Assembly: GCA_024281995.1 (NCBI GenBank)
Contig: JAMWZW010000009.1
Coordinates: forward strand, 1-64,000
Direction: 5' to 3'
DNA from: Nitrosomonas sp.
Lineage (GTDB): Bacteria; Pseudomonadota; Gammaproteobacteria; Burkholderiales; Nitrosomonadaceae
Length of the DNA stretch: 64,000 nucleotides
Each line of letters opens with the position of its first letter. Positions within the stretch are counted from its first letter, which is position 1. The notes under the pieces are model-generated. The model worked only from the letters and a program-made list of their open reading frames with translations. It was not told where the DNA came from and did not search any database. A program made the translations under genes and the position numbers. Shown here one piece after another: positions 1 through 64,000 of this stretch.

Positions 1-141
1 AATAACTGCATGAAAAATAATATTAATCAATATAAAGCTATGCAATAAGCTATTAAATAACTCGGCATTATAGTATTTGCACGCTTCAAATACTATCGAT
101 AAAAATAATTTATTTCTCCTCTTTTTCTACTAGTACCTTTT

Positions 142-639
142 TTAGCGGTGCCATGGCGTGACGGGAATAATGGAAATACTGTTTTTTGGTGAACCCTCAA
201 TAATTCGGTCACTATATGATAAATAAACGAGCACGTTTCGCTTAGGATCATAAAACCGTACGACTTGTAACGATTTAAACAATAACGATGTGCTTTTCTT
301 GAAAACTTCCTCGCCATCACGATCGCCGTTTCTTACTTTTTCAGGCAAAGTAATTGGTCCAATTTGCCGACAGGCAATTGATGCATCAGAAGTATCCTCA
401 GCAACACCTACCATCCCTTTAACGCCTCCTGTTTTTGCTCTACTTAGATAACAGGTTGCTCCCGGAATTTCAGGATCATCAAATGCTTCAATAACGATTT
501 TATCATTTGCGCCTACTATCTTAAACACAGTTGAAACACTACCAATTTCCTCGGCCATAAGCGTGTAAGGCATAAATAAAATGAAAGCTAATAAGTAATT
601 CAACAGATTCTGTTTCCTCATTATTGACTGCAGTTTCAT
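142..639 (-). CDS. creA: CreA family exported protein
   Basis: About 165 residues, matching the CreA family along its length: IGSVSTVF near the N terminus, then [36 protein letters not shown], and [14 protein letters not shown] with [13 protein letters not shown] at the C terminus. Residues 1-29 form a typical signal peptide ending PYTLMA, so the mature protein should be periplasmic. The ATG at 639 has AGGAG about 6 bases upstream, and an in-frame start 30 bases earlier lacks this. CreA is widely conserved, but its biochemical role is not established despite the old name 'catabolite regulation'. It stands alone, and the 141 bases downstream to the window edge show no gene. Confidence 0.9.
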
Positions 640-732
640 GATCTTCTCCTGATTAGTAAAGTATTTCATTCTTATTAATTTTTATACAACAACAGTTAGT
701 ATTTTGCACCTCATTTGCAAATAAATGCAAAA

Positions 733-1742
<1,010 letters not shown>

Positions 1743-1830
1743 TTACAACTATCATATGCTTGCAAACAACCATTTTCTATAATTAGCCAACTTTATAATT
1801 TCCAAGCACATTTCTTCATTCCGACTACCA

Positions 1831-2727
1831 ATGATCACTTATGACCAATCTCAACTACGCACGATCAGAGATCTGTTGCGTTTTGCCATTACGCAGTTTA
1901 ACTCAGCCAATCTGTACTTTGGCCATGGATCGTCCAATGCTTATGACGAAGCCGCCTATCTTATTCTGAAAACCCTTCATTTGCCACTTGATCAATTGGA
2001 GCCCTTCCTGGATGCACGGTTGCTTGATGCAGAGCAGCAGCAGGTACTGGAAATCATCGCTCGCCGGGTGAAAGACAGGATACCGGCAGCATACCTAACA
2101 CATGAAGCCTGGCTGGGAGATTATCGTTTTTATGTTGACGAACGCGTCATCATCCCGCGTTCCTTTGTCGCAGAACTGCTACAGACACAGCTCTCTCCCT
2201 GGATATTGGATCCGGATAGAGTAACCTCGGCATTGGATTTATGCACCGGCTCCGCCTGTCTGGCCATACTCATGTCGCATAGCTTTACAAACGCGCAAAT
2301 CGATGCGGTCGATATTTCCGCACCGGCACTGGAAGTAGCACGCAAAAACGTTCAAGATTATGGACTGGAAAACAAAATCCATCTGATTCAATCCGATTTG
2401 TTCGCTGCTTTATCCGGAAAACAATACGACCTCATCATCAGCAATCCGCCGTATGTCAATGCCGAATCGATGGCGCACCTGCCGCAAGAATACCGCCATG
2501 AACCACCCAACGCTCTGGCAAGCGGCACAGACGGACTCGACGCAACCCGGCAAATCCTGCAACAAGCCGCGCAATACTTAACCGACGACGGCATCCTGGT
2601 GGTTGAAATCGGCCATAACCGGGCGGCACTGGAACAAGCCTTCCCCCTATTACCATTTACCTGGCTGGAAACTAGTGCCGGAAATGAGTTTGTGTTTTTG
2701 TTGCAGAAGGGTCAGTTGCTGCAGTAA
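1831..2727 (+). CDS. prmB: Ribosomal protein uL3 glutamine methyltransferase
   Basis: 298-residue class I SAM methyltransferase. Visible motifs are the SAM loop DLCTGSACLA (about 136-145), the acidic DAVDIS strand end and the NPPY catalytic motif (205-208) that binds the target glutamine. The helical N-terminal domain and the IPRSF linker before the Rossmann domain match PrmB, which methylates Gln150 of ribosomal protein L3, more closely than PrmC (HemK). Starts at ATG and is divergent from tadA with about 115 bases between. No clear terminator follows. Confidence 0.9.
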   Translation: MITYDQSQLRTIRDLLRFAITQFNSANLYFGHGSSNAYDEAAYLILKTLHLPLDQLEPFLDARLLDAEQQQVLEIIARRVKDRIPAAYLTHEAWLGDYRFYVDERVIIPRSFVAELLQTQLSPWILDPDRVTSALDLCTGSACLAILMSHSFTNAQIDAVDISAPALEVARKNVQDYGLENKIHLIQSDLFAALSGKQYDLIISNPPYVNAESMAHLPQEYRHEPPNALASGTDGLDATRQILQQAAQYLTDDGILVVEIGHNRAALEQAFPLLPFTWLETSAGNEFVFLLQKGQLLQ

Positions 2728-2915
2728 TCAGAATTTATTAAAAATTAGAATCTCGGATTAAATAAAATCAATATGATAAAACCTAAACCCGCATCATATT
2801 AAAGAAATGAAGAAAGGTTATACATTCAATCCATGATAGAAATTACTTTTGATGTAGTCTATATGGCATCATTTCGAAAATTTAATTTTAGCTTACCTTT
2901 TACGAGATTCTGATC

Positions 2916-3717
2916 TTGAATGAATGGCTTGAACTATTTCGCGAAGCAGTAAAAGCCAGCACCACTTTCTGAAATCTATGGCGACCTCCTAAAGCCTGGA
3001 GTAAAACAAGTAGGTAAGGCCCTTGAAACTGTTATTGGTTTTGGCAATACGGCTTTGTGGCCAGTTGCTTTGGCAAACGAGAAAGCGCGTATGGCACTTG
3101 AACAGAATCTCGAAAAATACCGAATTCAAATCGAAGATACGCCAGAAGAAAAAATTGTTTCCATCTCACCAGAAATTGGCGTACCGATTATGGAAAAACT
3201 TTCCTATGTTACTGATGAAGAGTTAAGCAATCTGTACGTGAATTTACTTGCGAAAGCATCAACAATCGATATCTCACAATTTGCTCACCCTAGCTTTGTA
3301 AATGTGATAAACAATCTCTGCCCTGATGAGGCTATTTATCTTCAGGAACTTTACAAGCGAGGTGCATTGCCATTTATTACAGCAAAACTTTTCAAAAATG
3401 GTGTCAACGAATGGAACTTACTTGGCGATCTTCTTACTGCAATTGAGAATGAATGCAAGATGTCGTTTCCACACAATGCAATCGCCTACCTCAGCAATTT
3501 TGAAGGACTCGGATTAATACAAATTAGACGAGATATCTACATTATAAGCGAAGGATTATATGAAAGCTTGGAGGCCTTCTACAAGCCGGCATACAAACTG
3601 TACCCCTTCAATGAAGAAACACACACTTTAGGATTTGAACGAGGCAAGATTGAGATTACGCCGTTTGGTCAGTTATTCATGAAAGCATGTCTTGTCAAAT
3701 TAAAACAAAGCTCATAG
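2916..3717 (+). pseudogene. DUF4393 (Abi-alpha) protein, frameshifted near its 5' end
   Basis: From about 2965 one frame encodes a DUF4393-like protein: EIYGDLLKPG, VGKALETVIGFGNTALWP, NEKARMALEQNLEKY, PEEKIVSISPEIGVP, then SNLYVNLLAKAS and AHPSFVNVINNLCPDEA. The expected N-terminal helix (LNEWLELFREAVKAST) is present just upstream, from about 2916, in another frame that stops at 2970. A one-base indel near 2962-2968 therefore separates the two halves. A truncated product could start at TTG 3055. DUF4393 is also called Abi-alpha and is thought to be linked to phage defence; that role is weakly established. Either a true frameshift or a sequencing error is possible. Confidence 0.7.
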
Positions 3718-3808
3718 GAATTTTTCAACTCCAACACATACATTCTTTACATGTAATACCAACGCTCATAGTTAACAAATTGCCCTGCCGGAGAAAGAAA
3801 AAAGCAAA

Positions 3809-4639
3809 TTACTCGAGCAAACTCAACAGCCGCCGCGTTTCCTTTTCATTCAATTCCAGCCATTGTCCGCGCTTGATTCGTGGCGGCAAATTGATTGGGC
3901 CAAAACGCACGCGCATCAAGCGGCTTACCGTGATGCCGATTGCTTCGAACATGCGTCGTACTTCGCGATTCTTGCCTTCTTTCAAGATGATGCGGTACCA
4001 GTGATTAGCGCCTTCGCCTCCTTGTTCGGCCAAGTAGGTAAACGCTGCCTGACCATCATCCAATGTTACGCCGGTCGTGAGCTGCTTCATCTGTTCTTCG
4101 CTTAGTTCCCCTAGTATCCGCACAGCATATTCACGCTCCACTTCGAAACGCGGATGCATCAAACGGTTCGCCAATGTGCCATCGGTGGTAAAAATGAGTA
4201 GGCCGCTGGTGTTAAAATCAAGCCGCCCGATAGCAATCCATTTGGAAGATCGCAGATAGGGCAGTCTGTCGAACACTGAAGGACGGCCTTCCGGGTCCTG
4301 ACGACTGACAATTTCACCTTCGGGCTTGTGATAAAGTAAAACTTTAGGCAAGCTTTCCCGTGGATTTGAACGAATCACGCGTTTGCCAATGCGCACGACA
4401 TCCTCTGCGCCAACCCGATCACCGATTCCGGCAATCTTGCCATTCACACTCACTTCTCCAGCGGCGATCAAAGTTTCCATTTCACGCCGCGAACCTAGCC
4501 CTTTTTGTGCCAGATACTTTTGCAACTTAACCGTAACTGCCGTCACTGCCGTGACAGCCTCCGGTACGCGAGACACTGACTCAGTCTTCGTTGCGGGTGT
4601 CTTTTTCTTTATTGACTTGATCGGCTTTTTTGCTTTCAT
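3809..4639 (-). CDS. rluB: 23S rRNA pseudouridine synthase B family
   Basis: 276 residues. A lysine-rich, low-complexity N-terminal tail (1-37) is followed by an S4 RNA-binding domain (LQKYLAQKGLGSRREMETLI, about 39-58) and an RsuA/RluB-type catalytic domain with GRLDFNTSGLL, where Asp141 is the catalytic aspartate, and a KEGKNREVRRMFEAIG segment typical of the family. RluB modifies uridine 2605 of 23S rRNA in E. coli. The tail includes VTAVTAVTV encoded by three near-identical 9-base repeats. RsuA, RluE or RluF activity cannot be excluded by motif alone, but the S4 domain and context fit RluB best. Confidence 0.85.
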   Translation of the reverse strand: MKAKKPIKSIKKKTPATKTESVSRVPEAVTAVTAVTVKLQKYLAQKGLGSRREMETLIAAGEVSVNGKIAGIGDRVGAEDVVRIGKRVIRSNPRESLPKVLLYHKPEGEIVSRQDPEGRPSVFDRLPYLRSSKWIAIGRLDFNTSGLLIFTTDGTLANRLMHPRFEVEREYAVRILGELSEEQMKQLTTGVTLDDGQAAFTYLAEQGGEGANHWYRIILKEGKNREVRRMFEAIGITVSRLMRVRFGPINLPPRIKRGQWLELNEKETRRLLSLLE

Positions 4640-4770
4640 CGTTATTTAAACTGAAAAATTATAGGGATTAGAAATTAACACTTGCTAAGATGCAGGATGT
4701 CGAATTGTAAACTATGCAACACGCAACCAAACTGCAGTTGACGGTTATTTATCGATTTTCCAACTCTGCA

Positions 4771-7146
4771 CTAAAAATTCTCATAGCGATGCACATCAAA
4801 AATGCCTGCTATCAAAGGTTGGTGTTCTTGTTGCCATGCCGTGATGTCATGCAAAATTTCCCAGAATTGCGGGTGAGTTCGCCGCACGCCCCACGTTTCC
4901 ACAAGTTTCTCAAACTGCCTCTGTTTCTGAGCATTTCCCAGTAATGATACGAATTCTTCAATTTGCGATACTGGCACGTCAAAAATGAAATTGGGATAAC
5001 TACCGGTAATACCAGGGTATAGAGTAAGACGATCTCGCTTGGGCTGATAGCGCAATTCTTCACCTAATATAAACGCAACATTGCTGTGCGCGCGATTTCT
5101 CAATAATGTATAAACCGTGCGTTCGCCATTCTTACGCGTGACACGAATGAATGTAACTTCGGGTAACTGCAAAATTCCAGGCGACTCAGCCGCAGTACGT
5201 ATTGCCAGCGTTGACAAAGCATTGTCGGCATGTTGTACCCATTGAGGTTGACCAGAACGGCTGCAACTGGTCGATTGGCAACGGTTGAGCGGATCAGACG
5301 GCATGGCATTTACGCCTTGGAAACGATTTAGAATTCGTTCGCTAAGCTCTTGCCACGGATTTTCAGTAGTGAAATGCTCTTGCGATGCCGATTCGTCGTC
5401 GATTTCTTCATAAACAATACCGAATTTTATCTGCCCCAGGTCTTGATACCAATCATGCAGAATGGCTTTCCGCTGGCCTGCAGGCATCAAGCGTAGCAAG
5501 TTATGTTCCGAACCATTGCGTATCAAATCGAAATAAAGACGGGTCAATAATTGATGCGCAACATTGCCAAATACATCAAAATTAACCACCAGTTCGTAGT
5601 AAGTGCGTTCAAGCAGCGGAAAATCCATCAGCCATAGCGTTTTCGGAATATCTCCGGCCAATCCTGCAACCACCGAAGCACTATTGTGATGACGGAAAAC
5701 AGTCAACAGTGCATTTTTATTTTTACCATTGCCATTCCACACGTGATTTAGCGAAGCGCCATCCGGTTGCTGCAAGGTATATTGATCTTGGCGCAATACT
5801 TGATAATCATTATGGCGTTTTAGGTAGTGCAACCAGTTCTCGCCCATTGCGAGCAGATTATCATCTTGTCCTGGCATACCCAGCAAAGGAATGACTTTAC
5901 GCCGATAAGTATCATTAATCACAAAAAGATCCGATTTCGGATCCTGAAATAATGTCCAAAAATGATCCCGTATCACATCGGTCGCGATCTGACCGCGGCA
6001 AACTGGGCCGTGGATAAAGGCGCGCACAAAGTATTCCGCATCATCCAACATGAACTGATAGCGCGCATAAGCCGGAATATCGGCAAAAGTTACAAATGGA
6101 TTGGCGCGCTCGGTATAGCTGTAACCTGGCAAACCACCCATCGGCCAGCGTTTATTAAAAAATAGCGCGTTGATTCGCCGCTGCTTGGCTTGATTCAGTG
6201 CATAAGGAACACGTCGTTTATGCACGATCTTACCCGTGATCGGACGAAGGCGGTAGAAAAACGGTTGCTTGGGATCGTCATTTGGATTGACGGTAGCAAC
6301 CGCTTCAATCGCCTTACCGGATGGCGTGTAGGAGCGCAAAAGCTCAAAAAAGCGCGGCTCCCCACCCAGTTCAGAGAAGTACAAAGTTGCCATAAACCAA
6401 TGCTCATACAACCAACGTGCCACCAGTTTACTGCGTTTATCAGTGCGGTTGAGCAGTGTTTCCCATTGTTTGATCGCTTGCTTCTCGCCACTCGTGAGTT
6501 CAACAATTTCATCAGGAATCACAGCACCTTGAGCAACCCAACCGGCCATCAGTGCATATTCGTCATCGCTCAATCCGGCAGTCGCAAACGGCATGCCGCC
6601 ATGTGGATTATCACGCGCATAAGCAGCAAACTCTTCAGTTGAAACGCATTGATTTTTTCGTGTAATGCCCAGTTCAAGTGAATCCGGCAATTTGCTATTG
6701 GGTGGGAAAGGAAACTGTTTCCCCAGCGACACCATCTCCGCTACCAGCGGTTGTAGCTGTTTATCAGCGGATTGCAGTACAGAGTAAAAACCGCGTTCAC
6801 GCCACCCGGAAACCGTCGATTCGTCTATACCCAACCGGGTGGGTTGCATAGCTTCGGTACGCGCTTCTCCGTAAATCGATTTAGGAAAAGCACCGCGCAG
6901 CAACCCTTCATTATTTTCCATCTTGAGCTGACAAGGTGCATCGAAACAACTGTGACACGACAGGCACTTAGCTTCAATAATTGGACGGATTTCTTTTGTA
7001 TAGGAGATCGGCCTTTCAACGGGAGCAGGTAAAGTAGCGGGTTGAGGCACTTGCTTAGTAACTGACGTTAAGCTGTCATTTTGACAAGCGGATAGTAAAT
7101 AAAGCAAACACGACAATAAATACATGGATAGACGTGACAGTCCCAT
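4771..7146 (-). CDS. cti: Fatty acid cis/trans isomerase, lipoprotein-like
   Basis: About 791 residues from ATG 7146, chosen because GGGAG lies 7 bases upstream; an in-frame TTG 30 bases earlier has none. The N terminus is a signal peptide with a lipobox-like LLSAC (Cys21). A single c-type haem motif CLSCH (Cys61 to His65) follows, as in known Cti enzymes, which convert cis unsaturated membrane fatty acids to trans in the periplasm under solvent or heat stress. Family blocks such as GWRERGFYSVL, LPGYSYTERANPFVTFADIP and MDFPLLERTYYELVVNFDVFGN are present. Single gene, divergent from the YheT-type hydrolase. Confidence 0.9.
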   Translation of the reverse strand: MGLSRLSMYLLSCLLYLLSACQNDSLTSVTKQVPQPATLPAPVERPISYTKEIRPIIEAKCLSCHSCFDAPCQLKMENNEGLLRGAFPKSIYGEARTEAMQPTRLGIDESTVSGWRERGFYSVLQSADKQLQPLVAEMVSLGKQFPFPPNSKLPDSLELGITRKNQCVSTEEFAAYARDNPHGGMPFATAGLSDDEYALMAGWVAQGAVIPDEIVELTSGEKQAIKQWETLLNRTDKRSKLVARWLYEHWFMATLYFSELGGEPRFFELLRSYTPSGKAIEAVATVNPNDDPKQPFFYRLRPITGKIVHKRRVPYALNQAKQRRINALFFNKRWPMGGLPGYSYTERANPFVTFADIPAYARYQFMLDDAEYFVRAFIHGPVCRGQIATDVIRDHFWTLFQDPKSDLFVINDTYRRKVIPLLGMPGQDDNLLAMGENWLHYLKRHNDYQVLRQDQYTLQQPDGASLNHVWNGNGKNKNALLTVFRHHNSASVVAGLAGDIPKTLWLMDFPLLERTYYELVVNFDVFGNVAHQLLTRLYFDLIRNGSEHNLLRLMPAGQRKAILHDWYQDLGQIKFGIVYEEIDDESASQEHFTTENPWQELSERILNRFQGVNAMPSDPLNRCQSTSCSRSGQPQWVQHADNALSTLAIRTAAESPGILQLPEVTFIRVTRKNGERTVYTLLRNRAHSNVAFILGEELRYQPKRDRLTLYPGITGSYPNFIFDVPVSQIEEFVSLLGNAQKQRQFEKLVETWGVRRTHPQFWEILHDITAWQQEHQPLIAGIFDVHRYENF

Positions 7147-7271
7147 GAAAAAACTCCCTATCTTGAATAATCGCAAAAATCTTCTTTATACCCTGTTTTG
7201 CTGCAAATTCTGTAGCGATTTACGCACAATTGATTTTAAAATACTCACTAACAATTCAAGCAAGAGAAAAT

Positions 7272-8291
7272 ATGTCAGCCTCATTAAATTATATTATTCC
7301 AATCTATACAAAACCTTATACCGCACCATCGTGGCTGCCAGGAGGGAATCTGCAGACGCTTTACCCTTATTTGAAAAAACCGAAGCCGCTTTTTAACTAC
7401 CGGCGTGAGCGTTGGGAATTGGAAGATGGGGACTTTGTTGATGTGGATTGGATGGATGGTACGGCACATTCACCCTTGATTGTATTTTTTCATGGCTTGG
7501 AAGGCGGATCATCCAGTCATTATATTCTTAGCATGATGAACAATTTGAGAAAATACCATTGGCGCAGCGCCGTCATCCACTTCCGTGGTTGCTCAGGAAT
7601 ACCGAATCGGCTGTCGCGCGCCTATCATGCTGGAGATTCCACTGAAATTGACTGGATGCTGCATCGCATCGTCAATCAGAACCGATTGTCAAGTGTAACA
7701 CAACCTATCTATGTCATTGGCGTGTCGCTGGGTGGCAATGCACTTCTAAAATGGCTGGGAGAAAAAAGAGAACAGGCGAACAAACTGGTGGCTGGTGCCG
7801 CCACGATTTCCGTCCCGCTTGATCTTGCTGCAGCCGGATCGGCATTGGATATCGGCTTTAACCAAGTGTATACACGACATTTCCTAGGCACCCTTAAATA
7901 CAAAGCACTCGATAAGTTGGAACAATTCCCCGGCTTGTTTGATGCCAAATCTCTCAAAAAATGTAAATCGATCTATGATTTTGATAACCTGGTTACCGCC
8001 CCGCTGCATGGGTTCCGCAACACCGATGAATACTGGCAGCTATCCAGCAGCAAACAATGGCTGGGCCATATCAAGGTACCTACGCTGGTGATCAATGCCC
8101 GCAATGATCCATTCATGCCTGCATCGGTATTGCCGACACCGCAGGAGGTATCATCTGCCGTGACACTGGAATTTCCAAATGAGGGCGGTCATGCCGGATT
8201 CATGCAAGGGCCATTTCCAGGGAAATTAACTTGGTTGCCCAAACGAATATTGAGCTTCTTCTATCATCAATGTGCTAGTGCGAGCAAATGA
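7272..8291 (+). CDS. YheT-type alpha/beta hydrolase
   Basis: 339 residues from ATG 7272 (AAGAGAA upstream); a TTG 42 bases earlier extends the frame without support. The pattern is that of YheT/EMB8-like hydrolases: PSWLPGGNLQTLYP at the N terminus, oxyanion region FFHGLEGGSSSHYI, HFRGCSG, nucleophile elbow GVSLGGNALLKW, then a late Asp (NARNDPFMP) and His (NEGGHAGFM) that complete the Ser-Asp-His triad. Cytoplasmic, no signal peptide. The physiological substrate in bacteria is unknown; esterase-type activity on lipids is plausible. Confidence 0.85.
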   Translation: MSASLNYIIPIYTKPYTAPSWLPGGNLQTLYPYLKKPKPLFNYRRERWELEDGDFVDVDWMDGTAHSPLIVFFHGLEGGSSSHYILSMMNNLRKYHWRSAVIHFRGCSGIPNRLSRAYHAGDSTEIDWMLHRIVNQNRLSSVTQPIYVIGVSLGGNALLKWLGEKREQANKLVAGAATISVPLDLAAAGSALDIGFNQVYTRHFLGTLKYKALDKLEQFPGLFDAKSLKKCKSIYDFDNLVTAPLHGFRNTDEYWQLSSSKQWLGHIKVPTLVINARNDPFMPASVLPTPQEVSSAVTLEFPNEGGHAGFMQGPFPGKLTWLPKRILSFFYHQCASASK

Positions 8292-8439
8292 AACCGGATC
8301 CTTCGTTAATCTCTTCTCAGAAAAATTAACAATTGTGTATTTAAAAGATAGCTGTAAGAATTTCTAGCATTATTTACGATATTCAGGAAAACATTGTAAA
8401 TGAACATGCATAAATGCACACGCTTGACTTTATTGGATC

Positions 8440-8960
8440 GCCCGGAAATATGGCCGTTCTATCAAAACCCGGCTATAAAAATAACACATTGGCAGAACGC
8501 TTCAGAGTCAGCCGATCAACGATTTATACAGAACTGGAGCGCGCCAAACCTTAGGAATTTACCCCGCGTAATAGCGCCAATCAGCGCTTTAAAGCACTAC
8601 AGTACGGCCTTAAGCGTTTAGCCAAGATCGAGCAAACAATCCAAGAACGCCTCAAGCGTGAAGCAAAACGCTATAACAAGTCTTACCCAGGTGAACTCAT
8701 CCACTTCAATACCAAGCGGCTCTTCTGGTTGAAAGAATAATCCGTCAATGAACCTCGAGAATCAACGGTAAAGCTGAACGGAGCATTCGCACTCTAATGA
8801 ATATGTGGCATATAGCCAAATTTAATTTAAAAACAACGCTTATTACCGCATTCGACTTGTCCGTTTCATTAACTTCTACAGTACCGTCAAACTTCATAAA
8901 AGTTTGAATAATGCCATACTCCTTATGAAACACTCTCCGCTTATTTCAATCGACTACTCT
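8440..8960 (+). pseudogene. IS481-type transposase remnant with internal deletion
   Basis: From 8483 to 8740 one frame reads NTLAERFRVSRSTIYTELERAK, a TAG stop (8552-8554), then NQRFKALQYGLKRLAKIEQ and RYNKSYPGELIHFNTKRL. This is the N-terminal HTH and linker of an IS481-family integrase-type transposase. From about 8764, NGKAERSIRTLMNMWH and, in another frame, RFINFYSTVKLHKSLNNA correspond to the end of the DDE domain. Most of the catalytic middle is missing. Several stops and frame changes show that the copy is dead. No intact terminal repeats were recognised. Confidence 0.7.
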
Positions 8961-9014
8961 ATAAGCAGCAGCCCTGAAATTTCTTACACTGAAAATAGTT
9001 TAGAAGCATACTAA

Positions 9015-9713
9015 TTATTGCTTAACTAGCGAAACTGACCCATTATCTGTCGTAGCATCATTTTTGCCATAAAGGTCATTAGGAATACCAACTATCCCTG
9101 ATAACACATTATCTTCCAAGATTAATCGATACTCCCGATTTGCACTCCATCCCAAAAGAGCATTAGTACCGCTTACACTGAATTCCAGCGCTCTCATGCG
9201 CTTGATTCTAATGAGCTGACGATTCTCTGTATCTGGTGATAAATTTGCGAGTACTTCTGGATCAATTCTATCCTCATCAATGAAATCGTTACCAATTTTA
9301 AATTGCGTAACAATATCACCAGTGACTCTTGAAATAAGATGACCGTCTGATGTGCTTGTGTGAGTAATTTCCCCACCTACATAACCATCCTGAACAACAA
9401 TGAGTTTTAATTCTGTTTGGAATGTAATATTGTTTATTACGTAAGTTCCTTTCCACGTTGTATTTCTTAGTTTCTGTTCTAATTGCTCACTGACACTAAG
9501 CTGCTCTTGAGCGCCAATGATGGCTAACGTTAAGTCTTCACGCAAATTAAAATCAACTTTATATGTACTACCTATGGCATCAATACCACCGATAGTTAAC
9601 CTATTGTTTCCCGATGTTTCAGGAACTACAAAAGATTTTGAAAAATCAACATCTATTGCCTGAATGGCTGCACTCCAAAGCAATAAGAATGTAAGTATAA
9701 TTTTTTTAAACAT
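9015..9713 (-). CDS. Unknown exported protein, 232 residues
   Basis: Family not recognised. ATG 9713 has a strong AGGAGG 5 bases upstream, so this start is preferred over one 18 bases earlier. Residues 1-19 (MFKKIILTFLLLWSAAIQA) are a clear signal peptide. The mature part is rich in beta-prone, hydrophilic stretches with one NTTWKGTYVINN segment, and has no cysteine or transmembrane segment, which suggests a soluble periplasmic or secreted beta-rich protein. Single gene next to an IS481 remnant. No function is proposed. Confidence 0.7.
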   Translation of the reverse strand: MFKKIILTFLLLWSAAIQAIDVDFSKSFVVPETSGNNRLTIGGIDAIGSTYKVDFNLREDLTLAIIGAQEQLSVSEQLEQKLRNTTWKGTYVINNITFQTELKLIVVQDGYVGGEITHTSTSDGHLISRVTGDIVTQFKIGNDFIDEDRIDPEVLANLSPDTENRQLIRIKRMRALEFSVSGTNALLGWSANREYRLILEDNVLSGIVGIPNDLYGKNDATTDNGSVSLVKQ

Positions 9714-9866
9714 TAATCCTCCTTTATTCAAACTTATTATTTATGATCAGTATCGATTCAACTAGGAACTTTACCTTAGTTATTGATTATCTTACGCACA
9801 AAAATACCGCACAATAATTTTTCGTTTATGATTTGATGGATCCGTTACAACCTAAAATGAGGTTTC

Positions 9867-11234
9867 TCAAAAAAATCTGGCAACAAATGCGTGTTCAATC
9901 TTTCCACTGAGCGGGATTTTAACGCGATGGCCACTACCGGGTGCGATCGTAACAGATTGTCCCTTGGCATCTAACATTTTTGATAATTCAAACACTTGAT
10001 TGCCATCCGGATGAATGATTTCCAGGCGATCGCCCACTTGAAAGCGGTTCTTCACCAATATTTCCGCCATGCCACTGGCATCATCAAAACCGGTCACATC
10101 GCCGACATATTGGCTGCGATTGGATTCTGAGTGGCCACGCAGATAATTTTGTGTTTCATGCGTGCTATGGCGTTGATAAAAACCGCTGGTATAACCGCGA
10201 TTGGCGAGACCTTCCAGTTCGCCCAGCAAACTGGGATCAAACGGCTTATTGGCGACGGCATCATCGATTGCTTTGCGGTAAACCTGGGCGGTGCGCGCCA
10301 CATAATATAAAGACTTGGTACGCCCTTCGATTTTCAGGGAATCTACACCGATTTTAACCAACCGTTCGATATGCTCAACCGCGCGCAAATCCTTTGAATT
10401 CATGATGTACGTACCGTGCTCGTCTTCCATGATCGGCATCAATTGACCGGGACGTTCTTTTTCTTCAATCAGGTATACCTGGTCAGCGGCCGGATGCCGT
10501 ACTATCGAACCACAACCACCTGCCATACCTGCTTGTTCCGATTGTTGCAACGCCTGGCTAAAATCAAAATCGATTTTTCCACTTTCCTGGATATCACCGC
10601 TTGCATTCTCCTCGGCGGATTTAACCTTATAATCCCAGCGGCACGAATTGGTGCACGTGCCTTGGTTCGGATCACGATGGTTAAAATATCCCGATAGCAG
10701 ACAGCGTCCGGAATAAGCAATACACAATGCGCCGTGCACAAAAACTTCCAATTCCATGTCCGGACACTGATCACGGATTTGCCCCACTTCATCGAGCGAT
10801 AATTCACGTGACAAGATCACCCGCGTCAATCCGATTTTTTGCCAAAACTTAACACCCATATAATTTACGGTGTTCGCCTGCACCGACAAATGAATCGGCA
10901 CTTCCGGCCATTGTTCACGCACCATCATGATCAATCCAGGATCGGCCATGATCAGTGCATCGGGTTTCATGGCAATAACCGGTTCCATATCCGCCAAATA
11001 AGTTTTGACTTTGGCGTTATGCGGCATGATATTGCTCGCTACCAAAAATTTTTTCCCTAGTGCGTGCGCTTCCGCAATTCCGGTTTTGAGTTGCTCCAAA
11101 GCAAATTCATTATTGCGTGCCCGCATCGAATAGCGCGGTTGCCCCGCATATACTGCATCGGCGCCGAATGCATAGGCAATACGCATTTTCTCTAACGAGC
11201 CGGCGGGAAGTAAAAGTTCTGGTGATTTCAACAT
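9867..11234 (-). CDS. trhP: tRNA uridine 5-hydroxylation protein (U32 family)
   Basis: 455 residues from ATG 11234 (MLKSPELLLPAGS), a start shared with the family; the longer frame begins at an unsupported upstream codon. Peptidase U32 family, formerly YegQ. Visible blocks are PAGSLEKMRIAYAFGADAVY, SVQANTVN, EVFVHGALCIAYSGRCLLS, CTNSCRWDY and SLKIEGRTKSLYYVA. The clustered cysteines fit the iron-sulfur site of TrhP. TrhP makes 5-hydroxyuridine at tRNA position 34 using prephenate. Divergent from dnaE with about 60 bases between the start codons, so the promoters must overlap or be very compact. Confidence 0.88.
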   Translation of the reverse strand: MLKSPELLLPAGSLEKMRIAYAFGADAVYAGQPRYSMRARNNEFALEQLKTGIAEAHALGKKFLVASNIMPHNAKVKTYLADMEPVIAMKPDALIMADPGLIMMVREQWPEVPIHLSVQANTVNYMGVKFWQKIGLTRVILSRELSLDEVGQIRDQCPDMELEVFVHGALCIAYSGRCLLSGYFNHRDPNQGTCTNSCRWDYKVKSAEENASGDIQESGKIDFDFSQALQQSEQAGMAGGCGSIVRHPAADQVYLIEEKERPGQLMPIMEDEHGTYIMNSKDLRAVEHIERLVKIGVDSLKIEGRTKSLYYVARTAQVYRKAIDDAVANKPFDPSLLGELEGLANRGYTSGFYQRHSTHETQNYLRGHSESNRSQYVGDVTGFDDASGMAEILVKNRFQVGDRLEIIHPDGNQVFELSKMLDAKGQSVTIAPGSGHRVKIPLSGKIEHAFVARFF

Positions 11235-11295
11235 AATGTAAAATAAGCGCTTAAGAATCGATAACGGCTTTTCCGCAAAATTGAATTGTACCACC

Positions 11296-14200
11296 ATGCC
11301 AACCAACCCTGCTTTTATTCATTTACGGCTGCACAGCGAATATTCCATTGTGGATGGTACTATCCGCGTTTCCGATGCGGTTGCAAAAGCTGTGACCGAT
11401 CATATGCCGGCACTGGCATTAACTGACCTTGCCAATGTATTTGGCCTGGTAAAATTTTACCAAACCGCCAATAAGGGCGGCATTAAACCGATCCTTGGCT
11501 GCGATGTGTGGATAACCAACGAATCCGATCGTGACAAGCCTTTCCGCTTGCTGTTGCTGTGCCAATCGCATGACGGCTACTTGCTGCTCTCACGGCTACT
11601 ATCGCGCGCTTACCGTGAAAACCAACATCGCGGTAAAGCCGAAATCAAAGCATCGTGGCTACAAGCCAACGAATGGGGCACACAAGGACTCATCGCATTA
11701 TCGGGCGCTCACTTGGGCGATATCGGTTTTTCAATGTTACAAAATAATCTTCGCCAAGCTGAAATTCAAACCCAACAGTGGGCTGATTTATTTCCCGAGC
11801 GGTTTTATATAGAGATCCAAAGAGATGGGCATGCTAATGAAGAGGCTTTGGTTCAGTACTCGTTGGCACTTGCCAGAAAATTCAATTTGCCGGTTGTTGC
11901 TACGCAAGCCGTACAATTTCTGAATGCGGAGGATTACCGTGCACATGAAGCGCGGGTTTGCATTGCCGAAGGCTATGTTCTGGGTGATAAGCGGCGTCCT
12001 AAAAACTTTACCGAGCAGCAATATTTCAAAACTCAGGCCGAAATGGCGCAATTATTTGCCGACATACCCAGTGCGTTGACTAATACCTTGGAAATTGCCA
12101 AACGCTGCAATTTAAGATTGGAACTTGGCATAAACCGACTACCCCTATTCCCCACGCCTAATAACGAAAGCCTGGAGCAATATTTGCGTGACCAAGCTGC
12201 TGCGGGCCTTAAACAACGCATGCTCAGCCTGTTCCCCGAGGCACAAGTACGCACAAATAACATGCAAAAATACCAGGCACGGCTTGAATTTGAAGTGAAT
12301 ACCATCATCCAGATGGGATTTGCCGGCTATTTCCTCATCGTCGCTGATTTCATCAATTGGGCCAAACACAATAATGTACCGGTTGGGCCAGGGCGCGGTT
12401 CCGGCGCCGGCTCGTTAGTAGCGTATTCTTTGGGAATCACCGATCTGGATCCGCTACGCTACGATTTACTGTTTGAGCGTTTTCTCAACCCTGAACGTAT
12501 CTCGATGCCGGACTTTGACATCGATTTCTGCCAGGATCGCCGCGAACTTGTGATCGAATATGTCAAGCAGCGCTATGGCACAGGAAAAGTGTCGCAAATC
12601 GCCACTTTTGGCACAATGGCAGCTAAGGCCGTGATCCGCGATATTGGCCGGGTAATGGATTTGCCGTATAACTTCGTCGACCAGCTCGCCAAACTGGTGC
12701 CGTTTGAGCTGGGCATGACGCTCAAAAAAGCGCGCCAGCTCGAACCGCAACTGAACCAGCGCGCCGAAGCGGAAGAAGATGTGCGCAATCTGCTGGAACT
12801 GGCGGAAAGCCTCGAAGGTATCACGCGAAATATCGGCATGCACGCAGGTGGGGTACTGATCGCTTCCAGCGAAATCACCGATTTCTGCCCGATCTATTGC
12901 ACTGAATCGGCGGATTCTGTCGTCAGTCAACTGGATAAGGATGATGTGGAAAAAATCGGCTTGGTGAAATTTGATTTTCTGGGATTGCGCACTTTGACGA
13001 TCCTGGATCGTGCCGTCAGCTATATCCGCCAGTTACACCAACATCCCGAGTTATCCGCAACTCGGCCATTTTCACTCGAAACCTTACCGCTCGATGACGA
13101 ATTGACTTATGCATTGATGCGTAAAGGCAATGCAGTCGGCATTTTCCAGTTTGAATCGCGCGGCATGATCGATTTGTTGCAAAAAGCCAAACCCGACCGC
13201 TTCGAAGACATTATCGCGTTAGTAGCGTTGTATCGCCCCGGCCCGATGGATCTGATCCCGGAATTTATCGATCGCAAACACGGCAAGAAAAAAATTGAAT
13301 ACCTCGACCCACGGCTTGAGCCAATTTTAGGTCCGACATACGGCATTATGATTTACCAGGAACAAGTGATGCAGATTGCGCAGGTAATCGGTGGCTACAG
13401 TCTGGGTAGTGCGGATTTGCTGCGCCGTGCGATGGGCAAGAAGAAAGTCGAAGAGATGGCGCAGCAACGCGATATTTTTGTTAGCGGCGCGGTCAATAAT
13501 GGCTTGAACGAGGACCAAGCCACCGAGCTGTTCGGCTTGATGGAAAAATTCGCAGGCTACGGTTTTAACAAATCCCACGCTGCGGCTTATGCGCTGATTG
13601 CGTTCCAAACCGCGTATTTAAAAGCGCACTACCCGGCCGAATTCATGGCTGCGTGTTTGTCCGCCGATATGGACGACACGGATAAAGTGCATGTTTTTGT
13701 CGAAGACAGTATCGCCAATGGCTTGACGATTCTGCCTCCGGACATCAATCTATCCGCTTACCGCTTCGTCCCGATTGATGGCAAAACCATCCGTTTTGGC
13801 TTGGGCGCAGTGAAAGGTAGCGGCGAATCAGCGGTGAATGCCATCATCGCCGTGCGCGAACAAGCCGGTCCGTTCAGCGATTTGTTCGATTTCTGCAATC
13901 GCGTTGACCGACGCATTGTCAACCGCCGCGTAATAGAATCATTAATCCGCGTCGGCGCGTTCGATACGATCAATTCCAATCGCGCCGTTTTAATGGCTTC
14001 TGTCGGCTTGGCAATTGAATCAGCCGAACAGATAAGCTGGTCTTCCAGCCAGGCCAGTTTATTCGGTGACACCAATGATCAGCCGCACATGCAGCCGCAA
14101 TTACTTCATACCAATACTTGGTCAGACCGGGAAAAACTGCACCATGAGAAAATCGGCCTGGGCTATTACTTCAGCGGCCATCCGTTCGATACCTATGCTC

Positions 14201-14790
14201 CTGAACTCAAGCGTTTCATCCGTACCCGGCTCGACCGATTAACCACAAGCCGCGAACCGCAACTGCTCGCCGGCATCATCCACTCCATTCGCGTGCAAAT
14301 GACACGTCGTGGCAGAATGGGGGTCATCAATTTGGATGATGGCAAAGCGCGGGTTGAAGTCGTGGTTTTCAGCGAACTGTTCGACACTAACCGCAATTGG
14401 TTGAAAGAAGACCAATTGCTGATCGTCACCGCGAAAGTCGGCACACGCAACTATAATGGCAGTGAAGATGACGAAGTGCGCATTACCGCCGAGCAACTCT
14501 ATGATTTAGCCGCTATCCGCACCCGCTTTGCCAAGCAGATCCGCATTCATTGCAACCGCGCTTCCGTTGGTGAAGCTTCTCACCTCAAAGCCCTACTGGC
14601 GCCATTTTGCGATGCAATCCGGAAAAACACTGAACTCGAACAGAGTTGCCAGGCCGTGCTCGTTTATCACAATGAACATGCGAGCAGCGAACTCGAATTG
14701 GGAAATGACTGGCGCGTATACCTGCACGACGACCTACTGCAATCATTGCACGCACAGTTCAAGCCGGAAAATGTCGAGATCGCGTATTAA
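11296..14790 (+). CDS. dnaE: DNA polymerase III alpha subunit
   Basis: 1164 residues from ATG 11296 (MPTNPAFIHLRLHSEYSIVDG), the usual DnaE beginning; a TTG 15 bases upstream is less likely. PHP domain at the N terminus (LHSEYSIVDG). Polymerase core with GPGRGSGAGSLVAYSLGI and the catalytic acidic motif PDFDIDFCQDRR, then YRPGPMDLIPEFIDRKHGK and FNKSHAAAYALIAFQTAYLK. OB-fold region RMGVINLDDGKARVEVVVF and a C-terminal clamp/tau-binding part. Length equals E. coli DnaE. It is the catalytic subunit of the replicative polymerase. Confidence 0.97.
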   Translation: MPTNPAFIHLRLHSEYSIVDGTIRVSDAVAKAVTDHMPALALTDLANVFGLVKFYQTANKGGIKPILGCDVWITNESDRDKPFRLLLLCQSHDGYLLLSRLLSRAYRENQHRGKAEIKASWLQANEWGTQGLIALSGAHLGDIGFSMLQNNLRQAEIQTQQWADLFPERFYIEIQRDGHANEEALVQYSLALARKFNLPVVATQAVQFLNAEDYRAHEARVCIAEGYVLGDKRRPKNFTEQQYFKTQAEMAQLFADIPSALTNTLEIAKRCNLRLELGINRLPLFPTPNNESLEQYLRDQAAAGLKQRMLSLFPEAQVRTNNMQKYQARLEFEVNTIIQMGFAGYFLIVADFINWAKHNNVPVGPGRGSGAGSLVAYSLGITDLDPLRYDLLFERFLNPERISMPDFDIDFCQDRRELVIEYVKQRYGTGKVSQIATFGTMAAKAVIRDIGRVMDLPYNFVDQLAKLVPFELGMTLKKARQLEPQLNQRAEAEEDVRNLLELAESLEGITRNIGMHAGGVLIASSEITDFCPIYCTESADSVVSQLDKDDVEKIGLVKFDFLGLRTLTILDRAVSYIRQLHQHPELSATRPFSLETLPLDDELTYALMRKGNAVGIFQFESRGMIDLLQKAKPDRFEDIIALVALYRPGPMDLIPEFIDRKHGKKKIEYLDPRLEPILGPTYGIMIYQEQVMQIAQVIGGYSLGSADLLRRAMGKKKVEEMAQQRDIFVSGAVNNGLNEDQATELFGLMEKFAGYGFNKSHAAAYALIAFQTAYLKAHYPAEFMAACLSADMDDTDKVHVFVEDSIANGLTILPPDINLSAYRFVPIDGKTIRFGLGAVKGSGESAVNAIIAVREQAGPFSDLFDFCNRVDRRIVNRRVIESLIRVGAFDTINSNRAVLMASVGLAIESAEQISWSSSQASLFGDTNDQPHMQPQLLHTNTWSDREKLHHEKIGLGYYFSGHPFDTYAPELKRFIRTRLDRLTTSREPQLLAGIIHSIRVQMTRRGRMGVINLDDGKARVEVVVFSELFDTNRNWLKEDQLLIVTAKVGTRNYNGSEDDEVRITAEQLYDLAAIRTRFAKQIRIHCNRASVGEASHLKALLAPFCDAIRKNTELEQSCQAVLVYHNEHASSELELGNDWRVYLHDDLLQSLHAQFKPENVEIAY

Positions 14791-15056
14791 ACATCTTTGA
14801 CTTATTGGTGAATTGTAGAAAAATTTAATTATCGCTTCAGCCTAGAGCTTGGGTTGGTAGTTGACTGACCTACAATATTTCTGAAATAAATGGTAACAGC
14901 CCGCCTACTCTGCTGAAGCTGAATTTCTGATTTGTTCTTGAGCGACAGTTAATTGTCAAAGATTAAGAACTCTCGCTTTTCAAAAGGGCCAATTAGAATT
15001 ATTGACACTACCAATTTTTCGGTCTTCCTTTCACAGAGTCTGCATTATCTAAATTG

Positions 15057-16493
15057 TTAGTATGCAGGGATGGAGTTATTGGGCCCTGTTGTACGAGATG
15101 CACCAGTACGGGTAAAGTACGTTCCTGTTGATGGCCGAAACAGTACGGGCTCTTCGTGTAATTGGTTAGTGAATCTTCCTTTTGCTGGGATATCGCCAGG
15201 TTGATGATTCGCAAAGCATAAAGTTCCTTCGGTGCTACCAGGAGATCCAAGTGCATACAACGGCCTCACTGAGAATTTAAAACAGCCATCTACAGGATTA
15301 AAGACCGCCGCGCGATCCTGTCCTTCTCCGACGTAATCCCCTGGAATTGGAATATAACCCGCATGTCCTAAAACAAATTGCAATTCATTGGGAGGTTTAA
15401 TTGACGAATTAATTTGCCAAGTTCCAGTACTCGGAGACCACACAGCAATATTTGCACGGCCATCCCCATCGTAATCTGCGGGGACAGGAATATCACCAGG
15501 GCTTCCAAATCGAAAATCGTGCGCTTCCCCAGGAACATCCACCCACCAGCCGCGAGAATTCGGTCTAAATATTGCTCGGTCTGTTAGGCCGTCGCCGTTA
15601 TAATCCGCAGGAACTGGGACATCGCCATTCACTCCCCATATTCGTGCAGAAAACCCCGGAATATCTATCCACCATTCACCGGTTCTGGGTCTCCATATGG
15701 CACGATCGGTTCTTCCATTACCGTCATAATCCCCTGGAACAATCTTGTCTCCCAGCTCTCCCCATCTCTTTGGACCGGGATTTGCAAGGATGTCGAACTT
15801 CCATCCAGTGGTAGCATTCCAAGTGGCCCAATCAGTGGCACCACCGCCATCGAAATCGCCATGTGTGAGAATTTTTCTCCGACCGTAAAGAATTCTTATG
15901 GAATCCACATCTCCTGGGCTTAGATATCCTATTGAATTTGCATATATATTGCAGCCACTATTCATAATTGAATCGGGATCCCATGCTGCTTGGCTGCCAA
16001 GTTGACTTACATTTCCCCAGGCATCGGAGGTACTGCATTGATTGTTGCGAAGCGGACTATCCTGCTCATGTTGAAAACCCAATGCGTGCCCGAACTCGTG
16101 CACTGCAAGGTATCGAAGGCGGTCAAACTCCAGCTCAACCGGTACCGAAAACGACACACTAGTATTTAAACCGGTCCCAATTGCCTGTGCATTTGAGCCT
16201 GCTGAAGATCTAATAATGGAAACAGAAATCTTTGGAGTTGTTATACTTGCACAGTCACCTTTATCAATGAAATTAATCTTTGCGACTCTTTGCCATGTTC
16301 CTCTTATCGCGTTTAGAATAACATTACGTTCAGTATCGAATCCAAGCTGCATCCAACAAACGGAGATTCTTGTAATTCCATCTTTGCTTATAGGCCAGAC
16401 CTTAGTCTCATTGTGAATTAAACCGGCAAATAAAATTGTTGGGAGTACCATCAGACCAATTGCAATAATTTTACCCAGTGCTTTGTATTTCAT
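15057..16493 (-). CDS. Secreted astacin-like zinc metalloprotease with C-terminal FG-GAP/VCBS-type repeats
   Basis: 478 residues. Signal peptide 1-23 (ends TILFA). The protease domain carries the zincin motif HEFGHALGFQH (132-142; Glu133 catalytic) and a possible Met-turn PDSIMNSGC. From about residue 210 to the end there are five or six repeats of the form GDYDGNGRTDRAIWRPRTGEWWI, each with an Asp/Gly/Asn-rich loop expected to bind calcium, as in integrin-type FG-GAP/VCBS propellers. No membrane anchor. Likely a secreted protease that degrades proteins outside the cell or acts on a partner through the propeller. Flanked by IS fragments, so possibly acquired. The exact peptidase family (astacin versus reprolysin-like) is not settled. 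Confidence 0.75.
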   Translation of the reverse strand: MKYKALGKIIAIGLMVLPTILFAGLIHNETKVWPISKDGITRISVCWMQLGFDTERNVILNAIRGTWQRVAKINFIDKGDCASITTPKISVSIIRSSAGSNAQAIGTGLNTSVSFSVPVELEFDRLRYLAVHEFGHALGFQHEQDSPLRNNQCSTSDAWGNVSQLGSQAAWDPDSIMNSGCNIYANSIGYLSPGDVDSIRILYGRRKILTHGDFDGGGATDWATWNATTGWKFDILANPGPKRWGELGDKIVPGDYDGNGRTDRAIWRPRTGEWWIDIPGFSARIWGVNGDVPVPADYNGDGLTDRAIFRPNSRGWWVDVPGEAHDFRFGSPGDIPVPADYDGDGRANIAVWSPSTGTWQINSSIKPPNELQFVLGHAGYIPIPGDYVGEGQDRAAVFNPVDGCFKFSVRPLYALGSPGSTEGTLCFANHQPGDIPAKGRFTNQLHEEPVLFRPSTGTYFTRTGASRTTGPNNSIPAY

Positions 16494-16579
16494 AATTCGA
16501 CTCCAAGATTTGTTAAACTATCAAGATAGGTTGAATCGTGAGGTAATGTATTGCTGCTTCGCAAAAACCAGACAATTTA

Positions 16580-16777
16580 TTAAGCAGTCTTTCTCCAGAA
16601 AATGCATTCATATTTTAAATAAAGGCGAGTGATGGAGTAATCCACTCCCTGTTCTTTTGCCAGAGGGCTTATTTGTAACGCGCTAGCACACAGTGATGTC
16701 CTCATGCGATCAGCAACGACCCAACCGACAATTTGACGAGAGAACAAATCCATCACCATTACCAGCATCCTGCTCAA
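16580..16777 (-). pseudogene. IS3-family orfB transposase fragment
   Basis: The segment MDLFSRQIVGWVVADRMRTSLC is the characteristic DDE-domain stretch of IS3-family orfB (consensus V.DLFSRxIVGW). It lacks the first catalytic Asp upstream and everything after about 60 residues. No start, partner orfA or intact repeats are attached. Remnant only. Confidence 0.6.
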
Positions 16778-17583
16778 ATTCTAATGTGTATTCGGTTTAC
16801 ATCGTTTTATTTGATTTGCATTCATCGTCACCTCGTCAAGATATTATAAATTTGCCTTCTACCTTCTAAAGTACCCGGTTTAATTAAAGATTTTATTGGC
16901 ACTCTTAAAGCAATCAATCATATTCTTATAATTTATTTTGTCAAAGTAAATAAATGAATCGAGACCTTTGCAAAAGCCTTTTTATTAATTATAGACTCGT
17001 TGTTTTTATTGGTTATTATTTGCTGGAAGCAGGTTTTTATACAGCCCGTTATCCATATGTGCATAAGCATGCCGCCGAAATATGCGGTACTGCGTGTTTT
17101 TGTTGCATCCTATTAGTATAAGTTGGACAAAACAGCTTGATTGCTTAAGAATTTGTTTTGATTCATCGTTACCCTAATGAAAAAGGAACGATGATGACAG
17201 AGAAGGCTCGCGATATCTGTCGCATTCACGGTATCAATGACATGATCTGCATCAATAATCGTATTTGCCTCAAACTTCTGCTCATATTTCAGGCACCACT
17301 TCGGCTGAAAACCTGAGAAAGTAGGAGATTCAATGCAACTCTCAGAAAAATATGGTTCACTAAGTCAGATAAAACTAAGTACGGATTTATTCATATTTCA
17401 GTTGCTGCTTATTGTGCTCTTTGCTAGTTTTTATCTGTGAGTGCAACAATCATTTTTCAGCGTGTTTGACGTTCCATCAGCTTTCCAGTACATTCGTCTC
17501 TGACGAGAAAGTGTGTTTATTTTTTCTAACGACCCCAGGAGCGCGGGGTGTTAAACTGAACTCTGAAAAGAGGGAGAAAGATT
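16778..17583. other. Non-coding stretch with mobile-element debris
   Basis: No intact gene. At 16961 the string GAGACCTTTGCAAAAG resembles terminal inverted repeats of some IS5-like elements, without a matching partner nearby. At 17191 a plus-strand frame begins MMTEKARDICRIHGIND, reminiscent of the orfA helix-turn-helix of IS3 elements, and is lost after about 15 residues. The last about 200 bases (17380-17583) are the upstream region of the small secreted gene; ACCCC...GGGGT at 17523-17540 is a weak hairpin. Confidence 0.35.
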
Positions 17584-18066
17584 ATGAACGGAAGGATCAA
17601 GACATTGGTGATGCTCGCAATGGTAACAGTGACCGTCGGTTTGTTTTCATTGCCTCAATTAGCATTGGCGAACGGCAATTGCAAGAACTTGAAAGGCAAT
17701 CTAAGCGTTGTCAATAACTTCGACGGCACGACGAGCGGAACAATTACGCAAGGGGGAAAACTCAACGGGACAACAAAAGCCATTTTCAGCAGTAGCCTAG
17801 TTGCAACGCCAGACCCGAACACTTTTTCTTACATAGATAATTTTTCTGTCACGACCCACAGAGGAGTCTTGGCGACCAGTAACGTTGCAATCTACGATAC
17901 TGTGAGGGGGCTGTTCACTGAAATCGCTCGAATTGAGCCAAATGCCAGCGAAGGAGATTTTGCAGGAGCGACAGGTGTTCTCTTCATCAATGGCCAGACA
18001 ACTGACGGTGGAGCAACCTTCCAGGCCAAAATCGAAGGTGAAATCTGCTTTATCTCTGGACAGTAA
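17584..18066 (+). CDS. Small exported protein of unknown function, 160 residues
   Basis: ATG 17584 follows GGGAG at good spacing. Residues 1-29 form a signal peptide ending LALA, then NGNCKNLKGNLS. Two cysteines (in NGNC and near the C-terminal GEICFISG) could form a disulfide that closes a beta barrel. Alternating Thr/Ser/Gly-rich strands and the C-terminal GATGVLFINGQ, GGATFQAKIEGEIC pattern suggest a small beta-barrel or calycin-like exported protein. I do not recognise a named family. It sits alone in an IS-rich patch next to the metalloprotease. Confidence 0.65.
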   Translation: MNGRIKTLVMLAMVTVTVGLFSLPQLALANGNCKNLKGNLSVVNNFDGTTSGTITQGGKLNGTTKAIFSSSLVATPDPNTFSYIDNFSVTTHRGVLATSNVAIYDTVRGLFTEIARIEPNASEGDFAGATGVLFINGQTTDGGATFQAKIEGEICFISGQ

Positions 18067-18164
18067 TCCGGGACTTGCTGTAATGCTTCACAAAAACCGA
18101 GCAGTTTAATGAATGACCCCGCCTCAACGTACCACAGCGGATTGCACGCAGGCTAGTCGCCTGA

Positions 18165-18375
18165 TTGAAGGGCTTGGGGATTATTTGTATTTGCTGGCGG
18201 GGCGGCTATGACAGTAATGCGATAATTGAACTGGCGAAGAAATGGCAGGCAACCAATCCCACCGACGCCAAGCCGGTCGCTGGACCCGATGGCTCCATTC
18301 GTTTTTTGTTTGGTTCTCAACAATCAGCATCGTTTGCGCTGTATTGCAGGTCTGCAATAATAAACAACCTCATGG
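18165..18375 (+). pseudogene. TrbG (conjugal transfer) fragment, frameshifted
   Basis: One frame reads YDSNAIIELAKKWQATN, PVAGPDGSIRFLFGSQQ; after a one-base loss near 18324 the next frame continues SIVCAVLQVCNN. Together these match the TrbG/VirB9-type conjugation protein pattern (GxDGxxxFxFG, then IVCAPLQVC). Only the N-terminal domain edge remains. A fossil of an integrative or plasmid conjugation system. Confidence 0.55.
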
Positions 18376-18389
18376 CAAGACCATGGAGG

Positions 18390-18658
18390 ATTAGAAAAGC
18401 TCAAGCTGTGACGCAGCTCTTCTTTTGGTTTGCCTTAATTCTTTACATACTACTCAACTACACCCCAATCCGCTCTTTCCCCTACAGTTGCAACATAATA
18501 ATCATCCGTTCCTAACTCACCGCCCCATAGATCTCGTTTCAAATCCGGCTTCCTCTTAAACAACTCTCGTGCGGTTATACTCGTGAACACCCTAACAATC
18601 TGACCCGGTGCAATTTTCGGATGCGCCGTACAAAGTTTATGTACATGGTCTTTGTCTC
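18390..18658 (-). pseudogene. IS200-family (Y1) transposase fragment
   Basis: One minus-strand frame reads DKDHVHKLCTAHPKIAPGQ, VRVFTSITARELFKRKPDLK, DLWGGELGTDDYYVATVGER, then WGVVE. In-frame stops TAG (18450-18452) and TAA (18435-18437) interrupt the tail, which still continues as GKPKEELR. This is the C-terminal half of a Y1 HUH transposase. The N terminus with its HUH motif is gone. Confidence 0.7.
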
Positions 18659-18675
18659 AACCTATCGGCTCAAAT

Positions 18676-18960
18676 GTAAGCGTTCAGCGCCGCCACCTGT
18701 TATTGAATCAATTTTAGTGATTTAATAAATTCCGGCGTTAACAACAGCAACTCATCAATGTGGCTATTAGGTCACGCAGGGAGTTTGGTGAGCATGTTTT
18801 TGAGCCATGCGGCGGGATCGAGATTGTTGAGCTGAGCGGTACCAAATAGGGCTTGAATAGCTGCTTTTTGTTCTATGATAACCACCGAGCGAGCAGAATC
18901 AGACACCGGAGTTATCTCTCCAAAGCCCATACTCGTTAGACAATTAAACTAAAAATAAAG
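18676..18960 (-). pseudogene. IS66-family transposase C-terminal fragment with terminal repeat
   Basis: The minus-strand frame includes IEQKAAIQALFGTAQLNNLD, PAAWLKNMLTKLPA, an in-frame TGA (18772-18774), then PNSHIDELLLLTPEFIK. This is the conserved end of IS66 tnpC. GTAAGCG at 18676 looks like the terminal repeat typical of IS66 ends and would mark the element border. Only the last part of the element survives. Confidence 0.65.
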
Positions 18961-19003
18961 CAATTCCTAGCCTTTAGAAATAATTTCTTGCACCACTCGC
19001 AAC

Positions 19004-21505
19004 TCATTCGTCATAGCGCTGCTTCCGATCAAACGCGATTCGCTTGTAAAACCATTGCTTGCAATATTCTACTGTAATCAAGTACGCGATGATTAATCCG
19101 ACTAATAAACCAAAAAATAGTGGTTGCAACGGCGTGAAACCGAGATAATGCGCAAAAGGACTAAAAGGAAGTAGCATTGCGATTGCGACAATACTCAGCG
19201 AGGAAAGTGTAAGCCAGCGATTGGGATGGCTAGCAAAAGGATTGCGGCGCGTTCGGATAATGAAAATAACCAGTACTTGGGTGGCAATCGATTCCACGAA
19301 CCAGCCGGTGCGAAACAAGGTTTCATTGGCATCGAATACCGCGATCAACAAATAAAAAGTTAGAAAATCAAACAAAGAGCTTACCGGCCCGATTGTCATC
19401 ATGAAGTTGCGGATGAAATTAACATCCCAATGGCTGGGTTTAGCGAGATCTTCCTGATCGACATTATCCAACGGCAATGTGATTTCGGAAAGGTCATAGA
19501 GTAAATTATTCAGCAAGATTTGCAGCGGCAATAATGGCAAAAAGGGTAGAAACAACGTCGAGGCAGCCATGCTGAACATATTGCCAAAATTAGAACTGGT
19601 GGCCATCATGATGTATTTCATGACGTTCCCGAAGGTGCGGCGGCCTTCTATTACGCCCGCATGCAATACCTTGAGGTCGTGTTCCAGCATGATCATGGCC
19701 GCCGCCTGCTTGGCCACGTCTACAGCACCATCGACCGAAATGCCGACATCAGCGGTATGCAAAGCAGGCGCATCATTAATGCCATCGCCCAAATAACCCA
19801 CTACATGCTTGCGCGCCTTGAGTGCCAGCAGGATGCGATTCTTTTGTGCCGGATTGACGCGGCAAAACAGGTTCACTTCTTCCACGCGAGCACGCAGGGC
19901 ATCGTCGTGCATGGCTTCGATTTCTTTTCCTGTCAGTACACCACTAATCGGTAGCTTCAACTCATTGCAAACATGGCGCGTCACCCATTCATTATCGCCG
20001 GTCAAGATTTTTACCTGCACACCACTTGCTTGCAATGCTGCCAATGCCGCTCCGGAACTCATTTTTGGCGGATCCAGAAACGCCGCAAAACCGGCAAAAA
20101 TTAACTCACTTTCATCGGTCACCACTGCATGCGGATGATCCCGCGCCACCTCGCGCCAAGCTATGCCTAATACCCGGAAACCTTCGCTACCCAGCGCATC
20201 GAGCAACTGATTAATCGATAAGCGCGCCGCTTCCTCCAACAACACGATGGCACCTGTTGCATCTTCATAATGCGTGCAAAGATTGAGGATGTCTTCGGGC
20301 GCGCCTTTGACCGCCAGCAGGCGCATCTTCTCGTTTTCGACCAGCACTGATACACGCCGGCGCTCGAAATCGAAGGGCACCTCGTCAATTTTCCGCCAAC
20401 CGCTGACAACGACTTCCTGGTGCTGCAAGATAGCGTCATCCAAAGGACTTTTGAGGCCGCTCTCAAAATAGCTGTTTAAATACGCAAGCTGCAACACCCG
20501 CTCGGTCTCTTGACCTAATGCATTGACATGACGTTCCAGATGGATTTTTGCTTCGGTCAGTGTTCCAGTTTTGTCGGTGCAAAGAATATCCATTGCACCC
20601 ATATCCTGGATCGCCGACGGCCGTTTCACGATGACTTTCAGCGCCGCCATGCGTACCGCTCCACGTGCCAACGTAACCGATATCATCATGGGCAACAGCT
20701 CGGGCATCAAACCAACAGCTAACGCCACTGCGAACAGAAAAGCTTCAAGCAGGGGGCGGTGCAAAACGACATTGACCAGCAATGTAAACAGTACCAATAA
20801 GAACGTAAAACGCATAATCAACACGCCGAATTGGTGTATGCCCAATTCAAAAGCAGTGGGTGGGGATTTCTTTTCCAGATTGGCGGCAATTTGCCCCAAA
20901 GCCGTGTCATGACCTGTTCGGATAATTCGTGCACGGGCTAAGCCGCTAATCACAGTGCTGCCCATGAATACCGCGGCTTTTGCATCCACATCCCAACCGT
21001 CGATGCTCGCCGTTGCATCGCTCTGTTTCTCAATCGGATACGGCTCACCGCTCAATTGCGACTGATTGACAAACAAATCTTTTGCTTCCAGCAATTGCGC
21101 ATCCGCCGGAACCCAATCGCCTGCAGACAACAAAATGACATCCCCCGGCACTAATTGAGCTACCGGAATTTCGCAGCGTTCGCTACCGCGCAGTACTGTC
21201 GCAGTTATGGCAACTTGCGCAACCAGCTTTGCTACCGACTGATCGGCGCGGTACTCCTGAACAAAATCGAGCGATACGCTCATTACAATGATGATGCCAA
21301 TGATGAAGGCACTGATTGCATCACCGGTTAGTGCAGAAATACTGATAGCGATAAACAGTATTAAGACGAGCGGATTGTTGAAGTGTGCTAGAAATTGTAG
21401 CAGGATATGCGGCTTGGCGGGTTTAATCTCATTGGGTCCATAGCGCTTTAACAGCATGGCTGCTTGTGCATGACTTAAACCAGTAGTTGTCTGATTCTTA
21501 TTCAT
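19004..21505 (-). CDS. mgtA: Magnesium-translocating P-type ATPase
   Basis: About 833 residues from ATG 21505; the frame opens earlier at a TTG, so the exact start is uncertain. P-type ATPase landmarks in order: TGDAISAFIIGIIIVMS helix, SQLSGEPYPIEK actuator loop, MPELLPMMISVT (transmembrane helix 4), phosphorylation motif DKTGTLTEAKI (Asp about 311), LTGDNEWVTRHVC and GDGINDAPALHTADVGISV hinge. The MPELLPM sequence and the NNPLVLILF N-terminal helix indicate the class III Mg2+ importer MgtA/MgtB. Single gene. No upstream Mg riboswitch or mgtL-like leader was identified. Confidence 0.92.
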   Translation of the reverse strand: MNKNQTTTGLSHAQAAMLLKRYGPNEIKPAKPHILLQFLAHFNNPLVLILFIAISISALTGDAISAFIIGIIIVMSVSLDFVQEYRADQSVAKLVAQVAITATVLRGSERCEIPVAQLVPGDVILLSAGDWVPADAQLLEAKDLFVNQSQLSGEPYPIEKQSDATASIDGWDVDAKAAVFMGSTVISGLARARIIRTGHDTALGQIAANLEKKSPPTAFELGIHQFGVLIMRFTFLLVLFTLLVNVVLHRPLLEAFLFAVALAVGLMPELLPMMISVTLARGAVRMAALKVIVKRPSAIQDMGAMDILCTDKTGTLTEAKIHLERHVNALGQETERVLQLAYLNSYFESGLKSPLDDAILQHQEVVVSGWRKIDEVPFDFERRRVSVLVENEKMRLLAVKGAPEDILNLCTHYEDATGAIVLLEEAARLSINQLLDALGSEGFRVLGIAWREVARDHPHAVVTDESELIFAGFAAFLDPPKMSSGAALAALQASGVQVKILTGDNEWVTRHVCNELKLPISGVLTGKEIEAMHDDALRARVEEVNLFCRVNPAQKNRILLALKARKHVVGYLGDGINDAPALHTADVGISVDGAVDVAKQAAAMIMLEHDLKVLHAGVIEGRRTFGNVMKYIMMATSSNFGNMFSMAASTLFLPFLPLLPLQILLNNLLYDLSEITLPLDNVDQEDLAKPSHWDVNFIRNFMMTIGPVSSLFDFLTFYLLIAVFDANETLFRTGWFVESIATQVLVIFIIRTRRNPFASHPNRWLTLSSLSIVAIAMLLPFSPFAHYLGFTPLQPLFFGLLVGLIIAYLITVEYCKQWFYKRIAFDRKQRYDE

Positions 21506-21606
21506 TGTTTTGATTCCCACGTGGAATTCACCCACCTCTTCATTACTACAATTCGTAAATACGCCCTCCAACGAAAGTCATTATATCTATGCTTGAAGAT
21601 TGAAAA

Positions 21607-23094
21607 CTAGAACTTAAAGGTTGCCATGGTATAGCCATAATTGGTATCAGCCGATAGGCCTTCCGCCACTTTATCGAAGTAATCCCCTTTAAAGATATGA
21701 CTATAGCCGATATCAAAGCTCACACGTTTCAGGAAACTCCATTGTGGATCCCAGCCTACACTGATATCCAGCATATTACCCAGAAAAGTTCCCGCTCTGC
21801 CGGTTGGATCCTGCAAGCCGCTGCCAACATACGCGCCATGTTTATCGGCTAGCCAGTATGCACGATGCGACATCATCAGCCTGACCGTAGGCGTCGGCAC
21901 AAGTGTTGCACGGAAACCCACGGGTGAAATGAGATTGGATGGAAAAAATGGCCCAAACATACCGGTTGGGCCATATTCCACGCGGCGTTTTGCAAATAAG
22001 ATATCGAAATTCTTATTGGGATCCCGGTCTCCCGACGAGTAGTCAAATAAATAAATTAATCTAAAAGGCATGGCTGTATTAAAGGAATATCCAACCTCTC
22101 CATGATGGCGATGCGCGAAGACACTGGTGTCTTGGGTATCGCCAAATTGATACATGGATTCGATTTCATAGTCCAGATTACCTTTCATAGGTTTAGCAAA
22201 TAACCTAAAACCTGTTGTCGATAAATTACGTTTTCTGAGTTTATTACCTTCATTTAATTGAAAGAAATAGGCGTCGACATTAGCCCACGGTAAATGACGA
22301 CTAGTGATTTGCGCCCCCGAAAAATAAGTTTCGGGAGTATTCCAATCCAGTTGCGTTGTTTGACGATTGACAGGGCGAGTGCCAAACACTCGCAATCCCC
22401 ATTTTTCCTTGTCGTTTCCTAGTGTAAATTGCATGCCGTCAAAAGTCGGTGTAAAAGGCCCCCAGCGATGACCGCCTATCAAGCGCGCTTCGCCAAAATC
22501 CATAACCAAGCGGCCAACTTCAAACTTTGCGGCATACCCCGTTCCTAAAAAATCCTTACTTAATAGATCGAGGTGAAGTTGCGTAAAATCAAAGTGATTG
22601 GCAAAAGCTGGTGAACGATCCTGTCCGAAATTTGCCAACGGCGCACGTATATCAGTCAGCTCAAGCGTAAATTTAAGTGGATCTATAATATTCTGAATTT
22701 CAAATAAAAACCGCGTGCGTTGATGAACTTGATCATTAAAACCGGGAATGCTCCGGGTAAAGCCATTATCGTAAACGTCATAGCGCGTTCGATGTTCAAC
22801 CGCTACATTGAGCCAATCTGGCGTCATAGCGGAGAGCGGAGTTTTATGCGTCTCCATAAGTTCAGTCAATCTATCAAAATCGTTTCGAAAACGTCCTGGT
22901 GTTTCCAGAACACTGAACGGTGCACCATTGCTTCCATTAGGCGGCGTGTTATTTCTAACGATAACGGGTGATTCTTTGACTTTTTTGGTCTGCGCATTTT
23001 CAATTTCTGCTGCAAATAGGTGCCTGCCCCATAAAAAACTTCCGATTATGAAAAATATCGTCCAACACCTTATTTGAATCTGGTTCCAAGTCAT
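21607..23094 (-). CDS. Alginate-export-type outer membrane porin
   Basis: 495 residues from ATG 23094 with GGAGG 5 bases upstream. A signal peptide (about 1-27, ends HLFAA) is followed by a long beta-barrel protein: EHRTRYDVYDNGFTR, VHQRTRFLFEIQNIIDPLKF, FDFTQLHLDLLSKDFLG, a series of amphipathic strands and a terminal aromatic (ATFKF). This matches the Alginate_exp domain, found in AlgE and in many uncharacterised outer membrane porins of lithotrophs. No alginate genes are nearby, so substrate unknown. Same strand as mgtA with 101 bases between; co-transcription possible. Confidence 0.75.
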   Translation of the reverse strand: MTWNQIQIRCWTIFFIIGSFLWGRHLFAAEIENAQTKKVKESPVIVRNNTPPNGSNGAPFSVLETPGRFRNDFDRLTELMETHKTPLSAMTPDWLNVAVEHRTRYDVYDNGFTRSIPGFNDQVHQRTRFLFEIQNIIDPLKFTLELTDIRAPLANFGQDRSPAFANHFDFTQLHLDLLSKDFLGTGYAAKFEVGRLVMDFGEARLIGGHRWGPFTPTFDGMQFTLGNDKEKWGLRVFGTRPVNRQTTQLDWNTPETYFSGAQITSRHLPWANVDAYFFQLNEGNKLRKRNLSTTGFRLFAKPMKGNLDYEIESMYQFGDTQDTSVFAHRHHGEVGYSFNTAMPFRLIYLFDYSSGDRDPNKNFDILFAKRRVEYGPTGMFGPFFPSNLISPVGFRATLVPTPTVRLMMSHRAYWLADKHGAYVGSGLQDPTGRAGTFLGNMLDISVGWDPQWSFLKRVSFDIGYSHIFKGDYFDKVAEGLSADTNYGYTMATFKF

Positions 23095-23582
23095 TTTTAC
23101 CTCCCTTTCTATTAATTGCACTCAAGTAAAATTCCACTTAATTTCGTCAGCTTGTTTTAATATTACTTGGGAATATCAGGGGGCTAAATCCGTGCGAGCA
23201 CTTAAGCGCAGGCCCTTATATGTCAGCTCAGTATATCCATCCTGGAGTGAGCTCTATACTTCAAAGCCTGCATTGGAAACAGATAATTTATAAATGTAAA
23301 AGTATCTTTACAATTAACAAGATAGTTAAACTTTTACTTTGATAAGTTTGATTGAAATGAAGCCGAGAGGTTGGTAAAAAATCTAATTGATAAAGTAGCT
23401 GTAAATTGAAGCCACTAAGAATCATGGGTGTAACGGTTCATTTTATCCTGCCAGAGGATACAAGCTCCCTATCAACTCGTAAACTCAATGACCCCCTTCA
23501 AACCGTACAGTACAGCTTGAGGGGATCACTTTAACAAATGGCGACTAATCACAGCCGGATTATTCCGCATTCGCCGTCTAGC
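23095..23582. other. 488-bp gene-free region with repeat copy A
   Basis: No gene seen. Contains the first copy (23188-23225) of a 38-base diverged repeat, read on the minus strand as YKGLRLSARTDLA, which may be a coding remnant. At 23489-23524 a CCCCTTCAA/TTGAGGGG imperfect hairpin lies downstream of the sbtB-like gene and may end its transcript, although no T run follows. Confidence 0.5.
23188..23225. repeat. Diverged direct repeat, copy A, flanking the sbt locus
   Basis: 38 bases beginning ATCCGTGCGAGCACTTAAG. It aligns without gaps to 25640-25677 in the same orientation with 31 of 38 identical positions (counted by eye). The two copies bracket the sbtB-like, sbtA and small-protein genes. 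Confidence 0.6.
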
Positions 23583-23912
23583 TTAGTACGAAACCGCCGG
23601 CCCTACCGTCCACTTGCAATCGGTAACCAGACACATTCCGCCGAATTCCCTTAATTTGGGATGAATCGTCAAGATAACCTTTTCCGCCAGACTTTCCTCA
23701 CAGGCAAGAATCACTACCGCATTCTTTTGTTCTAATGCATAGTCTTCCGGGTTTCTTTCACCGGTTGATCCAAATCCACCCGCCTTTTTTATGATTGTGT
23801 AGCCGCGTACGTCCATATTTCGTAACAGCCTGATCAGATCTTGCAGCGCTTCTTCGTTAATGACAAATTCGATTCGCTTCATCGATATTAAAACTTCAGA
23901 TAGCAATACCAT
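23583..23912 (-). CDS. PII-like signalling protein next to sbtA (SbtB-like)
   Basis: 109 residues from ATG 23912 (GGAG 7 bases upstream); Met11 (MKRIEFVINEE) is an alternative start. Length and fold pattern are PII-like: KRIEFVINEEALQDLIRLL strand-helix, GYTIIKKAGGFGSTGE then T-loop region, NAVVILACEESLAEKVILTIHPKL, GGMCLVTDCKWTVG. The classic GlnB uridylylation loop is absent, as in SbtB. In cyanobacteria SbtB binds cAMP, AMP or ADP and blocks SbtA. It lacks the C-terminal CGPxGC redox loop. It is the last gene of the sbt locus, 165 bases after sbtA, so likely a co-regulated partner. Confidence 0.8.
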   Translation of the reverse strand: MVLLSEVLISMKRIEFVINEEALQDLIRLLRNMDVRGYTIIKKAGGFGSTGERNPEDYALEQKNAVVILACEESLAEKVILTIHPKLREFGGMCLVTDCKWTVGPAVSY

Positions 23913-24077
23913 GATTTTCTCCAAAAATATGTATATCTCAATCAGGATCTGAGTAACCAAACGTTATCCTGAGGAATTCAATAATAGGTAGTAAGATTTC
24001 GTCTTCTAACTTTGCTGCTATCCAGAAGCAGCGATCAAATAGCTTTCTGGCAGCAGCTCACTAATTGGAAATATCAA

Positions 24078-25073
24078 TCACCACCACGGATAATAGGTCT
24101 CGTGCAAATACTGGGCCGCCGCATAATACATGGGAATACCAACCACTATATTAAACGGGAAAGTCACGCCAAGTGATAAGGTCAGATAGAACGACGGATT
24201 GGCTTCCGGGACCGCAAGGCGCATCGCCGGTGGCACCGCGATATAGGAGCAACTCGCTGCCAGCACTGTTACTAATGTGATACCGCCTACCGAGTAGCCC
24301 AGCATGAAATGACCCACAGTTATACCAAATGCTGCACCAATCAAAGGCATGACGATGCCAAAAGTGACCAGGAAAATTCCTACGGATTTGAACTCGGATA
24401 TCCGTTTGCCGGCTTCCATTCCCATATCACAGAGAAAGATACACAACGCCCCCATGAAGATCAATTCAAAGAAAGGTTCGATTTTCTTGTAACTGGGTTC
24501 CGAAATTACCCAGCCAATCGCCATGGAGCCGAACAACAGCAGGATACTACCGTTGGTGAAGGCATCGATTAGCAAATGCTTCATCATTCCCTTTTGATCT
24601 TTGGATTCCCCGCCCAGGACTCTTCGGGAATAACCGGCAAGTACCAGACCAATCATGATTGCGGGCGATTCCATGATCGCCAGCATAATGACGGGATAGG
24701 CCTCATACGTTACACCGATACCCGCCAGAAACGCAACCGCCGTCATATAAGTTCCAGCGCTGACTGAACCGTAGTGCGCGGAAATGGCTGCGGCATTGAG
24801 GGGATCTATTTTCCCGATTGCCCGCAGAATAATGTAAGCGACGATGGGTAGAATAATGCCGAACGCAAACGCCGCATACACGGCCGAGAGAGCATCTCCC
24901 ATGTTCGCTGCGGCAAGCTCCTTACCGCCATGAAGGCCGATACCGATCAATAAATAGATAACAATCATCTTGTGCATATCGGGCGGAAATTTCAGATCCG
25001 ACTTGATGAGACAGGCAAACATACCTAACGCGAAGAACAGTATTGCCGGTACGAGTAGACTAGACAATGACAT
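24078..25073 (-). CDS. sbtA: Sodium-dependent bicarbonate transporter
   Basis: 331 residues from ATG 25073 (GAGGAG upstream). Roughly ten transmembrane helices in an inverted-repeat arrangement: LLVPAILFFALGMFACLIKSDL at the start, YLLIGIGLHGGKEL, SAHYGSVSAGTYMTAVAF, a polar loop with SKDQK, DMGMEAGKRI, SCSYIAVPPAMRLAVPEANP and SLGVTFPFNIVVGIPMYY. These are SbtA-family hallmarks. SbtA imports HCO3- with Na+ at high affinity. In an autotroph this would supply carbon for the Calvin cycle when CO2 is scarce. Flanked by the SbtB-like gene and a small exported-type protein. Confidence 0.92.
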   Translation of the reverse strand: MSLSSLLVPAILFFALGMFACLIKSDLKFPPDMHKMIVIYLLIGIGLHGGKELAAANMGDALSAVYAAFAFGIILPIVAYIILRAIGKIDPLNAAAISAHYGSVSAGTYMTAVAFLAGIGVTYEAYPVIMLAIMESPAIMIGLVLAGYSRRVLGGESKDQKGMMKHLLIDAFTNGSILLLFGSMAIGWVISEPSYKKIEPFFELIFMGALCIFLCDMGMEAGKRISEFKSVGIFLVTFGIVMPLIGAAFGITVGHFMLGYSVGGITLVTVLAASCSYIAVPPAMRLAVPEANPSFYLTLSLGVTFPFNIVVGIPMYYAAAQYLHETYYPWW

Positions 25074-25109
25074 GGTTATACTCCTCTTATTTTGATAGTA
25101 GTTATGCAA

Positions 25110-25283
25110 CTAAACGAGAGGATCTCTACGTAGTATGCTTTGAAGCGCCTTATCAAGACCTTCCCCTGCTTTTACCAGACCGGCCTCAAAGTTATAGCGC
25201 GCTGAATCGATGGCAAGCGCTTTGCCCGGAAACATGAATAGAGCGGTCATAATCCATTTGTAAGCTATTATTCTATTATTCAT
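25110..25283 (-). CDS. 57-residue small protein upstream of sbtA
   Basis: ATG 25283 has GGAGA about 8 bases upstream, and the frame runs 57 codons to TAG at 25110-25112, only 36 bases before the sbtA start. Residues 1-24 (MNNRIIAYK then WIMTALFMFPGKALA) form a signal-like hydrophobic segment. The rest is an amphipathic tail, RYNFEAGLVKAGEGLDKALQS then RRDPLV. No cysteine, no known family. Position, ribosome site and strand suggest it is the first gene of the sbt operon. It could be a transporter accessory peptide or a translated leader. Confidence 0.6.
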   Translation of the reverse strand: MNNRIIAYKWIMTALFMFPGKALAIDSARYNFEAGLVKAGEGLDKALQSILRRDPLV

Positions 25284-25639
25284 TTTATTTCTCCATGATG
25301 TTAGTTCTAACGCAATGTAATGAAGACACTCATTACTTAACGCTAGCCCTTCGTAACTATAAAAAGTGACTCTACCCCGAATTTGATTTAACTTTTTGTT
25401 TCAAAAGCCATGAGTCAATCGCACGAGAATAGCAGCTAAAAAATACTTATCCGTGAGGTCAAATTTCTCTCTTACTTTGTGAAACAAATCGTTATGCACA
25501 AAAAATATTCCAAGAAATCCACTTCATTAAGAATTACCTGTAAAACTTCGACGGCATCGATAATCAGAATGAAATAATCAGTAAATTTGCAACGTATTCC
25601 CTGCTTTTCGAATCCTACAGAAGAAGGGTGGGTGGCAAT

Positions 25640-25677
25640 ATCCGTGCTAACACGTAAGTGCAAACCCTTATATATCA
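25640..25677. repeat. Diverged direct repeat, copy B, flanking the sbt locus
   Basis: 38 bases beginning ATCCGTGCTAACACGTAAG, partner of 23188-23225. On the minus strand it reads YKGLHLRVSTDIA, close to YKGLRLSARTDLA in copy A, which suggests a shared coding ancestor rather than a random match. Confidence 0.6.
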
Positions 25678-25754
25678 ACAAATTGTAGAAAATAATCGCT
25701 TTTTATCGTAAGCTTTACTATGTTCTTATCCAATTTCATCAGCAGGAAAATAAT

Positions 25755-27251
25755 TTGATTAGCGCAATGAGAAGGTTAAGTTTCCGAACAATATTTGATG
25801 CGGCAGCAGATGCGATGCTGTTGGCAAATGGTAACGGGCAAATTGCATGGGCTAATGATGCGGCGCAGCAATTGCTTGGTTATGCTGAAATTGAGTTACA
25901 TGGATTGGCAATTGAAATGCTTGTCGCGCCCCGCTACCGGAAACAATACCACTACTATCAAAAACTTTTTCTAAGCAGACCAACACAACGCGGCCTGAAC
26001 GCTGGTAACGAGCTTGTCGCATTAAATCGTGAGGGCAAAGAATTATTGTTAGATATCAGCCTTAGTCCGATAAAAATCAAGCAACAAACCTACATTCTGA
26101 TGATTTTCTCCGTCGCTAAGCGGCGTCTGGATGCCGAGGAAGCGCTGCGAGCCAGCGAAGAACGTTTGCGTTTAGCCAAGCAAGCGGCTGATTTGGGAAT
26201 TTTTGACTACGACTTCAAACGAAACATCGTTTATTGGGATAAACAGATGCGCAAACTATGGGGCAAGCAATCGGAGAAAACCGTAAGTTATGAAGAATTC
26301 GTCGCCGCAATACATCCAGAGGACCGTGAGGCTAGGCAAGCTGCCATCGATAAAGCAATGGATCCTGACAGTACCGGAGAATTCAAAGCACAATATCGCA
26401 TCATCAATCCCAACAATGGCGTAGAACGCTGGATATCCGCAAGAGGGCGGGTATATTTTGAAGACGGCTGTCCACATCGACTCATAGGCATTACGCGGGA
26501 TATAACAGAGCAAAAAAACACTCAGAAGAAACTACAAGTACAACGCGGTGAAACAGAAAACATTCTGAAACAGCAGGTCGCGGTACGTACAGCATCCGCA
26601 ATTGCTCATGAACTGAATCAGCCGTTAGCAGCCATTTCCGCTTACAGCGAAGTTGTATTGCATGCGCTGAACAATGATAATTTTAGCGCCGCCAATCTAA
26701 AAAGAGCACTTGAAGGTTGCGTGGAACAAACACAACGTGCCGGACGCAGTTTACACGAACTACTGGCTTTTCTGCAGAAAGGTGAATTGGTAACCGAGCG
26801 AGCCAACCTTACGGATGTCATCCATGAAGCACTTAATATCGTATACGATGACGGTTATGGAAGATTTCATCCGGTGCTGCATTTGGAGCAAAATCTTCCG
26901 GCCGTTCAGTGTAACCGCGTACAAATACAAAAAGTTTTGATTAATCTGTTCAGGAATGCTGTCGAAGCGATGCGCACTATGGATTTACCCATCTTAACGA
27001 TTATCACCAAAGTGCAAATTATGCATGAAAAAGATTGTGTTGTTGTGATTGTTCAGGATAGCGGCCCCGGTCTGGATCCAATCGTGACTAAACGCATATT
27101 TGAACCATTTTTTACCACCAAGCCTTCCGGTATTGGTATGGGGTTAGCGATTAGCCGTGCTTTAATCGAAGCCAATGGCGGACAATTGTGGTTGGATGCC
27201 GATGCCAAGACCGGCGCTAAATTTCATTTTACTTTACCGATTGTATCCTAA
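25755..27251 (+). CDS. PAS-PAS sensor histidine kinase, FixL-like
   Basis: 498 residues from TTG 25755 with AGGA 8 bases upstream; ATG 25767 would place that site 20 bases away. Two PAS domains (about 8-120 and 140-250; the second ends GITRDITEQK), then a dimerisation/phosphoacceptor domain with SAIAHELNQPLAAISAY (His285), and a HATPase with NLFRNAVEAM, QDSGPGL and GIGMGLAISRAL. No transmembrane segments, so a cytoplasmic sensor. It overlaps functionally with the response regulator 2 bases downstream. No clear haem-binding residues, so an oxygen role is not claimed. Divergent from the sbt locus. Confidence 0.85.
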   Translation: MISAMRRLSFRTIFDAAADAMLLANGNGQIAWANDAAQQLLGYAEIELHGLAIEMLVAPRYRKQYHYYQKLFLSRPTQRGLNAGNELVALNREGKELLLDISLSPIKIKQQTYILMIFSVAKRRLDAEEALRASEERLRLAKQAADLGIFDYDFKRNIVYWDKQMRKLWGKQSEKTVSYEEFVAAIHPEDREARQAAIDKAMDPDSTGEFKAQYRIINPNNGVERWISARGRVYFEDGCPHRLIGITRDITEQKNTQKKLQVQRGETENILKQQVAVRTASAIAHELNQPLAAISAYSEVVLHALNNDNFSAANLKRALEGCVEQTQRAGRSLHELLAFLQKGELVTERANLTDVIHEALNIVYDDGYGRFHPVLHLEQNLPAVQCNRVQIQKVLINLFRNAVEAMRTMDLPILTIITKVQIMHEKDCVVVIVQDSGPGLDPIVTKRIFEPFFTTKPSGIGMGLAISRALIEANGGQLWLDADAKTGAKFHFTLPIVS

Positions 27252-27253
27252 TC

Positions 27254-27865
27254 ATGCAAAAACCAACTGTTTTTATTGTCGACGATGATACTGCTGTGCG
27301 GGATTCCCTCACATTGATGATCGAGCAGGCTGGAATGCATGTGCAATCTTTTGACAATGCCAATAATTTTCTTAAAGCTTATCGCCCTGATTTCTTTGGC
27401 TGTATCATCATAGACGTAAAAATGCCCGGAATGGATGGCTTACAACTTCAGGAAGAGCTTGCCTGGCGCAAGATTTTGTTACCCATTATATTCCTTACCG
27501 GACATGGCGATATTCCCATGAGTGTCAAAGCTATCAAGGGTGGGGCAATAGATTTTTTGACCAAACCGGTAATCCGGGAAAAACTTCTGATTTGCGTGCG
27601 CACTGCTTTTGCTGAAGCTAGAAAACGAATAAACGATGTTTCTAATAATGAAGAGATGGCATCATGCCTAACAAAGCTTACCAGGCGTGAGCGGGAAGTC
27701 ATGCTTTTAGCTATTCAAGGCTACGCCAATAAAGAAATCGGGTCTTATCTGGGCATCAGTTATCGTACGGTCGAAATCCACAAATCCAAGATCATGCAGA
27801 AAACTGGTGCAAATAACCTGCTTGATCTCGCCCGTATTGCCCGCGAAAGTAATTTAAATATATAG
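27254..27865 (+). CDS. FixJ-like LuxR-type response regulator
   Basis: 203 residues. N-terminal receiver with acidic pocket VDDDTAVRD, phosphoacceptor Asp54 (IIIDVKMPGMDG), Thr in FLTGHGD and Lys in FLTKPV. C-terminal LuxR-type HTH (about 135-198): LTRREREVMLLAIQGYANKE then ISYRTVEIHKSKIMQKTGA. Starts 2 bases after the kinase stop, so a cognate pair. Target promoters unknown; the adjacent sbt operon is a natural candidate but this is inference. Confidence 0.88.
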   Translation: MQKPTVFIVDDDTAVRDSLTLMIEQAGMHVQSFDNANNFLKAYRPDFFGCIIIDVKMPGMDGLQLQEELAWRKILLPIIFLTGHGDIPMSVKAIKGGAIDFLTKPVIREKLLICVRTAFAEARKRINDVSNNEEMASCLTKLTRREREVMLLAIQGYANKEIGSYLGISYRTVEIHKSKIMQKTGANNLLDLARIARESNLNI

Positions 27866-28039
27866 TCAAATCTGATGAATAGCAAAGCACCTTTGTTCGT
27901 ATTTTGACCATGCAATCTACTTATCCTGTTTAATTTTTAGATTGGCATGTTACAAAGCATTCCTCCTCACCCTAGCTTAACGAACTCTGCTTTCCGTTAC
28001 CTTTACATATAGAACATATGGATTTCGCTCCAGAAATAT

Positions 28040-28714
28040 TCATTTCTTAGCTGCTTTAATTGCATCCAGATTTGCTTGAGCATCAGCATTGCCTTGCGCT
28101 GCAGCTTTTTCAAACCAACTGATGGCTTTTTGCTCGTCTCTTTCTACGCCTTCACCGGTAAAGTACATCGCACCTAAGTTATTCTGCGCATCCACATGTC
28201 CTTGTTCCGCTGCTTTCTTAAATAATTCAACAGCTTGAACCATGTCTTTTTCTACGCCTTCGCCATTCACATACATTAATCCAAGATTAAACTGAGCATC
28301 CGCGTAGCCTTGCTCGGCTGCACGAGAAAACCAACCTGCCGCCAATTCAGGATCATTATTTAAAACCTGACCAGACTGGTTTTTTGAAATTGCTTCACCA
28401 GTATAATACATTACGCCTAAACCGTTCTGCGCAGCAGGATCTCCAGCGCGCGCATCTTCCAACAATGTTTTAAATTTCTTTTCCGCTGCTTCAGTATCCC
28501 CTATACCAGCAGGCAAAATTTGTTCTTTTAATTCCGCTTTTTCTTCGGGTGTTAAACCTTCACTGAGGGAAGATGGAATTTCACCGAGCTTCGTAACTTC
28601 ACCCATTGCAGCAGGGACGTTATTAGTTTGTGGTTGATCGCTTGGTGATTGTTCACCACACCCTGTAAGTAAAAAAATTGCAATAAAAAGCAATAACGTA
28701 ATTAACGCATTCAT
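28040..28714 (-). CDS. Sel1-repeat lipoprotein
   Basis: 224 residues. Signal with lipobox FLLTGC, giving a lipid-anchored Cys19. Residues 90-215 contain about three Sel1-like repeats of the form AQNNLGAMYFTGEGVERDEQ, which form a solenoid of TPR-like helices for protein contacts. Lies 75 bases downstream of the ankyrin-repeat gene on the same strand, so possibly an operon of two periplasmic scaffold proteins. Partner unknown. Confidence 0.85.
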   Translation of the reverse strand: MNALITLLLFIAIFLLTGCGEQSPSDQPQTNNVPAAMGEVTKLGEIPSSLSEGLTPEEKAELKEQILPAGIGDTEAAEKKFKTLLEDARAGDPAAQNGLGVMYYTGEAISKNQSGQVLNNDPELAAGWFSRAAEQGYADAQFNLGLMYVNGEGVEKDMVQAVELFKKAAEQGHVDAQNNLGAMYFTGEGVERDEQKAISWFEKAAAQGNADAQANLDAIKAAKK

Positions 28715-28789
28715 GTGTAATTTTCCTTATTTCTAATTTGACTATGACATTTAATCAATAGTATGACTTATGGATAATGGATCATCCTG

Positions 28790-29539
28790 CTATCTGGCAC
28801 CCGCTTTTTTCAGTAATTCAATGATGTCTTTATAACGATAAAGATTAGCAAGCTTTAGCGCCGTAATTCCATTGTTTGCTTTTAAGTTAGGATCTGCATT
28901 GGCCATAATTAGCGAATGCACGGCCCCTAAATGGCCATGCTGAGCGGCCAACATCAAAGCACTCGCCCCATTTTCTAGCTGATAATTAATATCAGCATCA
29001 GCTTTTACCAAAAGCTGGATTATTTGCTGATATCCCTCCTGGGCAGCAAGTAATAATGCAGTCATACCATTACTTCTTTTTGCATTGACATCCGCATGGG
29101 CAGCTAGCAATAAAGGAATTACTTTCCTCCTGTCTTTCTCTGATGCCAAAATTAAAGCCGTGTCATTTTTTTCTGTAATTGCATTAACCTCTGCACCTGC
29201 TGCTAATAACAATTCCACGACCTGATCCCGACCATCGCTTGAAGCTTGCATCAAAGGGGTATAGCGATGCTCTCCTCGTAAATTTATATCTGCACCCGCC
29301 TGAACGAAACGCTCGACAATGGCAACGTTTCCTTTTTTTATGGCCGCCCAAAAAGCATTATTTAGCGCCTCACGCTCAATTTCCTGAGTATCTAATATCT
29401 TTTTGACTAATGAAAAATTACCTTTCTCCGCTGCGGTCACTAGTTCACTATCAATCTGTGCCGCCCAAACATCAACAGAAACTAGAGTGATTGATAATGC
29501 TAAAAATATTCTCAATTTATTCATTAAAAATCTTGTCAT
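28790..29539 (-). CDS. Exported ankyrin-repeat protein
   Basis: 249 residues; ATG 29539 has AGGA 7 bases upstream. The N terminus is a signal peptide (cleavage after VDVWAA, about residue 27). The rest consists of about six ankyrin repeats such as GHLGAVHSLIMANADPNLKA and RDQVVELLLAAGAEVNAITE, each about 33 residues. Periplasmic ankyrin proteins usually bind partner proteins (for example AnkB with a catalase). No partner is evident here apart from the Sel1 gene downstream. Confidence 0.85.
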   Translation of the reverse strand: MTRFLMNKLRIFLALSITLVSVDVWAAQIDSELVTAAEKGNFSLVKKILDTQEIEREALNNAFWAAIKKGNVAIVERFVQAGADINLRGEHRYTPLMQASSDGRDQVVELLLAAGAEVNAITEKNDTALILASEKDRRKVIPLLLAAHADVNAKRSNGMTALLLAAQEGYQQIIQLLVKADADINYQLENGASALMLAAQHGHLGAVHSLIMANADPNLKANNGITALKLANLYRYKDIIELLKKAGAR

Positions 29540-29884
29540 GAAAATTTCCTATACCACAAAAAATATCCGTTCAAAAAAACCAACCATTCAATGGGGATCA
29601 GCAGCTCTAGATATTACAGAAATTCTCTTTACAATACCTATTATCTATTCATGGGAAACAGAGCCTATGCAATTATGCCATTTTCTATTCCAGACTAGGC
29701 ATCATTATAGATCTGCTAGTTCCTTAATTCTCCGGCATTAAACGTTAAACTTCATTCCTCAAGATGCACAAGAAGATTGATCAGATTTCAGTGTGGTCTT
29801 TCCGTGAGAGTGTATGTAAACTACACACTTATACCTAAACACTAAACGCAGTTACCGATAACAAATTGATTTTTAAGAGAATAA
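29540..29884. other. 345-bp intergenic region between divergent genes
   Basis: Upstream of both the ankyrin-repeat gene (minus) and ubiH (plus). AT-rich, with no ORF carrying a ribosome site and no clear palindrome. Promoters for both must be here but none is convincing by eye. Confidence 0.4.
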
Positions 29885-31060
29885 ATGACTACCGATCATT
29901 ATGATATTGTCATCATCGGCGGCGGGCCAGTAGGTATGGCTTTAGCGCTCGCCCTAAACGATACCGGCATTTCAAGTTTATTACTTGAAGCCCGTGGCTT
30001 ACCAGAGAAAGTGGAGGATCCACGCCCATTAGCATTATCACATGGAAGCCATTTAATTTTACAGCGGTTGGGTGTATGGAACAATCTAGCACTTCGTACA
30101 CCCATTACTACGATACATATTTCAAATCGTGGCAGTTTTGGCCACACTATTTTGGCGCCTGAAGATGCGGGAGTTCCTACATTAGGATTTGTAGTGAATT
30201 ATCATGATCTATTCGTGGCAATGTATAAGCAATTAATAACTGCGAACAAAAATGATCATCTTACCGGTGCAATTGTTACCCAGTTGGATACAAATGAAAA
30301 ATTCGGTAACGTCTACTTTGATTATCAAGGTAAAAAAGAAAAAATCACTGCAAAATTACTCGTTCTCGCTGACGGTGGGCAGCTTGCTAAGCAAGTACCT
30401 GATATCAGTTATCAGATTCATGATTATCAGCAATGGGCAGTCGTTGCAAATATCCGAGCAGAGAAAAAACAAACCGGTATTGCCTATGAACGCTTTACAA
30501 GCGATGGGCCTATCGCACTACTTCCTCATCAAGAAGACTTTGCTCTAGTTTGGACAGTTAATCCGGAGTCTGCCAAAGAAATTACCGCACTAAATGATGA
30601 AATTTTTTTATTCCGACTACACCAGCGCTTTGGTGATAGGTTAGGAAAATTTATCAGTACGGGAAAAAGATCCGCATTCCCTCTCGCGCTTAAATATGCA
30701 ACCCGGATTACATCACAAAGAATTGCATTAATTGGAAATGCTGCTCAAACACTTCATCCAGTTGCCGGGCAAGGGTTTAATTTAGGATTAAGAGATGCTT
30801 ATGAATTAGCCAGCGAAGTAATCGACACAACGAATGCACGCCAAGAAATTGGAACTGCTGCAATGCTGTTAAGATATCATCGAAAAAGACATCTAGATAG
30901 TAGCGCTGGCAGAATCTTTACAGATTCTCTCGTCAAGTTATTTACTAATGAAAACAATTTATTGAAACAAGCTTGTGGTTTAGGACTGAGCGTTTTGGAT
31001 TGTTTACCGCCACTCAAACGTTTTATTTCACGACGCATGATATTTGGGGCCAAGGGATAA
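29885..31060 (+). CDS. ubiH: UbiH/Coq6-family FAD-dependent hydroxylase
   Basis: 391 residues. FAD-binding GGGPVGMALALAL at the N terminus, the DG motif region LLVLADGG, and the second FAD motif ALIGNAAQTLHPVAGQGFNLGLRDAYEL, which is diagnostic of the UbiH/UbiF/VisC family. These hydroxylate the ubiquinone ring in aerobic biosynthesis. Which ring position is modified cannot be told from sequence, so UbiH, UbiF or UbiI are alternatives. It precedes dusB by 160 bases on the same strand. Confidence 0.85.
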   Translation: MTTDHYDIVIIGGGPVGMALALALNDTGISSLLLEARGLPEKVEDPRPLALSHGSHLILQRLGVWNNLALRTPITTIHISNRGSFGHTILAPEDAGVPTLGFVVNYHDLFVAMYKQLITANKNDHLTGAIVTQLDTNEKFGNVYFDYQGKKEKITAKLLVLADGGQLAKQVPDISYQIHDYQQWAVVANIRAEKKQTGIAYERFTSDGPIALLPHQEDFALVWTVNPESAKEITALNDEIFLFRLHQRFGDRLGKFISTGKRSAFPLALKYATRITSQRIALIGNAAQTLHPVAGQGFNLGLRDAYELASEVIDTTNARQEIGTAAMLLRYHRKRHLDSSAGRIFTDSLVKLFTNENNLLKQACGLGLSVLDCLPPLKRFISRRMIFGAKG

Positions 31061-31220
31061 TCTCACATCATTACTAATTTCCAATCCATTCTTACAAAAG
31101 TTATAATTAAGGCTATGTCTACATCGCTTAGCGCAAACTGATTTTTTTATCTTCCATAATCATCTGAAAATATAAGATGTTATTTAGCGACAATATCTCA
31201 TTAATTTACTAGCATTCCAA

Positions 31221-32255
31221 ATGCAAATCGGCTCTCATGTTTTAAAAAATAAACTCATTGTTGCTCCAATGGCTGGCGTAACCGATCGTCCATTCCGACA
31301 ATTATGTAAAATTATGGGTGCTGGTATGGCTGTTTCTGAAATGGTATCGAGTAATTCTCTACTTTGGGGTTCAAAAAAGACTGAACGAAGAGCAAATCAC
31401 GAAGGTGAAGTTTCCCCTATTTCTGTTCAAATCGCTGGAGCCGATCCTGAAATGCTTGCAGCTGCCGCTCGTTATAATGTTGAGAAAGGTGCCCAAATTA
31501 TCGACATTAATATGGGTTGTCCAGCAAAAAAAATATGTAATGTAATGGCTGGCTCCGCTCTGCTACAAAATGAGAATTTGGTTGGAAAGATTCTTGATAC
31601 AGTTGTGAAAGCCGTCAATATTCCTGTAACGCTTAAAATTCGTACGGGCTGGGACAAACAACATAAAAATGCATTATCGATTGCGCGTATTGCAGAAAGT
31701 GCCGGTATTCAAGCTCTGGCTATTCACGGTCGTACACGCGCTTGCGCGTATCTGGGTGAAGCCGAATACGACACTATTGCGAATGTTAAGAGCGCTGTTA
31801 AAATTCCTGTCATTGCAAATGGTGATATCACTACGCCAGAGAAAGCACAACACATCCTCACTTATACAAATGCTGATGCGATTATGATAGGACGAGCTGC
31901 ACAAGGACGTCCTTGGATTTTCCGGGAGATCAATCACTATCTTACAACGGGTCAACACCTTCAGGTGCCTGAAGTCACTGAAATCCATCAAGTACTCATG
32001 AATCACTTAGTCGAGTTATATGATTTCTATGGTGAATATTCCGGCGTACGTGTCGCGCGTAAACATATTTCGTGGTATACGAAAGGATTGATTGGTTCTG
32101 CGGGCTTTCGCTACGCAATGAATCAATTACAAACCAGCGAAGAGCAATTACGAGAGACAAATATTTTTTTCTCGAAATTAGCTGAAGAGCGTAAAACATT
32201 GCGTTATATCGATATTAGAGGGGAGTCAATTTATGAATGCAATGAAGGAAAATGA
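31221..32255 (+). CDS. dusB: tRNA-dihydrouridine synthase B
   Basis: 344 residues, FMN-dependent Dus fold: LIVAPMAGVTDRPFRQLCK at the start, DINMGCPAKKI carrying the catalytic Cys, LAIHGRTRACAY, PVIANGDI and IGRAAQGRPWIF phosphate-binding loops. The GVRVARKHISWYTKG segment is typical of DusB. Reduces uridines in the tRNA D-loop. Overlaps fis by 23 bases, the classic dusB-fis arrangement. Confidence 0.95.
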   Translation: MQIGSHVLKNKLIVAPMAGVTDRPFRQLCKIMGAGMAVSEMVSSNSLLWGSKKTERRANHEGEVSPISVQIAGADPEMLAAAARYNVEKGAQIIDINMGCPAKKICNVMAGSALLQNENLVGKILDTVVKAVNIPVTLKIRTGWDKQHKNALSIARIAESAGIQALAIHGRTRACAYLGEAEYDTIANVKSAVKIPVIANGDITTPEKAQHILTYTNADAIMIGRAAQGRPWIFREINHYLTTGQHLQVPEVTEIHQVLMNHLVELYDFYGEYSGVRVARKHISWYTKGLIGSAGFRYAMNQLQTSEEQLRETNIFFSKLAEERKTLRYIDIRGESIYECNEGK

Positions 32256-32475
32256 GATTGCATCTTGTATTCGCAAAGCTATCGACGGCTATCTCGATGA
32301 TTTGGATGGAGAAAAACCAGGGCACCTTTATAGCATGGTAATCAATAGCGTTGAAAAACCTCTCATTGAAATTGTAATACAGCATACTAAAGGGAATCAA
32401 ACTCACGCTGCTGATTTGCTTGGAATAAATCGTAATACGCTACGTCAAAAAATGAAGCAATATCAAATCAAATGA
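32233..32475 (+). CDS. fis: Fis nucleoid-associated regulator
   Basis: 80 residues. The C-terminal HTH reads [27 protein letters not shown], the Fis/NtrC-type helix-turn-helix. ATG 32233 has GAGGGGAG just upstream. Fis bends DNA, affects rRNA transcription and site-specific recombination. Its ATG lies inside dusB, and its stop overlaps the purH start (ATGA), so dusB-fis-purH are coupled. Shorter than the 98-residue enteric Fis, as usual in betaproteobacteria. Confidence 0.92.
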
Positions 32476-34031
32476 CAATTAAACACGCACTTATAAGCGT
32501 CTCTGACAAAACTGGTATTGTTGATCTCGTACAAAAACTAAGGCAACACGGCATAACAATCATTTCAACGGGTGGTACTGCCGAATTGTTATCCAAAGTT
32601 GGGATTCCAGTGATAGAAGTCAGTGACTATACCGATTTTCCAGAAATGCTCAATGGCCGGGTAAAAACATTACACCCCAAAATCCATGCCGGCATACTCG
32701 CACGCATCGACATGCAGAGTCACCAGAATACATTGAACAAAGCATCTATTCCAAATATAGAGCTAGTTATTGTCAACCTGTATCCTTTTCGTCAAACAAT
32801 AGCAAAAAATGATTGTAGCTTAGATGAAGCTATCGAAAATATTGATGTTGGTGGCCCGACAATGATACGTGCAGCAGCAAAAAACTACGCAAAAGTTGCT
32901 GTTGTCACAGATCCTCAAGATTATTCACAGCTTTGTGAAGAACTGGATCTGAACGGTGGCACCACTAGCTTGGCTACTCGTTTCAATTTTGCGAAAAAAG
33001 CTTTCACACATACAGCTTCATATGACAGCGCCATTAGTAACTATTTGACATCGCTGGATACGGAATATCACCGCAAAGATTTTCCTGATTCCCTCAATTT
33101 GAACTTCACCATCGCGCAACATTTACGATATGGTGAAAACCCGCATCAAAAAGCTGCTTTTTATCGTGATGAAACATTTGTTCCGGGTAGCTTAGCCAAC
33201 TATAAGCAACTACAAGGCAAGGAATTATCCTACAATAATATCGCCGATACAGATGCTGCATGGGAATGTGTAAAAACTTTTGATAAGCCGGCTTGCGTGA
33301 TTGTTAAGCACGCCAATCCTTGTGGTGTTGCGATCGCCGAAACTGCAGCACGCGCCTACCAGCTTGCATTCTTAACTGATCCAACATCTGCTTTTGGTGG
33401 CATTATTGCATTTAACCGAACTGTAGATAAAGAAACTGCTGAAGCTGTTTTAAAACAATTCGTCGAAGTGATCATTGCACCTGAAATTACACGAGAAGCA
33501 CAGCAACTCTTATCACAAAAAAACAACATTCGCATACTGACATTACCGTTACAACAGGAATACCACAACTATGATTTAAAGCGTGTCGGAGGTGGCATTC
33601 TAGTGCAAGCACCTGATACTACAAACATCACAGCTTCTGATTTTAAAGTAGTCACAAAAATAGAACCCTCAGCGCAACAACTAGAAGATCTGTTGTTTGC
33701 GTGGCGAGTAGCAAAATTTGTCAAATCCAACGCCATTGTCTTTTGTATCGATGGCCACACTATTGGTATCGGTGCCGGTCAAATGAGTCGCATCGATAGT
33801 GCTCGTATCGCATCGATTAAAGCACAGCAAGCAGGCCTTTCGCTTTCAGGCTCTGTAGTAGCATCAGATGCTTTTTTCCCTTTTCGTGACGGATTAGATG
33901 TTGTTGTTAAAGCTGGGGCGGTAGCCGTAATTCAGCCTGGTGGCAGCATTCGTGATAACGAAGTTATTGCAGCTGCTGATGAACAACGTATTGCTATGGT
34001 TTTTACCGATGTTCGTCATTTCAGACATTAG
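32472..34031 (+). CDS. purH: Bifunctional AICAR formyltransferase/IMP cyclohydrolase
   Basis: 519 residues, full length. N-terminal IMP cyclohydrolase (MGS-like) domain: [31 protein letters not shown]-terminal AICAR formyltransferase: [64 protein letters not shown], ending [19 protein letters not shown]. Catalyses the last two steps of IMP synthesis. Followed 16 bases later by purD. Confidence 0.97.
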
Positions 34032-34047
34032 ATAATTCCTAAATCAC

Positions 34048-35370
34048 ATGAAATTATTGGTCATTGGCAGCGGCGGCAGAGAACATGCCTTAGCATGGAA
34101 ATTAAGCCTATCTCCTCGAGTACAAAAAGTATTTGTAGCGCCTGGTAATGCGGGTACAGCAATTGAGCAACGAATTGAGAACGTTTCCATTACATCAATT
34201 CCCGAATTAGTCACATTTGCAAAAACTGAACAGATTGATCTTACGATAGTTGGTCCAGAAATTCCACTTGCTGCAGGTATCGTTGATACTTTTCAGGTCG
34301 CTGGTTTGAAAATCTTTGGTCCCACTCAGCAAGCGGCACAGCTTGAGACTTCAAAAATTTTTGCCAAAGAATTTATGCAACGCCATCATATTCCTACAGC
34401 AACATATGTTAGTTTCACTGATGCATTGTTAGCTCACCAATATATCGATCACAATTCAACTCCCCTCGTAATTAAAGCTGATGGACTTGCTGCCGGCAAA
34501 GGAGTTATTGTTGCTCAAAACAGTGAGCAAGCGCATGCCGCTGTCAATGCGATCCTTGTGGAAAAAAATCTTGGCAGCGCTGGTAATAAAATTATTATTG
34601 AAGAATATTTGCAAGGAACAGAAGTTAGCTTTATTGTAATGACAGATGGCCATAACATTTTACCTCTAGCAACAAGCCAAGACCATAAGCGTCTTTGCGA
34701 TGGTGAGCGAGGGCCTAATACAGGCGGTATGGGTGCATATTCGCCTACTCCCTTTATTTCACCAGATCTACATGAAAGAATCATGCATGATGTCATATAT
34801 CCAGTCATCACGGGACTGAAGCAAGAAAGAATCAGTTATTGTGGTTTTCTTTATGCAGGGTTAATGATTACTGCAGATAATCAAGCTAAAGTACTAGAGT
34901 TTAATTGCCGACTGGGAGATCCCGAAACGCAGCCAATCATGTTGCGACTTAAAAGTGATCTTCTGATGCTAATAGAAAATGCCATTAACGGCACATTGGA
35001 TAAAGTAAATGTTGAATGGGATCAACGTGCTGCATTAGGCGTTGTAATGGCAGCATATGGATACCCAGATAACCCAAGAAAAAATGATGTTATTCACGGC
35101 TTATCCGATTTAATCATTAAGCAAAAGAATACGGACAATTTTCATATTTTCCATTCTGGAACCCTTTTGGGAGGCATTAATGGAAAGGAATTCATAGTAT
35201 CTGGCGGACGTGTTTTATGTATAACGGCATTAGGAGAAAGCATTAGAATTGCTCAACAAAATGCTTATGAGTTAATCGAAAAAATTTCTTTCAGTGATTT
35301 TCAAGTTCGTAGGGATATAGGATATCAAGGCATTAATTTCTCTCAAAAAGAAAAATTAGGCGCTTCCTAG
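34048..35370 (+). CDS. purD: Phosphoribosylamine-glycine ligase
   Basis: 440 residues, an ATP-grasp enzyme: MKLLVIGSGGREHALAWKL start, VGPEIPLAAGIVD, PLVIKADGLAAGKGVIVA, EYLQGTEVSFIVMTDG, GPNTGGMGAYSPTP and EFNCRLGDPETQPIMLRL. Makes GAR in the second step of purine synthesis. Final gene of dusB-fis-purH-purD. No T-rich terminator follows; 35371-35592 is presumably IS1380 flank. Confidence 0.97.
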   Translation: MKLLVIGSGGREHALAWKLSLSPRVQKVFVAPGNAGTAIEQRIENVSITSIPELVTFAKTEQIDLTIVGPEIPLAAGIVDTFQVAGLKIFGPTQQAAQLETSKIFAKEFMQRHHIPTATYVSFTDALLAHQYIDHNSTPLVIKADGLAAGKGVIVAQNSEQAHAAVNAILVEKNLGSAGNKIIIEEYLQGTEVSFIVMTDGHNILPLATSQDHKRLCDGERGPNTGGMGAYSPTPFISPDLHERIMHDVIYPVITGLKQERISYCGFLYAGLMITADNQAKVLEFNCRLGDPETQPIMLRLKSDLLMLIENAINGTLDKVNVEWDQRAALGVVMAAYGYPDNPRKNDVIHGLSDLIIKQKNTDNFHIFHSGTLLGGINGKEFIVSGGRVLCITALGESIRIAQQNAYELIEKISFSDFQVRRDIGYQGINFSQKEKLGAS

Positions 35371-35592
35371 GACCTGCTGATGTTCCGAAGCTAACCATTT
35401 AATTTATTAAGACAAACTAGTAATATTGGGGTTCTTGTACCACCAACAAAACGAGTTCGCAATGCCCCGATTGATGCTTAATGATGAGTTCTAGTCGAAG
35501 CTAGTCTGCGTATCACACGATAGAAAGTGGCAATTCCGTAATAATTCTTTATAATTCAATTACCTATTCTGAATAAAGAAAAGGAATTGCCA

Positions 35593-35790
35593 GTGATAAA
35601 GTGTACTCGGGACTCATTTAATTTTCCAGAGGTAAAAAAGCGTACTATTGAAATGAATTTTGAAGGCGGAGAGATCACTTCAAATGGTGGCGTAATGTTA
35701 TTGCGGCAGGCGAATAAACGCATTGGGCTGAACATAGCGGTTTCAAGCGCTGTACGATAATCGCAGGCAAGCAAGGCAAGCTGCAAGCAG
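35593..35790 (+). pseudogene. IS1380-family transposase 5' fragment
   Basis: GTG 35593 opens a frame reading FNFPEVKKRTIEMNFEGGEI, TSNGGVMLLRQANKRIGL, the N-terminal signature of IS1380 transposases. It stops at about 35760; LYDNRRQARQAASR in another frame shows a frameshift. The remaining about 400 residues are missing. Homology ends where the DUF4347 remnant begins, so a deletion fused the two. The 200 bases upstream are gene-free and likely belong to the element's left end. Confidence 0.65.
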
Positions 35791-35794
35791 GATA

Positions 35795-36379
35795 GTTTGG
35801 CGCTATTGCGGCAAAAGCCCCTTGATTACGAAATTCACCTAACGTATGTCCAGGATAAGACGGCGTATTCGGACTGACCGTAAGCCCCAGCGCCCCTTCG
35901 TATGCCCAAGCTTGCGGCATGGTTTCAACCACGCCAACCGCTGCTTCCAAAACCCAGTCACCGCCCAAAGCGGCATTTCCCGTTAAATCACTTGATGCCG
36001 CGACATCCGCTCCGATGAGCGAGGCAAGCTGTTCGATGAATCATCGCCCTTCATCGCCTTGCGCCACATTGCAGCCATAGAGCAGCAGATCGCCTGCCGG
36101 TACCAGGCTGCTGCCAATATCGCCAAGCGAGTTGGGGTAGTTGTCGATGTTTTCCTGATTGAGTATGGTATTGCCCAGATACAGCGCGCCTTGTGCGCCA
36201 TGCGAAACGATCTGGATGTAATCCAGGTTATTAAAATTCGATGAAATCGCTTGTATTTGCGTGATGCTATCCTGACCGGGATTGAGCACGAAGGCTTGGC
36301 TATCTCCTGGCAAATCGGCCATCAGCTGTTGGTAATCCGCAACGCGTGAATCGACGATGAAAATATTTTTTGTCGTCAT
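35795..36379 (-). pseudogene. DUF4347 domain of a large adhesin-like protein, nonsense-mutated and truncated
   Basis: ATG 36379 starts MTTKNIFIVDSRVADYQQLM, then YIQIVSHGAQGALYLGNT and DLLLYGCNVAQGDEG, all DUF4347. A TGA at 36038-36040 ends the frame, yet the same frame continues FIEQLASLIGADVAASSDL, GNAALGGDWVLE, exactly the expected continuation. The homology then ends at the IS1380 fragment. DUF4347 normally heads very long repeat-bearing surface or secreted proteins, so most of a giant gene has been lost. No selenocysteine element is evident near the TGA. Confidence 0.7.
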
Positions 36380-36726
36380 GTTTTTTCTCTTATTTTTAAA
36401 TACGCCCGATTATTGGTGCCAGGTATGGGCAGATGGTTAAATCGATAAGAAGGACTACGTGCCTTTTAAACTTAAGCGACTATAACAGAGGGATTCTAAT
36501 AAATATAGAAGTCAAATATCCCGCTTTCTTTCTTAGAATTCAGGAAATTAGGATGATATTTTTAGGACAAATATCCCGCGTCCGATGGAAATACGTTGAA
36601 TTGAACCGGTATCGCCGCTGATTTTGCAGGCGTGCCAGGGAAAGTAGAGTTATGTTCCGCGCCTTTCTGCTGCCCCACACTCATAGCGCGAGGCAGTTTT
36701 GTGCAAAAAAAAAGCGATGCTTTACA
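36380..36726. other. 347-bp region without a gene
   Basis: Upstream of the broken DUF4347 gene and downstream of the TIGR04073-type gene (both minus strand). I see no ORF with a ribosome site. AAATATCCCGC occurs twice (36513 and 36570 regions) as a short direct repeat of unknown meaning; an A9 run lies near 36702. Confidence 0.4.
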
Positions 36727-37071
36727 TCAATAAGTCGTTTCACGTGAAAAATCTTGCCAAATGAAAGGCGGGTTCACCGATGGTTTGGTGGGTATGAAGA
36801 AAGTCGCCGCATCCAGAACTCCGACCAGGGTTCGACCGATGGAATGCATGATGCCCATTGCCGTACCGATGGTAACGCCATACAGCGGTCCTTCGTTTTT
36901 GCTTGTCAAGATGATGTTCTTCGGCAATTCGATAAATCCAGTTGCTGCGTTGGCAATACCGCTGACAAACTTTTCACTGGCGTTACCGAAATAACTATCA
37001 GACGCTACCGCCTGAGAAGAAAATAGTAAAAAAAACGACACAACTAATGATAACTTGGCAAATCCTTTCAT
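36727..37071 (-). CDS. TIGR04073-type exosortase-associated exported protein
   Basis: 114 residues from ATG 37071 with AGGAG about 8 bases upstream. Signal peptide 1-23 (ends SQAVA). The body ASEKFVSGIANAATGFIELP, then GVTIGTAMGIMHSIGRTLVG, VLDAATFFIP resembles the small family TIGR04073, found in organisms with exosortase/PEP-CTERM systems. Residues 60-85 form an amphipathic glycine-rich helix pair. Function unknown. No exosortase or PEP-CTERM gene is visible in the window. Confidence 0.65.
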   Translation of the reverse strand: MKGFAKLSLVVSFFLLFSSQAVASDSYFGNASEKFVSGIANAATGFIELPKNIILTSKNEGPLYGVTIGTAMGIMHSIGRTLVGVLDAATFFIPTKPSVNPPFIWQDFSRETTY

Positions 37072-37197
37072 CAAAAACTCCTTTCTTCAATTTTAAAATT
37101 AAATTTCTGCTTCTGCTATTACAGCAAAAAGTAAAAATTAACCGAAAGTTTACCTTTTCATCACTGAGCAGACAATTTTTGAATCAACACTCCGCTA

Positions 37198-37266
37198 TTA
37201 GGTGCTCAGACAGTGCTTTCTGCCACCGGCAATAACCGCAAAAAACAGAAATAAACCAGCGTTCAT
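37198..37266 (-). CDS. Possible 22-residue hydrophobic peptide
   Basis: ATG 37264-37266 has GGAGG 4-5 bases upstream; 22 codons read MNAGLFLFFAVIAGGRKHC then LST and TAA. A good ribosome site and a short hydrophobic stretch are the only support. It lies divergent from the porin gene in an otherwise gene-free 374-bp gap (37072-37445). May be spurious. Confidence 0.25.
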   Translation of the reverse strand: MNAGLFLFFAVIAGGRKHCLST

Positions 37267-37445
37267 GTGACCTCCGGTAGTTTGGCTCATATTTCATACA
37301 TCTTGCAAAATAAGTATTACAAACCGGTTGAGTGCAAAGGATACGTTAAGATCCATTACTTATTTTATGCACTGGTAATGATTACCTGCCAGTCAGCAGT
37401 CGGTCGCTCGATTTGATTATTTACTTTTAGAGGATGGGCAGCTTC

Positions 37446-38801
37446 ATGAGAAAAAGCAATCGCAGCTTTTTGCAGACAAAAAATCAATACGAAATACTTT
37501 CTATCACTGATGTTTCATTCCATACACGCAGTATCAAAGAATACCCTTTTCATACACTCATTAAATTTCTGCTCATTACGCTACTAAGCGCTTTTTTCCT
37601 CACGGCACCCCAAATTCATGCCTACGATCTATCGGTCAAACCGATATCCGACAGGCTCAAGGTAAAATCCAGCGAAACGCGCTGGCTGAGTTTAGGTGCA
37701 GGTTATCGTGGCACTGGATTATGGACCGAGAATCTCAATGGAAACCTCAATGGCGGTCACTACAGTAACGATAATGCCCGTTTGTATTTGAATGGTCAGA
37801 TTAACGAATACCTCAAATTTGAAGTCAATACTGAATGTTTCTTCTGTAACAATACCGCAGCTGGCGAAAATCCCAGAATGTCTTACAACATTCTCGATGC
37901 CATCGCTAAATTTGAATATAACCGCTACTTCAATGTCTGGGGCGGCCGTATGCTGGCCCCAACAGAGCGGGGGGAATTAAGCGGCCCCTTTTTTCAAGCA
38001 ACGCATGATGCGTTTAAAACCCCTTTCTTTTCACAAGATTTCAGCACAAAATTTGGTAATGGTGGTGCGGGTCGTTATGGCCGTGACGATGGCGTGACTT
38101 TTTGGGGCAGCGCTGAGCCGAAGTTTGTACCAGGAACTTTAGGGTATGCGATGGGGGTCTTTCGTGGCGTGGAGTCTACTCATATCTCCGGGCCTAATCC
38201 AAGCGGCACGATTTTGACAGCCGCACGGGTGACATACAATTTTCTGAATCCAGAAAAAAACCCCGGCTATTACACATCCAGCACATATTATGGCAAAGCG
38301 GGAGATATCTTAGCACTGGCATTCGGTATGTCGTATCAAAAGAATGGGGCGGGATCATTCGCACATCGCAGCGATTTTCTAGGTTTTGTTGGTGATTTGT
38401 TATTTGAGAAAGTATTGCCAAACAATATGGGTGTCGTTACTACCAATGCTGAGTACAAACAATTCTACGCCAATTACTCTACGACCGCATTTAACGATAA
38501 GGACTGTTTCTGTATGTTCGACGGCAAGTCATGGACAGTGACGGGTCTTTATATGCTACCAACCAAAGTCGGTATTGGGCACTTCCAACCTTATGGCCGC
38601 TTTACCAGTGTGCAGCCGAATCACAGCAGCAACCGGGAAGAAATCGAGGCTGGATTAAATTATATTATCGATGGCTTTAATGCCCGTATTTCAGCCTATT
38701 ATCAACATGGCGATCTGCTTATGAAAGGGTTGAACTATGCACCCAACGTAACAGGACAAGCGCTTGATGTATTTAAGATTTCTTTCCAATTGCAAATTTA
38801 A
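37446..38801 (+). CDS. Outer membrane porin preceding the urease operon
   Basis: 451 residues from ATG 37446. A long cytoplasmic N segment precedes the hydrophobic signal core LIKFLLITLLSAFFLTAPQIHA (split near residue 50), then a beta-barrel: GAGYRGTGLWTENLNGN, NGQINEYLKFEVNTECFFCN, GGRMLAPTERGELSGPFFQ, and a C-terminal strand ending FQLQI. Two CxxC/CxC pairs (ECFFC and DCFCM) are unusual in porins. The stop is 45 bases before ureD on the same strand, so it is probably the first gene of the urease operon. A role in outer membrane urea entry is inferred from position only. Confidence 0.65.
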   Translation: MRKSNRSFLQTKNQYEILSITDVSFHTRSIKEYPFHTLIKFLLITLLSAFFLTAPQIHAYDLSVKPISDRLKVKSSETRWLSLGAGYRGTGLWTENLNGNLNGGHYSNDNARLYLNGQINEYLKFEVNTECFFCNNTAAGENPRMSYNILDAIAKFEYNRYFNVWGGRMLAPTERGELSGPFFQATHDAFKTPFFSQDFSTKFGNGGAGRYGRDDGVTFWGSAEPKFVPGTLGYAMGVFRGVESTHISGPNPSGTILTAARVTYNFLNPEKNPGYYTSSTYYGKAGDILALAFGMSYQKNGAGSFAHRSDFLGFVGDLLFEKVLPNNMGVVTTNAEYKQFYANYSTTAFNDKDCFCMFDGKSWTVTGLYMLPTKVGIGHFQPYGRFTSVQPNHSSNREEIEAGLNYIIDGFNARISAYYQHGDLLMKGLNYAPNVTGQALDVFKISFQLQI

Positions 38802-38846
38802 GTTACGCCAGGAGCTATTTCCTTTTCAAATTTTTCATACGAAATT

Positions 38847-39791
38847 ATGCTTTTATCCACTTTCTCAGAAGAATCTGCCATTAAACAAGAGGGTTCGGCT
38901 ATTCCGAATTATCGCAAGTCATCAACCGACGGTTTATCTGAATCGCCAGTCAATTCGAACCATAAACCATTACAGGCCAAGCTAGCCCTCAAATTTGCTG
39001 AAATTGATGGCACCACTCGTCTGGTAGCACGCGATCACTTTGGCCCGCTATTGGTGCAAAAACCATTGTATCCGGAAGGACGTCAAGTCTGTCATGTGGT
39101 TATCATTCACCCTCCGGGTGGAGTTGTTGGAGGGGATCAATTAGAAATCGCGGCGCATGTCGATACTGCGGCGCAAGTACAGATTACTACACCGGGTGCG
39201 GCAAAATGGTACAAATCCAATGGCCATACATCCCAGCAAAAAATTAGAATTAATGTTGAAAAAAATGCATCTCTAGAATGGGTGCCGCAAGAAACTATCT
39301 TTTACAACAATGCCAATGTAACCATCGATCATCAGGTAACACTTGACGGTGATGCAAACTATATCGGCTGTGAAATACTCTGTTTTGGCCGCACTGCATG
39401 GGGTGAAACATTCAATAACGGTCAAATCAAACAGCGAACCAGCATCAAACGGAATGGCAAATTGATTTGGCTTGAACAGATACGGCTGCGAGGTGAAAGT
39501 CATACCATGAACGGCCCGCTCGCTCTGAACGGCAATACAGTCTGTGCTACGCTCACCATCACGGGAAAAACAATACCTCAACCGCTGATTGACATGGCGC
39601 GGAACCGGACTCATGAAATTACCAAGGGTATGGGTCAGGTTGGTATTTCTCAACTGAAGGCAATTACCGTTGCGCGATATTTGGGTAATTCGAGTGAAGT
39701 AGCACGGCACATCATGCTGGCTGTGTGGGGCTTGCTTCGACCGGAACTTCTTCAGCGTAATGCAATTGTTCCAAGAATGTGGAATACATGA
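38847..39791 (+). CDS. ureD: Urease accessory protein UreD
   Basis: 314 residues; the conserved part starts at about residue 44 (QAKLALKFAEIDGTTRLV, GPLLVQKPLYPEG, HPPGGVVGGDQLEI, TTPGAAKWYKS). The ATG at 38847 leaves a 40-residue leader unlike other UreD proteins and has no good ribosome site, so a later start is possible. UreD binds the apo-urease trimer and, with UreF and UreG, forms the nickel-insertion complex. First urease gene here, 91 bases before ureA. Confidence 0.92.
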   Translation: MLLSTFSEESAIKQEGSAIPNYRKSSTDGLSESPVNSNHKPLQAKLALKFAEIDGTTRLVARDHFGPLLVQKPLYPEGRQVCHVVIIHPPGGVVGGDQLEIAAHVDTAAQVQITTPGAAKWYKSNGHTSQQKIRINVEKNASLEWVPQETIFYNNANVTIDHQVTLDGDANYIGCEILCFGRTAWGETFNNGQIKQRTSIKRNGKLIWLEQIRLRGESHTMNGPLALNGNTVCATLTITGKTIPQPLIDMARNRTHEITKGMGQVGISQLKAITVARYLGNSSEVARHIMLAVWGLLRPELLQRNAIVPRMWNT

Positions 39792-39882
39792 TGAACACAA
39801 CTTAATATCTTTTTTTAATTAATCTTCAATACCTTAACAACTTTTTTAAATTGTAAATGTTATTTTACCCAGGAGAAAAGCT

Positions 39883-40185
39883 ATGGACTTAACACCTAGA
39901 GAGAAAGACAAATTGCAAATCTTTACTGCAGGATTACTTGCCGAAAGACGCAAAGCACGCGGTCTGCGACTTAATTATCCAGAAGCTGTTGCAATGATAA
40001 CTTGCGCAGTACTAGAAGGTGCCAGAGACGGCCGGACAGTCGCAGAATTGATGACTGCTGGTCAAAGGGTACTCACTCGCGCTGATGTCATGGAAGGCGT
40101 TCCTGAGATGATTCCGGATATTCAGGTCGAAGCAACATTTCCAGACGGAACCAAATTGGTTACTGTGCATAACCCGATAGTATAA
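39883..40185 (+). CDS. ureA: Urease gamma subunit
   Basis: 100 residues, full length: [71 protein letters not shown] precedes the ATG. The smallest structural subunit of three-chain bacterial urease (UreABC)3. 24 bases before ureB. Confidence 0.98.
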
Positions 40186-40209
40186 ATTTACAAAAAATAG
40201 GAGATCACC

Positions 40210-40530
40210 ATGAGAGTACCGATGATTCCCGGAGAGGTATTTACTGAACCCGGTGAGATAGAGCTAAATGTTGGCCGAAAAACCAAGACTCTGACTGTTT
40301 CCAATGGAGGAGATCGTCCCATTCAAATAGGTTCTCACTTTCATTTCTACGAAGTAAATTCTGCCATGAAGTTCGATCGTGAAGCCGCCTATGGCATGCG
40401 CCTGAATATTATGGCAGGCACTGCTGTCCGCTTTGAACCTGGGCAAGAGCGGACTGTTGAACTCGTCGATCTTGCGGGAGACCGTATCGTTTACGGATTT
40501 AATCAAAAAGTGATGGGCAAACTGAAATAG
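40210..40530 (+). CDS. ureB: Urease beta subunit
   Basis: 106 residues, full length: [73 protein letters not shown] precedes the ATG. Structural subunit bridging UreA and UreC. 33 bases before ureC. Confidence 0.98.
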
Positions 40531-40563
40531 TTTGTTTCGCAACAATTTTACAGGAGTAAAAAA

Positions 40564-42270
40564 ATGAGCGTAAAAATTTCCCGTCAAACCTATGCAGAAA
40601 TGATGGGCCCAACGACCGGCGATCGTGTTCGTTTAGCTGATACAGAACTTTTTATTGAAATTGAGAAAGACTTCACCACATATGGTGAAGAAGTGAAATT
40701 TGGTGGCGGCAAGGTTATTCGGGACGGCATGGGGCAATCACAACGCAATCATGCAGATGTCATGGATACTGTCATTACCAATGCTGTCCTCATTGACCAT
40801 TGGGGGATTGTCAAAGCAGATATTGGCATCAAGAATGGCAAAATTGCCGGTATTGGCAAAGCAGGAAACCCGGATATTCAGTCGAATATAACCATGGCAA
40901 TCGGTTCAGCCACTGAAATTATTGCGGGCGAAAACTTGATTGTTACGGCGGGAGGCGTTGATACCCATATTCACTTTATTTCACCTCAACAAGCTGAAGA
41001 CGCCATGATGAATGGCATTACTACCATGCTGGGTGGCGGTACTGGCCCTGCGGTAGGAACTGCAGCAACAACCTGTACACCCGGTCCTTGGCATATTCAT
41101 TCGATGCTCAGAGCTTCTGACGGATTAGTAATGAATACCGGCTTCTTTGGTAAAGGCAATACCAGTCTGCCTACCCCGCTTGAAGAACAAGTATCGGCAG
41201 GTGCCTGTGGGCTGAAACTGCATGAGGATTGGGGAACAACCTATGCTGCTATCGACAATTGTCTGAATGTTGCGGATAAATATGATGTGCAGGTTGCGAT
41301 TCATACGGATACCATCAACGAAGGTGGCTATCTGGAAAACACTATCGCTGCGATGAAAGACCGCACCATTCATACTTTCCACACCGAGGGCGCAGGCGGG
41401 GGTCATGCGCCGGATATTATCGCCGTCGTGGGTTTGGATAACGTATTGCCATCATCTACCAATCCCACCCGTCCCTACACCGTCAATACGCTCGATGAAC
41501 ATCTGGATATGTTGATGGTGTGTCATCATTTGCATGCCAATATCGCTGAGGATCTTGCTTTTGCAGAATCACGTATCCGCAAGGAAACAATTGCCGCCGA
41601 AGATATTTTGCATGACATGGGCGCCATTTCAATGATGTCGTCCGACTCGCAAGCAATGGGCCGGATCGGCGAGGTGGTATTACGTACCTGGCAAACTGCG
41701 CATAAAATGAAAGTACAGCGCGGTACTTTACAGGAAGATAATTCAAGGAACGACAATTTCCGAGTTAAACGTTACGTTGCCAAATACACGATTAATCCCG
41801 CCATTACTCATGGCATCGCTCATGCGATCGGATCAATTGAAGTAGGCAAATACGCGGATCTAGTGTTATGGAGACCGGCATTTTTCGGTGTTAAGCCCTC
41901 GATGATTCTCAAAGGTGGAATGATCGCTGCTTCATTGATGGGTGATCCCAATGCTTCCATTCCCACACCGCAGCCGGTGCATTACCGTTACATGTTTGGT
42001 GGATACGGAGGCGGAATCAAAACATCGTGCTTTACCTTTGCATCGCAAGCTGCATTAGGTGCGGGACTGGTCGATCAACTGAAACTCGACAAGAACCTGA
42101 TTGAAGTTAAAAATACCCGTAACCTGCGTAAGAAAGACATGATTCATAATAGTGCCACGCCAAAAATGGAAGTGGATCCGGAAACTTATGAAGTGCGCGC
42201 GGATGGCCAGCTTCTCACCTGCGGCGCCGAAGATGTGTTACCTATGGCGCAGCGGTACTTCTTGTTTTAG
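40564..42270 (+). CDS. ureC: Urease alpha (catalytic) subunit
   Basis: 568 residues. Nickel ligands and active site are all present: VDTHIHF (His135 and His137), GLKLHEDWG (carbamylated Lys218, His220), [25 protein letters not shown] (catalytic flap His321-322) and SSDSQAMGR (Asp). Hydrolyses urea to ammonia and carbamate with two Ni2+ ions in the cytoplasm. In an ammonia oxidiser the product feeds ammonia monooxygenase, and the CO2 can feed carbon fixation. CAGGAG precedes the ATG. A strong hairpin follows the stop by 40 bases. Confidence 0.98.
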
Positions 42271-42309
42271 GAGAAAACGCTGTAAGGGTATGCTTTATAT
42301 TTAACAGGA

Positions 42310-42340
42310 GGGTATTGCCGCGATTATCGCGGCAATACCC
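42310..42340. terminator. Perfect 14-bp hairpin between ureC and ureE
   Basis: GGGTATTGCCGCGA, loop TTA, then the exact complement TCGCGGCAATACCC. No T run follows (CTTCCAATAG), so it is not a classic intrinsic terminator. It could be an RNA-processing or 3'-stabilising element that raises ureABC over ureEFG, or a leaky terminator. Confidence 0.7.
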
Positions 42341-42375
42341 TTCCAATAGCTTTGATTATTCATAAAAACAATAAA

Positions 42376-42909
42376 ATGCTTACACTCAATACTAAAGTGG
42401 ATCAAGCAGAAACGATTTATGCGCAGCTCGTTCTGCCCTATGAAATGCGCGAAAACAGCAGATTGAGAACATCCCTTGCATCGGGCGAGGAAGTTGCCAT
42501 CTTTACTGCACGCGGCACCGTGCTCCGTCACAACGATTTGCTTAAAAGCGATGATGGCCATGTCGTTCAAATCATCGCTGCCAAGGAGCCCACGTACAAA
42601 GTAATCTGCCACTCACCCCATGATTTGTTGCGATGCGCTTTTCATTTAGGCAATCGCCACACGCAAACGCAAGTAGGAGAAGGTTTTTTACGTATCCACC
42701 AGGATGCTGTGTTAAAACAAATGCTGGAAGGCCTAGGTGCCACAATTATTGAAGAGGAAGCGCAATTTGAACCGGAATCAGGCGCTTATAGCGGGGGCGG
42801 ACACCATCATCATCATGGCGACGGTCATTATCATGCGCACGGCCCGTTGGCGCCCATCCCTACCCGGCAGCGAATTCACCGTCCGTCAGACATCGAAACA
42901 AAGGAATAG
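42376..42909 (+). CDS. ureE: Urease accessory nickel metallochaperone UreE
   Basis: 177 residues from ATG 42376 (MLTLNTKVDQAETIYAQ); the frame opens 24 bases earlier. N-terminal peptide-binding domain with LPYEMRENSRLRTSLASGEEV, C-terminal metal-binding domain with HLGNRHTQTQVGEG, and a His-rich tail GGHHHHHGDGHYHAHG for Ni2+ storage or delivery. No strong ribosome site, so translation may rely on the upstream message. The stop is 3 bases before the ureF start. Confidence 0.93.
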   Translation: MLTLNTKVDQAETIYAQLVLPYEMRENSRLRTSLASGEEVAIFTARGTVLRHNDLLKSDDGHVVQIIAAKEPTYKVICHSPHDLLRCAFHLGNRHTQTQVGEGFLRIHQDAVLKQMLEGLGATIIEEEAQFEPESGAYSGGGHHHHHGDGHYHAHGPLAPIPTRQRIHRPSDIETKE

Positions 42910-42912
42910 ACC

Positions 42913-43590
42913 TTGCAATCCGCCTTATTACTTCGCTTATTGCAATTAGCCAGTCCATCATTGCCGATCGGTGCATATACCTATTCCCAAGGCTTGGAAT
43001 CCGCTATTGAACTAGGCAGCGTTAACAATGAAAGCTCAGCAAAAACATGGATTACCGAATCGTTAAACATCGTTGCCGATTTTGAAGCGCCCATCGTATG
43101 GCGCCTGCTCAAGGCATTTGCCGCACGCGATGCTGAAGCCGTGAGTTACTGGAATGAATGCTTTATTGCAGCGCGCGATACCGCAGAATTCCGTGCCGAA
43201 ACAATACAAATGGGGTATTCATTAGCGAAACTCGTCATGGATCTCAAGGTGGCCGATGAATCATTGCGCACGATTCTTGCGAACCAATCCGAAATACCCT
43301 TGCCCACCGCTTTTGCCTGTGCGGCAGAAGCACTGGCTGTACCGCATGAAGCGGCGCTGCTGGGCATGCTGTTTTCGATGATCGAGAATCAAGTGCTGGT
43401 ATGCGTCAAATCGGTTCCACTGGGACAAGTTTCAGGACAAAACCTTCTGCTTTCTTTGCATTCCGCCATCGAGCATGCTGCGCAACATGCTCAACAGCTC
43501 GATGACGATGAATTATCCAATTGGGCGCCTGGACTATCATTACTGTCGATGCAGCATGAAATACAATATAGCAGAGTATATCGATCATAA
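42913..43590 (+). CDS. ureF: Urease accessory protein UreF
   Basis: 225 residues from a TTG start at 42913, immediately after ureE. Helical protein with LLQLASPSLPIGAYTYSQGLE, WNECFIAARDTAEFRAETIQMG and VPLGQVSGQNLLLSLHSAIEHA, all UreF signatures. It modulates UreG GTPase and gates nickel insertion with UreD. Separated from ureG by 18 bases. Confidence 0.95.
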   Translation: MQSALLLRLLQLASPSLPIGAYTYSQGLESAIELGSVNNESSAKTWITESLNIVADFEAPIVWRLLKAFAARDAEAVSYWNECFIAARDTAEFRAETIQMGYSLAKLVMDLKVADESLRTILANQSEIPLPTAFACAAEALAVPHEAALLGMLFSMIENQVLVCVKSVPLGQVSGQNLLLSLHSAIEHAAQHAQQLDDDELSNWAPGLSLLSMQHEIQYSRVYRS

Positions 43591-43608
43591 TTTAGTGGAA
43601 ATAATAAC

Positions 43609-44244
43609 GTGAACAGACAATCAAACCCTCTTAGAGTCGGTATCGGCGGTCCGGTCGGTTCCGGAAAAACAGCCTTATGCGAAGCATTGAGCAAAAAAAT
43701 GCGCGACCATTACGAAATGGCTGTGATCACAAATGATATCTATACCAAGGAAGACATGGAGATCTTGTTGCGCGCTAATGCGTTGCCTCCGGAACGCCTG
43801 ATGGGTGTGGAGACAGGCGGATGCCCGCATACCGCCATTAGAGAAGATGCTTCCATCAACCTCGAAGCGATTGCGCGCATGACGGCAGATTTTCCTAATC
43901 TCGACCTGATTCTGATCGAATCGGGTGGCGACAATTTGGCCTCCACATTCAGCCCTGAGCTCTCCGATCTGACAATTTATGTCATTGACGTCGCTGCAGG
44001 CGAAAAAATACCACGTAAAGGCGGCCCCGGCATCACTCGCTCAGCATTGCTTGTCATCAATAAAACGGATCTGGCTCCGCACGTCGGCGCAAGCTTGGAA
44101 GTCATGGCACGGGATGCAAAAAGAATGCGCGGAGACCGGCCCTTTGTATTCACCAACTTGCATACCGGAGAAGGCGTCGACCAAGTTGTCGATTTCATTG
44201 TAAAACAAGGGCTACTGGATGAAGTGAAGCAACGGGTAAGTTAA
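43609..44244 (+). CDS. ureG: Urease accessory GTPase UreG
   Basis: 211 residues from GTG 43609. GTPase motifs: P-loop [26 protein letters not shown], the metal site [15 protein letters not shown] (Cys-Pro-His), [15 protein letters not shown] and the NKTDLAP specificity motif. Provides GTP-dependent nickel delivery. Last accessory gene, 113 bases before the urea transporter. Confidence 0.97.
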
Positions 44245-44357
44245 GAAGCGCTGCGGTACATTTGAATAACCCGCCTTCATCTCAAAAGTGAAGCATAATA
44301 TCTATAAGTTACTGTAATTGTTATTACTTTTATCACAAACTTTAGGAGTTCGTCACC

Positions 44358-45335
44358 ATGGACTGGTCTTTATCGATTGACAAAGCTATACCAAGACCTC
44401 TGCGTGTTATCTTCAGAGGCGTAGGACAAGTTTTTTTCTGTTGCAATGCCGTTACCGGCCTTATTTTCCTAATCGCTTTGTACGTTGGCGGAATTACGGC
44501 AGGCCTGGCCGCCACGGTGGGTGTAATCAGCAGCACGGTAGCAGCCTACTTGCTGGGATTCTCCGAAGATGATATCGACGCTGGTTTATATGGATTCAAC
44601 GGCACCCTGGTAGGACCCTGTCTATTTCTATTTCTGGAAAATACACCGCAGTTGTGGTTGTATGTCGTACTCGCTTCGATCTTGTCCACTGTCGTTTTAG
44701 CGGCGTTAATGCGAATTTTGCAACCCTATAACATTCCCGCTTCTACTTCGCCATTTGTGTTGGCGTGCTGGATGTTCATGGTTGCCGTCTATTCTTTTGA
44801 TGGATTCTCCCGTGGCCCGGTATTACCCGCCCCGGCAATTCCCGCTGACATTGCGACCGCATCCGTGGTCACGACAGAGTTTGCAAGCTTATCGCAAGAG
44901 GCAATTGAAGCTTGGTATACCGCAATAACTAAAGGCGTTGGTGAAGTCATGTTTGCCGATAGCGTCATTGTCGGGATTTTATTTCTTGTAGGCATAGCCA
45001 TCACCTCGCTGCGCGGCGCGCTCATGGCACTGGCAGGCGCAATCGTCGGCGTTGTCATCCCTATTTGCCTTGGTGCGGATAAGACGCTGATTGAAATGGG
45101 ATTGTACGGATTCAATCCGGTATTGACTATGATGGCGGTGGGCTGGGTGTTTCTGAGACCAACTACGGGCACTGCAATCCTTGCACTACTTGCGGGTATA
45201 CTGACGGTTATTTGCCAAGCTGGCTTGGCTAATTTTCTTGCACCGATTGGACTGCCAACACTGACATTTCCATTTGTATTGACTATGTGGATGTTCCTGT
45301 TTGCAGCCAGTAAATCCAAATACTGGGCAAGCTGA
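44358..45335 (+). CDS. Urea transporter (UT family)
   Basis: 325 residues, very hydrophobic, with about ten transmembrane helices in two homologous halves. Each half has the urea-channel motif: YGFNGTLVGPCLFLFLE in the first and YGFNPVLTMMAVGWVF in the second. This is the UT/Yut-type passive urea channel, not an ABC system. TAGGAG precedes the ATG. Placed to bring urea across the inner membrane to urease. Ends the forward operon, with a terminator at 45362. Confidence 0.9.
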   Translation: MDWSLSIDKAIPRPLRVIFRGVGQVFFCCNAVTGLIFLIALYVGGITAGLAATVGVISSTVAAYLLGFSEDDIDAGLYGFNGTLVGPCLFLFLENTPQLWLYVVLASILSTVVLAALMRILQPYNIPASTSPFVLACWMFMVAVYSFDGFSRGPVLPAPAIPADIATASVVTTEFASLSQEAIEAWYTAITKGVGEVMFADSVIVGILFLVGIAITSLRGALMALAGAIVGVVIPICLGADKTLIEMGLYGFNPVLTMMAVGWVFLRPTTGTAILALLAGILTVICQAGLANFLAPIGLPTLTFPFVLTMWMFLFAASKSKYWAS

Positions 45336-45361
45336 CACCAGCAAAAATCCGATTTCAGATT

Positions 45362-45395
45362 AACCCTCGTTTCTTAGAACGGGGGGGTTTTATTG
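45362..45395 (+). terminator. Terminator-like hairpin after the urea transporter
   Basis: AACCCTCGTT and AACGGGGGGGTT pair with a few mismatches around loop TCTTAG, followed by TTATTGG. It lies between convergent genes, the transporter (plus) and nikR (minus), so may serve both. Confidence 0.5.
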
Positions 45396-45408
45396 GTTTA
45401 ACTTTATC

Positions 45409-45876
45409 TCAAGTCAACGGCTTGCTATGAATATGCGAACTGCTTGAGTGCGTGTGATTGTGATTGCTTTGCGCCAGCTCAATCGGCACGATATGCAATT
45501 TGCCATGCCGCACACCATTCGTAGCAATAATTTGGTTGGCGAAACGCCTGACATCCTCAATAATGCCTCGAAGAATCACCACTTCCAGGCAATTCTCATG
45601 ATCCATATGCACATGCATACTCGACAGGGTTAAATCATGATGATGATGATGCGCAGATGTGACCTGACTGGCTAAATCCCTTTCATGGTGGTTATAAATA
45701 TAACTCAATGTAGCGATACAGTAGCCTTTGTTGTCTTTTTGCATGCGCGCCGTTTCAAGATATTCGCGCACAAGATCCCGAATTGCTTCTGAGCGATTGT
45801 CATAACCACGCGCATGGGAAAGTTTGTCGAACTGTTCAAAAAGCTGCTCATCCATCGAAATCGTAAAGCGCTCCAT
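45409..45876 (-). CDS. nikR: Nickel-responsive regulator NikR
   Basis: 155 residues. Ribbon-helix-helix DNA-binding domain at the N terminus (MERFTISMDEQLFEQFDKL, NRSEAIRDLVREYL) and ACT-like metal-binding domain with MHVHMDHENCLEVVIL, where His88, His90 and Cys96 plus His77 in an HHHHHDL run match the square-planar Ni site (E. coli His76, 87, 89, Cys95). A 15-residue C-terminal tail HNHTHSSSSHIHS is an uncommon His-rich addition. Represses nickel uptake genes when Ni is replete. A good operator match lies 2.2 kb away (48110). Confidence 0.95.
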   Translation of the reverse strand: MERFTISMDEQLFEQFDKLSHARGYDNRSEAIRDLVREYLETARMQKDNKGYCIATLSYIYNHHERDLASQVTSAHHHHHDLTLSSMHVHMDHENCLEVVILRGIIEDVRRFANQIIATNGVRHGKLHIVPIELAQSNHNHTHSSSSHIHSKPLT

Positions 45877-45926
45877 AAAAGCTCCTCAGGAATTATCAAT
45901 AAAATACATCGTAAAAATCTACCTCC

Positions 45927-45962
45927 GATAAAAATAAAAATGATTACCGGTTTATTTTTATC
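45927..45962. terminator. AT-rich 12-bp inverted repeat after the TonB receptor gene
   Basis: GATAAAAATAAA and TTTATTTTTATC, perfect, with a 12-base spacer. It starts 2 bases past the receptor stop and lies 51 bases upstream of nikR on the same strand. Weak stem for a terminator; an operator is possible. Confidence 0.4.
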
Positions 45963-45964
45963 TT

Positions 45965-48043
45965 CTAAAAATTGGCCACCAAATTAACCCGTAGTGAACG
46001 GCTCTCAATCGGATGGAAGTGCACATCATTCAGACCGGCGGCAGGCTCGCCCGGGAGCCTTGAAGTATAGTAGTAATCGATGGCGTGAGCATGTGTATTA
46101 AGCAAATTAAATCCTTGCAGGATCACACGTACATTATTGCCGATTTTATAACCGATCTGTCCATTCAATGTTACGGTGTGATCGGATTGCACGCTGTTAT
46201 CTTCGATCAATGGGCGCTTGCCGAAATAACGAAGCTGCATGCTGCCGAATAAAGGACCAATGTTGTCGACGGAAACTGCCAGCTTGCCTACCCCTCTGAT
46301 TGCTCCCGGTATGTGATGGCCACTGGGATCGACGTCACTAAAACGCGCACGCGCCAACGCATAATCGACATCGATCGTTAACCAGTCCGTCGGCATATAA
46401 AACAGCGAAGCCTCAAATCCTTCCCGCCTGCTCGGGCGGCTTGCTTCGGTTGTTCCGGCATCTCCCACAAACAACAATTCTGAATCCAAATCCAACCGGA
46501 ATGCTGCAAAGGAAGCCTGTAAACCTGGAATGATGGCAGTACGAAATCCAACCTCATAACCCGTCGAGCGCACCAGCGGATGAACCCGGTTGATAACCTC
46601 CCCCGATTTAGGATCAACGGTTGAAGTCGTTCCGCGTGCATCATTGCTATGAAACCCGCTGCCATAGTTGAAATAAAATTCCGTTTGCGCCCAAGGACCA
46701 AAAATCAGACCCAATTTAGGATTCGTCATGCTGTCATAGCGATTGCCTGAATTCGTGCTGAGATTGCTGTTCACATCAAACCAATAATAATCCGAACGCA
46801 CCCCCGCCACACTGCGGAATTTCTCAAACCATTGGATGCTGTTGTGATAAAAAATTCCTATGCTATTTTGGTTAATATGATCCTTACGCGTGATTGACAA
46901 AGTCTGACGTTCTTTGGTACTGAGCAATCCATTGTCGATCACGTCGTTTTGAAACTGAACACCTACTGTATTTTCCACCTCCAATCCGGCAATCTTATTG
47001 ATCCACATATGGCTGACATTCATCGCCGATTGAAAGCGTTTATCGCGTTGCGAAAACTGATCTCCGTTGAAGGGGTCATCCAGAAAATAGGTAAAATTTG
47101 AAAACAGCGCGAGATTGCTATGTAAAGTATAGAGATTAAAATCGGTCACACCAAAGCGGCCGGCGTGCCGCAATGCGGTGGATAAACTGAAACGGTGCGA
47201 CTCGCCCCCGCTGCTCGGATCGATTGTCCCAAGCCGGGGAACAATACCGCCGGCTACGCCGCGGGCCGGAATCTGATCGGTGGAATTCCAATTTCCGCCA
47301 TAACCCATTGCCGTCACATTGAATTTGGTCGTTCCCGTATCTTGGCTATAGCGCAACACCGTGTTGAATTTCTTGAAATCTTCATGCTTGATCCACGGAC
47401 CGTCTTTAGTAAGCAACTCAACCGCATACAAAACATTGCCTTGCCCAACTTCGTGCGACTTGGCCACCAATCCACGCATAAAGCCCTGCTCGCCTAAGCC
47501 ATAACTGGCTATACCTTTGGGTAGCTTATCGACATAACTCATAGTAACGGCGCCAGCCGATGAAAAATCGCCCTGGCTGGCATGGTAAGGACCTTTCAGA
47601 TACTGCAAATTCCCCATTAATTCCGGGATGATAAAATTAGTATCCGCCCAACCTTGGCCATGACCGTGCGAACGCTGGTTGACTAACATGCCATCGACGG
47701 TAATGCGCAAATCGGTGCCATGATCGAGATTGAAACCACGCAAAAAATATTGATTGGCCTTTCCTTCGCCGCTATGCTGCGTCACAATCAGTCCCGGTAC
47801 TGTTTCAAGCAACTCTCCGGGACGATAAACCGTACGTAAATCAAGTTGATGCTTCAATACCGTACCTTCCGTAGCGGAATTCGCACTGCCGATCAATTCC
47901 CGCGCATTGCCGCGCACGATCATTTCCTTCAAGGTCGGAATGCCAGCCGCAATAACCATGCATGGCATAGATGACAGAAGAAAAAAAATGCTGCTTAAGA
48001 CTTTCAACACCGCTGCCACAGGCTGCTTCATTATATTTCGCAC
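45965..48043 (-). CDS. TonB-dependent outer membrane receptor, predicted nickel uptake
   Basis: 692 residues from GTG 48043 (GGGGAG 8 bases upstream); ATG 48031 is an alternative. Signal peptide (ends MVIAA), plug domain with ETVPGLIVTQHSGEGKANQYFLRGF and HGTDLRITVDGM, then a 22-strand barrel ending in Phe. A His/Gly-rich loop NQRSHGHGQGWADTNFI in the plug could contact metal. Lies between nikR and a divergent metal ABC importer, with a NikR-type operator in its 5' region. Nickel (or nickel-chelate) as substrate is inferred from this context. Confidence 0.8.
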   Translation of the reverse strand: MRNIMKQPVAAVLKVLSSIFFLLSSMPCMVIAAGIPTLKEMIVRGNARELIGSANSATEGTVLKHQLDLRTVYRPGELLETVPGLIVTQHSGEGKANQYFLRGFNLDHGTDLRITVDGMLVNQRSHGHGQGWADTNFIIPELMGNLQYLKGPYHASQGDFSSAGAVTMSYVDKLPKGIASYGLGEQGFMRGLVAKSHEVGQGNVLYAVELLTKDGPWIKHEDFKKFNTVLRYSQDTGTTKFNVTAMGYGGNWNSTDQIPARGVAGGIVPRLGTIDPSSGGESHRFSLSTALRHAGRFGVTDFNLYTLHSNLALFSNFTYFLDDPFNGDQFSQRDKRFQSAMNVSHMWINKIAGLEVENTVGVQFQNDVIDNGLLSTKERQTLSITRKDHINQNSIGIFYHNSIQWFEKFRSVAGVRSDYYWFDVNSNLSTNSGNRYDSMTNPKLGLIFGPWAQTEFYFNYGSGFHSNDARGTTSTVDPKSGEVINRVHPLVRSTGYEVGFRTAIIPGLQASFAAFRLDLDSELLFVGDAGTTEASRPSRREGFEASLFYMPTDWLTIDVDYALARARFSDVDPSGHHIPGAIRGVGKLAVSVDNIGPLFGSMQLRYFGKRPLIEDNSVQSDHTVTLNGQIGYKIGNNVRVILQGFNLLNTHAHAIDYYYTSRLPGEPAAGLNDVHFHPIESRSLRVNLVANF

Positions 48044-48071
48044 GTATTTTCTCCCCAGAATTACGTATTTT

Positions 48072-48088
48072 CCTACAATTCGTGTAGG
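48072..48088. promoter_or_regulatory. Small palindrome in the TonB-receptor leader
   Basis: CCTACA-ATTCG-TGTAGG, perfect 6-bp arms, 29 bases upstream of the receptor start. Could be an RNA hairpin or a second protein site. Weak evidence. Confidence 0.3.
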
Positions 48089-48109
48089 ATTTTTATTTTA
48101 ACTTAAAAA

Positions 48110-48138
48110 TGTATGATAAATTATTTTTTTTTCATACA
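48110..48138. promoter_or_regulatory. NikR-type operator
   Basis: TGTATGA and TCATACA separated by a 15-base AT-rich spacer. The known E. coli NikR operator is GTATGA-N16-TCATAC, so the half sites match exactly and the spacer is one base shorter. It lies 27 bases upstream of the ABC importer's ATG and 66 bases upstream of the receptor's start, placed to control both divergent units. Confidence 0.7.
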
Positions 48139-48164
48139 CTGTTATTTTTTTCCAAGGAGCTCTT

Positions 48165-49136
48165 ATGAAGAACAAAGCAGTTAGCAGTATCAGGGATCTA
48201 TGCTTAGGCGCGTTATTACTTTTTCTTCATACTCAAGTAGTTGCGCAAGGAACACAAGAAAGACCCAAAGTCATCACTACCGTTTCACCCATTACTAATA
48301 TTGTGCAAAATATTGGCGGAACGCACGTTCAAGTCATAGGTATCGTTCCAGATGGCACTGACTCTCATACCTTTGAACCGCTACCTTCCGATATCAAGAT
48401 AATACAGGCGGCCGACTTGATTATTGCCAATGGTCTCGATTTGGAATTACCCACGATGAACTTAGCTAAAAAAGTAAAAAAACCGCAAACCGCCATTCTG
48501 CAATTGGGAAACAACGTACTGAACGAAGAAGATTGGCAGTATGATTTCAGTTTTCCGCGCGAGCTAGGACATCCCAATCCGCATTTATGGCTTAATATCG
48601 AATTGGTTATGGGTTACACGGACATCATCAGAGATAATCTGATTGCATTAGATCCATCCAATAAAACGACTTATCAGACCAATGCGGCAATCTATCGCGA
48701 CAAATTAAAAAAATTGGATCGGGCAATTTTTAAATGTGTTGAGACAATTCCGGAAAAAAACCGTAAACTGGTTACCTATCATGATTCTTTTGCCTACTTC
48801 GCGCCCCGTTACGGCATGACAGTCATCGCAGCCGTCCAGCCTTCCAATTTTTCCGAACCGGGTCCCCAGGAAGTCATTCATATCATCAAGCAAATCAATC
48901 ATACCGGTGTGCCGGCAATCTTTGGCTCCGAAGTTTTTCCCAGCAAAGTAATGGAACAAATTGCTCGCGAGGCCAAAGTCAAATTTGTTGACCAGTTGTC
49001 CGACGACGAATTGCCGCCCCCCCCCAATAATTCTTTCATCGGTATGATGGCAAGCAATCTGACGATCATGACCGAAGCGCTTGGCGGTGATGCAACATGT
49101 ATGGCAGGTATTGATGCAAGCAATAACACCTTCTGA
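48165..49136 (+). CDS. Metal ABC transporter, substrate-binding protein
   Basis: 323 residues of the cluster 9 (ZnuA/TroA) family, AGGAG 5 bases before ATG 48165. Signal peptide ends VVAQ (about residue 28). Metal-site regions: DGTDSHTFEPLPSDI, NPHLWLNIE, HDSFAYFAPRYGM, FGSEVFPSKVM. The long His-rich loop of typical ZnuA is absent. Family members import Zn, Mn or Fe; the NikR operator just upstream and the urease/NikR neighbours suggest nickel here. Overlaps the ATPase gene by 23 bases. Confidence 0.82.
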   Translation: MKNKAVSSIRDLCLGALLLFLHTQVVAQGTQERPKVITTVSPITNIVQNIGGTHVQVIGIVPDGTDSHTFEPLPSDIKIIQAADLIIANGLDLELPTMNLAKKVKKPQTAILQLGNNVLNEEDWQYDFSFPRELGHPNPHLWLNIELVMGYTDIIRDNLIALDPSNKTTYQTNAAIYRDKLKKLDRAIFKCVETIPEKNRKLVTYHDSFAYFAPRYGMTVIAAVQPSNFSEPGPQEVIHIIKQINHTGVPAIFGSEVFPSKVMEQIAREAKVKFVDQLSDDELPPPPNNSFIGMMASNLTIMTEALGGDATCMAGIDASNNTF

Positions 49137-49932
49137 TGCGCAATCACATGCGGCGATCAAATTAACCGGCGTTACGGCGGGTTATGGCAAACATATCGTT
49201 TTCCGCGATCTTTCATTGGAGATTGCTAGCGGCCAATTTATCGGCATTGTAGGGCCTACTGCCTGCGGTAAAACCACATTACTCAAAATCATTTTAGGGG
49301 TTCAGCCGGCGATCACGGGAACCGTGCGTTTACACAATCACTGCGTCGGTTCAGCTAAACCAGGCACGGTTGGTTACGTGCCGCAGCTCGGAAGCGTTGA
49401 CTGGACCTTTCCGGTCACTGTTGAAGAAGTCATCATGATGGGATTGTATACCAACGGACGGTATTGGCCATGGCTCAGTAAAACGGAAAAAATAAGTATT
49501 CATGCAATGGCTGACCGGTTAGGCGTATACGACTGTTTGCATCAACATATCGTCAACATTTCGGGAGGTCAGCGGCAACGGACATTTCTAGCGCGCGCAT
49601 TGATCAATCGTCCTAAATTGCTGATATTGGATGAACCCACCTCCGGAGTCGATATTAAGACCCAGCATGAAGTGCTGCACTTACTCGGAGATATCAACCG
49701 TGAAGGCATCACCATATTGTTGACTACGCATGACCTCAACGCAGTAGCTTCCCATTTACCGTGGGTTATTTGCTTTAATCGCGGCATGATAGCTCAAGGC
49801 CGTCCCAACGATATTTTCACCAATGAAATATTGACACAAACCTATGGCGGAGACATTGTCATCGTTAAACACGAAGGCCATCTATTGATTGCCAACAGCA
49901 CGCCGCTGAATTTTATGGATGATACCAAATAA
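49114..49932 (+). CDS. Metal ABC transporter, ATPase
   Basis: 272 residues from ATG 49114; the frame opens at a TTG 33 bases earlier. Walker A reads GPTACGKTT (usual GPNGAGKST, so a variant), signature NISGGQRQRTFLARAL, Walker B LLILDEPTSGVD, switch His TTHDLNAV. Energises the importer. Overlaps both neighbours (23 bases into the binding protein gene; its stop shares A with the permease ATG), so translationally coupled. Confidence 0.9.
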   Translation: MQAITPSDAQSHAAIKLTGVTAGYGKHIVFRDLSLEIASGQFIGIVGPTACGKTTLLKIILGVQPAITGTVRLHNHCVGSAKPGTVGYVPQLGSVDWTFPVTVEEVIMMGLYTNGRYWPWLSKTEKISIHAMADRLGVYDCLHQHIVNISGGQRQRTFLARALINRPKLLILDEPTSGVDIKTQHEVLHLLGDINREGITILLTTHDLNAVASHLPWVICFNRGMIAQGRPNDIFTNEILTQTYGGDIVIVKHEGHLLIANSTPLNFMDDTK

Positions 49933-50747
49933 TGGAATTTCTTCTCGAACCGTTCGCGTATGATTTCTTCATGCGCGGCCTGCTGGCAGCAGTGATGGTT
50001 GGAGCCTTATGCGGTGCCGTTGGGGTATACGTGGTTTTACGCGGCATGAGTTATGTCGGCCACGGTTTATCTCATGCCGCCATTGGCGGAGCGATTATAG
50101 GAATCACTTTTAACCTGGATTTCTATGCAGGCGCTCTGATCATGGGTCTGCTTGCTGCACTAGCCATCAATCAGATCACAAAAAACAGCCACATCAAACT
50201 GGATGCCGCCATTGGGATTGTCACCACGGCGATTTTTGCTTTGGGTGTTGCTATTGTCAGTAAGTTACGAAATTTCAAGCAAAACTTTGAAGCCGCATTA
50301 TTTGGCAATATTCTAGGAATTACCGACCAGGACTTGATGATGATTGCAGGGGTAACTGTCATCACACTGATCACGATGTTTTTTTGCTATCGCACACTGC
50401 TGTTTTCCACATTCGATCACGAAGCCGCGCGCATTTTTGGCGTCAAAACAAATACGGTGGAATTTCTGTTTTCACTCTTACTGACACTATCGGTGATTGT
50501 TTCGCTCAATGTTGTCGGTGTTACTATGGTTGCCGCCACGCTGATAGCACCGGCGATAACGGCAAGAATGTTGACGGATAGCTTCAGCCGCATGATCGTG
50601 CTTGCGATCCTTTTCGGTTCAGTAACCGGGATTGTGGGCATGTATTTAAGTTACATTTTTAATGTTGCTTCAGGTACCACAATCGTATTATTCAGCACCT
50701 TAGTATTTAGTTTAACGCTCATGGCGCATTTACTGCGCCGGCAATAA
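49932..50747 (+). CDS. Metal ABC transporter, permease
   Basis: 271 residues, about eight transmembrane helices, ABC-3 family: FFMRGLLAAVMVGALCGAVGVYVVLRGM, YVGHGLSHAAIGGAIIG, NVVGVTMVAATLIAPAITARML, SGTTIVLFSTLVFSL. Partner of the preceding ATPase and binding protein. Ends the three-gene unit. Confidence 0.9.
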   Translation: MEFLLEPFAYDFFMRGLLAAVMVGALCGAVGVYVVLRGMSYVGHGLSHAAIGGAIIGITFNLDFYAGALIMGLLAALAINQITKNSHIKLDAAIGIVTTAIFALGVAIVSKLRNFKQNFEAALFGNILGITDQDLMMIAGVTVITLITMFFCYRTLLFSTFDHEAARIFGVKTNTVEFLFSLLLTLSVIVSLNVVGVTMVAATLIAPAITARMLTDSFSRMIVLAILFGSVTGIVGMYLSYIFNVASGTTIVLFSTLVFSLTLMAHLLRRQ

Positions 50748-50967
50748 TCAAAACTTATCAAATCACCAGCCTCGTTTTTTACATAAACTGTCCGGTTTGC
50801 ACCGCCATTCGATAAATGCAAATTATCCCGGCGCTATTTTTATCTGATTCTTACAAGAATTTATCTAAAAGATTCAATAGTGATGTCGCTATAACCATTG
50901 AATCTCGAACTGCATCGCATTCGACAGCCCTGACAACCCAATTCGTGCTTAAAGGAGCGTCAAAGAA

Positions 50968-52248
50968 ATGCCAGGACTAATTGTTGAACCGTCCAGAACT
51001 TACCAGAAACTACTCTCATCCGCGATCGAATCCGGTGGCATAGAGACCAAACACGTTTCAACCGGTAGTGAAGCATTAACGTTGTTGCAACAGCAGCCTT
51101 TTGATCTTGTCGTCGTTGCCATGCATCTACAAGACATGGATGCCCTAAAATTTTCATCGCATCTGCGCACCGATTCCCGCACCCGGCAAATACCTGTTGT
51201 CATGGTGACTTCTAACGAAGACAAGCAATTGCTGGATGAAGCATTTTCTGCCGGTGTAACAGAAATATTCGCCAAGCATGAACTCGACAAAATTACCCGT
51301 TATGCCACCCAATTTTGCAGAAAGAAAGGTTATAAATCGATGCCGGGGCATATCTTATACATCGAGGACAGTTCTTCAATTGCCAATACGGCATCAACAA
51401 CATTGAAAGATTGCGGCTACACAATCGATCATTATGCAACGAGTGAAGAAGGTATCCAGGCCTTTAAGAACAATTCGTATGACTTGGTGCTTACCGACAT
51501 ATTGCTAAAAGGCAAATTGAATGGTTATGGGACTGTCAAAGCAATTCGGCAGATCAACGATGAAAGAAAACAACATATCCCTTTATTGGTATTTTCAGTT
51601 ATTGACGATACCGCACATAAAATCGAACTGTTGCGCCAAGGAGCCAGTGATTATGTCACCAAGCCATTAATTCAGGAAGAATTATTGGCAAGGGTTAGCA
51701 ATTTGGTTGCCTGCAAAAAATTGCTGGATAAAGTGATCACTCAGCAAAGTCTGTTACAAGAAACGATCGTGAAAGATTCCTTAACCGGTTTATATAATCA
51801 AAATTTCTTGATGGAAATCGCTCCTTCGAAACTGTGCGAAGCATCCCGGCATAATATTTCTTGCAGCCTAATCAGTTTAAAAGTAGATCAATTCAGAACC
51901 ATTCGAGAAAATTATGGAAGCCTTATCACCGATAAAATACTTGAAGCGATAGCATCGCTTCTAATCAAATCTGTTCGGCATGAAGATATCGCGGTTCGCT
52001 ATGAAGAAGAGGAATTTGTCCTGCTGCTATGGCACTGCAGCATTTCCAATGCACTGATCACAGCGGAAAGAATCCGCCAGTCCATAGAAACTTCGCACGA
52101 GGTTGATTCGAATATTACCGTTAGCGCCGGCGTGACAGCAATCAACCAGTATTCAACCGAACATTTCTCGCAATTGCTCAATATCGTCAGAGACACCGCG
52201 CACCAAGCCCAATCAAATGGCGGCAACCAGGTTGTTGTACGCTATTAA
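50968..52248 (+). CDS. Two-receiver, degenerate-GGDEF regulatory protein
   Basis: 426 residues. First receiver (about 3-120) has AMHLQDMDAL where the phosphorylatable Asp should be, so Ala replaces it. Second receiver (about 130-250): DSSSIA pocket and DLVLTDILLKGKLNGYG, which retains the Asp, and TKPLI with Lys. Then a diguanylate-cyclase-type domain whose active loop is RYEEEEFVLLL instead of RYGGDEF, so it is probably inactive for c-di-GMP synthesis. SLTGLYNQNFLMEIA, the domain's start, is intact. Likely an output that binds a partner or nucleotide rather than an enzyme. AGGAG precedes the ATG. Monocistronic. Confidence 0.8.
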   Translation: MPGLIVEPSRTYQKLLSSAIESGGIETKHVSTGSEALTLLQQQPFDLVVVAMHLQDMDALKFSSHLRTDSRTRQIPVVMVTSNEDKQLLDEAFSAGVTEIFAKHELDKITRYATQFCRKKGYKSMPGHILYIEDSSSIANTASTTLKDCGYTIDHYATSEEGIQAFKNNSYDLVLTDILLKGKLNGYGTVKAIRQINDERKQHIPLLVFSVIDDTAHKIELLRQGASDYVTKPLIQEELLARVSNLVACKKLLDKVITQQSLLQETIVKDSLTGLYNQNFLMEIAPSKLCEASRHNISCSLISLKVDQFRTIRENYGSLITDKILEAIASLLIKSVRHEDIAVRYEEEEFVLLLWHCSISNALITAERIRQSIETSHEVDSNITVSAGVTAINQYSTEHFSQLLNIVRDTAHQAQSNGGNQVVVRY

Positions 52249-52259
52249 CAACGACTTAA

Positions 52260-52279
52260 CCCCGCTGCGAACAGCGGGG
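52260..52279. terminator. Hairpin between convergent genes
   Basis: CCCCGCTG, loop CGAA (a stable GNRA-like tetraloop context), CAGCGGGG; perfect 8-bp GC-rich stem followed by AATTCATG on the plus strand. Lies between the GGDEF-type gene and the truncated globin; a terminator for either side. Confidence 0.55.
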
Positions 52280-52295
52280 AATTCATGCCCGCCGA

Positions 52296-52880
52296 CTATT
52301 TGTTACGCGTTCCACCGCGGTAGCGTTCCAATACTTTAGCAACCGCAGCAACATCGGCAGCACCGACTCCGGCCAGTAACGCTTGCTCACCCACAATAGT
52401 GATGAATTTCGTGATTGTTTCATCCGGTATATTGCGGCCACGGTGAATTTTCGACATAGAGCTGCGACAGCGATGCCCTGACTCAAGTATCGCGCCATTT
52501 TTCTTCGATGATCCGCCTAAGTCGTGATCGAGTAGCATAGCCAAGCACTGTTCAATATCATCCGGTGTTGTGGTCAGATTGCCGAAAAATGAAGCAACCT
52601 CGGCATCTGCAAGCAAGGCAGGTACTGCAAAATTATGCAAGAAACCCAATATTCCGTGATATCCCCCTAGTCTGGCGGCAACAGAGTCGCTCTTCATAAC
52701 CATAGTTGAATCGTCATCACTATCCCATTTGTTATCAGCGATGACATGTTGCCCACCTGATTTACCTGGATCCGCAAAGGCAGAACTCATGCCATCGATT
52801 GCCACAAGTGCGCAAATTAAAGCAACAGCAAGATATTTAATCCATTCCGATGTATGTTGTTTTGCTTGTACAAGAATCAT
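52296..52880 (-). CDS. Exported truncated haemoglobin-like protein
   Basis: 194 residues from ATG 52880 with AGGAAATC upstream. Signal peptide about 1-36 (ends MSSAFA), so periplasmic, which is unusual for this family. The globin part has VAARLGGYHGILGFLHNF at helix B, ADAEVASFFGN, and SSMSKIHRGRNI with the presumed proximal haem ligand His146. Two glycine motifs of group I globins are visible. Haem binding and role (NO or O2 handling) are inferred. It is alone, downstream-convergent to the GGDEF-type gene. Confidence 0.7.
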   Translation of the reverse strand: MILVQAKQHTSEWIKYLAVALICALVAIDGMSSAFADPGKSGGQHVIADNKWDSDDDSTMVMKSDSVAARLGGYHGILGFLHNFAVPALLADAEVASFFGNLTTTPDDIEQCLAMLLDHDLGGSSKKNGAILESGHRCRSSMSKIHRGRNIPDETITKFITIVGEQALLAGVGAADVAAVAKVLERYRGGTRNK

Positions 52881-53189
52881 GATTTCCTCTCCTCTATCAT
52901 CAATTAGTTTTAATTTACCCAGCTATCGATAGTGTTGTACTGGGAATCGCAGAAATTTCCCGTAAGCACTAGCAATTCGGGTCACTTCATTACTTAATAC
53001 GTAGGCACTTAAAATTCGGATGCAAAAAACTGAATATTTTTGACGTGCCAATAAGATTTGTGAAAACCAAAGGATTCTTATTACTTAAAATATCATCCTG
53101 CATCCAAACTGGTGCTTCATGCGTATCAATTAAAGATGCAATTATGATGTTGAAGCCGATCCGATTCATTTAAGGAATGGAATATTGTA

Positions 53190-53485
53190 ATGTCTAACCC
53201 ATTTATTAGAGTTATTGCGCGAGCAATCGCTCATACTGATAAAATCGCAGAAGTACAACCCTATTACAAGAAATTGTTGTACCTATTCGACTCGAAGCAG
53301 GCTCTTGGACTATCAGCTACTAAAAAATAATATCGATCCTCTCGAGTTTCTGTTTATTGAGAAATAGCGTAATGAAAGCAATCGACTCACATTTTGCAAC
53401 ACTCCATATACTACAAACTTTGATAAAAATTACACCGTTACTAGCAACCACGCGCCATATAAAGAAATACAATCTACTTGTATAA
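53190..53485 (+). pseudogene. Antibiotic-biosynthesis-monooxygenase (ABM) domain gene, decayed
   Basis: ATG 53190 has AAGGAA upstream and reads SNPFIRVIARAIAHTDKIAEVQ. After successive frame changes it continues LLQEIVVPIRLEAGSW, EFLFIE, LIKITPLLATT then KKYNLLV and TAA. In order these are the strands of a small ABM/quinol monooxygenase domain. At least three indels break it. The gene was probably functional recently, since the parts are recognisable. Confidence 0.6.
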
Positions 53486-53661
53486 CACGATGGGAAATTG
53501 TTGAATGGATGAAAAATACTATAGAAAAAAAGTGCACATAGGACAATCGATTAGGACAAACTGCACGATAAAAATCGTACGAACGAGTAATCTGCAAGGC
53601 TGCATGAACGGTGACCGATAACCACACGAAATGTAACGATACCGCCATTGGAGATGTGCAA

Positions 53662-54216
53662 ATGCAAACTTGGGTCACTGCAATTGCCAATCATGATGAG
53701 CAAGCACTGGCAGAATTGTATGAAGCCACATTGGCACGAATCTATGGGTTGGCACTGCGTATCACGCGCAATACACAGGCTGCAGAAGAGGTCACTGAAG
53801 ACATCTATTGGCAAGTATGGCGAGAAGCGCCACGCTTTGATTCGCAGCGAGGCAATGTCATGGCATGGCTGCTCACCATTGCTCGCAGCCGGGCACTCGA
53901 TTACTTGCGTAAAGAAGATAATGCCGAGCTATGTGAAGAACCAGAGCTACTTTTGATCGATGAACCGGCTCGTAACAGTAATCCACAAGATTTGCTGCTA
54001 GCCACACAGAAAAACTTACTGTTAAACCAGGCGCTCCAGCAACTTGAACCAATCCAGCGGCAGCTAATCGCGATGGCGTTTTTTCGTGGCTTAACGCATG
54101 AAGAAATTGCTTCCTTTACGGCAATCCCGCTAGGAACAGTAAAATCACATATTAGGCGTGCACTGAAGCAATTGTACGATACACTTGAAGAGGATTTGAT
54201 CAAAGGCTTTGAATGA
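53662..54216 (+). CDS. ECF-type RNA polymerase sigma factor
   Basis: 184 residues from ATG 53662, chosen for its GGAG 8 bases upstream; the frame opens 51 bases earlier at GTG. Region 2: YGLALRITRNTQAAEEVTEDIY, WREAPRFDSQRGNVMAWLLT. Region 4: LEPIQRQLIAMAFFRGLTHEE, GTVKSHIRRALKQLYDTLEED. This is a group IV sigma like SigK/RpoE. Coupled to the downstream anti-sigma by a 4-base overlap (ATGA). Regulated genes unknown; the known family members often respond to singlet oxygen or envelope stress. Confidence 0.9.
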   Translation: MQTWVTAIANHDEQALAELYEATLARIYGLALRITRNTQAAEEVTEDIYWQVWREAPRFDSQRGNVMAWLLTIARSRALDYLRKEDNAELCEEPELLLIDEPARNSNPQDLLLATQKNLLLNQALQQLEPIQRQLIAMAFFRGLTHEEIASFTAIPLGTVKSHIRRALKQLYDTLEEDLIKGFE

Positions 54217-55046
54217 TGAAAAAACGCTACCCATTGGATCCAGAAGATCTTGCCCTCACACAAAAAATAGAAACAGCTTTGCTTGAAGCACTGGAGCCTA
54301 TGCAACCCAGTACACAACAGCGTTCTACAATACGCGCACAACTTTTTCAACGTATTCATGCCAGCACTACCACAGAATCTCAACGCATCACGGTACGTAG
54401 CAAACATGGCCATTGGCGCAAGATTCGTTCAGGTGTACGCGCAAAATTATTAGACAAAAACAATCGAGCTTTTTTGCTGGATATCGAACCCGGCGCAAGC
54501 CTCCCCATGCATCGCCATCATGCGGATGAAGAATGTGTGGTATTGCGCGGATCGGCAAGCTTGGGCATGCTTACAGTAAATGCCGGAGACTATCATTTAG
54601 CGCGCTCGGGTAGCCGACATGGTCAAATATCTTCGCAAACAGGTGCTCTCCTCTACTTACGGGGTATACCTGTAGGGCACAGCACCGAAGTTGCTCGCGA
54701 TTTGCTTACGGCTTTTTTACCGGGCGAAGGCGATGAATTAATTACTATTCGTGCACAGGAAGGGCAATGGTTCGATCTTGCGCCTGGCGTAACCAGTAAA
54801 CCACTGTATGACGACGGTCATACTTGCTCATCACTTGTTCACATTTCTGCCGATACTTGTTGGACAACACAACAGCAACTACTGTCGCATGATGAAGAGT
54901 GCCTATTACTCGAAGGCGATGCCTTTTTTGGCGATACGTTACTATGTCCTGGCGATTGGCAATTTGCTCCAACTGGCTCAGAATACTCTCCAATAACGAC
55001 AGACACAGGTGTACTGTTTTTTATGCGTGGAGCCACTCGATACTAG
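54213..55046 (+). CDS. Cupin anti-sigma factor, ChrR-like
   Basis: 277 residues with two cupin domains: the first with MHRHHADEECVVLRGSASLG (metal-binding His/Glu) and GDYHLARSGSRHG, the second degenerate (SHDEECLLLEGDAFFGDTLL, CPGDWQFAPTGSEYSP). The position right after an ECF sigma factor matches ChrR-type anti-sigma factors. Unlike ChrR, the first 60 residues contain no Cys and no HxxxCxxC zinc motif, so sigma binding must differ. Alternatively it is a cupin enzyme or sensor. Confidence 0.75.
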   Translation: MMKKRYPLDPEDLALTQKIETALLEALEPMQPSTQQRSTIRAQLFQRIHASTTTESQRITVRSKHGHWRKIRSGVRAKLLDKNNRAFLLDIEPGASLPMHRHHADEECVVLRGSASLGMLTVNAGDYHLARSGSRHGQISSQTGALLYLRGIPVGHSTEVARDLLTAFLPGEGDELITIRAQEGQWFDLAPGVTSKPLYDDGHTCSSLVHISADTCWTTQQQLLSHDEECLLLEGDAFFGDTLLCPGDWQFAPTGSEYSPITTDTGVLFFMRGATRY

Positions 55047-55113
55047 ATCTTGTCAAGACGAGCATGGAGTTGTTACGAACGATAAAAAGTTCAGAAATTA
55101 CAAGAAATCGCCT

Positions 55114-56502
55114 TTAATAATATTGCGATTTTGCATAACTTTCAAAGCGGGTATATTCTCCCAAGAAAGTCAGGTCAACTTTTCCTATTGGACCATTTCT
55201 TTGTTTACCGATAATAATTTCTGCGATACCTTTATCAGGAGAATCTGGGTTATAAACTTCATCTCTATAAATAAAAAGAATGACGTCTGCATCTTGTTCA
55301 ATAGCCCCAGATTCACGTAAATCCGACATAACCGGTCTTTTATTAGGACGCTGCTCAAGGCTTCTATTAAGCTGCGATAATGCAATAACAGGCACTCTCA
55401 ATTCTTTTGCTAATCCCTTTAATGCTCGTGAAATTTCGGAAATTTCAGTGGCACGATTTTCTCCCTGACTGGTAGAAGACATTAATTGTAAATAATCTAC
55501 AACGATTAAACCCAATTCACCATGTTGGCGATACAATCGCCTAGCTCGTGCTCTAAGCTCTAAAGCATTCAATGCTGCACTCTCATCAATAAAAATAGGT
55601 GCCTCATTCAGCTTCCCCAGCGCATGGGTCAATTTAGGCCAATCCTGATCATCCAGGCGCCCCGTACGAACCTTATGCTGATCTAGCTTGCCCACGGAAC
55701 CCAGCATGCGCATTGCTAGTTGCGCCCCGCTCATCTCCATACTAAATACAGCAACTGGTTTATTTAGTTCCAAAGCAACATGTTCGGCAATATTAAGTGA
55801 AAATGCCGTTTTTCCCATGGATGGTCTTCCCGCCACGATAATCAAGTCCCCCGGCTGAAATCCCGAAGTTTTTTGATCAAGATCATGAAAACCTGAGGCA
55901 GTGCCGGTTACATTACTGGGATTATCCTGACTGTACAGCAGCTCAATTCTCTCCACAACCTGTTTTAAGAGCGGCTGAATATCGACAAAACCTTCCTTTC
56001 CTCGCGCACCTTCTTCGGCAATTTCAAAAACCTTTGCTTCTGCTTCATCTAACAAATTAGCCGCTGAGCGACCAGCCGGGTTATAGGCTGAATCAGCTAT
56101 TTCTACACCAATTTGTGCGAGGCTACGCATAATTGAACGTTCACGGACAATTTCAGCATAGCGTTTGATATTAGCAGCCGATGGCGTATTTTGCACAATA
56201 GCACCAATATAAGCGAGCCCGCCAACGGTCTGAAGTTCTGCAGAAATTTCTAAAGATTCAGCAATTGTGACAACATCAGCCGGCTTATTCTGTTCTATTA
56301 ATTTACAAATATGATAATAAATCAGACGATGATCTTGGCGGTAAAAATCACTATCCGTAATGATATCAGCGACTTTCTCCCACGCATTATTATCCAACAT
56401 AAGTCCGCCCAGAACAGATTGTTCACTTTCGATAGAGTGTGGCGGAGTCTTATAGGAATCTAATAGTTGATCCTGATTAATACTAACTGGTGAGTAGGCC
56501 AT
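55114..56502 (-). CDS. dnaB: Replicative DNA helicase DnaB
   Basis: 462 residues, full length. N-terminal domain: PHSIESEQSVLGGLMLDN, IVQNTPSAANIKRYAEIV. RecA-like ATPase: Walker A GRPSMGKTAF, EMSGAQLAMRML, LIVVDYLQLM, LSQLNRSLEQR, and arginine finger region LRESGAIEQDADVILFIYR. Hexameric 5'-3' helicase that loads onto oriC. Separated from rplI by a terminator, so probably transcribed separately. Confidence 0.97.
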   Translation of the reverse strand: MAYSPVSINQDQLLDSYKTPPHSIESEQSVLGGLMLDNNAWEKVADIITDSDFYRQDHRLIYYHICKLIEQNKPADVVTIAESLEISAELQTVGGLAYIGAIVQNTPSAANIKRYAEIVRERSIMRSLAQIGVEIADSAYNPAGRSAANLLDEAEAKVFEIAEEGARGKEGFVDIQPLLKQVVERIELLYSQDNPSNVTGTASGFHDLDQKTSGFQPGDLIIVAGRPSMGKTAFSLNIAEHVALELNKPVAVFSMEMSGAQLAMRMLGSVGKLDQHKVRTGRLDDQDWPKLTHALGKLNEAPIFIDESAALNALELRARARRLYRQHGELGLIVVDYLQLMSSTSQGENRATEISEISRALKGLAKELRVPVIALSQLNRSLEQRPNKRPVMSDLRESGAIEQDADVILFIYRDEVYNPDSPDKGIAEIIIGKQRNGPIGKVDLTFLGEYTRFESYAKSQYY

Positions 56503-56569
56503 TGATTTTTATCCAGGAGCGTACAAACGTTCAAAACATAATTCTATCATCGCTGAACTGCAAACAAAA

Positions 56570-56591
56570 AAGGACTATGTACATAGTCCTT
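56570..56591 (-). terminator. Rho-independent terminator after rplI
   Basis: A 22-bp perfect palindrome (AAGGACTATGT and its complement). On the minus strand the stem is followed by TTTTTG, the expected U tract. Lies between rplI and dnaB. Confidence 0.7.
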
Positions 56592-56616
56592 AGAATTTTT
56601 CTAGAAACAAATAGAG

Positions 56617-57072
56617 CTAGAGCGTTGCTTCGCCCAATACAGAAACCGTAATCTGTGCTGTAACATCACCGTGCAGTGAAATCGTAAGCGGATAATCGCC
56701 GACTTGTTTCAATTGACCGTGAGGCATGCGAATCATTGATCGTTCAATATTGAAACCTTGTGCTACAAGCGCCTCAGCAATATTTGCATTAGTAACGGAG
56801 CCAAATAATTTTCCATCATTACCTGCTTTCTGAATAATTTGTAACAAAAGTCCTTCTAATTTGTCAGCAACAGCCTGCGCAGCCGCTAGCGAGGTGGCTT
56901 GAATTTTCTCCAACTCAGCACGTTTCGACTGAAATTCTGCAAGGGCCTGTTCGGTTGCGCGTTTCGCTTTACCTTGTGGGATAAGATAATTACGCGCAAA
57001 ACCACTTTTAACATTAACAACGTCACCCAATTGCCCCAAATTGGTAATTTTTTCCATCAAAATGATTTGCAT
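56617..57072 (-). CDS. rplI: Ribosomal protein bL9
   Basis: 151 residues, full length: [35 protein letters not shown], then the linker helix and [25 protein letters not shown] upstream of the ATG. Large-subunit protein, last of the rpsF-priB-rpsR-rplI cluster, 11 bases after rpsR. Confidence 0.98.
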
Positions 57073-57083
57073 ATCATAACTCC

Positions 57084-57365
57084 TTAGTGCTGGTCAGTAT
57101 AAGGCAATAATGCCAGAAAACGAGCACGTTCAACTGCTGTACTTAATTGACGCTGATAAAAAGCTTTAGTACCGGTAATACGTGCCGGGATTATTTTGCC
57201 ATTCTCACTAATAAAGTCTTTCAAGATTTCAATATTCTTGTAATCGACTTGCTTTATACCTTCTACCGTAAAACGACAGAATTTTTTTCGCTTGAATAGC
57301 GGACGATTAGCTTTTTTTTCTTTTTCTTTATCTTTACTGTCTTTACGTCTTGTAAACCGTGTCAT
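57084..57365 (-). CDS. rpsR: Ribosomal protein bS18
   Basis: 93 residues. [44 protein letters not shown] and [13 protein letters not shown] are S18 hallmarks. A charged, Lys-rich N terminus ([16 protein letters not shown]) adds about 17 residues to the E. coli length. Start follows AGGAATT. Binds with S6 in the small subunit. Confidence 0.96.
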
Positions 57366-57384
57366 TTTAATTCCTATTTACTGA

Positions 57385-57687
57385 TTAAATGAGTACAACT
57401 TGATTTGTATGCAATACCAATTGTTGATTCATATGGCTTTTTCTATTCAGGAATCCCATTAATTTGACCTTATTGTCAACCTTTAACTCTGCCACTGTTA
57501 AAGCTATCTGCCCTAATGCTATGGCAAGTATTTCACACGTGATTTGCCGTACAACTCCAGCTTCGACTTGGCGCGAGACATGATTCACTGTAAATTCGAT
57601 AACAGCAACACCTGCAGGCGTGTAACGTAAAATTCCTAATTTGATGATTTTTCCACAAATAATCGTTTCATTACAATCCAATTGCAA
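57385..57687 (-). CDS. priB: Primosomal replication protein N (PriB)
   Basis: 100 residues as an OB-fold single-strand binding protein: GILRYTPAGVAVIEFTVNH, SRQVEAGVVRQITCEILAIA, VKLMGFLNRKSHMNQQLVLH. Position between rpsF and rpsR is diagnostic. The start is a TTG at 57687 without a strong ribosome site; TTG 57681 is an alternative. Helps restart replication with PriA and DnaT. Confidence 0.88.
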   Translation of the reverse strand: MQLDCNETIICGKIIKLGILRYTPAGVAVIEFTVNHVSRQVEAGVVRQITCEILAIALGQIALTVAELKVDNKVKLMGFLNRKSHMNQQLVLHTNQVVLI

Positions 57688-57702
57688 ATACCATTACAAC
57701 TA

Positions 57703-58116
57703 CTACGCAGAAACACCAGGTTCATCTGATAATTCATCTGCTTCGGAGTCTTCTAAATTACTGTCCGCAATAATCAAATCAGAAGTACTCGCCTTCTCTT
57801 GCTGACTCATCATAGAAGAAGGTTCTGTAACTGGACCATTTAATCGGATAGTAAGATGTCGAAGAACGGCATCGCTAAATTTGAAAGCGTGATCCAAGTC
57901 ACTTAAAGTTTCTTGATCACATTCAATATTCATCAGCACATAATGCGCTTTATGAATTTTTTGGATAGGATAGGCAAGTTGACGACGCCCCCAATCTTCT
58001 ACGCGATGAATTTTGCCATTTTTTGCAGTAACAATGCCACGATAGCGCTCGATCATTGCAGGTACTTGTTCACTTTGATCAGGATGAACAATAAAAACTA
58101 TTTCGTAATGTCGCAT
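57703..58116 (-). CDS. rpsF: Ribosomal protein bS6
   Basis: 137 residues from ATG 58116 with AGGAA at good spacing ([17 protein letters not shown], the standard start); the frame opens 66 bases earlier. [23 protein letters not shown] and [19 protein letters not shown] follow. The C terminus is an acidic tail ([14 protein letters not shown]), as in S6 proteins modified by RimK. First of the cluster. Confidence 0.97.
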
Positions 58117-58275
58117 AGGTTCCTTATGGATAAAGCCTCCCTTTAAAATTGTAGGTGAGGCAAGGTTTAATAAACAGTGCATTTTACTGAATTAATAAGG
58201 CAATATCAAATTACTGGCAGAATCGCTACTTATCAGCCAAGATAACACTCGAGTCCACTGAACTGGTAAAATCTC

Positions 58276-58323
58276 ATTTATTCAACTCAATAAAGAGACT
58301 TGCTTCATCTGAGTTGAATAAAT
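58276..58323. promoter_or_regulatory. 14-bp inverted repeat in the trpG leader
   Basis: ATTTATTCAACTCA and its exact complement, with a 20-base loop, then TTTTCC, about 57 bases before trpG. Might be an attenuator-like hairpin or a protein operator. No Trp-rich leader peptide was found. Confidence 0.5.
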
Positions 58324-58379
58324 TTTCCTCAATGGATTTGAGCGGCAAAATATATAAATAAAGAAATCGTTAAAAAAAT

Positions 58380-58943
58380 ATGTTACTAATGATTGATAAC
58401 TATGACTCTTTCACCTATAACCTGGTGCAATATTTTTCTGAACTGGGTGAGAAAGTTGTTGTATACCGAAATGATGAGATAACTGTAGATACAATTTCAC
58501 AACTCAATCCTGAACGGATTGTCATTTCTCCCGGTCCCTGTACACCTAATGAAGCCGGCGTATCACTTGCGGTTATTAATGAATTCAGTAAAAGTATTCC
58601 AGTCTTAGGTGTTTGCTTAGGCCATCAAAGCATTGGTCAAGCATTCGGGGGTCGGATTATCCATGCGAAACAACTCATGCATGGCAAAACATCGCCTATT
58701 TTTCATCATGGTGCCGGTATTTTCCGTAACTTGCCAAACCCTTTTATCGCGACCCGCTACCATTCGCTTGTTGTGGAGCGCTCAACGTTACCTGACTGTC
58801 TTGAAATTACCGCATGGACTGAAGATGATGAAATTATGGGTCTGCGCCATAAAATGCTTGCAATTGAAGGCATTCAATTTCACCCCGAGTCTATTTTGAG
58901 TGAGCATGGCCACCAAATGTTAGAAAACTTTCTTAACCGATAA
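58380..58943 (+). CDS. trpG: Anthranilate/aminodeoxychorismate synthase glutamine amidotransferase
   Basis: 187 residues, class I glutamine amidotransferase: [49 protein letters not shown] with the nucleophile Cys79, and [10 protein letters not shown] with His/Glu. Provides ammonia for TrpE (and possibly PabB). Next to trpD and trpC, so assigned trpG; in this setting it may serve folate synthesis as well (pabA). trpE is not in the window. Confidence 0.92.
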
Positions 58944-58966
58944 TCACAAGTTGAATAAATAACCTA

Positions 58967-59998
58967 ATGACCCCGAAAGAAGCTCTATCTCATATTATTG
59001 CTCATCAAGAAATCGCGCACGACGAAATGATTTCTTTAATGCGGCAAATCATGCAAGGGGAAATTTCGCCCGTGCTAATAGCTGCAATTATCATCGGTCT
59101 ACGGGTAAAAAAAGAAACCAGCGAAGAAATAGCAGCAGCGGCTCAAGTCATGCGTGAGCTGGCAACCAAAGTTGACATTCCCGACAACACGCATTTGGTT
59201 GATACCTGTGGCACAGGTGGAGATTCCGCGCACACCTTCAATATTTCTACTGCAGCGGCATTTGTTGCAGCAGCAGCAGGAGCTCGTGTCGCAAAGCATG
59301 GCGGCAGATCAGTCTCAAGTAAATCGGGTAGTGCCGATGTGCTTGAAGCACTTGGTGTTAATTTAAACCAAACACCCCAACAGGTAGCACAATGTATTCA
59401 GGAAATTGGCGTAGGTTTTATGTTTGCTCCAAATTACCATGCCGCGATGAAACATGCCGCTCCCGTTCGACGAGAATTGGGTGTCAAAACTTTATTTAAT
59501 ATTTTAGGGCCGCTAACTAATCCCGCGAATGCTAAAAGACAAGTACTGGGAGTATTTAATGAGGAGCTAGTAAAAACTTTGGCATACGTTTTACAACAAT
59601 TAGGTAGTAAGCACGTATTGATCGTACATGGTGAAGATGGATTGGATGAAATTACCATAACTGGCCAAACGCATATTGGTGAGTTAAAAAATGGTAAGGT
59701 AGAAACCTATACCATCAGACCAGAAGATTTTGGAATACAACCATCCCCCATTAAAACTATTCAAGTCTCTGACAGTGAACACGCAAAAATGATGCTGCTT
59801 TCTGTATTGAAAAATGTTTCCTCTCCAGCTCGTGATATTGTTGTATTAAATGCTGGCGCAGCAATCTATGCAGCAGGTGTTGAAGAAACCCTCGCACAAG
59901 GCATCAAAACGGCGCATCAAACGATAGAAAGTGGCGCTGCACTAAAAAAACTTTATGAATTTGCGGAATTTACTCAAAGAAATTCTAGTGAACAATAA
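58967..59998 (+). CDS. trpD: Anthranilate phosphoribosyltransferase
   Basis: 343 residues, full length: [38 protein letters not shown] split by the PRPP-binding loop, [44 protein letters not shown]. Catalyses the second step of tryptophan synthesis. 23 bases after trpG and 3 bases before trpC. Confidence 0.97.
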
Positions 59999-60001
59999 AA
60001 A

Positions 60002-60850
60002 ATGTCTGATATTCTAGAAAAAATTCTTACCGTTAAGAAACAAGAAGTTTCTTTTGCTAAAGCATTAAAACCTTACTCTTCGTTACTCCACGATGCACAT
60101 TCAGCATCGCCATCACGCGATTTTGTTGCCGCAATTCGTAATAAAATTAATGATGGAAAACCAGCGGTTATTGCTGAAATCAAACAGGCAAGTCCAAGTA
60201 AAGGTAGATTGCGTGGGCGCTCCTCCGAAACAGACACACAATCCTTGGAATTTTCGCCTGCAGAAATAGCTAAAACTTATGACAAACATGGTGCAGCCTG
60301 TTTATCGGTTCTGACGGATAAACAATTTTTTATGGGTAGCCCCGAGTATTTGCAAGAAGCCCGCGCAGCATGCCAACTCCCCGTTTTACGCAAAGATTTT
60401 ATAATTGAGGAGTACCAAATCGCCGAAGCTCGCGCCATGAATGCCGATTGTGTTTTATTGATAGTAAGTAGCTTTTTATTGGAGCACAGTAACTCGTTGA
60501 ACAAATCACTCACACACATGTTAGCGCTTGAACAACTCGCCCATTCACTCAACATGTCTGTTCTGGTAGAAGTTCATAACGCAATGGAGTTGGAAATGGC
60601 AACTCAGCTCATTACGCCATTAGTAGGCATAAACAATCGCAATCTACGCACGTTTGAAACTTCATTAAAAACGACGCTTGAACTATTGAACAAAATTCCC
60701 TCCCATAAAATTATAGTCACAGAAAGCGGTATCCATACCCCCGCAGATGTTGCTTTGATGCAAAGCAACCATGTCAATGCATTCCTTGTTGGTGAAGCAT
60801 TCATGCGGGCTAAAGATCCTGGGGTTGAACTGCAACGATTATTTTCCTGA
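60002..60850 (+). CDS. trpC: Indole-3-glycerol-phosphate synthase
   Basis: 282 residues, TIM barrel: [90 protein letters not shown]. Full length and monofunctional (no TrpF). Ends the trpGDC run; trpE, F, B, A are elsewhere. Confidence 0.97.
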
Positions 60851-60992
60851 CAATATTAACAAGTACTCCTAACACTGACCTCGCACCAGTTGCAACGCAA
60901 CTAAATCAAAACAATACATAGTCCATTGTTTCCTAAATATTTATCTAGGAGTGTCGTTGAAATTTATTCTATAATCAAAGGCAGGGGACAAC

Positions 60993-61844
60993 ATGCCAGA
61001 GCTAAAACAAAAAAAATTATCAGAATGGGTAAGTTTTCTTTCCGCGGCGGAAATTCCCGTTTTGAGACAAACTGCACGAAATGTGACGGCCCTCGAACAT
61101 AATGAACAACGTCTAAATGCCCGCAGCTTAGCTCACGTTGTGAAATATGATCCCTTTATGACCGTCAAACTGCTACGCTATTTGCAAGCACATAAACATC
61201 GCAGCCAAGAACATGATGTCGTGGAAGTCGAACAAATGATCATGATACTTGGACTTGAAACAACATTAAATAAAGTATCTGCAAGACCGTTGGTCGAAGA
61301 ACTTCTAAGCCGTGACAATATGGGTGCGCTTGTCTACTTGTTAAAAACCGCTCATCGCGCCAACATCGCATCTGCTTACGCGTTTGACTGGGCCGTTCGA
61401 CTCCATGATTTACATTTTGAAGAGATACGAATCGCTGCGCTACTACACGATATTGCTGAAATGCTCATGTGGTGTTTTGCCCCCAGTGATATGCTAAAAA
61501 TTAAACACTTACAAAAACAAGACAAAACACTGCGAAGCATTGCTGCGCAAGAAACAGTTTTTGGCTTCTCATTGTTACAATTACAACATCAGCTTGCTAT
61601 TAAGTGGCGATTACCCGAATTACTCATTACTCTCATGGATGACAATAATTCAAAATTGCAACGAGTCCGAAACGTCACTCTAGCAGTAAATCTAGCGAGG
61701 CATTCGGCCAATGGGTGGGACGATACTGCATTACCTGACGATTATGAAGAAATAGCTCAGCTATTGCATTTACAGGCTTGCGACGTCATGACCATCGTAG
61801 GTGCTGAGAAACCATCGGAAAATGCAAAAAACCCATCATCATGA
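60993..61844 (+). CDS. HDOD domain protein
   Basis: 283 residues. The HDOD region spans about 15-215: EIPVLRQTARNV, HVVKYDPFMTVKLLRYLQAH, EQMIMILGLETTLNKVS, FEEIRIAALLHDIAEMLMWCF. HDOD proteins bind no known substrate but act in signalling and cell-cycle or motility regulation. No EAL or GGDEF part. Single gene after trpC, 142 bases downstream; AGGGGACA before the ATG. Confidence 0.85.
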   Translation: MPELKQKKLSEWVSFLSAAEIPVLRQTARNVTALEHNEQRLNARSLAHVVKYDPFMTVKLLRYLQAHKHRSQEHDVVEVEQMIMILGLETTLNKVSARPLVEELLSRDNMGALVYLLKTAHRANIASAYAFDWAVRLHDLHFEEIRIAALLHDIAEMLMWCFAPSDMLKIKHLQKQDKTLRSIAAQETVFGFSLLQLQHQLAIKWRLPELLITLMDDNNSKLQRVRNVTLAVNLARHSANGWDDTALPDDYEEIAQLLHLQACDVMTIVGAEKPSENAKNPSS

Positions 61845-61873
61845 GGAAATTTTATTAAAATTGGCGTGTAATC

Positions 61874-62215
61874 TCATTTAGAACTAATAAACTGTCTGCC
61901 AAACATAATTACAATCACCCCAATTAAGCAAATCATAACGCCAACCCAATCCGTTAACGTGGGTCGAATCGCGTCAACCACCCACAACCACATTAAAGCC
62001 ACACAAATATAAATACCTCCATAAGCAGCATAAACTCGACCAGCAGCCTGCGGATGAAGGGTCAGTAGCCAAACGAAAATGACTAAACTGATTGCAGCGG
62101 GGAAAAGTAACCACAAAGATTTCCCTTCTTTTATACAGAGATAAGGCAAATAGCAGCCTATTATTTCAGCCAACGCCGTAATAATAAATAAACCCAGTGT
62201 TTTTATAATTTCCAT
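61874..62215 (-). CDS. YnfA/UPF0060 membrane protein
   Basis: 113 residues, four transmembrane helices: [77 protein letters not shown]. Matches UPF0060 (YnfA), small multidrug-resistance-like proteins of unclear substrate. Convergent with the HDOD gene, 29 bases apart. Confidence 0.88.
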
Positions 62216-62733
62216 TAAAATATTTATCCGATTTACATTAAATCGTTCAATAAGGAGATAAGTGAAAAATTGCTATCACTTTCACATCGCAGCGGACGTT
62301 AACTTGCCTAACTCATTGGGAAATGATGAACTACCTACAACAAGAAAACACATATTCAGCTAGTTTATAACTTTGTAGCAGGAAAATGATCATCACCTCA
62401 TCCGTTTATTTTGCTAAATATCTGGTTAGTAAATGCCCTTTGCGATTACGACGAGTGACATCAAATTTTGAGAAATTCATGACAGTTACTTCAATACATT
62501 GATTTAAAATGAAATTATGTCATTTCATGCAATTAAATCTGCTTTCTATCATACAAAACTCTCGAATTATCAATTCTGTAACATCCACGACTTTAACACT
62601 GCTTAAATATTCAATTGATTCATTTTTCTATATAATTTGCGGCGAAAATTCATTGCATGACTGCATGATTTTAAATGCATAGCGTGACTACATGGTTACC
62701 TATGGTGATTAACATCTAATAAAAGGAAATTTT
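62216..62733. other. 518-bp divergent intergenic region
   Basis: Between ynfA-like (minus) and protoglobin (plus) genes. AT-rich. TATAAT at 62631-62636 could be a -10 box for the protoglobin, but no well-spaced -35 is visible. TGCATGAC and TGCATGAT repeat near 62656-62670. No ORF with a ribosome site. Confidence 0.35.
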
Positions 62734-63324
62734 ATGACGACAGATATACCTGGCTATACCTATGGCAGTGCTTCACTACAAAAATCTCCAGTAACAATGG
62801 ACGATTTTGCCAAGCTCCAGCAAGCTGCTCTTTTTAGTGATGATGACGTGCGCTACTTGAAAATGTCGCATGACATACTTAAAGATCAAACAGAGCAAAT
62901 TCTGGATGTATGGTATGGTTTTGTAGGTTCGACATCTTTCTTGCTACACTATTTTACTAATGCAGCAGATGGACAACCCAACATGGATTATCTGGGGGCA
63001 GTGCGCAAACGCTTTGGACAATGGATTCTTGATACCGCCAAAGCTGAATATGACCAAAATTGGCTTAACTATCAACATGAAATCGGATTACGCCACCATA
63101 GCTCCAAGAAAAATAGTACAGATAGCGTAAAATCAGTACCCATTATTCACGTACACTATATTTTTGCATTGCTTATCCCTATCACGACAACGCTTCGCCC
63201 TTTTTTAGAAAAAGGTGGACATTCTCGCGATGATGTTGACCGTATGCAAGATGCGTGGCGCAAATCTGTATTGATGCAGGTCATTCTGTGGTCGCAACCT
63301 TATATCAAAACAGGTGAATTTTAA
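62734..63324 (+). CDS. Protoglobin
   Basis: 196 residues, AAGGAAA upstream of ATG. Protoglobin pattern: YTYGSASLQKSPVTMDDFAKLQ, FVGSTSFLLHYFTNAADGQP, NYQHEIGLRHHSSKKN with the haem-proximal His, then HVHYIFALLIPITTTLRPFL. Cytosolic haem globin that binds O2, CO and NO. No kinase or GGDEF domain attached, so a stand-alone form. Likely sensing or NO handling; NO is expected in ammonia oxidisers. Followed by a strong hairpin. Confidence 0.88.
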   Translation: MTTDIPGYTYGSASLQKSPVTMDDFAKLQQAALFSDDDVRYLKMSHDILKDQTEQILDVWYGFVGSTSFLLHYFTNAADGQPNMDYLGAVRKRFGQWILDTAKAEYDQNWLNYQHEIGLRHHSSKKNSTDSVKSVPIIHVHYIFALLIPITTTLRPFLEKGGHSRDDVDRMQDAWRKSVLMQVILWSQPYIKTGEF

Positions 63325-63407
63325 GAATTAATAAAGAAACTAAACATTCTTCACTAAAAAAATATAGAAGTTAGAAGTAATTCTTAGGTTATTTAGTAAA
63401 TAATAAA

Positions 63408-63451
63408 ATAAATGCCCATTTAACGGGGATTCCCGTTAAATGGGCATTTAT
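63408..63451. terminator. Perfect 20-bp hairpin after the protoglobin gene
   Basis: Arms ATAAATGCCCATTTAACGGG and exact complement around a GATT loop. It lies 83 bases after the protoglobin stop and 51 bases past the end of the minus-strand small protein gene, so it can serve as a bidirectional terminator. T/A-rich flanks both sides. Confidence 0.75.
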
Positions 63452-63502
63452 AGTTCCTTGCGTTGACTGCTCTTATGTCCGATAAATTGGACATTTTTCA
63501 GT

Positions 63503-63610
63503 CTAGAATACGCCGTATACAATTGCTCCAATAACAATAAACACTGCTGTTGAAATGAAGAACAATCTCAGAACTTGCGCATCTGTTTCTCTTCTATTAA
63601 TTTCGGCCAT
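63503..63610 (-). CDS. 35-residue single-pass membrane protein
   Basis: ATG 63608-63610 has AAGGAG about 7 bases upstream. Reads MAEINRRETDAQVLRLFF, then ISTAVFIVIGAIVYGVF and TAG. A short polar N terminus and one transmembrane helix to the very end. Strong ribosome site and coding-like composition support translation. I do not recognise a family; small subunits of respiratory oxidases look similar in form. Confidence 0.6.
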   Translation of the reverse strand: MAEINRRETDAQVLRLFFISTAVFIVIGAIVYGVF

Positions 63611-63932
63611 ATCGTATCTCCTTATTTAAAGAATTTTTAACTAACACCTGCTTAATTAAAAGCCAATAATATCGGCTCCCCTACGCTCACAACTACAGCA
63701 TTGCAATTGTGAAATTCCCTCTTTTCTTTTTTTTAACAAAAGAATTTGAGTACTTCTTTTTAGAATTTGCACCAATTAGATATTATTCTAATTGTTCAGC
63801 CTCTGAATTCTAACTCACATTTATCAACAATGAAAGTATTGGAATTCAGTATATCCTACATTTAACATTAAACTGCTTAGTGAAATAAAATTTTGCCAAG
63901 TAACTCATTCACAACCTCAAATATTTTTCTGC
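63611..63932. other. 322-bp AT-rich region
   Basis: Upstream of the 35-residue protein gene and downstream of the edge gene, both minus strand. No gene or convincing motif; TTTTAATTAAAAG-like AT runs only. Confidence 0.4.
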
Positions 63933-64000
63933 TTATAACGCCAACGGTTTGACATAACCCGTTAATTCTAGATAACCGTGCCCCGCGGGCATATTATCTT
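63933..64000 (-). CDS. Partial lipocalin-like (AttH/carotenoid hydratase type) protein, C terminus only
   Basis: Only the last 21 codons are inside the window: DNMPAGHGYLELTGYVKPLA then L and TAA. The G(R/H)GYLELTGY pattern is the usual C-terminal strand of AttH/hydroxyneurosporene-synthase-like lipocalin proteins. The rest lies beyond the right edge, so identity is tentative. Confidence 0.5.
   Translation of the reverse strand, partial: DNMPAGHGYLELTGYVKPLAL

Follow-up and report, generated by a model that had tools for sequence, protein, structure and literature searches.

In a genome of Nitrosomonas sp., a palindrome lies between a gene for a TonB-dependent outer-membrane receptor, which is followed by the gene for the nickel sensor NikR, and the genes of an ABC importer with a ZnuA-type binding protein. 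The question that this locus raises is whether NikR controls both transcription units through the palindrome and whether the importer carries nickel. We analyzed the 64,000 nucleotides around it (the window; contig JAMWZW010000009.1, positions 1 to 64,000) together with the 21-contig genome (2,882,584 bases, 2.88 Mb), 61 genomes of the genus, and relatives of the importer in other phyla. From sequence comparison, we think it very likely that the palindrome is a NikR operator that switches a receptor-nikR unit and a cluster 9 nickel importer unit.

The genes of the locus and the predicted operator

The nikR gene (45409-45876, reverse strand) encodes a protein of 155 aa with ribbon-helix-helix and NikR_C domains (PF01402/PF08753) that matches PDB chain 1q5v_A, which we take to be E. 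coli NikR, with 142 bits; the list of matching entries includes 2hzv. The protein scores above the cut-off of three NCBIfam NikR models, for example PRK02967 with 199.9 bits (cut-off 83), and under the cut-offs of TIGR02793 (163.6 versus 175.45) and PRK00630. Aligned to 1q5v_A, it retains R3 and T5, presumably the DNA-contact residues, and an HVH...C motif that we take to be the nickel site. An extra His-rich C-terminal tail extends past the end of the 1q5v_A match, and NikR also has a His-bearing tail in L198, L204, L206, and L223.

The receptor gene, with Pfam plug and beta-barrel domains, is at 45965-48043 on the reverse strand, its start being listed as the GTG at 48043, and an ATG at 48031 is possible too. 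nikR is located 88 bp behind the receptor gene on the same strand, and its start is 2.23 kb from the palindrome, in agreement with the 2.2 kb given in a preliminary description of this DNA. On the forward strand are the genes for a periplasmic metal-binding protein of cluster 9 (ZnuA/TroA family; 48165-49136, PF01297), an ABC ATPase (49081-49932, with a true start that is probably somewhat 3' of 49081), and an ABC-3 family permease (49932-50747), the last two assigned with Pfam and NCBIfam. A PF01297 binding protein together with an ATPase and an ABC-3 permease makes this a cluster 9 importer, and Pfam confirmed all four gene products that had led the preliminary description to place the site between a TonB receptor and a ZnuA-type ABC importer.

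The urease genes and a urea transporter (38847-45335) adjoin nikR, all on the forward strand: ureD at 38847-39791 (PF01774), ureA, ureB, and ureC with the accessory genes ureE, ureF, and ureG at 39883-44244 (Pfam urease gamma, beta, and alpha, UreE, UreF, and CobW/HypB/UreG), and a UT family urea transporter at 44358-45335 (Pfam/NCBIfam). Urease is presumed to be the nickel consumer of the locus. On the 5' side of ureD there is a putative outer-membrane protein (37434-38801) without a Pfam match, which is 74% identical to the protein in the same place in L098 and which many relatives have in the vicinity of urease or the importer.

The predicted operator, TGTATGATAAATTATTTTTTTTTCATACA, is an exact TGTATGA-N15-TCATACA palindrome at 48110-48138, between the two divergent transcription units, just where and as the preliminary description had given it. 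In a pattern search of the window and the genome it is the sole match without mismatches, and among the genome matches listed there is one other site at one mismatch, inside a gene with an ABC_tran domain. An excerpt of PMC545781 gives the published enterobacterial NikR signal as GTATGAT-N13/14-ATCATAC, 27-28 bp long. The window site, a 27-bp form with half-sites GTATGA and TCATAC, falls within this signal, although its second arm, TTCATAC, differs by one letter from the published 7-base arm ATCATAC. The half-sites are therefore like those of the characterised NikR operator, as had been claimed, with a spacer of N15 versus the N16 of E. coli (excerpt of PMC7055735).

Loose patterns with three mismatches were discarded as evidence, with counts in the window at chance level for both N15 (5 observed versus 3.6 expected) and N16 (30 versus 25.6); to the 176 three-mismatch matches in the genome, versus 92 for the pattern read backwards, we give no weight. 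Given these counts, the case rests on the exact palindrome and its conservation.

The stretch that separates the palindrome from the receptor gene contains a further inverted repeat, TCCTACA-N5-TGTAGGA at 48071-48089, with T-rich sequence after it. Its arms are conserved in four of ten loci compared (the window locus and the three relatives closest to it), where the loop takes three different forms, and it is possibly a stem-loop in the receptor-nikR leader.

Conservation of the palindrome and pairing with urease

From the 61-genome sample of the genus, which includes the window genome, we took the 30 genomes in which nikR and the receptor (whole or in pieces) adjoin the binding protein and searched a stretch starting about 400 bp 5' of the binding protein gene and ending 60 bp inside it. 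The N15 palindrome is present with at most one mismatch in 28/30 and exact in 17/30; the two misses are G051 and G053. With the ten spacers of 10-14 and 16-20 there was no exact site, and at one mismatch N13 alone matched (2/30). The 28 sites have 19 distinct spacers, and the ATAAA that follows the left arm, part of the spacer, is conserved among the genus sites.

A second set consisted of 42 loci, 25 from the genus (18 of these from genomes that are also in the first set) and 17 from the sister genus g3, with 450 bp searched in each; one sister-genus locus (L138) was excluded because less than 100 bp upstream was present. The N15 palindrome is exact in 26 of these loci and has at most one mismatch in 31 (22/25 in the genus and 9/17 in the sister genus), compared to an expectation of 0.09 of 42 from letter shuffles, and these loci share descent, so the counts are not counts of independent events. 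When the spacer was varied from 8 to 24, no length besides N15 matched except N16 (1 exact, 2 at one mismatch or fewer). nikR is present in all eight sister-genus stretches without the N15 form at this threshold, of which five have a form with two mismatches and one has an exact N16 form. In several sister-genus loci the gap contains at least two such palindromes. Across the two genera the arms are kept while the spacers change, with a single preferred spacing, and the site thus passes the check that the preliminary description had proposed, conservation upstream of orthologous loci.

Urease alpha is found in 39/61 genomes of the genus and the binding protein in exactly the same 39, with 60-100% identity across them; in this count UreC is a fragment only in G002 and G005, and the G022 binding protein is in two pieces with stops. 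None of the 22 urease-less genomes has the binding protein. At E <= 0.001 no relative of it was detected in 21 of the 22, and the 29% relative in the other, G021, was kept out of the 39. Given that no relative was detected in those 21 genomes, the importer is not the general zinc or manganese importer of the genus.

nikR is present in 35 of the 39 urease genomes and in none of the 22 others. A receptor of at least 72% identity is found in 32 of the 35 nikR genomes and also in G011, which has the receptor without nikR, urease, or the importer. In the remaining nikR genomes (G028, G029, G049) the receptors are mosaic, with 36-48% identity in the longest matches. In G028, nikR and one part of the receptor are 1.2 Mb apart from the importer and the other receptor parts (C1:1235353-1237406 and C1:2473056-2475626), which looks like the result of a rearrangement that split the locus within the receptor gene. 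Urease does not always adjoin the importer, and is on a separate contig in genomes such as G024 and G039.

The preliminary description had stated that the importer is not one of the usual nickel transporters. This stands for NiCoT (NicO) and CbiM, which have no match in any of the 61 genomes, and for HupE/UreJ, which has none in the window genome. In the genus as a whole, HupE/UreJ is found in 26/61 genomes, 15/39 with urease and 11/22 without. In eight Nitrosomonas genomes a HupE/UreJ match is beside a TonB-receptor match that is 45-51% identical to the window receptor, with equal open-frame lengths of 769-960 aa (G040:C24:31324-33891; G010:C102:115-2700; G045:C1:2143578-2146148; G031:C31:47534-50107; G034:C7:2337-4913; G055:C25:4637-7267; G015:C68:585-3164; G028:C1:1661402-1663465). 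Reading these as one frame from position and equal length, they are apparent fusions of an inner-membrane permease with an outer-membrane receptor.

A second clade of Nitrosomonas has a different arrangement. In nine of the 61 genomes (G002, G004, G006, G010, G026, G035, G037, G046, G055) the three importer genes are located directly after ureE; five of the nine have nikR, and four have the importer and urease without a detectable nikR. Upstream of the importer, the palindrome was not found within two mismatches in any of 17 loci (16 with the ureE-importer order and L134, from genus g4, with ureE after ureC instead). Before the receptor, the palindrome is exact in G055, has one mismatch in G026 and two in G006 and G046, and was not found in G035; between the outer-membrane protein gene and ureD-ureABC it is exact in G006 and has one mismatch in G026 and G035. 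G004 has an exact palindrome 1.25 kb before ureA, though no nikR was detected in this assembly, which is 75% complete. In G010 and G037, which are without nikR, there is no palindrome within one mismatch in the stretches examined. In part of this clade NikR may control urease too. N15 palindromes with 0-1 mismatch ahead of the urease genes of this clade are at L096:13255, L097:6574, L098:6565, and L158:432.

The binding protein and its relatives beyond the family

The first three metal-ligand positions of the binding protein, H68, H140, and H206, are conserved in 60/60 aligned sequences. The fourth position is Pro or Ser where, in alignments, MntC and a PsaA-type protein have acidic residues that we take to be their metal ligands. 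With His as the third ligand and Pro/Ser at the fourth place, the predicted site lacks both acidic ligands of the Mn/Fe type, which argues against that ligand set and does not choose between zinc and nickel. A three-His site resembles that of the zinc members of cluster 9.

The structure model has a pLDDT of 86, with residues 121-140 near H140 only at about 55. The predicted fold is that of a standard cluster 9 protein with a Liberibacter metal-binding protein, YfeA, and MntC as the best PDB matches, and together with the Pfam domains it confirms the earlier assignment to the Zn/Mn/Fe family. The best names among the NCBIfam models all score below their curated cut-offs (AztC 184.6 of 350, MntC 168.8 of 400, ZnuA 84.8 of 268), so that by these cut-offs the protein is placed neither with the AztABC/ZnuABC zinc importers nor with the MntABC manganese importers.

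The order, sampled with 399 genomes, has relatives at E <= 1e-60 in 10 of them, all from this family. From a scan of GTDB genomes, the best 80 of 237 relatives were retained and 39 of these 80 were examined; TYHDSFAY or G[HYN]PNPHLW was a selection criterion of the scan, and finding these stretches in far members is partly a consequence of that. nikR is located between the binding protein and the ATPase in all six Nitrospirota loci (L227, L229, L230, L234, L236, L237), and in L227 a gene for an OprB porin precedes the binding protein. In four of the six loci from Deltaproteobacteria/Binatia (L226, L228, L232, L235) nikR is upstream, and in the other two (L231, L233), whose stretches both begin close to the binding protein, no nikR was seen. 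Three of the four (L226, L228, L232) have a receptor homologue between nikR and the importer, which in L232 is 32% identical over 680 columns, and L226 and L228 also have a TonB protein in the locus. Among Gammaproteobacteria, tonB-exbB-exbD genes are found near the importer in L198, L204, L206, L207, and L238; in L206, by Pfam, the genes run tonB-exbB-exbD-receptor-nikR, and an exact palindrome separates them from the divergent binding protein gene. Outside the window, NikR proteins were scanned from three loci (L227, L226, L206), and all have NikR_C. In two of the Deltaproteobacteria, an MFS transporter gene is located between nikR and the TonB receptor (L226:5513-6820, L232:1528-2829) and could belong to a metal-chelate system.

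In 11 loci from far phyla there are no perfect palindromes with 7-base arms of the GTAT/GTGT type. We searched 12 far loci with the deltaproteobacterial NikR signal published in PMC545781, as it appears in an excerpt of that paper. Sites like GTGTTAC-N13-GTAACAC are located ahead of the operon in L229 (1 mismatch), L227 (2), and L236 (3), and the reversed form is ahead of nikR in L228 (2), L232 (2), and L226 (3). L235 has a 3-mismatch site just 5' of nikR, and L230 has a reversed 3-mismatch site between the binding protein and nikR. The 1-mismatch site of L234, at position 185, is not tied to the operon, and L231, L233, and L237 have no placeable site of this type. Shuffles give 7.5 matches at three mismatches or fewer in 195,663 bases for the reversed form with one spacer, so the 3-mismatch sites count by position alone, if at all, and further such matches elsewhere in the 12 loci were left out of account. 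Reversed half-sites at N24 are found in L227 (1 mismatch) and L229 (0), with one half-site shared with the palindromes named above.

For the 23 genomes at the far end of the list (L198, L204, L206, L219, and L221-L239, with L200 and L207 excluded), we checked for nickel enzymes. Urease alpha is above threshold in 16/23, with 12 full matches (186-195 bits), partial matches in G513 and G521, and weak ones of at most 30 bits in G517 and G524, which we read as other amidohydrolases. NiFe hydrogenase has a match in 16/23 genomes, 14 of them above the cut-off. Both ends are matched in ten (G511-G514, G516, G520, G522, G525, G532, G533), and the rest are mostly short pieces, presumably such as complex I subunits would give. 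Counting full or partial urease and two-ended hydrogenase, 16/23 genomes have a nickel enzyme. Of the seven that do not (G515, G517, G519, G523, G524, G526, G531), five are Deltaproteobacteria/Binatia, and these assemblies may be incomplete. The earlier suggestion that the route is dedicated to urease fits Nitrosomonas and is not general, given that for urease alpha and NiFe hydrogenase the matches found are at most weak and partial in five of the six Deltaproteobacteria/Binatia genomes checked.

Proposed mechanism, alternatives, and known systems

We propose that, with enough nickel in the cytoplasm, Ni-NikR would occupy the palindrome and turn off the divergent units on both sides of it, the TonB receptor with nikR on one side and the binding protein, ATPase, and permease on the other. 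Repression of both units is suggested by analogy with the E. coli nik operon, which Ni-NikR represses (excerpt of PMC7055735). With nikR behind the receptor gene, in a transcript that the two would share, NikR would also limit itself. When nickel is short, both units would be expressed; the receptor would bring nickel, or a chelate of it, through the outer membrane, in the periplasm it would be bound by the ZnuA-type protein, the ABC importer would deliver it to the cytoplasm, and UreE, UreF, and UreG would load it into urease. The nickel reading, already put forward in the preliminary description, gains independent support from the co-occurrence with urease (39/39 and 0/22), the order of ureE and the importer, and the position of nikR inside or ahead of importer loci in other phyla.

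An alternative is that this is an importer of zinc (or of manganese or iron) that neighbors nikR by chance, in which case the palindrome may serve another regulator. The Pfam assignment to ZnuA and the three-His site, as in zinc members, would agree with this, and AztC and MntC are the closest NCBIfam models, albeit all far below cut-off. However, the binding protein occurs in exactly the urease-positive genomes, with no relative detected in 21 of the 22 others, it follows ureE in another clade, nikR is inside the cluster in Nitrospirota, and the half-sites agree with the published NikR signal; we regard this explanation as quite improbable. It is also conceivable, though in our view unlikely, that NikR does control the locus and that the substrate is cobalt or a mixed Ni/Co/Zn chelate taken up with a metallophore, nickel being one cargo among others. 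TonB receptors usually take chelates, and both the MFS gene that in L226 and L232 separates nikR from the receptor and the eight Nitrosomonas genomes with HupE/UreJ and a related receptor in seemingly one frame would be in line with this. In Nitrosomonas, however, the importer is strictly paired with urease, and this and the gene order with ureE suggest that the main cargo is nickel.

The palindrome itself could be a chance occurrence, or a promoter or leader feature of an A+T-rich gap. It has a spacer made up entirely of A and T and a half-site, TATGAT, that is similar to a -10 box; loose patterns are about as frequent as expected by chance, and part of the spacer (ATAAA) is conserved among the genus sites. 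A pattern scan of the gap found no sigma-70-like promoter in 47950-48250, which is neutral toward this explanation. We give it hardly any credence, based on the retention of the arms with changing spacers across two genera (19 distinct spacers in 28 genus sites) and the one preferred spacing.

Returning to a NikR-controlled nickel importer, we think it likely that the importer represents an unnamed nickel ABC importer family within cluster 9, which with a TonB receptor, in some cases with its own TonB-ExbB-ExbD, would form a complete two-membrane module for nickel uptake under one NikR switch. The family would be recognizable from stretches that are almost invariant (DFSFP..GHPNPHxW, TYHDS, and FGSEVFPS) and from its linkage to nikR. 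Its range would include the Nitrosomonadaceae and other Gammaproteobacteria, the Deltaproteobacteria/Binatia, the Nitrospirota, where an OprB-type porin may replace the receptor, and possibly SAR202. Cluster 9 importers are generally taken to carry zinc, manganese, or iron, and here a whole subfamily seems to carry nickel. If this is true, annotations in ammonia oxidizers and Nitrospirota would be corrected, the nickel supply of urea-driven nitrification would be named, and there would be a testable signature for nickel members in an importer family where specificity is difficult to infer from sequence. We found no description of a NikR-controlled cluster 9 importer in the open-licence literature searched, and an earlier mention is possible.

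Among known systems, the locus is like E. coli NikR-nikABCDE in having NikR as the sensor, the half-sites GTATGA and TCATAC, and nikR near the importer it would control. In E. coli, however, the importer is of the Nik/Opp/Dpp family and the spacer is N16, whereas here the importer is of cluster 9 (ZnuA/ABC-3), the spacer is N15, and a TonB receptor is part of the regulated pair. With ZnuABC, MntABC, PsaA, YfeA, and AztABC the importer shares the fold and family of the binding protein and the families of the ATPase and permease, and differs in the predicted NikR control, the strict pairing with urease, the His at ligand 3, and the Pro/Ser at position 4. NikMNQO with deltaproteobacterial NikR sites, as described in an excerpt of PMC545781, is similar in that nikR is beside an importer other than NikABCDE, and some of the far relatives here carry that type of site, but NikMNQO is a CbiMNQO-like importer without a ZnuA-type binding protein. 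An excerpt of PMC11247825 lists FecA3, FrpB4, CntO, Bll6948, Daro_3944, Rgel01002199, and NikH as nickel TonB receptors, FecA3 and FrpB4 being under NikR control. By description these are like the receptor of our locus, which is predicted to import nickel, and they differ from it in that our receptor would have a cluster 9 importer as its inner-membrane partner.
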